42,008 nucleotides of DNA. It comes from Alphaproteobacteria bacterium (GTDB lineage: Bacteria > Pseudomonadota > Alphaproteobacteria > DSM-16000 > Inquilinaceae). Below, piece after piece: positions 1 to 42,008 of the stretch (positions are counted from its first letter, which is position 1; every line of letters begins with the position of its first letter). The position numbers and the translations under genes are program-made. A model generated the notes under the pieces. It saw nothing but the letters and a program-made list of their open reading frames with translations, had not been told where the DNA came from and ran no database searches. The stretch covers positions 1-42,008 of the forward strand of contig JAAAOG010000136.1 in the NCBI GenBank assembly GCA_009909005.1. The letters are read 5' to 3'.

Positions 1-1
1 G

Positions 2-2503
2 GCCGCCCGCTGCCCGCTCGATGCCGGCCCGCCGCAAACCGGCCGGCGGGAGGAGGAGCCGGCGCTGCGCGCCATCGACGTGCTGATGACCCGCTGGTGC
101 GCCGCCTATGTCGACACCGGCCAGGCCGCCTGGCCGATGCCGCACCGCGACCGGGGTTTGTGGCCGGCCTGGCGGCGGCTGGCGCCGCTCGACCCCGGCC
201 TGCCCGGCGCGGCGAAGCGCGCCCTGAAGACGCTGCTGGCCGCCCTGCCGCCGGGCCCGGAGGGCGCCATCGCCGCGCTCTTCGAGCGCCTGCGGATCGC
301 CGAAGAGGACTGGCAGCCGGTGCTGGAGCAGCACCTCCTGCGCCTGCCCGGCTGGGCCAGCTTCCTGAAATGGCGGGGCGAGCAGGCCGGCCCCGGCGCC
401 GTCGAGAGCACCCTGGTCGCGCAGTACCTTGCCGCCCGTCTCGCCTATGCCGTCGCCTTCCGGGACGCCAGGGTGACGGTCCGGGCCGACAGTGCCGCAC
501 CGCTTGAGGCCGTGGTCACCCGCAGCGATGTCGCCATCATCGCGGCCCGCCGCGTGGCCCTGCAGCGTACCCTCGTGGCTCTCGCCGCGAAGCTGAACCT
601 CTCGCCGGCGGTGGTGCGCGGGCTGCCGATCAACGAGCTGACCGCCATCGCCCGCACCCTGGCCGCGATGCCGGACGACGCCCAGTCGCTGATCTGGCTG
701 GAGGCGCATGAGGACACCTACCGCAAGGGTCTGCTGGAAAGTCTGGCGCTGCGCCTGCCGCTTTCCGGGCCGGGGCCGGAAACGGCCGGGCGGCCGGCGG
801 CCCAGCTGGTGTTCTGCATCGACGTGCGCTCCGAGCCCTTCCGGCGCCATCTCGAGGCGGCGGGTCGGTTCGAGACCCTGGGCTTTGCCGGCTTTTACGG
901 CGTGCCGGTGCAGTACACCGCCTATGGCGAGGAGGCGACGCCGCTCGATGTCTGCCCGGCCCTGCTCAAGCCGCGCTACCGGGTCACCGACGTGCCGGCC
1001 CGCGGCTGTGCCGGCCTGGCGGGGCGCCATCGCGGCGGGCGGGATTTCCTGCGGCAGATGGGCAAGGTGGTGTCGGGCCTGAAGGGCCATGTCGCCGCCT
1101 GCTACGGCTTCGTCGAATCGGTCGGCGGGCTGTTCGCGCTCCCCTTTCTCGGCCGCACCTTCGCCCCGCAGGCCTTCGCCGCGGCCGGTGCCCGCGTCGC
1201 GCGCCGCCTGGCGCCGCCGATCGACGTGGTGCCGGACGTCCGCAGCCCGGCGGGATCCGGCGGCGAGGCGGGGCCCGGCCCTGATGGCGGCCATGACCAT
1301 GCCCATCGCCATGGCGAGGCCGGGCCGGCCGGCCTGCCCTACGGCCTCGCCTTCGATGAGCGGGTGTTCTTCGCCGAGGCGGCCTTGTCGATCATGGGCC
1401 TGACCGGCAATTTCGCCCGGCTGGTGGTCTTCAACGGGCATGGCAGCGCCACCGAGAACAACCCGTACAAGGCGGCGCTCGACTGCGGCGCCTGCGGCGG
1501 CAATCCCGGCGGGCAGAGCGGCCGCATCCTCGCCGCCATCCTCAATGAGCCGGAGGTTCGGGCGGCTCTTGCAGAGCGCGGCCTTGCCATTCCCGCCGAC
1601 ACCCTGTTCATGGCCGGCGAGCACAATACGACCACCGACGCGGTGACGCTCTACAATGTCGCGTCGGCACCGGAGTCCCACCGGCGCGACCTCGCGGCCC
1701 TGCAGGAGGGTCTGGCCATCGCCCGCGCCCGCACGACGGCCGAGCGGCGGGACCGGCTGACCTTGCCCGGCGACCCGGAGATGCCCGCCATCGCCCATAC
1801 CCGGCAGCGGGCGCTGGACTGGGCACAGGTGCGTCCGGAATGGGGTCTGGCCCGCAACGGCGCCTTCATTATCGGGCCCCGGAGCCTGACCCGGGGCCTA
1901 AACCTGGAAGGCCGGACCTTCCTGCACTCCTATGACTGGACCGGCGACGAGAGCGGCAAGGCCCTGGAGATTATCCTTACGGCACCCATGGTCGTTGCAG
2001 AGTGGATCAACACGCAATACTATTTTTCCACGGTCGACAATGACCGGTTCGGCAGCGGCAGCAAGGTCACCCATAACGTGGTGGGACAGATCGGCGTCAT
2101 GCAGGGCAATGCCAGCGATCTGCAGATCGGCCTGCCGCAGCAGTCGGTCATGGCCGGGCACGGCAAACCCTATCACGAGCCGCTGAGGCTGACGACGGTG
2201 TGCATGGCGCCGCCCAGCCGCGTTGCCGAGATCATCGCCAACAATGTCATCCTGCGGCAGCTGTTCGACAATGACTGGGTGGCGCTGGTGGTCATCGAGC
2301 CCGTCGCCGGCCGGGTCCTGCGCTACCGCCCCGGCCGCGTCTGGCAGGACGTGACGCCGCTGCCCCCCGGCCATGAGAGGGGGGCGGAGCGTGACGTTCC
2401 GGCCGCCGGTGCAGCCGCCCCAATCCCCGCAGCCCTCGCCGTGCCACCGGCCGGCCCCGCGGCGCCTTCGCAACCCAGCCCGATCGAGGAGATGGCGGAA
2501 TGA
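2..2503 (+). CDS. dabA: DabA-type inorganic carbon uptake subunit (DUF2309), 5'-truncated by the window edge
   Basis: DabA is the cytoplasmic, beta-carbonic-anhydrase-like subunit of the DAB complex. It works with the membrane subunit DabB to trap CO2 as bicarbonate. The frame is open back to base 2, so the N-terminus lies outside the window; the first in-frame start (GTG at 80) is probably internal. Zinc-site residues are visible: Cys (815-817) two residues before Asp (821-823) in FCIDVRSEP, a His at 1439-1441 in NGHGSATENN, and a Cys 15 residues later at 1484-1486. This spacing matches the Cys/Asp/His/Cys ligands described for characterised DabA. A His-rich loop (GGHDHAHRHG) lies near 1290-1315 and the C-terminus is Pro/Ala-rich. 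The stop overlaps the next gene's ATG, so the two are translationally coupled. A dabB gene should lie just outside on the left (inference). Confidence 0.88.
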   Translation, partial: AARCPLDAGPPQTGRREEEPALRAIDVLMTRWCAAYVDTGQAAWPMPHRDRGLWPAWRRLAPLDPGLPGAAKRALKTLLAALPPGPEGAIAALFERLRIAEEDWQPVLEQHLLRLPGWASFLKWRGEQAGPGAVESTLVAQYLAARLAYAVAFRDARVTVRADSAAPLEAVVTRSDVAIIAARRVALQRTLVALAAKLNLSPAVVRGLPINELTAIARTLAAMPDDAQSLIWLEAHEDTYRKGLLESLALRLPLSGPGPETAGRPAAQLVFCIDVRSEPFRRHLEAAGRFETLGFAGFYGVPVQYTAYGEEATPLDVCPALLKPRYRVTDVPARGCAGLAGRHRGGRDFLRQMGKVVSGLKGHVAACYGFVESVGGLFALPFLGRTFAPQAFAAAGARVARRLAPPIDVVPDVRSPAGSGGEAGPGPDGGHDHAHRHGEAGPAGLPYGLAFDERVFFAEAALSIMGLTGNFARLVVFNGHGSATENNPYKAALDCGACGGNPGGQSGRILAAILNEPEVRAALAERGLAIPADTLFMAGEHNTTTDAVTLYNVASAPESHRRDLAALQEGLAIARARTTAERRDRLTLPGDPEMPAIAHTRQRALDWAQVRPEWGLARNGAFIIGPRSLTRGLNLEGRTFLHSYDWTGDESGKALEIILTAPMVVAEWINTQYYFSTVDNDRFGSGSKVTHNVVGQIGVMQGNASDLQIGLPQQSVMAGHGKPYHEPLRLTTVCMAPPSRVAEIIANNVILRQLFDNDWVALVVIEPVAGRVLRYRPGRVWQDVTPLPPGHERGAERDVPAAGAAAPIPAALAVPPAGPAAPSQPSPIEEMAE

Positions 2504-2835
2504 CGCTCCCACCCATGTATCGAATGAAGAAGATCGAAGTGATCCTGGAAGGGGGCAATCTGCCGTTCCTGCAGGACCTGATGATTCGCTCAGGCATCAC
2601 GGGCTATACGGTCGTGCGCGACGTCGCCGGCATGGGCCATGCCGGGCCGCATGCCGGCCGCATGACATTCAACGATATCCAGGGCTATGTGATGGCCATC
2701 GCGGTGGGTCCGGAAGTGCAGATCGCGCCGGTGGTCGAGGGTCTGAAGCCGTTCTTCCGGGACCATCCCGGGGTGGTCTTCGTGTCCGACACCGCCGTCC
2801 TCCGCCGCGACTATTTCGACGATGTCGGCGCCTGA
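2500..2835 (+). CDS. PII-like (GlnB-fold) regulator linked to DabA
   Basis: This 111-residue protein has the length and pattern of a PII trimer subunit. It has an N-terminal KKIEVIL strand, a variable T-loop-like segment (VAGMGHAGPHAGR) and a C-terminal DTAVLRRDYF segment. Its ATG lies within the ATGA that ends dabA. An internal ATG at 2524 (MKKIEVIL) gives the more usual PII start, so either could be used. PII-like proteins next to DUF2309 genes are known and are thought to tune bicarbonate uptake to carbon or energy status. The presumed T-loop shows no tyrosine matching the uridylylation site of GlnB, so control is more likely by ligand binding (inference). Confidence 0.85.
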   Translation: MTLPPMYRMKKIEVILEGGNLPFLQDLMIRSGITGYTVVRDVAGMGHAGPHAGRMTFNDIQGYVMAIAVGPEVQIAPVVEGLKPFFRDHPGVVFVSDTAVLRRDYFDDVGA

Positions 2836-2840
2836 CGGCA

Positions 2841-2867
2841 GACGGGCGGGAGAGACTCCCGCCCGTC
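2841..2867. terminator. Perfect 12-bp hairpin between convergent genes
   Basis: The 12-bp arms GACGGGCGGGAG (2841-2852) and CTCCCGCCCGTC (2856-2867) are perfectly complementary around a 3-nt loop. The hairpin sits 6 nt after the PII-like stop and 28 nt from the stop of the convergent peroxidase gene, as expected of a bidirectional terminator. No clear T-tract follows on either strand. Confidence 0.55.
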
Positions 2868-2895
2868 CACGGTCTCCGGCCGAAGCCGGTCTGGT

Positions 2896-4296
2896 TCAGT
2901 TGGCCGGCACGTCGGCATAGGCCAGCAGTCTGGCCATGCTGGTCAGCTCGCCCGGCGGCGTCCAGTCCCGCCCTTCCAGCCGAAAATAGCTGCTCTGCGT
3001 GTTCTCCAGCAGCCCGATGAAGGTCTCGCAGAGGATGTAGCTGCCGACCGGGCCAAGGCGCTCGCCCTGGCCGAAGACTTCAGCCTCCTTGAGGATATAG
3101 TACCAAAGTGGCGGATGCTGTCTGAGCTCGCTGAAGGTTGGAGAAAACAGTTCCAGCTCTTTATCCTTCAGCGCCTGCACCCCAAGTTGCTTTGCAACCT
3201 CGAAACCGCTCAACAACTGCACCTGGCGGGAACGCAGCAGGTTGCGGTGGCCGAGTGAGCGCGGATTCGGGCGCGAGCCGATCGCATTGTCGGGGATCGA
3301 CGGCGCCTCCAGCGAGAACAGCGGCAGGGCCAGCTTGGAGTCGATCTTGCGGCCCCGGGAGACCTTGCCCGGCAATGGGGTTTCGTCGCTGAAGAAGCGG
3401 GTGTGATCGAAGCGCAGGACCGGGTCTATTCTCATCCCGCCGTTCAGGTCATTCTCATCGTCATCGCTGAAGATGCGGACGCCGCTGTCCGGATCGTCGT
3501 TCATCCGATATCCGGCCCGCACCTGGCTATGACCGAAGCGGAAGGCGGCGACGGCGAATTCCATCGGCATCACCGCCTTGCCGCCATTGGCGTCGACCAT
3601 CGCCTTGAACCGCTTCGCGCGGTCCTTCAGGACTTCGTCGAAAATCTTCGGGTCGACGAAGCGCTTCAGATAGTCGTTCAGCAATATGTACTGATACGTG
3701 GTGTACAGGCGCTGGCGGGCGACCGTGTAGTCCGTCTTGTCGCCGCCGGCCTCCTTCAGCATCCTGTTGTAGGCATGCAGGAAGCTGGCGTGGATTTGGG
3801 CGATGATCTTGTTTTCGTCATTGCGCGGATCGCCGATGATCGCCTCATCGCCGTTGCGCGGCAGGTCGAAGGCGAACCCCCCGGTATCGGCGCCGGTCTT
3901 CAGGGTCCAGTCAGCATTGTAGAGGTCTTTGCTGGACTCCGGACCCTGGCCGAAGACCGAGTCGAGGTCGAGGTCGGGAGAGCGAAGGTTGACGAACTTC
4001 TTGATCGACATGAATTTCGTCAGGTCTTCCTCGCCTTCCTCCAGCTCAGCCAGTGTGACATCATGGTCAATGAACTGGCCGAAGAAGGTGAACCCGGCCG
4101 GGTTGAAGGCGCTGTCATCTTGCGGTGCATTGCGGTCCGTCAGCAGAAGCTGCAGGTCGTTGAGTTCGTCCTGCCCGATCTTGACACCTTCGCCTGGAAA
4201 TAGCTGGCCGAAGGGGTTTTCCTCTATGGTGAATTTCGCTTGATCTTTTACTTGTTTCCGATTTTTTTTCGGATTGACGCATCCATGGTGAAGCAT
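2896..4296 (-). CDS. Haem peroxidase, animal (cyclooxygenase/peroxidase) superfamily
   Basis: This 466-residue protein matches the animal haem peroxidase superfamily. The distal-His block is FFGQFIDHD (His78 followed by Asp79, the usual calcium ligand). The proximal haem-ligand His is His256 in FRFGHSQVR. Blocks such as HNKI-like 'IIAQIHASFLHAYNRML' lie between them. The start is set at 4296 because AAGGAGGA lies 6 nt upstream; the reading frame stays open upstream to 4419 without a comparable ribosome-binding site. No signal peptide or membrane segment is seen, so the protein is probably cytoplasmic. The substrate (halide, lipid or other) cannot be told. It stands alone, convergent with the dabA operon and behind a 513-bp AT-richer leader. 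Confidence 0.85.
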   Translation of the reverse strand: MLHHGCVNPKKNRKQVKDQAKFTIEENPFGQLFPGEGVKIGQDELNDLQLLLTDRNAPQDDSAFNPAGFTFFGQFIDHDVTLAELEEGEEDLTKFMSIKKFVNLRSPDLDLDSVFGQGPESSKDLYNADWTLKTGADTGGFAFDLPRNGDEAIIGDPRNDENKIIAQIHASFLHAYNRMLKEAGGDKTDYTVARQRLYTTYQYILLNDYLKRFVDPKIFDEVLKDRAKRFKAMVDANGGKAVMPMEFAVAAFRFGHSQVRAGYRMNDDPDSGVRIFSDDDENDLNGGMRIDPVLRFDHTRFFSDETPLPGKVSRGRKIDSKLALPLFSLEAPSIPDNAIGSRPNPRSLGHRNLLRSRQVQLLSGFEVAKQLGVQALKDKELELFSPTFSELRQHPPLWYYILKEAEVFGQGERLGPVGSYILCETFIGLLENTQSSYFRLEGRDWTPPGELTSMARLLAYADVPAN

Positions 4297-4809
4297 TCTC
4301 TGTCCTCCTTGACACTGTGGTTTTGAGGTCCGGCCGGGCGCTGACCGGCCAATGGTGCCTGCGTGTCCACACCCTCCGCTCCCCGATCCGGCGAGACCAA
4401 GAAACTCATTAAAATGCAAAATAAATAAACGAAGTTTCTCGCAGAAGTCGGAGGCTTCTGTGCAGGGCGGCCTTTAACGGGCCGCAGGTGAAACATTACA
4501 CCGAAGGGTTAGAGTCGGAAAAGTGACCCTTTTATCAATGCTATTTTTGATATCTATAGGCAGAAAGGTTTCGCGATTCCGGCGCCTGATTCAGCTGCAG
4601 GATGCAGCCCGGCCCCGGGCCGGCCGCTTTGATGGCATGGCCTTGAACGATAAGAATCAGGGGAAGCAGGACTCTATCCGGCTGTTTTGAATTATTCGAT
4701 AGTTGCAGCCGCTGTGATTCGTCTCGGTCGGCCGGGGTTGCCGCGCGGTTCAGGGAACCTGCAGCCGCCGCGCGGCGTTGGTCATTCAGGACCATTGCGG
4801 GTGCCGGCC
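4297..4809. other. Gene-free divergent leader of the peroxidase gene and polX
   Basis: This 513-bp region is visibly more AT-rich than its neighbours around 4400-4440 and 4530-4690. It holds short inverted repeats: CAGAAG/CTTCTG at 4442-4447/4455-4460, GCGGCC/GGCCGC at 4467-4472/4480-4485, and AAGGGT/ACCCTT at 4504-4509/4526-4531, the last followed by TTTAT. These could be leader structures of the peroxidase transcript or operators. No convincing promoter hexamer pair or gene is seen. The polX frame is open upstream to 4687, but that part lacks polX similarity. Confidence 0.4.
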
Positions 4810-6540
4810 ATGCCGATTTCCAATGAAGACGTTGCGGCGCAGTTCTCCGAACTGGCCGACCTGCTCGACATCGAAGGCGCCAACCGCTTCCGGGTGCGCG
4901 CCTACCGCACCGCCGCCCATGCCATTGCCGACCTGCCCGACAGCGTCGCCGCCCGGCTGGAGCGCGGCACGGACCTGTCCGAACTGCCGGGCATCGGCGA
5001 GGACCTCGCCGGCAAGGTCGCCGAGATCGTCGAGACCGGCCGCCTGTCGCTGCTCGATGAGGTCGAGGCGCGGGTGCCCCCCTCGCTCGCCGATCTGCTC
5101 GACATTCCCGGCATCAGCGCCACCAGGGCGCGGCGGCTCTACGAAGAGCTGGGGGTGACGGGGCCCGGCGATCTGCGGCAGGCGGCCGAGCAGGGCCGGA
5201 TCAGCGGGCTCAAGGGCTTTTCCGACAAGACCGAGCGCGACATCCTGCGCAAGCTCGACCAGCAGATCAGCAAGGCGGAGCGGGTCCGCCTGAAGACCGC
5301 CGAGGCGAGGGTGGAGCCGCTCGCCGCCCATCTGCGCGACCAGCCGGCGGCCGGGCAAGTCGCGATCGCCGGGTCGATCCGCCGGCGGCAGGAGACCTGC
5401 GGCGATGCCGATCTGGTGGCCACCGCCGAAGACGGCCGGGAAACCGCGCTGGTCGAGGCCCTCTGCGGCTGGGAGGACGTGCAGGAGGTGGTCTCACGCG
5501 GCGAGAACCGCGCCTCGGTGCGGCTGTCCGGCGGCTTCCAGGTCGATTTGCGGGTGGTGCCGGCGGAAGGCTTCGGCGCGGCCCTGCACTATTTCACCGG
5601 GGCGCTGGCCCACCATCTCAAATTCCGGCAGATGGCGGTGGAGCGCGGCGAGACCTTCAACGAATACGGCATCTTCCAGGATGAGGAGCGGGTCGCCGGC
5701 CGCGACGAGGAGGAGGTCTACGGCCATTTCGGCCTGCCCTATATCGTCCCGGAGCTGCGCGAGGACCGCGGCGAGATCGAGGCGGCGCGCGAGGGCCGGC
5801 TGCCGCAGCTCGTCCGGCCGGAGGACATCCGCGGCGATCTGCACTGCCACACGCAGTTCTCCGACGGCGCGCAGTCGCTGGCGGAGATGGTCGACGCGGC
5901 CAAGGCGCTCGGCTACGACTATCTGGCGATCACCGACCATTGCCAGGGCCATGCCGGCCCGCCGGGGCTCGATCCCGACGCCCTGGCCCGCCAGGCCGAC
6001 GAGATCGCCGCACTCCGGGAGCGGCACCCCGGCATCGCCATCCTGCGCGGCGCCGAGGTCGACATTCTCGAGGACGGCCGGCTCGACCTGCCCGACAAAG
6101 TGATGGACGAGCTCGACATCGTCGTCTTCTCCATCCACGCGCATCTGCAGCTGTCGCCGCAGGACCAGACGCAGCGGCTGCTGACCGCCATGGACAACCC
6201 GCACGGCCACATCCTCGGCCATCCCACCGAGCGCATCCTCGGCAAGCGCGGCGCCCTGGAGGTCGACATGGACGCGCTGATCGACAAGGCGGCGGAGCGC
6301 GGCATCATCCTGGAAGTCAATGCCAATCCCAGCCGGCTCGACCTGAGCGACGTGAACTGCCGGCGGGCCAAAGAACGCGGGGTGACCCTGGCGATTTCCA
6401 CCGACGCGCACATGACCGAGAACCTGCACTTCATGCGCTACGGCGTCGACCAGGCCCGCCGCGGCTGGCTGGAAGCCGCCGACATCGCCAACACCCGAAC
6501 GCTCCCCGACCTCCGCCACCTCCTCGCCCGTCGCAAATAG
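4810..6540 (+). CDS. polX: DNA polymerase/3'-5' exonuclease PolX
   Basis: This is a family-X DNA polymerase with a C-terminal PHP domain, used in gap filling and base excision repair. It is 576 residues long, the normal size for bacterial PolX. In order it shows helix-hairpin-helix segments (ELPGIGEDLAGKV, LLDIPGISATRARRL), the polymerase-beta palm with Asp residues in CGDADLVA and FQVDLRVV, and a PHP domain beginning GDLHCHTQFSDG with ITDHCQGH and later His/Asp motifs. The start is placed at MPISNEDVA because that is where family similarity begins. It is a single-gene unit. Its 3' end overlaps the open frame of a vapC remnant on the opposite strand. Confidence 0.93.
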   Translation: MPISNEDVAAQFSELADLLDIEGANRFRVRAYRTAAHAIADLPDSVAARLERGTDLSELPGIGEDLAGKVAEIVETGRLSLLDEVEARVPPSLADLLDIPGISATRARRLYEELGVTGPGDLRQAAEQGRISGLKGFSDKTERDILRKLDQQISKAERVRLKTAEARVEPLAAHLRDQPAAGQVAIAGSIRRRQETCGDADLVATAEDGRETALVEALCGWEDVQEVVSRGENRASVRLSGGFQVDLRVVPAEGFGAALHYFTGALAHHLKFRQMAVERGETFNEYGIFQDEERVAGRDEEEVYGHFGLPYIVPELREDRGEIEAAREGRLPQLVRPEDIRGDLHCHTQFSDGAQSLAEMVDAAKALGYDYLAITDHCQGHAGPPGLDPDALARQADEIAALRERHPGIAILRGAEVDILEDGRLDLPDKVMDELDIVVFSIHAHLQLSPQDQTQRLLTAMDNPHGHILGHPTERILGKRGALEVDMDALIDKAAERGIILEVNANPSRLDLSDVNCRRAKERGVTLAISTDAHMTENLHFMRYGVDQARRGWLEAADIANTRTLPDLRHLLARRK

Positions 6541-6577
6541 CCCGTTTTCGAACGGCGGCATATGGCGGGTCGGGAGT

Positions 6578-6700
6578 ACATTCCAATAGTGTAGGTAAGC
6601 CGATCAGACAGACCTCCCCGATCAGCACAACCTGCAGGTCTGCGTGACCGGATTCTCGCGCTGCCGCAGCGACCAGAGCAGAAGCGTCAACCGCTGTCAC
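6578..6700 (-). pseudogene. Truncated VapC-type PIN-domain toxin remnant
   Basis: A GTG start overlaps the vapB stop as GTGA, the usual vapBC coupling. The first 41 codons read like a PIN-domain N-terminus: VDASALVAAA carries the first catalytic Asp, and LIGLPTLLE matches the conserved second strand. After that the frame runs on to 6431 as low-complexity antisense of polX, so the rest of the roughly 130-residue toxin, including the other catalytic acids, is missing. The deletion junction lies just beyond the 3' end of polX. The toxin should be inactive. Confidence 0.65.
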
Positions 6701-6972
6701 TTCGGAAGCCCAAATCCATCGTAGAGCATTTCGTCGTCCGTCTCATGCGTCCCGGGCCGGACCTTTGCCGCAATACGCTTTGTCAGCTCATCAAATTCGC
6801 CAAGACGGCGAGCCTTGTCCTGTTCGTCGATTGAACCGGACGGCAGTGGTTTGATCGGCTGATAGGCTCGGAGGGCAACGCGAACAGCCTCGTCCGTCGA
6901 AACGTTCAGGCGTTCTGCCAGTTGAGTCGCCAGTTCGCAGGTTTCCTCATCGTGCAGGGTCAGCTCGGCCAT
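6697..6972 (-). CDS. vapB: VapB-family antitoxin (Psk-like), toxin partner broken
   Basis: This 91-residue protein has a Psk/VapB-type N-terminus (ETCELATQLAERLNVSTDEAV), a short ribbon-helix-like DNA-binding unit typical of VapB antitoxins paired with PIN toxins. The C-terminal half is charged and would normally wrap the toxin. The chosen start ATG at 6972 is preceded by GAGAGGGA; an ATG at 6990 is a possible alternative. Because its partner is only a 41-codon stump, it is an orphan antitoxin. It could still repress its own promoter or neutralise a related VapC elsewhere (inference). Confidence 0.75.
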   Translation of the reverse strand: MAELTLHDEETCELATQLAERLNVSTDEAVRVALRAYQPIKPLPSGSIDEQDKARRLGEFDELTKRIAAKVRPGTHETDDEMLYDGFGLPK

Positions 6973-7042
6973 CTCACGGTCCCTCTCCATGCGCCTGAGT
7001 CGACAGGCTCACCCGGAGGACGGCCAGCAAGCCTCGCCGCGC

Positions 7043-8530
7043 TCAGCCGTCGAGCTTGCGCTTGAGGACCGTGTTGACCAGCGCCGGATTGGCCTTGCCC
7101 TGAGTGGCTTTCATCACCTGACCGACGAAGAAGCCGAACAGCTTTTCCTTGCCCCCCTTGTATTCGGCCACCTTGCCCGCCTGGGCCGCCAGCACCTGGT
7201 CGATCGCCGCCTCGATCGCGCCGGTGTCGGTGACCTGGCGCAGGCCCTTTTCCTCGACGATGGTGCCGGCATTGCGGCCGGTCTCGAACATTTCGGCGAA
7301 GACGTCCTTGGCGATGCGCCCGGAGATCGTCTCGTCGGCGATCAGGTCGACCAGCTCGCCCAGCTGGTCGGCCGAGACGGGGCTGTCCCAGATGTCCTTG
7401 CCGGCCTTGTTGAGCCCGCCGAACAGCTCGGTGATCACCCAGTTGGCGGCCAGCTTGGGATCGCGCCGGCCGTCCGTCCCGCCGCCGGGTCCCTTGACCA
7501 CCGCCTCGTAGAAATCGGCCCGCTGGCGTTCGGACACCAGCACCATGGCGTCGTATTGCGAGAGGCCGTAATGGTCGATGAAGCGCAGTTTCTTTTCGTC
7601 CGGCAGTTCGGGCAGGCTGTCGCGGATCGCCTTGATGAAATCCTCCTCGAGCTCCAGCGGCAGCAGGTCCGGGTCGGGGAAATAGCGGTAGTCATGCGCC
7701 TCCTCCTTGCTGCGCATGGTCCGCGTCAGACCCTGGCCGGGGTCCCAGAGCCGGGTCTCCTGGTCGACCTTGCCGCCGTCCTCCAGCAGCTCGACCTGGC
7801 GCCGCGCCTCGTACTCGATGGCCAGCTGCACCGCCCGGATGGAGTTGACGTTCTTCACCTCGCACCGCGTGCCGTACTTGTTGTCGCCGACCCGCCGGAC
7901 GCTGATATTGACGTCGCAGCGCAGCGAACCCTCCTCCATATTGCCGTCGCAGGTGCCGAGATAGCGCAGGATCGCGCGCAGCTTGCGCAGATAGGCGGCG
8001 GCGTCCTCCGGCCCGCGCAGGTCGGGTTCGGAGACGATCTCCATCAGCGCCACGCCGGCACGGTTGAGATCGACATAGGTCAGCGTCGGGTTTTGATCGT
8101 GCAGGCTCTTGCCGGCATCCTGCTCCATGTGCAGGCGGGTGATGCCGACCGTGCGCATGGTGCCGTCCGGCAGGTCGAGGATAATCTGGCCCTTGCCGAC
8201 GATCGGCTGGGTGTACTGGCTGATCTGATAGCCGGCCGGCAAGTCCGGATAGAAATAATTCTTGCGATCAAAGACGGAATAATTGTTGATCTCCGCCCGC
8301 AGGCCGAGGCCGGTGCGCACCGCCTGGGCGACGCAATACTCGTTGATCACCGGCAGCATGCCCGGCATGGCGGCGTCCACAAGACTGACCTGGCTGTTGG
8401 GCTCGGCGCCGAAGGCCGTGGCCGCGCCGGAAAACAGCTTGGCCTCGGAGATCACCTGGGCATGCACCTCCAGCCCGATGACCATTTCCCACTCGCCGGT
8501 CGACCCCTGAATGACGGGAATGCCGTTCAT
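7043..8530 (-). CDS. gatB: Asp-tRNA(Asn)/Glu-tRNA(Gln) amidotransferase subunit B
   Basis: GatB is the tRNA-binding kinase subunit of GatCAB. It phosphorylates the mischarged Glu or Asp so that ammonia from GatA can amidate it. The 495-residue product begins with the family hallmark [10 protein letters not shown] after a short leader, contains [17 protein letters not shown], and ends with the YqeY-like domain ([20 protein letters not shown]). The start is at 8530, where the similarity begins; the open frame continues to 8851 without family similarity. The gene is not next to gatA or gatC, which lie at about 33.3 and 12.1 kb on the same strand. Confidence 0.95.
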
Positions 8531-8738
8531 CACCCTGCCTCTATGCTGATCTTCGTTCGCCCGCCGCCCCCGGACGCCGTGTCTCCGCTTATCAGATGCC
8601 GCGTGCGAAGTCGACTGTCGCCGACCGCGGCCCGACGCGCGTGATAACGGCTCTGTGATTGGGCGGCCGGCGGGCAATCCCTCACCTTCTGTCTGACAAT
8701 ATGCCGCAACAAGCGGCCGAGGACAGGGAGTCTGGGAG

Positions 8739-9758
8739 ATGTCGCAGCAATCGACAAAGTTGGAGACGCTGTCGCGCCGTTCCGTCCTGCGCACGGGGAC
8801 CGGCCTGGCCGCCGGGCTTGGCGGGCTGGCGGCCGCCGGCGGCACGGTCACCCTCGGCCCGCGCCTGGCGCATTCTGCGGCACCGATGGCCGACAGTCAG
8901 GTGCCGGGGCTCTACCGCACGAAAGTCGGTGGCGTCGTGGTAACGGCCATTGCCGACGGCTTTCTCAATATCCCGCTCGACTATTTCACCGGCACGACGC
9001 CGGAGGAGATGGGCCCGGTGCTGCATGACCGCTTCATGCCGCCCGAAGGCCCGATCCCGACGGCCATCAACGCCTTTCTCGTCAACACCGGCGACCGGCT
9101 GATCGCCATCGACAGCGGCGCGGCCGACCGCTTCGGCCCGAGCGCCGGGCGCTATGCGGCGCTGCTGGAGACGGCCGGCCTGACGCCGGGCGACGTCGAT
9201 ATGGTGCTGCTGACCCACGCCCATCCCGACCATATCGGCGGCATGGTCGCGGGTGGCGCCGCCCTGTTCCCGAATTCGGAGGTGCTGATCCATCAGGCCG
9301 AGCTCGATTTCTGGACGAGCGACGCGCGGCGCGCCGCCGCTCCGGAAGGCATGCAGCCGATGTTCGACCTCGTCGTCGCGATGCGCGACCTCTATGGCGA
9401 CCGGATCAGCCCCTTCAGCGGCAATGCCGCCGTCGCCCCGGGCGTCACGGCGGTCGCGGCACATGGCCACACGCCGGGCCATTGCGGCTTCATGGTCGAA
9501 TCGGAGGGCGAGCAGCTGTTCATCTGGGGCGACCTCATCCACTCGGTCGACACCCAGCTGCAGCACCCGGACTGGCTGCTGGTCTTCGACATCGACCAGG
9601 AGAATGCCGAGGCCTCCCGCCGGCGAGGGCTCGACATGGCCGCGACCGACCGGCTGCAGGTGGCGGGCGCCCATCTGCCCTTCCCCAGCTTCGGTCATAT
9701 CGGCCGCGAGGGGAGCGGCTATCGCTTCGTGCCGTCGCCCTGGGAGTATGAGCTCTGA
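8739..9758 (+). CDS. Tat-exported metallo-beta-lactamase-fold hydrolase
   Basis: This 339-residue protein has a twin-arginine signal peptide (SRRSVLRTG followed by an Ala/Gly-rich hydrophobic stretch to about residue 47), so it is probably periplasmic. The metal-binding motif is THAHPDH (His160, His162, Asp164, His165). Later metal ligands are the His of GHTPGHCG, the Asp of WGDLIHS and the His of AGAHLPFP. This arrangement is like that of the dinuclear zinc lactonase-like and AidC-like branch of the fold. The substrate is unknown; quorum-signal lactone hydrolysis is one possibility and not shown. It is divergent from gatB across 208 bp. AGGGAG lies about 8 nt before the ATG. Confidence 0.82.
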
Positions 9759-9803
9759 AGACCGGCAGGGAGGGTGCGGGCGCAGCACCGGCCGCGCCCC
9801 GTC

Positions 9804-9857
9804 CTACCTAGAGGCGAGATCGGCGCAGATACGGTCGTAAATCGTGTCGAGTGCCGC
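9804..9857 (-). repeat. Left-end partial copy of the hydrogenase-protease-like gene 3' end (candidate att remnant of island A)
   Basis: On the minus strand this segment ends a 46-codon open stretch in ALD..YDRICADLASR and a TAG stop. Aligned without gaps to the true 3' end of the protease-like gene (11323-11376), 38 of 54 bases match, stop codon included. Most differences are at third positions, and 9 of the last 16 residues are identical. This suggests a diverged duplicate of the gene terminus bordering the AT-rich island. It is far less clear than the gatA repeat and could be a chance resemblance between two helical C-termini. Confidence 0.4.
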
Positions 9858-9974
9858 GGCAATTTGAAACGATTGGGCAGAATAGCGGATCCCGTCAGAG
9901 AAATTCAGGCAGCCCTCTCTGGAGGAACTGGCTATGCTGGTCCGCACGCGTCGGATTTCAATTAAAAAATACGG

Positions 9975-10892
9975 CTATGTATCTACAAACAGAATATCGG
10001 CTTCCTCGATTACTGGAATTTCACTCCTGACCCTCATGACTTCTCCGGCCTTTGATTGCATAGTATGCCAATTTTCTTCTGGAAGATTTAAAAACAAGGG
10101 AGGGGGCTTGTCTGCGTCGCCAATCCATCCCAGGAGACGATAGCTCTTGTTCCACTCCAACGCCCAGAACCATCCTGAGCCATCCTGAGAAGCCCTCATA
10201 ATGGCCCGAAAATAGCCGCTGGCAGTGGTTATGGCTAGATTGCAAGGAAGGGGATTTGCTCTTTTGCTGAGTTCAGCAAGAACTGGATTGCCCCAGTCTG
10301 AATAAAAATAAGTACCAAAATGATGAAAATGCTCAGCAGGCAGCAAGCGCGTAGTGTGACTCGCAGTTGGATCGGTGCTATTGATCAGAGAAAACAAGCC
10401 TTGCATATGTCTATATGCTAATATTTTACTATATCCTGTATGAATCTGCGAAGGGCTGACGAGACAGAAACTCATGGAGAAACTGCCTGCTTCAAAAATT
10501 ATCTTTTTTTCGTTTCGAATATCGGAAACGCGGGTTCCGCCGGACCCAGGATAAAAATCATTTTCAAACTTCCGTTGCGCAATTTCTCTATAATTCGCGT
10601 TTTGAAGATCCGGGGAATTGGTGAGGGTGATTGTTGAAATGTGTCGCTCAATTTCAGATTTTTCTGTATTGCATTCGACACAGGATCGAAAAATAAAGTT
10701 AAATGACCCATGGTTTCCAAGACTACCCTTGGGCACAAATTCCCTTCCGATCAAATGTTCTTTGTTGCTCGGAATCTCAGACCCAGGTCCGATGTTCCTA
10801 CCACAATATAAACAGTGCTTATTCGAACGACTCAAATCTTTATGAAACCAGACAACTGGCTGCCCCTGACGATAATTATAGATTTCTGACAT
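9975..10892 (-). CDS. HNH-family endonuclease (foreign, island A)
   Basis: This 305-residue protein has an N-terminal zinc-bound HNH (beta-beta-alpha metal) module: CLYC (Cys27, Cys30), the NKEHLIG catalytic His region (His46), and CVECN (Cys71, Cys74, Asn75). These fit the C-x2-C ... EH(I/L) ... C-x2-C-N layout of nucleases in restriction and toxin systems. The remaining 220 residues match no family I recognise and probably give specificity. The start at 10892 has GAGG about 9 nt upstream. A GTG at 10985 overlaps the stop of the upstream 48-codon ORF (GTGA) and would add 31 residues. The gene is AT-rich, unlike its surroundings. A role in cutting foreign or self DNA is inferred. Confidence 0.75.
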   Translation of the reverse strand: MSEIYNYRQGQPVVWFHKDLSRSNKHCLYCGRNIGPGSEIPSNKEHLIGREFVPKGSLGNHGSFNFIFRSCVECNTEKSEIERHISTITLTNSPDLQNANYREIAQRKFENDFYPGSGGTRVSDIRNEKKIIFEAGSFSMSFCLVSPSQIHTGYSKILAYRHMQGLFSLINSTDPTASHTTRLLPAEHFHHFGTYFYSDWGNPVLAELSKRANPLPCNLAITTASGYFRAIMRASQDGSGWFWALEWNKSYRLLGWIGDADKPPPLFLNLPEENWHTMQSKAGEVMRVRSEIPVIEEADILFVDT

Positions 10893-10981
10893 GTAAAAAA
10901 ATCCTCGAAATCTTGAAGAATGGCTGCAACATTTAATCCGGTTTTTTGGGGCGTCAGTAGAAAAGTCTCCATGCCACTGGG

Positions 10982-11128
10982 TCACATGCTATTTTCCCGT
11001 TCTCGCGTCGCATCTTCCATCCCGGTGACGACTTCACCATATACTCGACCTATCAAATCATTTAGCTTTTCTTCGTTTCCATACATAAACAAAGGATTGT
11101 TGCGGCTCCATATCTCTTTTTTTCGCAT
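10982..11128 (-). CDS. 48-residue small protein upstream of the HNH nuclease gene
   Basis: This small, highly charged ORF starts MRKKEIWSRNNPLF and ends ERENSM. It is preceded by GAGGTGG 5 nt from its ATG and by a near-consensus promoter 76 nt upstream. Its TGA overlaps a GTG that opens the long form of the HNH frame. It resembles no family known to me. Position suggests a partner of the nuclease (immunity, antitoxin or regulator), or a leader peptide coupling translation. The composition matches the island and not the host. Confidence 0.5.
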   Translation of the reverse strand: MRKKEIWSRNNPLFMYGNEEKLNDLIGRVYGEVVTGMEDATRERENSM

Positions 11129-11203
11129 TTCTACCACCTCACATTCTCGAATTTGGCTCTTTCAACCTATTGAACCGTGTATACCGACCCGAAATTTTCC
11201 AGC

Positions 11204-11232
11204 ATATTAGTCGAACAGTCTTCCCATGTCAA
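11204..11232 (-). promoter_or_regulatory. Near-consensus sigma70 promoter of island A
   Basis: On the minus strand TTGACA (11232-11227) and TAATAT (11209-11204) are separated by exactly 17 bp. The start of transcription would be near 11197, about 70 nt before the 48-codon ORF. The perfect -35, five-of-six -10 and ideal spacing are unusual in this GC-rich window. They show that the cargo has its own expression signal and does not depend on the gatC operon. Confidence 0.75.
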
Positions 11233-11322
11233 TTAGATACAAAAACTCACCCCCGATTGCAAGGATTAATTTTGGTCAGGCCAACCCGTTTTTGCAAATC
11301 GTCAGCTATCAAAGATCGCTTT

Positions 11323-11790
11323 CTATCCGGAGAGCAGATCGGCGCGGATGCGGTTGCAGACCGCGTCCAGCGCCTCGCCGACGGCGGGGCTCAGCGTCTC
11401 GCCGAAGTTGAAGGCCACGCCCTCGATGCCGTAGATGATCAGCCGCGGCGGCAGGCGGTCGAGCGTGCGGGCCATTTCGATCGCCTCCGCCAAGCCGAGC
11501 TGGTGGGTGGAATAGTGGAACAGGCCGGCCGGTACCGGCTCCGCCTGGGCATCGATGCGGCGGATGGTGCCGGCCGGCGCCACCGACTTCATCGCATCGA
11601 CCAGGATCACGGTCTCATGGTCGCCCCAGGCCTCGATCAGGCCGGGACCGTCGCCGCCATGTTCGATCGCCGGGATGCCGGCGGCGGCCAGCCGGTCGGC
11701 GATCAGCGGCCCGACCGCATCGTCGCTGCGAAAGCGGTTGCCGATGCCGATGACCAGGCGCGTGCCAAGGCCGGCGGCAGCGTCCGTCAC
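11323..11790 (-). CDS. Hydrogenase-maturation-protease-like (HycI/HupD family) protein
   Basis: This 155-residue protein has the hallmark N-terminus LVIGIGNRFRSDDAVGP and a later ILVDAMKS Asp. A His in FHYSTHQLG matches the metal-sensing and catalytic acid/His set of nickel-hydrogenase maturation endopeptidases. The GTG start overlaps the gatC stop (GTGA), so the two are co-translated. No hydrogenase gene is in the window, so the target is unknown; a hydrogenase elsewhere or another role is possible. Its last codons form the right border of island A, and a similar terminus lies at 9804-9857. Confidence 0.78.
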   Translation of the reverse strand: MTDAAAGLGTRLVIGIGNRFRSDDAVGPLIADRLAAAGIPAIEHGGDGPGLIEAWGDHETVILVDAMKSVAPAGTIRRIDAQAEPVPAGLFHYSTHQLGLAEAIEMARTLDRLPPRLIIYGIEGVAFNFGETLSPAVGEALDAVCNRIRADLLSG

Positions 11791-12074
11791 TCGACGACCT
11801 TGGGCACGGCGAAAAAGCCACCGACCGCCTCCGGCGCATTGGCCAGCACCTTGTCGGGATATTTGCCGTCGGTCACGATGTCCTCCCGCCGGCGCAGCTT
11901 CTGCACCGCCACGCCGGTCATCGGCGCCACGCCGGTGGTGTCGACCTCGTTCAGCGTCTCGACCCACTCCAGGATGCGGCCGAGCTCGACCGCCATCGGC
12001 TCCAGCTGATCCTCGTCGATGCGGATGCGCGCCAGTTTGGCAATGTGCCGGACGGTGGCCTTGTCGAGCGCCAT
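11787..12074 (-). CDS. gatC: Asp-tRNA(Asn)/Glu-tRNA(Gln) amidotransferase subunit C
   Basis: This 95-residue protein starts MALDKATVRHIAKLARI and contains ILEWVETLNEVDTTGVAPM, the standard GatC belt that wraps between GatA and GatB. It ends GGFFAVPKVVE, the conserved VP(K/R)V-type tail. It is divergent from ruvX across 48 bp, a pairing common in alphaproteobacteria. Instead of gatA it is followed, with a 4-bp overlap, by the hydrogenase-protease-like gene. Confidence 0.94.
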   Translation of the reverse strand: MALDKATVRHIAKLARIRIDEDQLEPMAVELGRILEWVETLNEVDTTGVAPMTGVAVQKLRRREDIVTDGKYPDKVLANAPEAVGGFFAVPKVVE

Positions 12075-12122
12075 GGTGTACCTGTGAGGATGATCGTTCC
12101 GCCCGCTACCTAGCACCCGCCC

Positions 12123-12671
12123 ATGCCTGTCTGCAAGTTCGAGGAGCTCCGCAACGCGCTCCAGCCCTTCCAGCGCCTGCTCGGGCTGGATGTCGGCGAG
12201 AAGACCGTCGGCATGGCCGTGGCCGGCGCCAATCTTTCGGTCGCCTCGCCGGTCGGCACCATCCGCCGGACGAAATTCGCCGCCGATGCCGCCCAGCTGT
12301 TCAGGACGGTCGACGAGTACGGCGTCGGCGGGCTGGTGGTCGGCCTGCCGGTCAATATGGACGGGTCGGAGGGGCCGCGCTGCCAGTCGGTGCGGGCCTT
12401 CGCCGCCAACCTGCTGGCGGTGCGCGACCTGCCGCTGGCCTTCTGGGACGAGCGGCTGTCCACCGCCGCGGTCGAGCGGGCGATGATCGGCGCCGACATG
12501 AGCCGGCGCAAGCGGGCGCAGAAGATCGACGCGGCGGCGGCCGCCTATATCCTGCAGGGCGCGCTCGACGCCCTCCAGCATGTCGAGCGCTCGCTGGCCG
12601 ACCTGGAGGCCGACGCGGACGACGCCGACACGGTTGACGCAGACGACGACCTCGATGGGGAGCGCGGCTGA
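12123..12671 (+). CDS. ruvX: Putative Holliday junction resolvase RuvX/YqgF
   Basis: This 182-residue RNase H-fold protein shows LLGLDVGEKTVGMAV (first catalytic Asp), LVVGLPVNMDGSEG and the WDERLSTAAVER motif with the second acidic residue. The C-terminal KIDAAAAAYILQ completes the active site. YqgF-type enzymes act on Holliday junctions and in pre-16S rRNA processing. An unusual very acidic tail of about 25 residues follows the domain. The TGA is directly followed by the GTG of the AEC permease. Confidence 0.92.
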   Translation: MPVCKFEELRNALQPFQRLLGLDVGEKTVGMAVAGANLSVASPVGTIRRTKFAADAAQLFRTVDEYGVGGLVVGLPVNMDGSEGPRCQSVRAFAANLLAVRDLPLAFWDERLSTAAVERAMIGADMSRRKRAQKIDAAAAAYILQGALDALQHVERSLADLEADADDADTVDADDDLDGERG

Positions 12672-13598
12672 GTGCTTGCCGTTCTGCTGTCGGTCCTGCC
12701 GGTCTTTCTGCTGATCTTCCTGGGCACGGGCCTGCGCCGCATCGGCTTTCCCGGCGATGCGCTCTGGGCGCCGCTGGAGCGGCTGGTCTATTTCCTGCTC
12801 TTCCCGGCGCTGATGATCGGCACGCTGGCCGGCGCCGACCTCTCCGGCATGGGCATTGCCGGCATGGCCGCGGCGATTCTCGGCAGCCTGCTGGCGATGT
12901 CGGCCGTGCTGTTCGCCGCACGCCCGCGCCTCGGCATCTCCGGCCCGGCCTTCACCTCGGTGGTGCAGGGCGTCATCCGCATGAACACCTATGTCGGGCT
13001 GGCGATCGCCGGGACGCTCTACGGCACGCAGGGCCTCGCGGCAGCGGCGGTCGCGGTGGCCTGCATCGTGCCGACAGTCAATGTCGTCTGCGTTGCCGCC
13101 CTGGCCCGCTATGGCGCGGCCGTACCGCTGAGCCTGCTCGGGACGGCGCGCGAGCTGGCCCGCAACCCGCTGATCCTCGGCTGCGTCGTCGGGCTGGCCC
13201 TGCAGCTGAGCGGCCTCGGTCTGCCGCCGGTGATCGCGCCGATGCTCGACATTCTCGGCCGCGCCGCCCTGGCTCTCGGCCTGCTGGCGGTGGGGGCGGC
13301 GCTCGATTTCCGGGCCCTGCAGGCCGCCCGGACGATCGCCATGGTCTCGACGGTGCTGAAGATGGCGGTGCTGCCCGCCCTGACCGGGCTGCTGTGCTGG
13401 GGCCTGGGCGTGGCCGGCGTGCCGGCGGTGGTGGCGGTGCTGTTCTGCGGCCTGCCGACGGCGACCAGTGCCTATATCCTCGCCCGGCAGCTGGGCGGCG
13501 ATGCCGAGCTGATGGCCGGCCTGATCACGCTGCAGACGGCCGTCGCCGTGGCTGTGCTGCCGGTCGCCATCGACCTGGCGGAGCGGGCCTTTGTCTGA
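12672..13598 (+). CDS. AEC-family (auxin efflux carrier-like) permease
   Basis: This 308-residue inner-membrane protein has about ten hydrophobic segments in the 5+5 pattern of the AEC family. Typical features are LVYFLLFPALMIGTLAG near residue 40 and the late LPTATSAYILARQLGGD segment. The GTG start follows the ruvX stop with no gap, so the genes are co-transcribed. The substrate is not predictable; characterised relatives carry malate, malonate or other small anions. Confidence 0.85.
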   Translation: MLAVLLSVLPVFLLIFLGTGLRRIGFPGDALWAPLERLVYFLLFPALMIGTLAGADLSGMGIAGMAAAILGSLLAMSAVLFAARPRLGISGPAFTSVVQGVIRMNTYVGLAIAGTLYGTQGLAAAAVAVACIVPTVNVVCVAALARYGAAVPLSLLGTARELARNPLILGCVVGLALQLSGLGLPPVIAPMLDILGRAALALGLLAVGAALDFRALQAARTIAMVSTVLKMAVLPALTGLLCWGLGVAGVPAVVAVLFCGLPTATSAYILARQLGGDAELMAGLITLQTAVAVAVLPVAIDLAERAFV

Positions 13599-13689
13599 GG
13601 CCTGGTCCCAGGCCCCGGAGCACCGGGCCCCTCGCCTCGCTGCATGCTGGCAAAGGACCCGGCACGCCGCCGTTTCAGTTCGCCATCTC

Positions 13690-14718
13690 TCAGTTCGCCA
13701 TGTCCAAAACGATCCGCCCCTCGATCTCACCCCGCCGCATCTTGTCGAAGATGCCGTTGATGTTGTCGAGGCGATCGGTCGTCACCGTGGCCTTGACCTT
13801 GCCGGCGCCGGCAAAGTCGAGCGATTCCTGCAGGTCGAGACGGGTCCCGACGATCGAGCCGCGGACGGTGATGCCGTTCAGCACGACATCGAAGATGGGC
13901 AGGGGGAAGCTGCCCGGCGGCAGGCCGTTCAGCGCGATGGTGCCGCCGCGACGGACCATGCCCAGCGCCTGCTCGAAGGCCTTCGGCGAGACGGCGGTGA
14001 CGACGACGCCGTGAGCGCCGCCGATCTCCTTCTTGAAGAAGGCGGCCGGATCCTGGTTCTGCGCATTGACCACGGCGGTCGCCCCCAGCCGTTCGGCGAG
14101 CCGCAGCTTGGCGTCGTCGATGTCGACCGCCCCGACATTCAGGCCCATGGCCTTGGCATATTGCACGGCCATATGCCCGAGCCCGCCGACGCCGGAGATC
14201 ACGACCCAGTCGCCGGGTTTGGTGTCGGTCACCTTCAGGCCCTTGTAGACGGTGACACCCGCGCACAGGACCGGCGCGACCTCGGTGAAACTCACCGAAT
14301 CCGGCAGCCGGCCGACATAGCCGGGGTCGGCCACCACATAGTCGGCAAAGCCGCCATTGACCGAATAGCCGGTGTTCTGCTGGCTCTCGCACAGCGTCTC
14401 CCAGCCGCCCATGCAATGCTCGCAATGCCCGCAGGCGGAATAGAGCCAGGGCACGCCGACCCGGTCGCCCTCCTTGATGTGGCGCACGCCGGCGCCGACA
14501 CCGGACACGAAGCCGACGCCCTCATGGCCGGGGATGAAGGGCGGCTGCGGCTTGACCGGCCAGTCGCCCTCGGCGGCGTGCAGGTCCGTATGACAGACGC
14601 CCGAGGCTTCGATCTTCACCTGGATCTGACCCGGCCCCGGCTCCGGCACCGGGGCCTCGTCGATGACGAGCGGCGCACCGAAATCGCGAACGATCGCGGC
14701 TTTCATCGTCTTGGGCAT
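13690..14718 (-). CDS. adhP: Zinc-dependent alcohol dehydrogenase (AdhP type)
   Basis: This 342-residue medium-chain dehydrogenase oxidises alcohols to aldehydes with NAD. Catalytic zinc ligands are in GVCHTDLH and GHEGVG, and the structural zinc Cys cluster is [16 protein letters not shown]. The Rossmann fold motif is GVGGLGHMA. The start is ATG at 14718 because AGGAGG lies 7 nt upstream; a GTG two codons earlier is too close to that site. It is a stand-alone gene, convergent with the AEC permease. Confidence 0.92.
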
Positions 14719-14926
14719 CGACACTCCTCCTTAATCGATGGGTTGAACCCTGTTTTCGGTCACGGCACATGAGACGCGGACGAGACCGCCAGGTCCGGCG
14801 GTCACGACGCAATTCGAGAGTTTGCGGTGTTTTCTTGCCCTGTGCAATTGTCAATTTGCAGCGCGGGCTGCGCATTGTGGATCGCGCTGGCGAATTCCCA
14901 CAATTTATTTATAGGATCGTTGCGAA

Positions 14927-15730
14927 ATGCAACTGTTGCAATCGCAAGTGTCTGTTCCGGGAACCCGGCCGATGACCGGCACCGGCCCCTCCGATCCTGA
15001 AGCGGCCGTCTATGCCCGCGAGCGCCGGCATTTCCGCCCGGCTGCCGGGCGCTTGAGCCCCGGCCTGCTCACCTGTCCGATCTGCGGAACGAGGGCGGCC
15101 CGGTTCCTGCCCTTCGGCCTGTCGGGCCGGCGCAATGCCCGCTGCCCCGGCTGCGGCTCGGCCGAGCGGCACCGCTTCCTCTGGCTCTACCTGACGCGCC
15201 GGACCCGCCTGCTGGAGCGGCGCCTGCGGATCCTCCACACCGCGCCCGAGCCCTGTCTTGCCGCCCGCCTGCGGGCACGCCCGAATCTCCGCACCGTCAC
15301 CGTCGACCGCTTCGACCCGGCCGCCGACCGGCGGGCCGACCTCACCGCGCTGCCCTTTGCCGACGCCGCCTTCAACCTCGTCCTCTCGTCGCACGTGCTG
15401 GAGCACATCCCCGATGACCGCGCCGCCATCGCCGAGATCGCCCGCGTCCTGCACCCGGGTGGCGAGGCGATCATCGCCGTGCCCTTCGATCCGCACGCGG
15501 CCCGCTCTCCCGAAGCCCCGGCCGCTGCGACGCCGGCGGCGCGGCAGGCTCTGTTCGGCCACCCCTATCATTTTCGGACCTACGGCCGGGACCTTGTCGA
15601 CAGGCTGGCCGAGGCCGGCCTGATCGCGCGTCGGGTCGACAGTACGGCGATCCTGACGCCGCACCGGCGGCGATGCTTCCGGATCAACCGGAACCACCTC
15701 TTCCATTGCTACAGGACGGCGGCGACATGA
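14927..15730 (+). CDS. SAM-dependent methyltransferase with N-terminal zinc ribbon
   Basis: This 267-residue protein begins with an uncharacterised tail and then a zinc-ribbon-like pair CPIC (about residue 46) and CPGC (about residue 75). A class I methyltransferase core follows, with VDRFDPAAD, LPFADAAFNLVLSSHVLEHIPDD and LHPGGEAIIAVP. The HVLEHIPD motif is typical of methyltransferases in surface-glycan and lipid pathways. The start could also be ATG at 14972. The target is unknown. It is divergent from adhP. Confidence 0.75.
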   Translation: MQLLQSQVSVPGTRPMTGTGPSDPEAAVYARERRHFRPAAGRLSPGLLTCPICGTRAARFLPFGLSGRRNARCPGCGSAERHRFLWLYLTRRTRLLERRLRILHTAPEPCLAARLRARPNLRTVTVDRFDPAADRRADLTALPFADAAFNLVLSSHVLEHIPDDRAAIAEIARVLHPGGEAIIAVPFDPHAARSPEAPAAATPAARQALFGHPYHFRTYGRDLVDRLAEAGLIARRVDSTAILTPHRRRCFRINRNHLFHCYRTAAT

Positions 15731-15907
15731 TTGTTCTTAAGACTTCCTTCACTGTAAAATTTAAGGCCATTTCAACAAATATATGAGAAGTGGATAATAC
15801 CGATAATGAAATCGGTATTGGCGGAGCCGGAGAAGCAACGAACGACGTCCTCCGGTCTGACACTCCGGCAAGGCTTGGAGGAATTTGGTTTCGGAGGAGA
15901 CCCGGTT

Positions 15908-17740
15908 ATGCTTAATCATTTCTTGCCGCGTGGGCTTCTGGGACGCCTCAGAGCCTTTGCCGGCGACCGCAGCGGCGCACACATCACGATCGCGGCCTTC
16001 TTCCTGGTCCCGATCCTGGCCGCGAGCGGCGTGGCCATTGACAGCATCCGCGGCTATACCGTGAGGACGGCGCTGGCGGCTGCCGTGGATACGGCCACTC
16101 TGGCCGCCGCGCACGAGCGCGAAAGCGCCGACCGTCAAGCGACGTTCGATCGGTATTTCGCAGCCAGTTTTCCGGATGGCCATTATGGTGCGGAGATCGT
16201 CTCGACATCCTTGACCTACGATTCGATCGAACGCCGGCTCCACGGCTCGGCGGTGGTCGAGCTCGACACGACCCTGATGGCGGTGGTCGGACAGAACTCG
16301 CTGACAATCTCCTCCGACGCCGTCATCCAGGCCGAACTGCGGGGCATGGAGCTGGTGCTGGTCATGGACAACACCGGGTCGATGCGCGGCGGGGACAGCA
16401 TCGGACGGATGAAGAATGCCGCCCGCGGCCTGATCAACGCGCTGTTCGACGGGAGCTTCGATACCCAGAACCGCTATGACGACACGCTCAGCCAGCAGGA
16501 CCGGCTGGAGCTGGAGAACCTCTTTGTGGCGCTTGTCCCCTATTCGGCCACGGTCAATATCGGCCGCGGTGCCGGGGACCAGGCATGGACGCATGACGGC
16601 GTCGACTGGGAGGACGGCAGCTGGACGGGCGGCACGGAGCGTTTTGCCTGGCTGGACTCGGTCCCGGCGATCGACGACGCCCAGACCGAGAACACGCCGG
16701 GCAGTTCTCCCGACGCCTTCTACCAGAATTCCATCCGGGTCGACTATGCCAGCCGCACGCCGCTGTGCGTCTGTGACGATGATGACGAGACCGCGTGCGA
16801 ACCGGGCAATGCCGCCGACCGTTCGGGCTGCAAGGTCGAGAATGGCCAGATCGTCTGGCAGGAGGTGGGCGGCGATCCGCGCGGCTGGCTGGGCTGCGTC
16901 ATGGCCCGGGCGGGCGACCTCGACCGCACCGACACGCCGCCGGACCAGGACGACCATCTGTTCACGCCCTTCCTCTGGCACAGCAATGCCGCCGAAGAGC
17001 TGCCGGAAGATCCCCAGAACCGCAACAACGACTGGGACAATGACTACTACAACAGCTGGCCGGCAGACTTCAGCGAGCACGATACCGAAGCCGACACGCA
17101 GAACTCCTCGCGCGGGCCCAATCTCGGCTGCCCGCCGCCGATCACGCCGCTGACCCGGAACTATACCGAGATCATGGACGCCATCGACGAGATGGATGCC
17201 TGGCACCGCGGCGGCACCTGGAGCAATGTCGGCATGGCCTGGGGCTGGCGGGCCCTGTCGCCCCGCTGGCGCAGTCACTGGGGCCTTGCCGAAACCTATG
17301 AAACCAACCAGGTGCCGCTGGACTACGGCTATCCCGGGATGGAAAAGGTCGTCGTCGTGCTGACGGACGGCACCAACCAATGGTATCAAGACGATTTCAC
17401 GTCTTTCGGGTACCGCACCGAAGGTCGGCCGGAGTCGCAAGGCGGCCTCGGCGCCACCAGCAACGGCACCGCCACCAGCGAAGCCAACAGCCGCATGGCA
17501 ACGATCTGCGAACGGATGCGCCGCGGCTATCAGGGCGACGTCTATCCGCAGGTTGCGGAGGACAGCCCCGACCGCATCACCATCTACACCATCGTGCTGA
17601 AGGCGACATCGCAGGAGTCGACCTTCGAGAACTGTGCCTCGGCAGACGAGAACTACTTCTTCGCCAGTGACAACAGCGAGCTGGACGGCATCTTCCAGCG
17701 GATCTCCGAACAGCTGAGCGATATCCGCATCGCCGAATAG
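15908..17740 (+). CDS. TadG-like pilus assembly protein with von Willebrand A domain
   Basis: This 610-residue protein has one N-terminal membrane segment (ITIAAFFLVPILAASGVAID) after a TadE/TadG-like leader, which places the bulk in the periplasm. The von Willebrand A domain opens with VMDNTGSM near residue 158 (metal-ion-dependent adhesion site). It holds a long acidic, Cys-containing insertion (CVCDDDDETACEPG) and ends with VVVLTDGTNQWY and a final helix. ATG at 15908 is preceded by GGAGGAG; the frame is open further up without such a signal. No other tad or flp pilus genes are in the window, so it may act in adhesion or as a stand-alone surface protein. Confidence 0.8.
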   Translation: MLNHFLPRGLLGRLRAFAGDRSGAHITIAAFFLVPILAASGVAIDSIRGYTVRTALAAAVDTATLAAAHERESADRQATFDRYFAASFPDGHYGAEIVSTSLTYDSIERRLHGSAVVELDTTLMAVVGQNSLTISSDAVIQAELRGMELVLVMDNTGSMRGGDSIGRMKNAARGLINALFDGSFDTQNRYDDTLSQQDRLELENLFVALVPYSATVNIGRGAGDQAWTHDGVDWEDGSWTGGTERFAWLDSVPAIDDAQTENTPGSSPDAFYQNSIRVDYASRTPLCVCDDDDETACEPGNAADRSGCKVENGQIVWQEVGGDPRGWLGCVMARAGDLDRTDTPPDQDDHLFTPFLWHSNAAEELPEDPQNRNNDWDNDYYNSWPADFSEHDTEADTQNSSRGPNLGCPPPITPLTRNYTEIMDAIDEMDAWHRGGTWSNVGMAWGWRALSPRWRSHWGLAETYETNQVPLDYGYPGMEKVVVVLTDGTNQWYQDDFTSFGYRTEGRPESQGGLGATSNGTATSEANSRMATICERMRRGYQGDVYPQVAEDSPDRITIYTIVLKATSQESTFENCASADENYFFASDNSELDGIFQRISEQLSDIRIAE

Positions 17741-17773
17741 CCCGCGCGTCACGCACGCCGGGTGGCAAGAGCG

Positions 17774-17798
17774 GGGCGGGGCCATGGTGGTCCCGCCC
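17774..17798. terminator. Hairpin between convergent TadG-like and msbA-like genes
   Basis: GGGCGGGGCC (17774-17783) pairs with GGTCCCGCCC (17789-17798), with one G-U wobble and a 5-nt loop. It lies between two converging stops, as expected for a shared terminator. The T-tract is poor on both sides. Confidence 0.5.
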
Positions 17799-17815
17799 TC
17801 TCGCGTTCCGGTCGG

Positions 17816-19630
17816 TCAGCGGTTCCCTGAGGCGACGGCCTCGTGCGGATCGTCGGCATCGTCGCGGAACTGCATGCGGCACAGCTTTGCATACTGGCCC
17901 CCGGCGGCCAGCAGGTCGTCATGGGTGCCCTGCTCCACCACGCAGCCGCCTTCCAGCACGCAGATCAGATCGGCGCTGCGCACCGTGGCCAGGCGATGGG
18001 CGATGACCAGCGTCGTGCGGCCGCGGCTCAGGCGCTCCAGCGCCTGCTGCACCGCCTGCTCGGACTCGGCGTCGAGCGCGCTCGTCGCCTCGTCGAGCAG
18101 CAGGATCGGCGCGTCCTTGAGGATCGCCCGGGCGAGCGCGATGCGCTGGCGCTCGCCGCCGCTCAGGGTCTGACCGCGGTCGCCGACGACGCTGTCATAG
18201 CCCTCCGGCAGCCGGCTGATGAAATCATGCGCCGCCGCCGCCTCGGCCGCCGCGCGGATCTCGGCGTCGGAGGCCTCCGGCCGGCCCATGGCGATATTCG
18301 CCCGCACCGTGTCGTTGAACAGGACGATGTCCTGACTGACCAGGGCGATGGAGCGGCGCAGGCTGTCGAGCGTCACGTCCCGCACATCCTGGCCGTCGAT
18401 CACCACCCGTCCGGCGGTGACGTCGTAGAAGCGCGGGATGAGATTGAAGACCGTCGATTTGCCCGCGCCGCTGCGCCCGACCAGGGCGACGGTCTGCCCG
18501 CCCTCGACCCGGATGGTGCAATCGCGCAGGGCGGCGCTGTCGCCCTCATAGGTGAACGACACGTCTTCCAGCGCCACCGTCCCGGCCCTGACGCTTAGCG
18601 GCCGGGCGTCGGGCCGGTCGGTCACCGCCGGCTTCTCGTCGAGCAGGTCGAAGACCCGCTGCGTGCCGGCCAGGCCTTCCTGCAGCACCGCGTTCAGCGT
18701 GCCGAAGCTGCGGATCGGCTGGGCGGCGATCAAGAGGGCGCTGACGAAGCCGGTGAAATCGCCGACCGTGCCGGCCCCGGTGGTCACGCGGTAGCCGCCG
18801 AAGGCGATCACCCCGCCGACCGCCAGGCCGCCCAGCACCTCCAGGATCGGGTCGAGCCGCGCCCGGTGCTCCACCGCCCGCATGCGCAGCCGGTACATCT
18901 CGTCGAAGGTGGCGTCGGCCCGGCGCTGCTCATAGGGCTCCAACCGGTAGGCCTTGACCATGCGCGCGCCGCCCAGGCTTTCATTGAGCAGTGCGGTCAT
19001 GTCGCCGATCTGCACCTGGGCGCTCTTGGACACGCGGCGCAGGCGCTTGCCGACCTCCATGATCGGGATGGCGGCGACCGGATAGATCAGCAGCACGATG
19101 ATCGACAGCAGCCAGTCGAGATAGATCATCGAGATCACCAGCGCCAAGATGGTCAGCGCATCGCGCACCAGGGCGACGGCGGCGCTCGACAGGGCGTCGG
19201 CGATGTACTGGGTGTCGGCGGTGAAACGCGAGACCAGCGAGCCGATCGGATGGCGCCCCAGCCAGGCGAGGTCGGCGCGCAGCATGCCTCCGAACATCGC
19301 CTTCTGCAGTGCGGCCACCACCTTCATGGCGACCTTGTTGATCAGCAGCGTCTGCAGGTAAAAGGCGCCGCCCTTGGTCGCGGTGATCGCCAGGATGATG
19401 ATGGGCATCAGCCAGACCACCCGCAGATCGCCGGCCTCGTAGAGGTCGTAGGCGTATTTGATCAGCAGCGGATAGGCGCCGGTGGTGGCCGCCACCACCA
19501 CCATGAAGAACAAGGCGGCGGCCAGGGTGGTCCAGTGCGGCTTGACATGGCCGCGCCAGAGGCGGCGCAAGAGGGCGAGCGTCTTCTGGTCGAGGGTGAG
19601 GGCCTCGCGGCGGTCCTGGGAGCGGGCCAT
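17816..19630 (-). CDS. MsbA-like ABC exporter (lipid flippase type)
   Basis: This 604-residue half-transporter has six membrane helices in its first 320 residues. The nucleotide-binding domain shows Walker A GRSGAGKST, signature LSGGERQ, Walker B ILLLDEATSALD and the H-loop IAHRLAT. Length and fused layout match MsbA-family lipid A-core or lipid exporters; other amphipathic substrates cannot be excluded. The start is ATG at 19630 (MARSQDRREA). The upstream part of the open frame looks non-coding. Confidence 0.85.
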   Translation of the reverse strand: MARSQDRREALTLDQKTLALLRRLWRGHVKPHWTTLAAALFFMVVVAATTGAYPLLIKYAYDLYEAGDLRVVWLMPIIILAITATKGGAFYLQTLLINKVAMKVVAALQKAMFGGMLRADLAWLGRHPIGSLVSRFTADTQYIADALSSAAVALVRDALTILALVISMIYLDWLLSIIVLLIYPVAAIPIMEVGKRLRRVSKSAQVQIGDMTALLNESLGGARMVKAYRLEPYEQRRADATFDEMYRLRMRAVEHRARLDPILEVLGGLAVGGVIAFGGYRVTTGAGTVGDFTGFVSALLIAAQPIRSFGTLNAVLQEGLAGTQRVFDLLDEKPAVTDRPDARPLSVRAGTVALEDVSFTYEGDSAALRDCTIRVEGGQTVALVGRSGAGKSTVFNLIPRFYDVTAGRVVIDGQDVRDVTLDSLRRSIALVSQDIVLFNDTVRANIAMGRPEASDAEIRAAAEAAAAHDFISRLPEGYDSVVGDRGQTLSGGERQRIALARAILKDAPILLLDEATSALDAESEQAVQQALERLSRGRTTLVIAHRLATVRSADLICVLEGGCVVEQGTHDDLLAAGGQYAKLCRMQFRDDADDPHEAVASGNR

Positions 19631-19842
19631 GGAACGAAACGGTCTCCGGCAGTCGCGGTCGGATAAGGATGCCAGGAGCCCTAGCCTGAAGGGGCCGTCC
19701 CTGTCCATCCGCATGGCTTGCCGGTCGACGGGGAACAGGGGGCACGCGGCCGGCCGTCACCGCTGTGGGAGCGATCCCCCCCAGCCGCCTCTCAGGCCTC
19801 AATCAAATGCTCAGTATGGCGCGGCGCCGGAATGAGAAGAAA

Positions 19843-19874
19843 CCCGGCCCTTTGCAGATGCGGAAAGGGCCGGG
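19843..19874 (-). terminator. Intrinsic terminator of the sdh operon
   Basis: An 11-bp perfect stem (CCCGGCCCTTT at 19843-19853, AAAGGGCCGGG at 19864-19874) with a 10-nt loop starts 9 nt after the sdhB stop. On the minus strand it is followed by TTTCTTCTC, a usable U-rich tail. Confidence 0.75.
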
Positions 19875-19883
19875 GGGAAGCGA

Positions 19884-20663
19884 TTACATCCGCTCGAAAA
19901 TCAGCTTCTTGGTCTCGGCGATGGCCTTGGCCGGGTTGAGACCCTTCGGGCAGGTCTTGGTGCAGTTCATGATGGTGTGGCAGCGATAGAGCCGGAACGG
20001 GTCCTCGAGATTGTCGAGGCGCTCGCCCGTCATCTCGTCGCGGCTGTCGACGATCCAGCGATAGGCCTGCAGGAGGATCGCGGGGCCGAGATAGCGCTCG
20101 CCGCTCCACCAATAGCTCGGGCAGGCGGTCGAGCAGCAGAAGCACAGGATGCACTCGTACAGCCCGTCGAGCAGCTTGCGCTCCTCCTCGGTCTGCAGCC
20201 GCTCGCGGTCGGGCGGCGGGGCGGTCTGGGTCTGCAGCCAGGGCTTGATCGAGGTGTACTGGGCATAGACGTGGGTCAGGTCGGGCACCAGGTCCTTGAC
20301 CACCGGCATGTGCGGCAGCGGGTAGATCTTGACGTCGCCCTTCACGTCCTCGGTCGCCATGGTGCAGGCGAGCGTGTTGATGCCGTCGATGTTCATGGCG
20401 CAGGAGCCGCAGACGCCCTCGCGGCAGGAGCGGCGGAAGGTCAGCGTCGCGTCGATGTCGTTCTTGATGTGGATGAGCGCATCGAGAACCATCGGCCCGC
20501 AGCGGTCGAGGTCGACCTCGTACTCGTCCATGCGCGGGTTCTGGCCGTCATCCGGGTTCCAGCGATAGACGTGGAACGTCTTCTTGCGCCGGGCGCCCGG
20601 CGGCTCCCCGAACTTCTTGCCTTTGCCGATCTTCGAATTGGCCGGAAGGGTAAATTCTGCCAT
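19884..20663 (-). CDS. sdhB: Succinate dehydrogenase iron-sulfur subunit
   Basis: SdhB carries electrons from the flavin to quinone in complex II. The 259-residue product shows the [2Fe-2S] Cys set ([13 protein letters not shown] ... LAC), then [17 protein letters not shown] and [17 protein letters not shown] for the [4Fe-4S] and [3Fe-4S] clusters. It is last in the operon and is separated from sdhA by an inserted two-gene toxin-antitoxin-like module. Its start lies 44 bp after the zinc-finger gene's stop, so its transcription probably passes through that module. Confidence 0.96.
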
Positions 20664-20707
20664 CTCTCATTCGCCTCGTTACGCTGTCCGTATCGTGTCG
20701 GCCTTCA

Positions 20708-20932
20708 TCAGGCCGCGAAGCGGACGATTTCGACTTCCACGCCGTTGCGGACCGCCGCTTCGGCCCGTTCCATGACTCGTCTCGACATATCCTCGGACAG
20801 ATAATACTCTCCGCAATCGGAGCAGATATCGGCCGGCACGTTTTTCAGGACCACAGTCGACTCGCCGCGCGTCAGGACCACCGTTGCCAGTCCGGAGGCA
20901 GTATCTCCCTGCTTGCACAAGACACACTTCAT
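20708..20932 (-). CDS. YgiT-type zinc-finger protein (MqsA-like antitoxin half)
   Basis: This 74-residue protein has two zinc-binding pairs, CVLC (residues 3-6) and CSDC (about residues 37-40). It matches the YgiT/MqsA N-terminal zinc domain only; the C-terminal helix-turn-helix of full MqsA (about 130 residues) is absent. Its ATG overlaps the DUF4258 gene's stop (ATGA). YgiT-type proteins paired with DUF4258 proteins are a recurring toxin-antitoxin-like arrangement, here wedged between sdhA and sdhB. Confidence 0.8.
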   Translation of the reverse strand: MKCVLCKQGDTASGLATVVLTRGESTVVLKNVPADICSDCGEYYLSEDMSRRVMERAEAAVRNGVEVEIVRFAA

Positions 20933-21213
20933 TTGTTTCTCCGCGTCCTGTAGTCCGGCAGCCAGCGATCCATGTCGGGCAAATACACGGTCACGATGAC
21001 ATCCCGGGGAGGTTCTGTTCCACTGGCGACAACCACGTGAATTGGGGTCTCACCGACATAACCAAGGACCAACCGGCTCGGATAGGGCTGGTCTTCCCGG
21101 TATTCCCTAATGACCTCCCCCTGCTCCAGCACCTGGATAATGTCGTCCTTCCCGATACTTCGCTCAAACATGCGGCGAAGGGCGTGCTGCGAAAAGAGCC
21201 GTTGTCGCGGCAC
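20929..21213 (-). CDS. DUF4258 protein (RelE/MqsR-like toxin candidate)
   Basis: This 94-residue protein has FSQHALRRMFERSI at its start and GEVIREYREDQPYPSRLVLGY in the middle, the pattern of DUF4258. That family is related to small toxins such as BrnT and RelE and is often paired with a YgiT zinc-finger antitoxin. It starts with GTG, 17 bp after the sdhA stop, with a weak GAGGTGATGG site. Toxicity or RNase activity is inferred from family and pairing only. Confidence 0.75.
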   Translation of the reverse strand: MPRQRLFSQHALRRMFERSIGKDDIIQVLEQGEVIREYREDQPYPSRLVLGYVGETPIHVVVASGTEPPRDVIVTVYLPDMDRWLPDYRTRRNK

Positions 21214-21230
21214 GCCTTTAGCCCATCACC

Positions 21231-23039
21231 TCAATAAACCCGGGCCTTGGGTGGGAAGGCCTGGACGTCGTTGGTCATCGGGGTCATGTGGACCGGGCGG
21301 AAATCGATGGTCGACTTGCCCTTTTCGTCGACCCAGATGACGGTGTGCTTCATCCACTCGTCGTCATTGCGCTCGGGGAAATCCTCGCGCGCATGGGCGC
21401 CGCGGCTTTCCAGGCGGTTGTTGGCGCTGTGCATGGTGGCGACGGCCTGGATCATCAGATTGTCGAGTTCCAGCGTCTCGACGAGGTCCGAGTTCCAGAT
21501 CATCGACTTGTCCTCGACGCCCATGCCGCCGCGCTTGGACCAGACCTGGCCGAGCTTGTCGACACCCTCCTGCAGCACCTCGCCGGTGCGGAACACCGCG
21601 CAGTTGTTCTGCATGGTCCGCTGCATTTCCATGCGCAGGTCGGCGGTGCGGATCTCCTGCTTGTTGTGGCGGATGTGGTCGAGCCGGGCGATGGCGTTCT
21701 CGCCGGCATCCGCCGGCAACGCCTTGTGATGCCCGTTGGCTCCGTTGCCCTTCAGGATCTCGCCGGCGCGGTGGGCGGCGGCGCGGCCGAAGACCACGAG
21801 GTCGAGCAGCGAGTTCGAGCCCAGCCGGTTGGCGCCGTGCACCGAGACGCAGGCCGCCTCGCCGATCGCCATCAGGCCCGGCACCACGGCATCGGGGTCG
21901 TCCTTGGTTGGCGCCACCACTTCCGTGAAGCGGTTGGTCGGCACGCCGCCCATATTGTAGTGGACGGTCGGCAGAACCGGGATCGGCTCCTTCGTCACGT
22001 CGACGCCCGCGAAGATCCGCGCCGTCTCGGCGATGCCGGGCAGGCGCGAATGGATCATGTCGGCGTCGAGGTGCTCCAGGTGCAGGTAGATATGGTCGTG
22101 ACCGGAACCGACGCCGCGGCCCTCGCGGATCTCGATGGTCATCGAGCGGCTGACCACGTCGCGGGAGGCGAGATCCTTGGCCGAGGGCGCATAGCGCTCC
22201 ATGAAGCGCTCGCCCTCGTTGTTGGTCAGGTAGCCGCCCTCGCCGCGCACGCCCTCGGTGATCAGGCAGCCGGCGCCGTAGATGCCGGTCGGGTGGAACT
22301 GGACGAATTCCATGTCCTGCAGCGGCAGCCCGGCGCGGGCGACCATGGCATTGCCGTCGCCGGTGCAGGTATGGGCCGAGGTGCAGGAGAAATAGGTCCG
22401 GCCATAGCCGCCGGTGGCCAGCACCACCAGATGCGCCCGGAAGCGGTGGATGGTGCCGTCGTCGAGGTTCCAGGCGACGACGCCGCGGCAGACGCCGTCT
22501 TCCATCATCAGGTCGAGCGCGAACAGCTCGATATAGAACTCCGCCTCGTACTTCAGCGACTGCTGGTAGAGGGTGTGGAGCATGGCATGGCCGGTCCGGT
22601 CGGCCGCGGCGCAGGTCCGATAGGCCTGGCCCTTGCCAAACTGGGTGGTCATGCCGCCAAAGGCGCGCTGGTAGATCTTCCCCTCAGCCGTACGGGAGAA
22701 GGGCAGGCCGTAATGTTCCAGCTCGATAATGGCGGGAATCGCCTCCCGGCACATATACTCGATGGCGTCCTGGTCGCCCAGCCAGTCCGACCCCTTGACG
22801 GTGTCGTACATGTGATAGCGCCAGTCATCCTCGCCCATATTGCCGAGTGCGGCGGAGACGCCGCCCTGCGCCGCCACGGTGTGGCTGCGGGTGGGGAAGA
22901 CCTTGGTGATGCAGGCCGTCTTCAGGCCCTGTTCAGCCATGCCGAAGGTCGCGCGCAGACCGGCGCCGCCGGCGCCGACGACAACGACGTCATAGGTGTG
23001 GTCGATGACCTGATAGGCGTTTGTGGGCGTGGTCGCCAT
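21231..23039 (-). CDS. sdhA: Succinate dehydrogenase flavoprotein subunit
   Basis: SdhA oxidises succinate to fumarate with covalently bound FAD. The 602-residue product has the FAD-binding [13 protein letters not shown], the flavin-linking His in [13 protein letters not shown], and the catalytic-site blocks [11 protein letters not shown] and [18 protein letters not shown]. Its length is normal. It starts 6 bp after the sdhD stop, so the two are tightly coupled. Confidence 0.97.
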
Positions 23040-23045
23040 GGCGGC

Positions 23046-23444
23046 TTAGCCTCCGAATGCAATCATGAGAACAGAGACGATCGAGGCAATGCCGAAGAAC
23101 GCGAGAACGAGGCGGGTCACCACATTCACCGCGACCTCCAGCCATTTCGGCTCGATATAGTCCTCGTAGACGACCTGCATACCCAGTGCGGCATGATAGA
23201 ACCCGAAGGCCAGGAAGCCGATCATCAGCGTCGCCGCGATCGGGTTGCTCATCCAGGAGGCCATGGCCGCATAGCCGGCATCGGCGCTGTCGGCGGCGGC
23301 GATCATCCCGATCACGGAGATCACGAACCAGATGGTCAGGGGGATGAGGGCGACGGCCGTCAGCCGCTGCACCCACCAGTGATGCGCGCCTTCCTTGGCG
23401 GAACCGAGGCCGCGGGCGCGCGCGACGGGCGTACGAAGGCTCAT
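23046..23444 (-). CDS. sdhD: Succinate dehydrogenase membrane anchor subunit
   Basis: This 132-residue protein has three hydrophobic segments. HHWWVQRLTAVALIPL near residue 20 and FGFYHAALGMQVVYEDY carry the conserved His and the quinone/haem-side residues of SdhD. It anchors SdhAB in the inner membrane together with SdhC. The start at 23444 (MSLRTPVARARGLG) fits family similarity. Confidence 0.92.
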   Translation of the reverse strand: MSLRTPVARARGLGSAKEGAHHWWVQRLTAVALIPLTIWFVISVIGMIAAADSADAGYAAMASWMSNPIAATLMIGFLAFGFYHAALGMQVVYEDYIEPKWLEVAVNVVTRLVLAFFGIASIVSVLMIAFGG

Positions 23445-23513
23445 GCTAGATCTCACCGACAGACAGGTTGTCAAAACGGGCGAAGGACGAAACGGTCGGG
23501 GGACGCGAGAGGC

Positions 23514-23906
23514 TCACCAGACCGCAAAGGCGACGATCCAGGCGACCAGCGTCAGGCCGCCGGCGACGGCGACGGTCACCCAGCCGGTCTGGGTCACCGT
23601 TTCGATCTCCAGGCCGAGGCCGAGATCCCAGGCGAGGTGGCGGACGCCGTTGCACAGGTGGTAGAAGAGCGAGAACGACCAGGCGAGCAGCAGCAGCACC
23701 CCGAGGAACGAGCCGATCCAGTCCTGGGCCGCGGCAAAGGCCTCCGCACCCGAGGCGGCGGCGATCAACCAATAGGCGATCAGAAGCGTCCCCAGCGTCA
23801 GCGCCACGCCGGTCATCCGGTGAAGGATCGACAGCACGCTGGTGATCTGGGGGCGGTAGATTTGCAGGTGCGGCGACAGGGGCCGGTTTTGCGTAGCCGT
23901 TGGCAT
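23514..23906 (-). CDS. sdhC: Succinate dehydrogenase cytochrome b556 subunit
   Basis: This 130-residue protein has RPLSPHLQIYRPQITSVLS and HRMTG motifs and the haem-ligand His region FYHLCNGVRHLAWD, with three membrane helices. It is first in the operon sdhC-sdhD-sdhA-(DUF4258-YgiT)-sdhB. It is divergent from a methyltransferase gene across about 227 bp that should hold the sdh promoter; no clear hexamers were picked out there. Confidence 0.93.
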   Translation of the reverse strand: MPTATQNRPLSPHLQIYRPQITSVLSILHRMTGVALTLGTLLIAYWLIAAASGAEAFAAAQDWIGSFLGVLLLLAWSFSLFYHLCNGVRHLAWDLGLGLEIETVTQTGWVTVAVAGGLTLVAWIVAFAVW

Positions 23907-24133
23907 GTCTGGTCCTATGGCTCGAATGTCTCTTGCTGGATGGCACCGCGGCCCGGAACCGGGGCGGCGCGGGGGCGCTGGGCGGCTTATGTTGTGTTGC
24001 ACCATTGCTAATAAGCGCCCGAAACCATCGAGTCAAATCACCCGATGTCGCAGTGCAAAAAATTCCGGAACTTGTTAAGGGGTTTTCGTCAGATCGGGCG
24101 ATTGCCCCGATCGCGATCGGAGACGGCACGGCA

Positions 24134-24895
24134 ATGACGAGCGATTCGGCCGGTCAACCCTGGGATGCTGCGGGTTATGCCGCCCATGCGCCCTTTGTCC
24201 CGGAACTCGGCGCCCCGCTGGTGGCGCTTCTGGCGCCGCGGCCGGGCGAGCGCATCCTCGATATCGGGTGCGGCGACGGGACGCTCACCGTTGCTCTGGC
24301 GGCGGCCGGCGCCGCGGTCGTCGGCGTGGATGCCTCGCCCGAGATGGTTGCGGCGGCGCGGGCCCGCGGCCTCGATGCCCGAGTCGCCGATGCCGCCGCC
24401 CTGCCTTTCGCGGGCGAATTCGACGCCGTCTTCAGCAATGCCGCCCTGCACTGGGTGCCGGACCATGACGCCGCCGTCGCCGGGATGGCCCGGGCGCTGA
24501 AGCCGGGCGGCCGGGCGGTGGGGGAACTCGGCGGCTTCGGCAATGTGGCGGCGATCGCCACGGCGCTGGCCGCGGTGATGGGGCGGCGCGGCTTCGCCGA
24601 CTCGGTGCTGCCATGGCACTTCCCCACGGCGGCGCGCTTTGCCGAGCGGCTGGCGTGGCACGGCTTTACGGTGGAGAGCTGCGCGCTGACCCCGCGGCCG
24701 ACGCCGCTGCCGACCGGCATGAGCGGCTGGCTGGAGACCTTCGCCGCCGGCATCTTCGGCCGCCTGCCGCCGGACGACCGGACCGCCGCCCGCGACGAGG
24801 CGGTGGCACTGCTGCGCCCGGCCCTGTGCGATGAGGACGACAACTGGACCGCGGACTATGTGCGCCTGCGCTTCGTCGCGCGCCTCACGGCCTGA
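24134..24895 (+). CDS. Class I SAM-dependent methyltransferase
   Basis: This 253-residue protein has a glycine-rich SAM site (ILDIGCGDGTLTVAL), the acidic loop VVGVDASPEMV and VFSNAALHWVPDHDAA. The layout is like trans-aconitate methyltransferase and related small-molecule enzymes, but the substrate is not predictable. The start is ATG at 24134, where similarity begins. Its last 11 bp overlap the end of the convergent repeat-containing gene. Confidence 0.85.
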   Translation: MTSDSAGQPWDAAGYAAHAPFVPELGAPLVALLAPRPGERILDIGCGDGTLTVALAAAGAAVVGVDASPEMVAAARARGLDARVADAAALPFAGEFDAVFSNAALHWVPDHDAAVAGMARALKPGGRAVGELGGFGNVAAIATALAAVMGRRGFADSVLPWHFPTAARFAERLAWHGFTVESCALTPRPTPLPTGMSGWLETFAAGIFGRLPPDDRTAARDEAVALLRPALCDEDDNWTADYVRLRFVARLTA

Positions 24896-25346
24896 GATAC
24901 GGCGCGATTGCGATGCCGCCGATCAGAATGCTGCAGATGCCAAGGACCATGGTGATGATGGTTCCGACCATGAACGGGGTAGTCGGGTGGTGAGCAAGAT
25001 CGGTCTTGGTTGCCGTGTCATCCAGACGCCATTCCACCTTCTCCAACCGCTTCTCCATCGACTGCAGCCGGGTCTCAAGTCCGGCCACTTCTTCCTTAGT
25101 CGCCATGCGCCGGTCGATTTCGGCGATGTCATCCTTGGTCGCCATGCGCCGCTCGATTTCGGCGATGTCATCCTTGGTCGCCATGCGCCGCTCGATTTCG
25201 GCGATGTCGTCCTTGGTCGCCATGCGCCGCTCGATGTCGGCGATATCGTCCTTGGTTGCCATGCGGTCGTGCATGTCGGTGACGAGCGGAAGCAGCTGAT
25301 CGCGGATCAGCGTGTCGAGAGAGGCTTTCGGGTCGATGTGGTTCAT
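24885..25346 (-). CDS. Coiled-coil protein built on 13-residue repeats, with C-terminal membrane anchor
   Basis: This 153-residue protein has an N-terminal leader (MNHIDPKASLDTLIRDQ), then four 13-residue repeats of the type RMATKDDIAEIER plus a partial one. A heptad-rich segment (LETRLQSMEKRLEKVEWRL) follows, and a hydrophobic stretch of about 23 residues near the C-terminus (MVGTIITMVLGICSILIGG). It should be an inner-membrane-anchored coiled-coil rod. Such MATKDDI repeats occur in poorly characterised bacterial and phage-related proteins. Its function is unknown. Confidence 0.7.
   Translation of the reverse strand: MNHIDPKASLDTLIRDQLLPLVTDMHDRMATKDDIADIERRMATKDDIAEIERRMATKDDIAEIERRMATKDDIAEIDRRMATKEEVAGLETRLQSMEKRLEKVEWRLDDTATKTDLAHHPTTPFMVGTIITMVLGICSILIGGIAIAPYLRP
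25099..25265. repeat. 39-bp tandem repeat inside the coiled-coil gene
   Basis: Four full units of 39 bp start at 25099, 25138, 25177 and 25216, and a partial fifth starts at 25255. The units differ at only a few positions. The length is a multiple of three, so each unit adds 13 residues, and the copy number could change by slippage without breaking the frame. Confidence 0.9.
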
Positions 25347-25516
25347 GGGAGATCACCCGCCGCGGCGCGGCCCGCGTGCGCCGTGCATGGCGCATACCAT
25401 AGCAAGAGGAGCACCCGCATAAAACAGAAATGGCAATGGGGGCCTGCCATCGCCAGCGTCTTGGCCATCCCTCCGGCTCTGTTGCGCCGGCCGGCGACCG
25501 GCCTATCTTGCGGCGC

Positions 25517-26626
25517 ATGAGCGATCTGGACTTCGACAGGGCGCCGGAGTCGGTGCGGGTGGTGGTGGCGATGTCGGGCGGGGTGGACAGCGCCGTCACC
25601 GCCGCGCTGCTCGCCGAGGCCGGCTATGACGTCGTCGGCATCACCCTGCAGCTCTACGACCATGGCGCGGCGACCGGCCGCAAGGGGGCCTGCTGCGCCG
25701 GCCAGGACATCTACGACGCCCGGGCGGTGGCCGACCGGCTGGGCATCCCGCATTACGTGCTCGATTACGAAAGCCGCTTTTCCAAGAGCGTCATCGACGA
25801 CTTCGCCGACAGCTATCTGCGGGGCGAGACGCCGATTCCCTGCGTGCGCTGCAACCAGCGGGTCAAGTTCCGCGACCTGCTCGACACGGCCCGCGACCTC
25901 GGCGCCGATGCCCTGGCCACCGGTCACTATGTCCGCCGCGTGCCCGGCTCCCGCGGGCCCGAACTGCACCGCGCCGTCGACCCGGCCAAGGATCAGAGCT
26001 ATTTCCTCTTCGCCACCACGGCCGAGCAGCTGGACTTCCTGCGCTTTCCCCTGGGCGGCCGGAGCAAGGAGGAGACGCGGCGCCTTGCCGTGCGGCTCGC
26101 CCTGCCGGTGGCGGAAAAGCCGGAGAGCCAGGACATCTGCTTCGTGCCCAGCGGCCGCTATGCCGGCGTGGTGGAAAAGTTGCGGCCCGGCGCCGCCGAT
26201 CCCGGCGATATCGTCCATGTCGAGGACGGGCGGGTGCTGGGCCGGCACGACGGGGTCATCCATTACACGATCGGCCAGCGCCGCGGCATCGGCGTCGGCG
26301 GCGGCCCGCCGCTCTATGTCGTGCGGCTCGACCCGGAGCGGCGGGAGGTGGTGGTCGGCCCGCGCGCGGCGCTGGGCCGCGACCGCGTAATTGTGCGCGA
26401 GGTCAACTGGCTGGGCGACCGGCCGCTGGACGATGCGGGCACGCGGGTGGCGGTGAAGCTGCGCTCGGCCCAGCCGGCGGTGCCGGCGACGATTCAGGCC
26501 GGCCCGGACGGCACCGCCGAGATCCGGCTCGACGAGCCGCAATATGGCGTGGCGCCGGGCCAGGCCGCCGTCTGCTATGACGGCGAGCGGGTCCTGGGCG
26601 GCGGCTGGATCGCCCGGGCCACGTGA
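25517..26626 (+). CDS. mnmA: tRNA-specific 2-thiouridylase MnmA
   Basis: MnmA thiolates the wobble uridine of Lys, Glu and Gln tRNAs. The 369-residue product has the PP-loop [11 protein letters not shown], the first catalytic Cys in [12 protein letters not shown] and the second in [17 protein letters not shown]-like TGHYVRR is also visible. The C-terminal beta-barrel ends [18 protein letters not shown]. The start is ATG at 25517; the open frame upstream shows no family similarity. Confidence 0.95.
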
Positions 26627-26672
26627 CCGGCTATGGAGGCGGCCGGGACGGCCGCGCTCCTATCAAGCCGCA

Positions 26673-27212
26673 TCACGCCGCGTCGCGGTCGAGGACGCCG
26701 TCAATGGCCTGGTCGAGCCGCCGGCTCTCATCCACCACCAGGCTCAGAAAGCGCCGCCGCTCGGCCGGCGACAGCCCCGGATTGTCCCGCACAATCTCGC
26801 TCAGGCTGCGGATGGCGGTCAGCGGCGTGCGCAGCTCGTGCGCCGCCCGGCCATAGGCGTCGGTCTCGGCCCCGGTGGGACGTGCGACCCCCGGCGCCGG
26901 GCGGGCCGATCCCCGTTCGGCCATTTCCAAAGCCACCCGCTCGATATCGCCGCGCGACAGGCCGATATCGCTCAACATCCGATCGTCCATCCGGCCGAGC
27001 TCCCGCCGTGTCGCGGTGCGCCGGTGCCAGCGGCCGAGCGCCCGGCCGGTGGCCCGCGTCGCGCTCTTCAGCCCGCGATAGCCCGCAAGGCCCAGCCGCA
27101 CCGTCAGGGCCACGGCGCCGCGCAGCAGCCCCGCCGTGAAAGCGGCGCGCGCCAGCCGCGCGTCCATCAGAACCTGCCGGTATTCCGGGCGAGTCGCCAT
27201 CCACATATCCAT
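26673..27212 (-). CDS. DUF1127 domain fused to a HisKA dimerisation domain without ATPase
   Basis: This 179-residue protein joins two units. Residues about 63-95 (TRRELGRMDDRMLSDIGLSRGDIE) are a DUF1127/YjiS-like domain, usually a separate protein of 45-70 residues. Residues about 117-175 are a histidine-kinase dimerisation helix pair with the phosphoacceptor H-box AAHELRTPLTAIRS (His125). No HATPase domain follows; the protein ends 10 residues after the second helix. It could be a phosphotransfer acceptor or a dimerisation decoy (inference). The start at 27212 has GGAGGG upstream. It is divergent from a LysR gene, the usual neighbour of DUF1127 genes. Confidence 0.75.
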   Translation of the reverse strand: MDMWMATRPEYRQVLMDARLARAAFTAGLLRGAVALTVRLGLAGYRGLKSATRATGRALGRWHRRTATRRELGRMDDRMLSDIGLSRGDIERVALEMAERGSARPAPGVARPTGAETDAYGRAAHELRTPLTAIRSLSEIVRDNPGLSPAERRRFLSLVVDESRRLDQAIDGVLDRDAA

Positions 27213-27347
27213 GGTCTCCCTCCTTCCAGCCGATCGGCGCCGCGTTCTTCGCTGCCTCTCCCCGGCGCCGTCTTCTGAGGGGGAAGGTGACACGCCCCCT
27301 TGCATCAATCCAACGAATTGATATTATATGTTCCATCAGCGAAGGTG

Positions 27348-28322
27348 ATGGAGGGAGCCGTGCTGCAGACCCTGGAGCCCGAATTGCTGCAGAGCTTCGT
27401 GGCGATCGCCGAGACCGGCAGCTTTACCGAGGCGGCGAAGCGCATCCACCGCACCCAGTCGGCAGTCAGCATGCAGATCAAGCGGCTGGAGGACCTGCTC
27501 GGCCGGCCGGTCTTCCTGCGCACCGGCCGCTCGGTCTCGCCGACACCGGACGGCGAACTGCTGCTCGGCCATGCCCGGCGGATCCTCCGGGCGCATCGCG
27601 AGGCGATCGCGGCCTTTGACGGCTCGGCCCTCGAGGGCACGGTGCGGATCGGCACGCCCGATCAATATGCCTCGCTGTTCCTGCCCGACATTCTCGCCGC
27701 CTTCGCCGTCGAGCATCCGCGCGTGCATGTCGAGGTGGTCTGCGACATCAGCATCAACCTGAAGCAGCGGCTGGAGGCGGAGACCCTGGACCTCGCCTTG
27801 CTGACCTGCGGGCACGGGCAGGAAAGCGGCGTCATCGTGCTTGACGAGCCGCTGGTCTGGGCCGGCTCGGCGCGCCATTGCGTGCACGAGCAGGTGCCGG
27901 TGCCGCTGGCCCTGTTCGAGACGGGCTGCATTTACCGCCGCTGCGCCGTGGACGGCCTGACCGAGATGGGCCGGCCCTATCGGCTCGCCTATACCAGCAT
28001 GAGCCTGGCGGCGATCGAGGCGGCGCTGCGCGCCGGGCTCGCCGTCAGCGCCATTCCCCGCTTCGCGGTGCGCGATGGCCTGCGCATCCTGGGCGAGCGG
28101 GAGGGCTTTCCGCCGCTGACAAACTTCCAGGTGGCGCTGCTGAAGCGGCCGCATGCCGCCTCGCCGGTGCTCGACCGGCTGGAAGAACATGTCATCGAGG
28201 CGTTTCTGGGCGGCAGTGCGGCGGTCGCGGCCGGTCCGCGGACCGGACTATGTGGCGCCATGCCGAAAACGGCAGCTTTGGCGGGATGCGGCGAACAGGC
28301 TGCGGCCTGCCCGCCGGCTTGA
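27348..28322 (+). CDS. LysR-family transcriptional regulator
   Basis: This 324-residue protein has an N-terminal winged helix-turn-helix (ELLQSFVAIAETGSFTEAA ... RTQSAVSMQIKRLE), then an effector-binding domain (GTVRIGTPDQYASLFLPDIL). It lies divergent from the DUF1127-HisKA gene over 135 bp and probably controls it and itself; the AT-rich stretch near 27310-27335 is the likely operator. The last 35 residues (Cys/Ala-rich) go beyond the usual LysR end. Confidence 0.88.
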   Translation: MEGAVLQTLEPELLQSFVAIAETGSFTEAAKRIHRTQSAVSMQIKRLEDLLGRPVFLRTGRSVSPTPDGELLLGHARRILRAHREAIAAFDGSALEGTVRIGTPDQYASLFLPDILAAFAVEHPRVHVEVVCDISINLKQRLEAETLDLALLTCGHGQESGVIVLDEPLVWAGSARHCVHEQVPVPLALFETGCIYRRCAVDGLTEMGRPYRLAYTSMSLAAIEAALRAGLAVSAIPRFAVRDGLRILGEREGFPPLTNFQVALLKRPHAASPVLDRLEEHVIEAFLGGSAAVAAGPRTGLCGAMPKTAALAGCGEQAAACPPA

Positions 28323-28361
28323 GGCCCGCCAACCGGGCGGTTGAATCGGCCAAGCGGAGTG

Positions 28362-29273
28362 TCAAGCGGGCCGACAGGAGCGCCTGAGGCCGAACAGGCC
28401 GGCGAGTCCGGCGAGGATCAGCAGCAGGGTGGCCGGCGCCGAAACAGGCTGCGGTTGCTGGTCGGCGATTGGGGACGGCGACGTCTGTGGCGGCGCCGTC
28501 GGTTCGCCCGGTTCGGTCTCGCCGTCCGGCCCGCCGGTCCCGGGTGTCTCGTCATTTTCGGGCGTTTGCCCGACATTACCGTCGCCGGACGGGGGAGCGG
28601 CGGGACGCGGCGTATCCCGGGTTGGCGGTAGGGTGGAGACCACCTCCGGCGGCAATTCGGCGGGCAGATCCGGGTCGGACTGCAGCACGCCGGACAGTCC
28701 GGCAACCGAATACTCGTCGTTGAAGTCTCCGGTAGAGCTGAAGACGATCTTGTCAACCTTCAGGATTTCATCCAGACTGAAAAGAGACGCTCCATAGATA
28801 TTATCGTCTGCCTGGTCAAAGCGCATGCCGCCGGCGGGGCCGACTTCCTCGTCATTGAAAAAAAACTGCACAAGAGCTTCTTCGCCACGCGGGCCACCGT
28901 CCGTGGGCATGAACAGGTCGGTCAGGGCTATGCCGGATAGGGCGAAGGGTGTGCCCTGTTGAAAGGAAATCGTCAGCTGTTCCGACCCGTCGATTTCGTC
29001 ATTCTCGCCGCCGAGGATCCCGAATCCGTCCGTATCGTCCCAGTAGAGCCGGGTGTCCGCGCCCGCCGCGACTGTCACCCGTGTCGACAGGTCACCGGGG
29101 CTCTTGGTGCAGCTGGAACGGTGCAGGCAGTCGGAGGCAAACGCCTCACTGCGAAAATCGATGTCCAGGCCCTCGAAGCCCGCCATGGCATTCATCGGAG
29201 CCGCATCGGCCGACCGGCCGAGGCCCAGGAAAAGCACCAGAATCAGGCCACTCAGGGCGAGGCGTCCAATCAT
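28362..29273 (-). CDS. Secreted protein with PEP-CTERM/VPXXX-like sorting tail
   Basis: This 303-residue protein has a cleavable signal peptide (LALSGLILVLFLGL, ending near ADA). A beta-rich region of about 180 residues follows, then a long Pro/Thr/Glu-rich linker from about 195 to 270. The tail ends PVSAPATLLLILAGLAG, followed by Arg residues, matching PEP-CTERM/VPLPA-type surface sorting signals. Such proteins are exported and processed by exosortase or a related enzyme; none is in the window. ATG at 29273 follows an AGGAAAAGG site. Confidence 0.72.
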   Translation of the reverse strand: MIGRLALSGLILVLFLGLGRSADAAPMNAMAGFEGLDIDFRSEAFASDCLHRSSCTKSPGDLSTRVTVAAGADTRLYWDDTDGFGILGGENDEIDGSEQLTISFQQGTPFALSGIALTDLFMPTDGGPRGEEALVQFFFNDEEVGPAGGMRFDQADDNIYGASLFSLDEILKVDKIVFSSTGDFNDEYSVAGLSGVLQSDPDLPAELPPEVVSTLPPTRDTPRPAAPPSGDGNVGQTPENDETPGTGGPDGETEPGEPTAPPQTSPSPIADQQPQPVSAPATLLLILAGLAGLFGLRRSCRPA

Positions 29274-29575
29274 GTTAACCTTTTCCTACGAGTGACACAG
29301 ACACTTCTTCTATTCAAAGCAAACCTCATACCATTCTATTTTTTCCTTTTAATTCAACGGATAACAGCCCCTTTTTGCAGTCATGTTTCAAGGCATGTAA
29401 AGCAGGCCTGACATTTCGGGCTGTCGTTCGGGCGACATCTGTAAGATTCTTCGACACCACGCGAAGGACATTGTCGCTGGGCAGCCCCAAGCAGACCGCA
29501 TGAGGATGAAACAATCCTTAAGGAAAAGGACAGCGAGCGCCGGATGCGCCTTTCTGCGCAGATTTGCCGCGGAAA
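29274..29575. other. Gene-free AT-richer stretch downstream of the displaced gatA end
   Basis: It lies between the PEP-CTERM-like gene start and the orphan gatA 3' end and probably contains the former's promoter. A 62-codon minus-strand frame (29326-29514) has no ribosome-binding site or recognisable similarity and is not called. No terminator or RNA gene is seen. Confidence 0.4.
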
Positions 29576-29663
29576 TCAGGCCAGAGCGGTTTCCAGCACC
29601 CCGGCGATGCGCAGCATGGTCTCCTCGTCGAAGGGCCGTCCGATCAGCTGCAGGCCGAGCGGC
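29576..29663 (-). pseudogene. Orphan 3' end of gatA (original C-terminus) beyond island B
   Basis: In frame on the minus strand it reads [19 protein letters not shown], then AGVLETALA and a stop (29576-29578). This matches the C-terminus of the intact gatA except for the last residues, where the intact gene ends ETFVK. It is the natural end of the gene, cut off by the insertion. Confidence 0.85.
29588..29663. repeat. Left 76-bp direct repeat (att-like) of island B
   Basis: It matches 31890-31965 at 74 of 76 positions, in the same orientation. Similarity stops abruptly at both ends: beyond the right end the sequence is AT-rich island DNA, and to the left it continues into the original gatA stop. 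Confidence 0.95.
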
Positions 29664-29747
29664 TTCCATGAATTAGTCACACAGCTATCTACGTCGCTGC
29701 GGATTATGCCAATAATCAAAAAAATCGGAGGCAGGGAAAGCAAGCGA

Positions 29748-29772
29748 GGAGGGGGGAGTGATTCCCCCCTTC
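29748..29772 (-). terminator. G-tract hairpin with distal T-run in island B
   Basis: GGGGGGA (29751-29757) pairs with TCCCCCC (29763-29769) around a 5-nt loop; flanking pairs extend it to about 10 bp with a wobble. On the minus strand it is preceded by another G6 run, and a T7 run follows at 29724-29718. It probably ends the RelA/SpoT-27-codon transcript, though the T-run is about 24 nt away. The G-runs could also form a quadruplex. Confidence 0.5.
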
Positions 29773-29777
29773 CCCCC

Positions 29778-29861
29778 TTAGGATTCTGGCTTCCTCCTCA
29801 ACGACTCGCTACCATACTTCAAAGCTAGTCGGTTCTGCGGACCGGACTCAGGTTTCGTCAT
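29778..29861 (-). CDS. 27-residue ORF with consensus ribosome-binding site (island B)
   Basis: The ORF starts ATG at 29861 with AAGGAGG 7 nt upstream, the strongest ribosome-binding site in the island. It encodes a very basic peptide that opens MTKPESGPQNR and closes LRRKPES, so the KPES tetrad occurs near both ends. It lies 78 nt after the RelA/SpoT stop, before the G-tract hairpin. No known family is recognised; an antitoxin, immunity or leader peptide is possible. Confidence 0.45.
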   Translation of the reverse strand: MTKPESGPQNRLALKYGSESLRRKPES

Positions 29862-29939
29862 AGCGGTACCTCCTTAGATCCTGGTCATTGAGATACGTTT
29901 AAGGGCGTGAGGCAGATGTCTGCCAGTTGCTCAACGCTA

Positions 29940-31760
29940 TCAGCCGACAACGGGTCGCGCAAGCAGCCTGTCGGCAAACACAAAAGCATCTCTTTCGTCA
30001 CCGTCAAGACTGTGCGCGATCGTCCCCCTTAGGAAGTCATCCATCTGCACAGAATCAACTTCCTCGCGTGGAACGTGCTGACGGATCAACCCAACTTCTT
30101 TAAGAAGATCCACAACATGCTCCGCGACGCGACGTGCTTTGGCTACGTCACCAACTGACAAATATCCTCTGCAGAGGGTATCATACCGAGTATAACGGTG
30201 ATCTGGTTGACGAGAAGTAAATTCCGCCAGCTCATGAATCCAATTGCCCATTTCAGTGTCAAGAACATGAAATTCAGTATTTGCATTGCTACCTTGCCTC
30301 TCTTCCCACCCATAATAAACGAGATTATTAATGCAAGCAATCCTTTCTTGCTCATCACCAGCTATCTTAAAAGCCTCGCGCGTCCAGCTGATAGCGTCCT
30401 GGAGTAATTTCCGGCGCTCTGATCTACCTGCATTCGTAACACCGCATTTGCTACTCTTGCGCCAGTATGTGTACCCGATGGTTCGTCGAAGAGCAGCCCT
30501 GATCCAATGGTCTCCCGTAATTCTTCTGTCATTTTCATTATCAAGAATCTCTTTTGCCTCAAAAAGTGCACTTAAAGCTTCATCGTAACTTTCTCGTCGT
30601 CTGAGGATGTACCCATGGCGATACCGAGACACAGAGTCATTAGGATAGTCTTTTTGGATTTCCTCATAAATTTGCTCTGCCTTGACAAGGTCATTACTTT
30701 CACCAGTGTTAAGAAGGCAGAATGCTCGCTCCATACGTAACCAATAAGATGCTTTTCTTGCTGCATCTTCATTTTGATAAAGATAATCTTTTTTATCTGA
30801 AATCAAAACTCTAAGTTCGGTTGCGCTCTTCTTGAATAAATCTTGCGCTAATGGCTCCAATTTCGTAGATTTCGCCTCCTCGATAATAGTGTAAATTTTT
30901 TTAAACGCTGTAGTAACCTCCGTTGGAGCTTCAACTAATTCCGAGAGAGCGTCAATCGGCGCCTCAGCGGACCTTTTTGCTTGTGATTCTTGCACTAACA
31001 GACCGGAGGTTTCTGCTGCTTGCTCATGTATTACCTCCACATACTGTATACAGCCGTCCATCATCGCCTTCAGTGCATTAAGATGCTTATTCCAAGTAAT
31101 ATTAGATGCAGAGCCACGGCTAATACTGTAACGCAACCGATGGTCTATCTCTCCCCACGCTTCTTCGAGGGTACTACGAACCTGAATCTCAAAAGGAAAA
31201 ACAAAATCTTCGTCTGAGTTTTCTTCTTTTTCGATCTTACTCTTACATCCTAGGATCAAGTGAACAGAGGAATATTGGGTTTCTTTGCCCTCTATTCTAG
31301 GGACGTTGCTCAGACCAGCGTCAAGTATAACTTTTCTAACACTCTCAGTAATAGAAAGAGGGTCGTTCTCTGGTCGACTAGTATAAATTACTGATTCAAT
31401 TAATAAATCTTTTATAAACGGCGATCTATACTGAGACTCATGCTTGACCATCTTAAGGATTTCGTTAACGGTTTTTGTCACCCCACTCTGAAAATATGTA
31501 ACAATTCGAATCCCAAGAATATCATTTAAATGCTCCGGTTGGAAATCGCTCATACCCTCCGCGCGCTTTTTCAGCACCTTTCTCAAAATACTTCTTCTCT
31601 CTTTTATTCGTGATTTCATCGAAAGCGCGCTCGACAATACATCTTCATTGTCATATAACTCTGACATGATTTTCTTTTCGACAGGGCGCGCTGCTTCAAT
31701 TAAGCGAAAAGCGCTATTTTCAATTTTTTGCCGATCAGACTCGTCAAACCCACTGACCAT
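29940..31760 (-). CDS. RelA/SpoT nucleotidyltransferase-domain protein with TPR-like C-terminus
   Basis: This 606-residue protein has a (p)ppGpp-synthetase-type domain in residues 40-215: SRIKERRSIL (G-loop region), LNDILGIRIVTYF, YSSVHL (Tyr163, His167), FEIQVRS (Glu191, Gln193) and LEEAWGEIDHRLRY (His207). There is no HD hydrolase, TGS or ACT domain as in housekeeping Rel. Residues about 370-560 look like TPR-type helical repeats (AEQIYEEIQKDYPNDSVSRY). Proteins of this make-up act as stress alarmone makers or as toxic pyrophosphokinases in defence and toxin systems. ATG at 31760 has GAGGTGG 5 nt upstream. Codon use is AT-rich and foreign. Confidence 0.85.
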   Translation of the reverse strand: MVSGFDESDRQKIENSAFRLIEAARPVEKKIMSELYDNEDVLSSALSMKSRIKERRSILRKVLKKRAEGMSDFQPEHLNDILGIRIVTYFQSGVTKTVNEILKMVKHESQYRSPFIKDLLIESVIYTSRPENDPLSITESVRKVILDAGLSNVPRIEGKETQYSSVHLILGCKSKIEKEENSDEDFVFPFEIQVRSTLEEAWGEIDHRLRYSISRGSASNITWNKHLNALKAMMDGCIQYVEVIHEQAAETSGLLVQESQAKRSAEAPIDALSELVEAPTEVTTAFKKIYTIIEEAKSTKLEPLAQDLFKKSATELRVLISDKKDYLYQNEDAARKASYWLRMERAFCLLNTGESNDLVKAEQIYEEIQKDYPNDSVSRYRHGYILRRRESYDEALSALFEAKEILDNENDRRITGDHWIRAALRRTIGYTYWRKSSKCGVTNAGRSERRKLLQDAISWTREAFKIAGDEQERIACINNLVYYGWEERQGSNANTEFHVLDTEMGNWIHELAEFTSRQPDHRYTRYDTLCRGYLSVGDVAKARRVAEHVVDLLKEVGLIRQHVPREEVDSVQMDDFLRGTIAHSLDGDERDAFVFADRLLARPVVG

Positions 31761-31795
31761 TCTACCACCTCGATTGGAAACTAACATTTTCGCTA

Positions 31796-31824
31796 ACATT
31801 AATGCAGATACGCTCGAATTTCAA
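31796..31824 (-). promoter_or_regulatory. Sigma70-type promoter of the island B RelA/SpoT gene
   Basis: TTGAAA (31824-31819) and TAATGT (31801-31796) on the minus strand have a 17-bp spacer, about 36 nt ahead of the start codon. This is the same arrangement as island A's promoter (TTGACA-N17-TAATAT). Confidence 0.6.
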
Positions 31825-31877
31825 GCGTCAAAAAAATGAGCGAAAGCCCAAGCTTAGAGAAAACTAGGTGCATAATA

Positions 31878-33326
31878 TTATTTTACAAAGGTTTCCAGCA
31901 TCCCGGCGATGCGCAGCATGGTCTCCTCGTCGAAGGGCCGCCCGATCAGCTGCAGGCCGAGCGGCATGCCGTCGGCGCCCAGCCCGGCCGGCACGGAAAT
32001 GCCCGGCAGGCCGGCAAGGTTCGCCGTCACGGTGAAGACGTCGTTCAGGTACATCATCACCGGGTCGTCGGTCTTTTCGCCGACCTTGAAGGCGGTCGAG
32101 GGCGCGGTCGGGGTCAGCACCGCATGGCAGCTCTCGAAGGCCGCATCGAAATCGCGCTTGATCAGGGTGCGCATCTGCTGCGCCTTGAGGTAATAAGCGT
32201 CGTAATAACCGGCAGACAGCGCGTATGTCCCGATCATGATGCGGCGGGTCACCTCGTCACCGAAGCCTTCGGCGCGGGTGTTCTCGTACATCTCGATCAG
32301 GTTCTTGCCGGGCACCCGCAGGCCGTAGCGCACCCCGTCATAGCGCGCCAGATTGGAGGAGGCCTCGGCCGGCGCCACCACGTAGTAGGTCGGCAGCGCG
32401 TATTTGGTGTGCGGCAGGGAGATGTCGACCACCTCCGCCCCCGCCTGGCGCAGCCGGTCCGCCCCATTCGCCCAGAGCTGCTCGATCGCCGCCGGCATGC
32501 CCTCCACGCGGTACTCGCCCGGCACGCCGATGCGCAGGCCGCGAATGTCGCCGGTCAGCGCCGCCTCGAAATCCGGCACGGGCATGTCGACCGAGGTCGA
32601 GTCCTTCGGGTCGAAGCCGCACATCGACCGCATCAGGATCGCCGTGTCGCGGACCGTGCGGGCAAAGGGCCCCGCCTGGTCGAGCGAGGAGGCAAAGGCG
32701 ATGGTTCCCCAGCGCGAGCAGCGGCCATAGGTCGGCTTCATGCCGACAATGCCGCAAAAGCTGGCCGGCTGGCGGATCGACCCGCCGGTGTCGGTTCCCG
32801 TCGCACCGATCGCGGTATACCCCGCCACCGCCGAGGCCGAACCGCCCGAGGAGCCGCCCGGCACCAGATCGGCTTCGGGCTCGGTGGTGCGCCGCCGCGG
32901 GTTGATCGACGGAGCATAGTAGGACGTCATGGTCGACGAGCCCATGGCGAACTCGTCGAGATTGGTCTTGCCCAGCATCACCGCGCCGTCGCGCCAGAGA
33001 TTGGCGGTGACGGTGCTTTCATAGGTCGGCACGAAGCCGTCGAGGATATGGCTGGCCGCGGTGGTCAGCACGCCGTCGGTGCAGAACATGTCCTTGACGG
33101 CGATCGGGATGCCTTCCAGCGGCCCGGCCTCGCCGCGCATCCGCCGCTCGTCGGAGGCTCGGGCCATCGCTTGCGCCTTGTCCGGCGTCTCGGTGATATA
33201 GGCGTTGAGTCCGCGAGCGCCCTCCATGGCGGCGATATGCGCGTCGGCCAGCTCGACGGCAGTGATCTCCTTCTTCTCCAGAAGGTCGCGGGCTTCGACG
33301 AGGGTCAGCCGGGTCAGGTCGGTCAT
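31878..33326 (-). CDS. gatA: Asp-tRNA(Asn)/Glu-tRNA(Gln) amidotransferase subunit A
   Basis: GatA is the amidase that frees ammonia from glutamine for GatB. The 482-residue product has the Ser-cisSer-Lys triad: Lys78 in GIPIAVKD, Ser159/160 in [10 protein letters not shown] and Ser183 in [10 protein letters not shown]. The C-terminus is altered by island B: it ends MLETFVK, where the displaced copy reads VLETALA, so the gene remains intact. It is 21 kb from gatC and 25 kb from gatB, although the three usually sit together. Its start is 84 bp from the stop of the ybaK-type gene upstream. Confidence 0.96.
31890..31965. repeat. Right 76-bp direct repeat (att-like) of island B, within gatA
   Basis: It is identical to 29588-29663 except at the 12th and 52nd bases. 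It encodes the last 25 or so residues of GatA (on the minus strand) up to the ETF that begins the island-provided tail. Confidence 0.95.
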
Positions 33327-33409
33327 CGGTCTTCTGCGTCGGACGGGCGGGCGGGCGAAAGGGTCGGGCGTTGGACGGCGGCCGAAGCAAAGCAACAGCA
33401 AGGCGCCGG

Positions 33410-33958
33410 CTACGGCGTCAGGGCGATATCGGCAACCGTGCCGCCGGTCAGCGTTTCCAGAGCGGCGGGGCTCAGCCGGAACACCGCGTTCGGCGTGCCG
33501 GCTGCCGCCCATATCTCCTCGTATTGCAGCAAGTCCCGGTCGATGACAATCAGGATCGGCGCCTCATGGCCGACCGGCGGCACGCCGCCGATGGCATAGC
33601 CGGTCGCCGCACGGACAAAGGCGGCGTCGGCGCGGCCGATCTTCTCGCCGCCGGTCTTGACGGACAGGACAGCCGCCACCGCCTTTTCGTCGACCCGGTT
33701 GCCGCCGCTGGCGACGACCAGCACCGGCGTGCCGCTGCCCTTCGTCCTGAACACGAGCGATTTGGCGATCTGGCCGACGCTGCAGCCGATCGCCGCCGCC
33801 GCCTTCGCCGCGGTGCGGGTCGATTCGGCAAAGGTGACGACCGGCCCGTCATGCCCCCGAGCCCGCAAGGCCGCCTGGACCTTCAGCGCGCTGGGCGGCA
33901 GGTCGCCGGCAGCGGCGGGCGCCGCCGGCAGGGCCGGCGCGGTCGGCATTCCGGTCAT
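33410..33958 (-). CDS. YbaK/ProX-type aminoacyl-tRNA deacylase
   Basis: This 182-residue single-domain trans-editing enzyme hydrolyses mischarged tRNA. Family motifs include IAKSLVFRT, the conserved Lys in EKAVA, and [11 protein letters not shown] with LIVIDRDLL. An Ala/Pro-rich 20-residue N-terminus precedes the domain. The ATG overlaps the proC stop (ATGA), so it is co-translated with proC. The exact tRNA edited (Cys-tRNA(Pro) or Ala-tRNA(Pro)) is uncertain; the proC link fits proline. Confidence 0.87.
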
Positions 33959-34776
33959 CCGGAGAGCTCCCGGGCGCGGCGGACGGCGGCGGCCACCGCC
34001 TCTTCCATCAGCCGATCCAGTGCTCCGTCGCGCATCAGCACCTCCAGCGCCGCCTCGGTGGTCCCACCCGGGCTGGTGACGTTCCGGCGCAGCGTGCCGG
34101 CGGGTTCGGCGGATTGCTCAAGCAGGGCGCCGGCTCCGATCACCGTTTCCCGCGCCAGGCCCACCGCCATCCGGGCCGGCAGGCCGGCCGCCGTCCCGGC
34201 CTGGGCCAGGGCCTCCGCCAGCAGAAAGACATAAGCGGGGCCGCTGCCCGACATGGCTGTCACGGCGTCCAGCTGGTCTTCACTGTCCGCCCAGTTGACC
34301 GAGCCGACCGCGCTCATCAGGCCGGTGCACAGCGCGCGGGCCGGATGGTCGACCTCCGGACCGGCGACCAGCACCGACACCCCCTTGCCGATCGCGGCCG
34401 GCGTATTCGGCATCGCCCGCACCACGGCCGCCTCGCCGCCCAGCGCCGCCTTGATCGACGCGATCGTGCGTCCGGCGGCAATCGACAGCACCGTCGTCCC
34501 GGCCGCCGCGAAGGACCGATAGGCCGGCAGCACCGCACTCATCATCTGCGGCTTGACCGCCACCACGATCGCGTCGGGCTGCAGGTCGGTCGGGAGTGCC
34601 GCCGGGTCGATGGCACAGCGGACCAGGGCGTGGTTGCGCAACTCGGCCGGGATCGCCTCAAGCGCCGGTTCGATAATATGGACGCTGGCGACACCGGCGC
34701 GTTCGAGCCAGCCCCCGAGCAGGGCCTGGCCCATCTTGCCGCAGCCGACCAGAAGGAGCCGGGGCAGCGCTGCCAT
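33955..34776 (-). CDS. proC: Pyrroline-5-carboxylate reductase
   Basis: ProC performs the last step of proline synthesis with NAD(P)H. The 273-residue product has the Rossmann motif LLLVGCGKMGQALL, VVAVKPQMM, the C-terminal MSGSGPAYVFLLAEAL and the signature RRNVTSPGGTTEAAL. The start is ATG at 34776; the longer frame upstream overlaps the ybjN-like gene. Order on this strand: ybjN-like, proC, ybaK-like. Confidence 0.95.
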   Translation of the reverse strand: MAALPRLLLVGCGKMGQALLGGWLERAGVASVHIIEPALEAIPAELRNHALVRCAIDPAALPTDLQPDAIVVAVKPQMMSAVLPAYRSFAAAGTTVLSIAAGRTIASIKAALGGEAAVVRAMPNTPAAIGKGVSVLVAGPEVDHPARALCTGLMSAVGSVNWADSEDQLDAVTAMSGSGPAYVFLLAEALAQAGTAAGLPARMAVGLARETVIGAGALLEQSAEPAGTLRRNVTSPGGTTEAALEVLMRDGALDRLMEEAVAAAVRRARELSG

Positions 34777-34805
34777 GAAACTGTCCTCGACCACGACGCA
34801 GGGGA

Positions 34806-35309
34806 TCACGCTTCGCCAGCCGTATCGAGAATGGCGGCCGAGACCGCCTCGCCGGGCGATTTGCCGCCCCAGATGACGAACTGAAAGGCGGGATAGAACC
34901 GCTCGCACTCGCTGAGCGCGATTTCCACCAGGTCCTCCAGCTGCTCGGTGCTGGCGCCCTGGGCGCCGCGCAGCAGAGTCGTCTGGCGGAACATCGGCGT
35001 CGTCTCTTCCGTGTCGACATCGAAATGACCCAGCCATAGACGTTCATTGACCACGGCCAGCAGCTCGAAGATCGCCGCCCGGCGATTATGCGGCACGCGG
35101 ATATCGTATTGGCAGGAAAACTGCATAGCGCTGACTTCGTCCTGCCAGAAGAAAAACATCCGGTAATTGCACCACCGCCCAGAAATTTCGACCACCATTT
35201 CCTCCGGGCTCGCCCGCTCGAAGGCCCAGTCATTCGCCGAGACGATTTCCTCGAGGACGTCCAGCGGGTTCTGGGTGAAGGTGGCGGTTTCCATGGCCAG
35301 GGATGTCAT
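34806..35309 (-). CDS. YbjN-domain protein
   Basis: This 167-residue protein matches the YbjN family found upstream of proC in many alphaproteobacteria. Typical segments are WAFERASPEEMVVEISGRW, WLGHFDVDTEE and FYPAFQFVIWGGKSP. Family members are thought to act as type III secretion chaperone-like or stress-response proteins, but the mechanism is unclear. AGGGAGG lies about 10 nt before the ATG. It is 29 bp from proC, in one transcription unit. Confidence 0.86.
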   Translation of the reverse strand: MTSLAMETATFTQNPLDVLEEIVSANDWAFERASPEEMVVEISGRWCNYRMFFFWQDEVSAMQFSCQYDIRVPHNRRAAIFELLAVVNERLWLGHFDVDTEETTPMFRQTTLLRGAQGASTEQLEDLVEIALSECERFYPAFQFVIWGGKSPGEAVSAAILDTAGEA

Positions 35310-35513
35310 CGGCGGGGTCCTCCCTGTGGGAATCTCATCTATTGCCCGGGACAACCGGTGATCGGGGTGCGTCCGCAACGCACCGCGGTTGAGTCCCGGC
35401 CGCTCCCCGGGACCCACGAATCGACCGTCGCACAGACGCCGAAGACGCGCAACCTGCAGGAAAGGCCGGGAAACGGAAACACGGCCGCGCCGCGCCGCCG
35501 GGACCTTGACGCC

Positions 35514-35831
35514 CTATGCGGCCCCGCCCGGCCCGGCCTCCGCCGTGCCGGGACCGCCGGGCGGCGAGACGGCCGCGGCGTCACCCGATTCCAGCCGCGC
35601 TTCCAGTTCGGCCACTTTCGCCGCCAGGGCTTCCTGCTCGGTGCGGGCCGTCTCGGCCATCTCCCGCACGGCGTCGAACTCTTCGCGGGTGACCACGTCC
35701 ATGCGGGCCAGCATGCGCTCAAGCTGTTGGCGAACCTGGGCCTCCAGCTCTTCGCGAAGGCCCGCCGCCGTCCCCATGGCGCCGCTGGCCAGCTTGGCGA
35801 GGTCGTCGAACAGCTTGCTGTCCATCTGCAT
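35514..35831 (-). CDS. ubiK: Ubiquinone biosynthesis accessory factor UbiK (BMFP family)
   Basis: This 105-residue coiled-coil protein matches the BMFP/YqiC family: MDSKLFDDLAKLASGAMG at the start, then a long helix with VTREEFDAVREMAETARTEQ. UbiK-type proteins bind membranes and help assemble ubiquinone synthesis enzymes. The final 25 residues are a Gly/Pro-rich tail. It is divergent from hldD across 296 bp. Confidence 0.85.
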   Translation of the reverse strand: MQMDSKLFDDLAKLASGAMGTAAGLREELEAQVRQQLERMLARMDVVTREEFDAVREMAETARTEQEALAAKVAELEARLESGDAAAVSPPGGPGTAEAGPGGAA

Positions 35832-36127
35832 GACCGGCTCCTCATTGCCGATAGGGCGTCGCAGCCGCGCCGGTTCCGCCCGCGCACCGGCGGTCGTCCG
35901 TCCGGTCCCGTGAGCGGTGCTGAAATCCGAAAGCAGGCCGGGCCGTCTGTCCCGGGCACGTCCACCCGCAGCAGCCACCGGCGAAACGGTGAAGCGAAAT
36001 ATGACGGGGGACCGGCCGCATTGCAATGGCACTTCCGGCGGACCTATAAGGACCCCGACAGGCATAACGCGCGCGCCGGCCGCCCATGCCGGCCCGCAAT
36101 TGTCCCCGGAACGCCCAGGCCGTTGTC

Positions 36128-37114
36128 ATGATCGTCATCACCGGCGGTGCCGGTTTCATCGGCTCCAACCTCGTTGCGGCGCTGCAGGACCGCGGCCATA
36201 CCGACCTGGCGGTCATCGACCGTCTCGGCTGCGGCGACAAATGGCGCAACCTCGCCAAGCGCGAACTCGCGGCCCTGCTCGAGCCGGACCAGCTCTTCGC
36301 CTTCCTGCACAAGCATCGCGGCGAGATCGAAGCGGTGTTCCACCTCGGCGCGGTCACCTCGACCACCGAGACCGATGGCGACCTGTTCGTCCGCGACAAT
36401 CTCATGCTGTCGCTCGATCTGTGGCACTGGTGCGCGGCCGCCGGCACGCGGCTGATCTATGCCTCCTCCGCCGCGACCTATGGCGACGGCGCGCAGGGCT
36501 TCGGCGACGATGCCGGCAGCGAGGCGCTGGCGCGGTTGCGGCCGCTCAACGCCTATGGCTGGTCGAAGCATCTGGTCGACCGCCGCGTGGTGCGGCTGGC
36601 GGCACGCGGCGGGCCGGCCCCGCCGCAATGGGCCGGGCTGAAATTCTTCAACGCCTATGGGCCGAACGAGTACCACAAGGGCGACATGGCCAGCGTCGTC
36701 TCGCGGCTCTATCCGCAGGTGCTGGCCGGCGAGCCGGCCCGGCTGTTCCGCTCGCACCATCCCGACTATCCGGATGGCGGCCAGAAGCGCGACTTCGTCT
36801 GGGTCGGCGACTGCGTCGACGTGATGCTCTGGCTGTTCGACACGCCCGCCGTCTCGGGCCTGTTCAATGTCGGCAGCGGCCGGGCGCGGACCTGGCTCGA
36901 CCTCGCCCACGCCGTCTTCGCAGCCGCCGGGCAGGCGCCACGCATCGCGTTCGTCGACATGCCCGAGGCCTTGCGGGACAAGTACCAGTACTTTACCGAA
37001 GCCCGGATGGACCGGCTGCGCGCCGCCGGCTATGACCGGCCGGGGACGAGCCTGGAAGACGGCGTCCTGACCTATTGCCGGGACTATCTGGGCGCCGCCG
37101 ATCCCTATCGCTGA
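36128..37114 (+). CDS. hldD: ADP-L-glycero-D-manno-heptose 6-epimerase
   Basis: HldD flips the 6'-hydroxyl of ADP-heptose for the LPS core. The 328-residue short-chain-dehydrogenase-type epimerase has GGAGFIGSN, HLGAVTSTTETDGD, the catalytic Tyr/Lys in NAYGWSK, and KFFNAYGPNEYHKG. Its presence shows an LPS with a heptose core. It is followed 29 bp later by lgt, so both serve envelope synthesis. The start is ATG at 36128, where the Rossmann motif begins. Confidence 0.94.
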   Translation: MIVITGGAGFIGSNLVAALQDRGHTDLAVIDRLGCGDKWRNLAKRELAALLEPDQLFAFLHKHRGEIEAVFHLGAVTSTTETDGDLFVRDNLMLSLDLWHWCAAAGTRLIYASSAATYGDGAQGFGDDAGSEALARLRPLNAYGWSKHLVDRRVVRLAARGGPAPPQWAGLKFFNAYGPNEYHKGDMASVVSRLYPQVLAGEPARLFRSHHPDYPDGGQKRDFVWVGDCVDVMLWLFDTPAVSGLFNVGSGRARTWLDLAHAVFAAAGQAPRIAFVDMPEALRDKYQYFTEARMDRLRAAGYDRPGTSLEDGVLTYCRDYLGAADPYR

Positions 37115-37143
37115 GATCGCTGAAAGGCGGGAAAGCAGGGCCG

Positions 37144-37998
37144 ATGCTCGCCATACCCTTTCCGGCCATCGACCCGGTGGCCATCGAGATCGGGCCGCTG
37201 GCCATCCGCTGGTACGCGCTCGCCTATCTCGCCGGCTTCCTCCTCGGCTGGCGTTATGCCGTCCGGCTGGCCCGGCGCGATGCCGGGCCGCCCTCCGGTC
37301 CCGATATCGACGACTTCCTGACCTGGGCGATCATCGGCGTCATCCTGGGCGGGCGGATCGGTTTCGCCCTCTTCTATAATCCAGCGTACTTTCTCGCGAA
37401 TCCGCTGGAGATCCTGAAGATCTGGGAAGGCGGCATGGCCTTTCACGGCGGGCTGATCGGCGTGGTCCTGGCGATCATCCTGTTCGCCCGGCACCGCGGC
37501 CATTCGCCTTTCGTGCTGGGCGACATCATCGCCTGCGTCACGCCGATCGGGCTGTTCTTCGGCCGCATCGCCAATTTCATCAACAACGAGCTGTGGGGCC
37601 GCCCGACCGACCTGCCCTGGGCCGTCACCTTCCCCATCCCGCCGGAATGGCAAGCGTTGATCCCGACCGTGCCGCGCCATCCCAGCCAGCTCTACGAGGC
37701 CTTTCTGGAAGGCTTGGTGCTGTTCGTCATCCTGGCGCTGCTGGCCCGCAGGCCCGCCGTCCGCGCCCGGCCCGGCCTGCTGACCGGGGTCTTTCTGACC
37801 GGCTATGGCGTCTTCCGCTTCCTCGTCGAGTTCGTGCGACAGTACGACCCGCGCGAGGGCCTGTTCCTTGGCGTGTTTACCACCGGCCAGCTGCTTTCGG
37901 TCCCCATGGTGCTGGCCGGCATCGCCTTCATCCTCTGGGCCCTGCGCCGGCCGCCCCGGCGCCAGGGCCGTGCGGCGGAGACAGAGGCGGCAGGATGA
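37144..37998 (+). CDS. lgt: Prolipoprotein diacylglyceryl transferase
   Basis: Lgt adds diacylglycerol to the lipobox cysteine of prolipoproteins. The 284-residue inner-membrane protein has about seven hydrophobic segments, the catalytic-region GGMAFHGGLIG, and the signature GRIANFINNELWGRP. Its start at 37144 (MLAIPFPAIDPV) is 29 bp after hldD. Its stop overlaps the ATG of midA. Confidence 0.95.
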   Translation: MLAIPFPAIDPVAIEIGPLAIRWYALAYLAGFLLGWRYAVRLARRDAGPPSGPDIDDFLTWAIIGVILGGRIGFALFYNPAYFLANPLEILKIWEGGMAFHGGLIGVVLAIILFARHRGHSPFVLGDIIACVTPIGLFFGRIANFINNELWGRPTDLPWAVTFPIPPEWQALIPTVPRHPSQLYEAFLEGLVLFVILALLARRPAVRARPGLLTGVFLTGYGVFRFLVEFVRQYDPREGLFLGVFTTGQLLSVPMVLAGIAFILWALRRPPRRQGRAAETEAAG

Positions 37999-39146
37999 GC
38001 GGCGACAAACCCGCGGACACCCCCGCAGACGGCCCCGCGGACAGCCCCGCAGACAACGGCCTGACAGCGCTCCTCAGGGCGCGCTTCGAGAGTGCCGGGC
38101 CGATGACCGTGGCCGAATTCATGGCCGAGGCGCTGAGTCACCCCCGCTACGGCTATTATGCCACCCGCGATCCCTTCGGCCTCGCCGGCGATTTCACCAC
38201 CGCACCCGAGATCAGCCAGATGTTCGGCGAGCTGATCGGCCTGTGGTGCGCCCAGGTCTGGGGGCAGATGGGGGCACCCGACCCGGTCCGTCTGGTCGAG
38301 CTGGGGCCCGGCCGGGGCACGCTGATGGCCGATGCCCTGCGTGCTGCGGCGGTCATGCCAGCCTTCCGCACGGCGCTTCGCGTGCACCTTGTCGAGACCA
38401 GCCCCGTCCTGACGGCGGCCCAGCAGCGGACGCTGGCCCGGGCCGGCCCGCCGCTCGCCTGGCACCGGGCCCTGGAAGAGGTGCCCGCCGGACCGATGCT
38501 GCTGGTCGCCAACGAGGTCTTCGATGCGCTGCCGGTGCGCCAGCTGCAGCGCGGGCAAGGCGGCTGGCACGAACGCCTCGTCGACTGGGACGCCGAGGCG
38601 GGGCGTTTCCGCCTGGTGTTGTCGCAGCGCCCGCTGATCGACGACAGCCTGCCTGATCCGGCCGGTCTGGCCCCGGGAACGATCATCGAGCGCTGTCCGG
38701 CCGGAGAGGCGCTTGCCGCCGCGCTGGGCGCCCGGCTGGTGCGCGACGGCGGGGCGGCGCTGATCATCGATTACGGCCATGCGGCCTCCGGCCCCGGCGA
38801 AACGCTGCAGGCGGTGCGCGGCCATGCCTATGCCGACCCGCTGGCCGATCCGGGGAAGGCCGACCTGACGGCCCATGTCGATTTCGCGCGGCTGGCGGAG
38901 GCGGCACGATCGGCGGGTGCGGCCATCTACGGCCCCGCACCGCAGGGGCCCTTCCTCGCCGCGCTCGGCCTCGCCATGCGGGCCGAACGTCTGACGGCCG
39001 GAGCGACGCCGGCGCAGGCCGAAGATATCCGCGCCGCCCTCCACCGCCTTACGGCGCCGGAACAGATGGGCACGCTGTTCAAGGTCATGGCGATGACGGC
39101 CGGCCGACTCCCGCCGCCCCCCGGTTTTGCAGACAGTGCCGTCTGA
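37995..39146 (+). CDS. SAM-dependent methyltransferase, MidA/NDUFAF7 family (COG1565)
   Basis: This 383-residue protein has PRYGYYATRDPFG, the SAM site VELGPGRGTL and NEVFDALPVRQ, the hallmarks of the family. The mitochondrial homolog NDUFAF7 methylates an Arg of a complex I subunit; the bacterial role is presumed similar. A Pro/Asp repeat-rich N-terminal 20 residues (DKPADTPADGPADSPAD) precedes the domain. It overlaps lgt by 4 bp. In related genomes pgeF normally comes next; here two other genes intervene. Confidence 0.88.
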   Translation: MSGDKPADTPADGPADSPADNGLTALLRARFESAGPMTVAEFMAEALSHPRYGYYATRDPFGLAGDFTTAPEISQMFGELIGLWCAQVWGQMGAPDPVRLVELGPGRGTLMADALRAAAVMPAFRTALRVHLVETSPVLTAAQQRTLARAGPPLAWHRALEEVPAGPMLLVANEVFDALPVRQLQRGQGGWHERLVDWDAEAGRFRLVLSQRPLIDDSLPDPAGLAPGTIIERCPAGEALAAALGARLVRDGGAALIIDYGHAASGPGETLQAVRGHAYADPLADPGKADLTAHVDFARLAEAARSAGAAIYGPAPQGPFLAALGLAMRAERLTAGATPAQAEDIRAALHRLTAPEQMGTLFKVMAMTAGRLPPPPGFADSAV

Positions 39147-39219
39147 CGCAAACGGGGCGGCGTTCGTCGACCACCCGGCTCTGTCACGGCCTCCATCTCT
39201 TGCATCCCTGGGTAACTGG

Positions 39220-40221
39220 ATGCATAGACATCCCATGCCGGGCGCCGATCAGATCTACCACCGCCTGTTCTCCCATCCGCTGATGGTGGAGCAGCTGGTC
39301 CGCGACTTCGTGGATGATGCCATGGCCGCCGGCCTGGATTTCCGGGGCATGGCCCGCGTGAGCGCCAAGTCCTATGGCCGGAGCGGTGCGCGGCGCGACG
39401 GCGACGTCATCTGGCGGATTCCGACCGCCTATGGCACCGACATCTACCTGTATCTCATGCTGGAGTTCCAGTCGCAGAGCGACCCATGGATGCCGGTCCG
39501 CACGCTCGTCTATCAGGGTCTGCTCTGGCAGCAGATCATTGCCGAAACGCGGCTGAAGTCAGAGGACCGGCTGCCACCGGTTCTGCTTGTGGCGATCTAT
39601 AATGGCGGACGGCGCTGGTTGGCCGAAACCAGACTCGACCGGCTCATCGCTCTGCCTAAGGACTCACCGCTCTGGCGTTGGCAGCCGCAGGCCCGATACC
39701 ATCTTCTGGATATGGGCGCGATTCCCGGCGAAAAGCTGGCCGGAAAGCGAAGCCTGGCGACCCTGCTGGTCCGGCTGGAACAGCAGCAGGATCCTGATAC
39801 GCTCTTGCCTCTGATCGACGAGGTGATCGACTGGTTCCGGAGGCATCCTGACTATGACGGACTGAAACGGCTTTTCGCGGAACTGGTCACGAATGTGATC
39901 GAAGGCTCGGGGATGCCGCTGCCCGTCCCGGACGATCTGCAGGAGATGAAGACCATGCTTGAGACCTTGGGCAAGACGTGGCGCGAAGAGTGGACGGCCG
40001 AAGGCAGAGCCCAAGGTCTGGCCGAAGGCATGGCCAAAGGCCTGATGGAAGGCCAGCATCAGGCTCAGGTCCGCACATTGCTCCGTCATCTGGAGCGGCG
40101 CTTCGGGCCGGTGCCGGAAGAAGTCAGGCAACGGGTCGAATCGGCCGACGCCGGGACGCTCGATCGCTGGCTCGACCGCATCCTGGACGCGCCGACCCGC
40201 GAGGCGGTTTTCGAACAATAA
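39220..40221 (+). CDS. Rpn-family (transposase_31/YhgA-like) nuclease
   Basis: This 333-residue protein begins with the family N-terminus YHRLFSHPLMVEQLVRDFV. It has a PD-(D/E)xK-type site with DGDVIWRI and LYLMLEFQSQSD, and the typical Gly-spaced helix EGRAQGLAEGMAKGL near the C-terminus. Rpn proteins are DNA nucleases that promote RecA-independent recombination, and they often occur as lone accessory genes. It starts inside or just after the midA end (ATG at 39220; a frame to 39127 overlaps midA). It splits midA from pgeF and converges on the DUF1906 gene. Confidence 0.85.
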   Translation: MHRHPMPGADQIYHRLFSHPLMVEQLVRDFVDDAMAAGLDFRGMARVSAKSYGRSGARRDGDVIWRIPTAYGTDIYLYLMLEFQSQSDPWMPVRTLVYQGLLWQQIIAETRLKSEDRLPPVLLVAIYNGGRRWLAETRLDRLIALPKDSPLWRWQPQARYHLLDMGAIPGEKLAGKRSLATLLVRLEQQQDPDTLLPLIDEVIDWFRRHPDYDGLKRLFAELVTNVIEGSGMPLPVPDDLQEMKTMLETLGKTWREEWTAEGRAQGLAEGMAKGLMEGQHQAQVRTLLRHLERRFGPVPEEVRQRVESADAGTLDRWLDRILDAPTREAVFEQ

Positions 40222-40231
40222 GGCAGCGGTG

Positions 40232-40906
40232 TTACGCTTCGGCACCGGGGTCGATGACGAAGGAGCCGATATCGCCGCTGCCGGCCGGGTTGATCACGTC
40301 CTCATCGATGAGAATGCCGCACTGTTCCCGGCCGAAGCCGTGCGTCCCGGCTTCGATGATCTGCTTCAGGTGCCACTTGCCGCTCTGGTCGAAGGCTTTG
40401 CTGCCGCGCCAGCCCATCGCCCCGGCCAGCCAGAGGTAATCCGCCAGGCTCTTCGCCGCGACCGCTTCGAGGACGGCGCCGCAGCCATAGGCGCCGACCC
40501 TGTAACCCGGCGCGCCGCCGCGGGCGGCGTCCAGGCCGGCGCGGATGCCTTCGAAATAGGGCACGATGCGGCCGGCGATGTCCGCCTCGGTCGGATCGAA
40601 ATCCACGGCGAAATAGATCGCCGAGCCGGCCGGCTGGCTGATCTCCCCGGCGGCGATGTCATGGGCCGTACGCGCCTGTTCGGCGCCGGCGGCGTGGTCG
40701 AAGCGCTCCGCGCTGTTGTTGAAATCCTCATAGACGACCAGCAGCCGCAGGCCGGCGCGGCAGATGGCGCGGGCTTCGTCCAGGCTCAGCAATTTGCTGC
40801 TCGACCGGGCCTGCGTGTAATACCGGATGGCTGTGCCATAGTCGTTTCGCTTGAAGCAGCCCGGGTCCGTGACCCGCGACGCGCTGTCGAACGCCTTGCT
40901 CATCAT
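40232..40906 (-). CDS. DUF1906 (Rv2525c-like) glycoside-hydrolase-like protein
   Basis: This 224-residue TIM-barrel-like domain is related to GH25-type peptidoglycan hydrolases. It shows GTAIRYYTQ, LRLLVVYEDF, AIYFAVDFDPTEAD and YRVGAYGCGAVLE. Starts ATG-ATG follow AAGGAGAGGG. No signal peptide is visible. A role in cell-wall degradation or phage-like lysis is suggested by the family only. It lies on the opposite strand between the Rpn nuclease and pgeF, 10 bp from the end of the former. Confidence 0.82.
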   Translation of the reverse strand: MMSKAFDSASRVTDPGCFKRNDYGTAIRYYTQARSSSKLLSLDEARAICRAGLRLLVVYEDFNNSAERFDHAAGAEQARTAHDIAAGEISQPAGSAIYFAVDFDPTEADIAGRIVPYFEGIRAGLDAARGGAPGYRVGAYGCGAVLEAVAAKSLADYLWLAGAMGWRGSKAFDQSGKWHLKQIIEAGTHGFGREQCGILIDEDVINPAGSGDIGSFVIDPGAEA

Positions 40907-41112
40907 CCCTCTCCTTGAAGCCCGCGCATGTTCGCCGCTCTTTGCGTGCAGTGTAAATCACCGGTGGCCGGGCTGCTAGTCTGGGGCTGCGGAAACGCCG
41001 CCCCCCACCGCGGCTCTTGGCTGTCGCAGTGACAGGTGCCGATATGATATGAGTGAGCCTCTGGTGAACGGCCTGCCGTCCCCTGCCGACACCCCTTCGC
41101 CCTGCGACCGCC

Positions 41113-41868
41113 ATGCTGCCCGAATTTGCCGAGACGCTGCCGCACGCCTTTTTCTCGCGCGAGGGCGGGGTGAGCGAGGGGCTCTACGCCGCGCGCAATT
41201 GCGGCTTCGGCTCGGGCGATGCGCGGGAGAACGTCGCCCGCAACCGGGCGCTCTGTCTGGACGAGCTCGGCGTGCCCGGCGCCCGGCTGCTGACCCTCAA
41301 CCAGGTGCACAGCCCGGAGGTGGTGGTGGCCGACGCACCCTGGGAGCCGGAGGAGGCGCCGCGGGCCGATGCCCTGGTCACCGACCGGCCGGGCCTCGCC
41401 CTCGGCATCCTCACCGCCGACTGTGCGCCGGTGCTGCTGACGGACCCCGAGGCGGGGGTCATCGGCGCCGCCCATGCCGGCTGGAAAGGCGCACGGGCCG
41501 GAGTGCTGGCGCGCACTCTGGCGGCCATGGCCGCGCTCGGTGCCCGGCCGGCCCGCATCCGGGCGGCGATCGGCCCGTGCATCGGCCCCGACAGCTATGA
41601 GGTGAGCGGCGAATTCCGGAACGATTTCCTGGCTGACGATCCCGGCCATGACCGCTTTTTCCGCCCGGCGCCGCGCGCGGGCCATGCCTTGTTCGACCTG
41701 CCCGGCTATTGCCGGGCCGCCCTTTCGGCCCTGGGCATCGCCGCCATCGCCACCCACGGCGCCGACACGCTGGCGGACGACAGGCGCTGGTTCAGCTATC
41801 GCCGGTCCGTGCTGCGCGGCGAGCCGGACTATGGCCGGTGTCTCTCGGTAATCTGTCTGCCGTCCTGA
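41113..41868 (+). CDS. pgeF: Purine nucleoside phosphorylase/laccase-domain protein (YfiH/PgeF)
   Basis: This 251-residue protein has the metal-binding set of the family: NQVHSPEV (His), TADCAPVLL (Cys) and GAAHAGWKGA (His). YfiH-family proteins are described both as multicopper-like phenol oxidases and as zinc purine nucleoside-processing enzymes that affect peptidoglycan fidelity. The gene is normally directly behind midA in the lgt-midA-pgeF cluster. Here about 1.97 kb with two foreign-looking genes lies between. Confidence 0.9.
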   Translation: MLPEFAETLPHAFFSREGGVSEGLYAARNCGFGSGDARENVARNRALCLDELGVPGARLLTLNQVHSPEVVVADAPWEPEEAPRADALVTDRPGLALGILTADCAPVLLTDPEAGVIGAAHAGWKGARAGVLARTLAAMAALGARPARIRAAIGPCIGPDSYEVSGEFRNDFLADDPGHDRFFRPAPRAGHALFDLPGYCRAALSALGIAAIATHGADTLADDRRWFSYRRSVLRGEPDYGRCLSVICLPS

Positions 41869-41886
41869 CGCCGTGTGCAAATATCG

Positions 41887-41985
41887 ATGACCCTGGGAAC
41901 TCATCCGGACGCCACACCTATGCCCTATATGATCATGTTTGCGATCCTTTGCCTGCTTGCGCTTCTGGCGTCGTGCATGATGTAA
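41887..41985 (+). CDS. Possible 32-residue (or 21-residue) lipoprotein-like micropeptide
   Basis: A short ORF reads MTLGTHPDATPMPYMIMF, then a hydrophobic run ending LLASCMM and a stop. If started at the second ATG (41920) it is a 21-residue membrane peptide with a lipobox-like LASC next to its end, which would leave only three mature residues. No strong ribosome-binding site is seen and there is no family match, so it may not be real. Confidence 0.25.
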   Translation: MTLGTHPDATPMPYMIMFAILCLLALLASCMM

Positions 41986-42008
41986 TCCTGCCGACCCGGC
42001 CGTTTTGC

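Follow-up and report, generated by a model that had tools for sequence, protein, structure and literature searches.

Toxin-antitoxin modules are usually seen as free-standing, self-regulated units on plasmids, on islands or between operons. The window, which is the whole stretch of 42,008 nucleotides analysed here, raises the question of how two small genes of this type came to lie between sdhA and sdhB of a succinate dehydrogenase operon, and what may keep them there. We consider it likely that a toxin-antitoxin module was acquired horizontally into the sdhA-sdhB gap, and that this gap is a recurrent landing site in the class. The computed basis for this proposal consists of the anatomy of the operon, the predicted fold of the putative toxin, the presence of the module in four orders, the empty sites of relatives, codon use and the cargo found in congeners. 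The toxin family itself is known and poorly studied; what stands out is where it recurs, within a core respiratory operon.

A two-gene module inside the sdh operon

According to the open reading frames of the window and the family models, the gene order on the minus strand is sdhC-sdhD-sdhA-DUF4258-YgiT-sdhB, with all genes from sdhC to sdhB co-oriented (Table 1). Coordinates and family models bear out the original prediction, which placed the pair between sdhA and sdhB in one orientation: sdhA is separated from the DUF4258 gene by 17 nt and the YgiT gene from sdhB by 44 nt, and the two inserted genes overlap by 4 nt (ATGA). The family matches and the recurrence of the pair at this position elsewhere, in other genomes, exclude a chance arrangement. 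SdhA of the window is 76-84% identical to the proteins of 13 family relatives over the parts fetched. Judging from the sequence, the pair is probably co-transcribed with the sdh operon. A consensus scan of positions 17500-22800, a poor guide for such organisms, returned no sigma-70-like site on the minus strand, and an equally poor guide, the scan for terminator-like sites over both strands of the same interval, returned 5 against 1.9 expected. Two of the five, weak hairpins on the minus strand, lie in or next to the pair, at 21261-21243 inside sdhA and at 20822-20809 inside the YgiT gene. The operon had also been described as essential, which was not confirmed: the genome harbors a second, distant SdhA/SdhB-like pair (L019, C125; SdhB 35% and SdhA 37% identical) that bears on how essential the operon of the window is. 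Elsewhere in the window, positions 24885-25346 of the minus strand encode a small protein in which a MATKDDIAEIERR-like segment recurs in about four near-identical copies and whose tail is membrane-like.

Table 1. Genes of the sdh operon of the window and of the inserted pair; on the minus strand, 21231 is the last position of sdhA and 20663 the first of sdhB
Feature	Coordinates	Strand	Family match
sdhC, cytochrome b subunit	23514..24005	-	PF01127, E 1.3e-31
sdhD, membrane anchor	23046..23474	-	PF01127, E 5.7e-22
sdhA, flavoprotein subunit, intact to its KARVY-stop end	21231..23039	-	PF00890 + PF02910
DUF4258 gene, 94 aa, GTG start, predicted toxin	20929..21213	-	PF14076, E 9.2e-24
YgiT-type zinc-finger gene, 74 aa, predicted antitoxin	20708..20932	-	TIGR03831, E 4.2e-13
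sdhB, iron-sulfur subunit, intact	19884..20663	-	PF13085, E 4.3e-34

The DUF4258 protein scores 84 bits against PF14076, for which the Pfam cut-off is 25, and its AlphaFold2 model (pLDDT 94.3) displays a strand-helix-helix-four-strand layout. The top matches of this model in a structural aligner, for which Z values of 7-8 can be background, are 7vd7, a chain of a Salmonella toxin-antitoxin system (Z 10.0), BrnT (8.0) and RelE (7.6); chain D of 3hi2, which we take to be MqsR, was matched at Z 6.8. Most of the 50 structural matches listed are toxins of the BECR fold, with Z values of 5.9-10.0. Since the best Foldseek match, to HigB2, reached E 8e-3 and none fell below 1e-3, the fold match rests on consistency and not on one strong match. 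On these grounds the predicted structure is that of a RelE-like (BECR) fold, and the protein is probably a toxin of the RelE/ParE (BECR) superfamily with RNase activity. It had no match in a phage collection or in a library of anti-phage models, in which the YgiT protein had one weak match (PglX, E 0.013). Its conserved residues include H10, R14, R18, H59, Y77 and W84. Run against PDB sequences, the DUF4258 profile gave two matches, at E 0.7 and 0.93, which we read as chance, and a scan of the genome collection with the single DUF4258 protein returned zero relatives.

The YgiT protein matches the MqsA family (PF15731) at E 3.1e-8 over positions 1-65 of 131, that is, over the N-terminal part only, and has no helix-turn-helix, in agreement with the earlier view that the antitoxin lacks the DNA-binding domain of MqsA. 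Its structural model matches those of the N-terminal domain of MqsA (Foldseek E ~1e-4); so modelled, it is recognised as an MqsA-like toxin-binding domain and predicted to be a minimal antitoxin. The proposal that autoregulation is missing as a special feature of the sdh setting was not supported. The YgiT proteins of DUF4258/YgiT pairs away from sdh are equally short, their median length being 75 aa and the longest 101 aa (47 rows, their starts picked by script), and those of seven sdh sites measure 74-82 aa. The absent DNA-binding domain is therefore not a special adaptation, and adaptation by loss of autoregulation is not supported.

A YgiT gene is located directly downstream of the DUF4258 gene in 57 of 61 DUF4258 relatives, from many phyla; as in type II modules, the two genes are small, adjacent and co-directional and stay paired across distant genomes. 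This pairing, together with the domain matches, indicates that the two genes form a conserved module of the toxin-antitoxin kind, and the best reading of the sequences is that of a predicted toxin with its predicted antitoxin. None of the 61 loci has an sdh gene in the fetched stretch; they include G031 and two near-identical loci from Rhodospirillaceae, so that the class also has copies outside sdh. For 53 of the 57 pairs, all away from sdh, operon embedding was estimated roughly with a simple ORF picker: 5 of the 53 are embedded on both sides and 13 of the 53 lie within 60 nt of an upstream co-directional ORF. A weaker second DUF4258 match is present on another contig of the window's genome (L066, C127:585-782). 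Other DUF4258 genes of the class precede, as recognised by eye, larger partners of HTH type (L044, L048, L054, L057, L060, L065) or DUF2283-like genes (L050, L055), and the toxin family thus seems to pair with three or more kinds of partner.

Occupants of the sdhA-sdhB gap

The family of the window comprises 17 genomes, 14 of which have a readable sdhA-sdhB junction. The DUF4258/YgiT pair is found in one of these, the genome of the window (G000), and in 11 the two genes are separated by 7-131 nt; this synteny supports the original claim that the pair was inserted and is missing from the same place in relatives. A fixed sdh component, as which the pair might have been conserved across the order, was accordingly rejected for the family, the one family of the order among the relatives listed. 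The remaining two loci hold a VapD-like gene (G003) and a GIY-YIG gene between short repeats (G014); the latter, a nuclease gene (L039), is flanked on both sides by inverted CCCCGCGAAAGCGGGGAT-type repeats.

In the class, which we take to be Alphaproteobacteria, 108 genomes had both genes among the best 150 of more than 300 matches for each; G208 and G096, in which the genes are on different contigs or strands, were left out. Among the matches listed, the median sdhA-sdhB gap was 30.5 nt, and 11 of the 108 genomes had a gap of at least 250 nt. These large gaps contain DUF4258-YgiT in G000, G102 and G328 (with a truncated toxin in G328), the VapD-like gene in G003, a gene for a GGDEF protein in G251 and CreD in G106 and G094, assigned by Pfam in the former and, without a family search, by likeness to G106 in the latter. 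This CreD-like membrane protein gene, found in two families (L034 in G094, L035 in G106), is a second recurrent cargo. In G321 the gap holds a YidB-like ORF and one further ORF without a family, both antisense and neither with a toxin-antitoxin match; likewise, no recognised family and no toxin-antitoxin match were found for the gap ORFs of G116, G050 and G350 (three short ORFs). As a rough estimate from 36 readable genomes among 40 taken non-randomly from the top of the SdhA list, the sdhC-sdhD gap is at most 23 nt and the sdhD-sdhA gap at most 108 nt, with values of zero or below in 31 and 24 of the 36 genomes, respectively.

In two orders the gap holds a VapD-like gene in the orientation of the sdh genes (G003, L029; G398, L251). 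The gene of G003 reaches 57.5 bits against an NCBIfam VapD cut-off of 100, and that of G398 was assigned by 55% identity to it. Both are preceded by an in-frame stretch holding an IGHN motif, and in G003 the stop codon overlaps the start of sdhB by one base. Elsewhere, VapD-like genes were found at 5 places in 4 of 115 class genomes, with no sdh gene in the fetched stretch.

Enrichment of the antitoxin at this site emerged from a YgiT profile search of 385 class genomes made without reference to sdh. Nine genomes matched at E 1e-6 or better, five of them strongly (E 1e-19 or better: G000, G031, G102, G369 and G328), and four of the five strong matches are located between sdhA and sdhB; for the four weaker matches, no sdh gene was present in the fetched stretches. 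Added searches of the orders of G102 (4 genomes), G369 (11) and G328 (23), which partly overlap the 385, contributed G397, G399 and G410, each with YgiT between sdhA and sdhB. Overall, seven of eight strong matches, from four orders, are at this junction (G000, G102, G328, G410, G369, G397 and G399), compared with none of the 27 YgiT loci found besides that of the window in a sample of 200 genomes of the phylum (2.0-3.2 kb fetched; Fisher p ~1e-6, relatedness ignored). The first profile was biased in that it contained two sdh-resident members, a bias that this phylum control, run with a profile built solely from sdh-resident YgiT, argues against. The counts are small, and many of the genomes are fragmented assemblies.

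Occupied sites have empty counterparts close by. In the order of G369, readable in 10 of 11 genomes, YgiT inserts are present in G369, G397 and G399 and the VapD-like gene in G398, and short gaps of 33-51 nt are found in G080, G199, G292, G400 and G401; the first three of these (33, 50 and 50 nt) are congeners of G369. A 288-nt insert with nested inverted repeats and no recognised gene occupies the gap of G402 (L241). Of 20 readable genomes among the 23 in the order of G328, G328 and G410 carry an insert and the other 18 have short gaps, including their congener G411 (10 nt). Congeners of G102 are likewise empty (G214, G305 and G382, with 1, 2 and 91 nt).

The cargo itself varies. DUF4258 and YgiT are both complete in four of the seven cases (G000, G102, G399 and G410); G328 retains a DUF4258 gene without its N-terminal part in addition to YgiT, G397 has YgiT alone, and in G369 YgiT is preceded by ParA-like and RelA/SpoT-like genes (GC3 0.39). 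In all seven, YgiT is intact and adjoins sdhB. The very low-GC ParA-like/RelA/SpoT-like pair of G369 extends between sdhA and YgiT (L141:87-1863), and the RelA/SpoT-like product could be an alarmone synthetase that is toxic and has acquired a new partner.

Origin and retention of the insertions

The codon composition of the inserted pairs looks foreign, with GC3 values of 0.60-0.72 against 0.82-0.98 in the sdh genes (in the window, 0.68 for DUF4258 and 0.72 for YgiT against 0.90 for sdhA). We consider it most likely that cassettes arrive by rare illegitimate insertion into the sdhA-sdhB gap, which would tolerate insertion where the other sdh junctions are tight, and that they may then spread by recombination through the conserved ends of sdhA and sdhB. 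Once in place, the pair would be read through from the sdh promoter and the YgiT antitoxin would bind and block the DUF4258 toxin; loss of the module would be penalised, as the toxin would outlive the antitoxin and as sdhB might be disturbed by deletions. Retention by addiction is plausible. A possible trace of the insertion step is found in G102, in which the 5'-terminal 70 nt of sdhB form a direct repeat (76%; L147:4325-4394 and 4947-5016) on either side of the pair, one copy preceding DUF4258 and the other being the real sdhB start, as if it were the footprint of an insertion at the start of sdhB or of uneven recombination there. No flanking repeats of at least 14 nt were found in the stretches analysed for the window, for G399 and for G410; G369 lacks direct repeats, and within its insert lie two inverted repeats, both short and imperfect. 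In the sdh flanks of cargo-bearing congeners, no raised similarity that might mark recombination was seen, 150-nt blocks being 0.86-0.99 identical with no clear junction step. The bolder version of the proposal, in which the gap is a dedicated exchange slot where DUF4258-YgiT, ParA-RelA/SpoT-YgiT and VapD cassettes are swapped via the sdh flanks and expressed from the respiratory promoter, with YgiT outliving its toxins as the resident, is one we entertain as possible and regard as rather doubtful.

Whether the insertions are recent or old may be asked of the trees, which were built on ~75-92 columns from 44 of the 57 pairs, the second YgiT tree including 18 of the 27 phylum loci. The sdh-resident YgiT proteins cluster on them (2 changes, where shuffles averaged 6.7 and 6.8 and none of 500 gave so few), and a single clade of these proteins is not rejected (AU p 0.44 and 0.23 in the two trees), nor is a clade of the YgiT of G369, G397 and G399 (AU p 0.39). 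Similarly, the four full-length sdh-resident DUF4258 proteins require two changes, forced by starred branches (4 of 500 shuffles as low), and their single clade is not rejected (AU p 0.42). Such a pattern, together with a YgiT intact in every sdh case beside a DUF4258 complete in four of seven, would suit an ancient resident that entered once in the ancestor of the class and was mostly lost, its toxins decaying or being swapped and its YgiT kept. We nevertheless consider this unlikely. In one genus (G369, G397 and G399) SdhB is 94-98% identical and YgiT 42-50%, which makes simple vertical inheritance improbable, whereas the values in G328 and G410 are 99% and 96%; the YgiT of G397 groups on a starred branch with that of another order; and many losses would be needed, with a GC3 that stays below that of the host. 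From these sequences the site has probably been refilled more than once, and we take the data as a whole to reflect several acquisitions, in part perhaps through exchange from one sdh site to another, with the window copy, which falls outside the main sdh group in the trees, probably a separate arrival.

Horizontal acquisition followed by addiction must also be weighed against a role for chance or for the host. The gap could simply be the sole loose joint of a tight operon, collecting any small gene as a functionless passenger. The overlapping or abutting junctions estimated upstream, compared with the sdhA-sdhB median among the matches listed, agree with this, as do the CreD, GGDEF, GIY-YIG and ORF-poor inserts, by which not all cargo is toxin-antitoxin-like. 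Yet looseness leaves unexplained why seven of eight strong YgiT matches lie in one gap, and YgiT, intact throughout, shows a dN/dS of 0.12 between G328 and G410 (13 changes); we find passive accumulation unlikely, though slightly less so than a single ancient entry. The truncated DUF4258 tail has a dN/dS of 0.23, with too few changes to set it apart from that of YgiT. A further reading gives YgiT a role in the sdh operon itself, as a regulator or a helper in assembly, for which it would be kept with or without its toxin, and draws on its position immediately ahead of sdhB in all seven cases and on its presence alone in G397, beside a truncated DUF4258 in G328 and behind ParA-like and RelA/SpoT-like genes in G369. 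We hold it to be very unlikely: most of the relatives in which sdhA and sdhB are present lack YgiT, it has no DNA-binding domain, and such a protein accompanies DUF4258 in many phyla away from sdh.

A gap in a housekeeping operon that hosts toxin-antitoxin genes in several orders, the toxins belonging to different families, raises the possibility that a position inside a core operon is in itself a means of persistence. The sdhA-sdhB gap offers a system in which addiction by embedding can be tested, and could serve as a genomic marker in the search for new toxin or defence genes. Among open-access papers, judged by their titles and the starts of their abstracts, no earlier report of toxin-antitoxin genes in this gap was found.

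Relation to known toxin-antitoxin systems

Within the class, the VapD-like genes of G003 and G398 are a parallel, being of toxin type and sharing gap and orientation with the window pair, although each is a single gene of an unrelated toxin family and the window holds the two-gene DUF4258/YgiT unit. DUF4258 itself is counted among 13 BECR toxin families in PMC11980606, where its target is given as unknown, without a reference, and the window protein has both the Pfam family and the predicted fold in common with it. The paper also includes 17 DUF4258-MqsA fusions among toxin-antitoxin fusions, in the same toxin-to-antitoxin order as the window pair. Its table, in contrast, places the antitoxin first for DUF4258, whereas in the window the toxin comes first, its partner consists of a YgiT finger alone and both genes are embedded in sdh.

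A toxin-first order is also that of MqsR/MqsA of E. coli, as given in table 1 of PMC11980606. The window YgiT matches the N-terminal toxin-binding domain of MqsA, and DUF4258 has its general fold in common with the 3hi2 chain that we take to be MqsR. The pair nevertheless falls outside MqsRA: the toxin belongs to another Pfam family, PF14076 being its sole match, and the antitoxin, at 74 aa, is devoid of the C-terminal helix-turn-helix by which MqsA binds DNA. Another counterpart is encoded by the Bdellovibrio plasmid pBdHAGR5 (AP029181.1), in which both proteins are 46% identical to those of the window, the genes share the 4-nt overlap and, as in the window, the pair is co-directional with the preceding genes. 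There, however, it follows a ParA gene and a hypothetical gene on a small plasmid, whereas the pair of the window is embedded in a respiratory operon.
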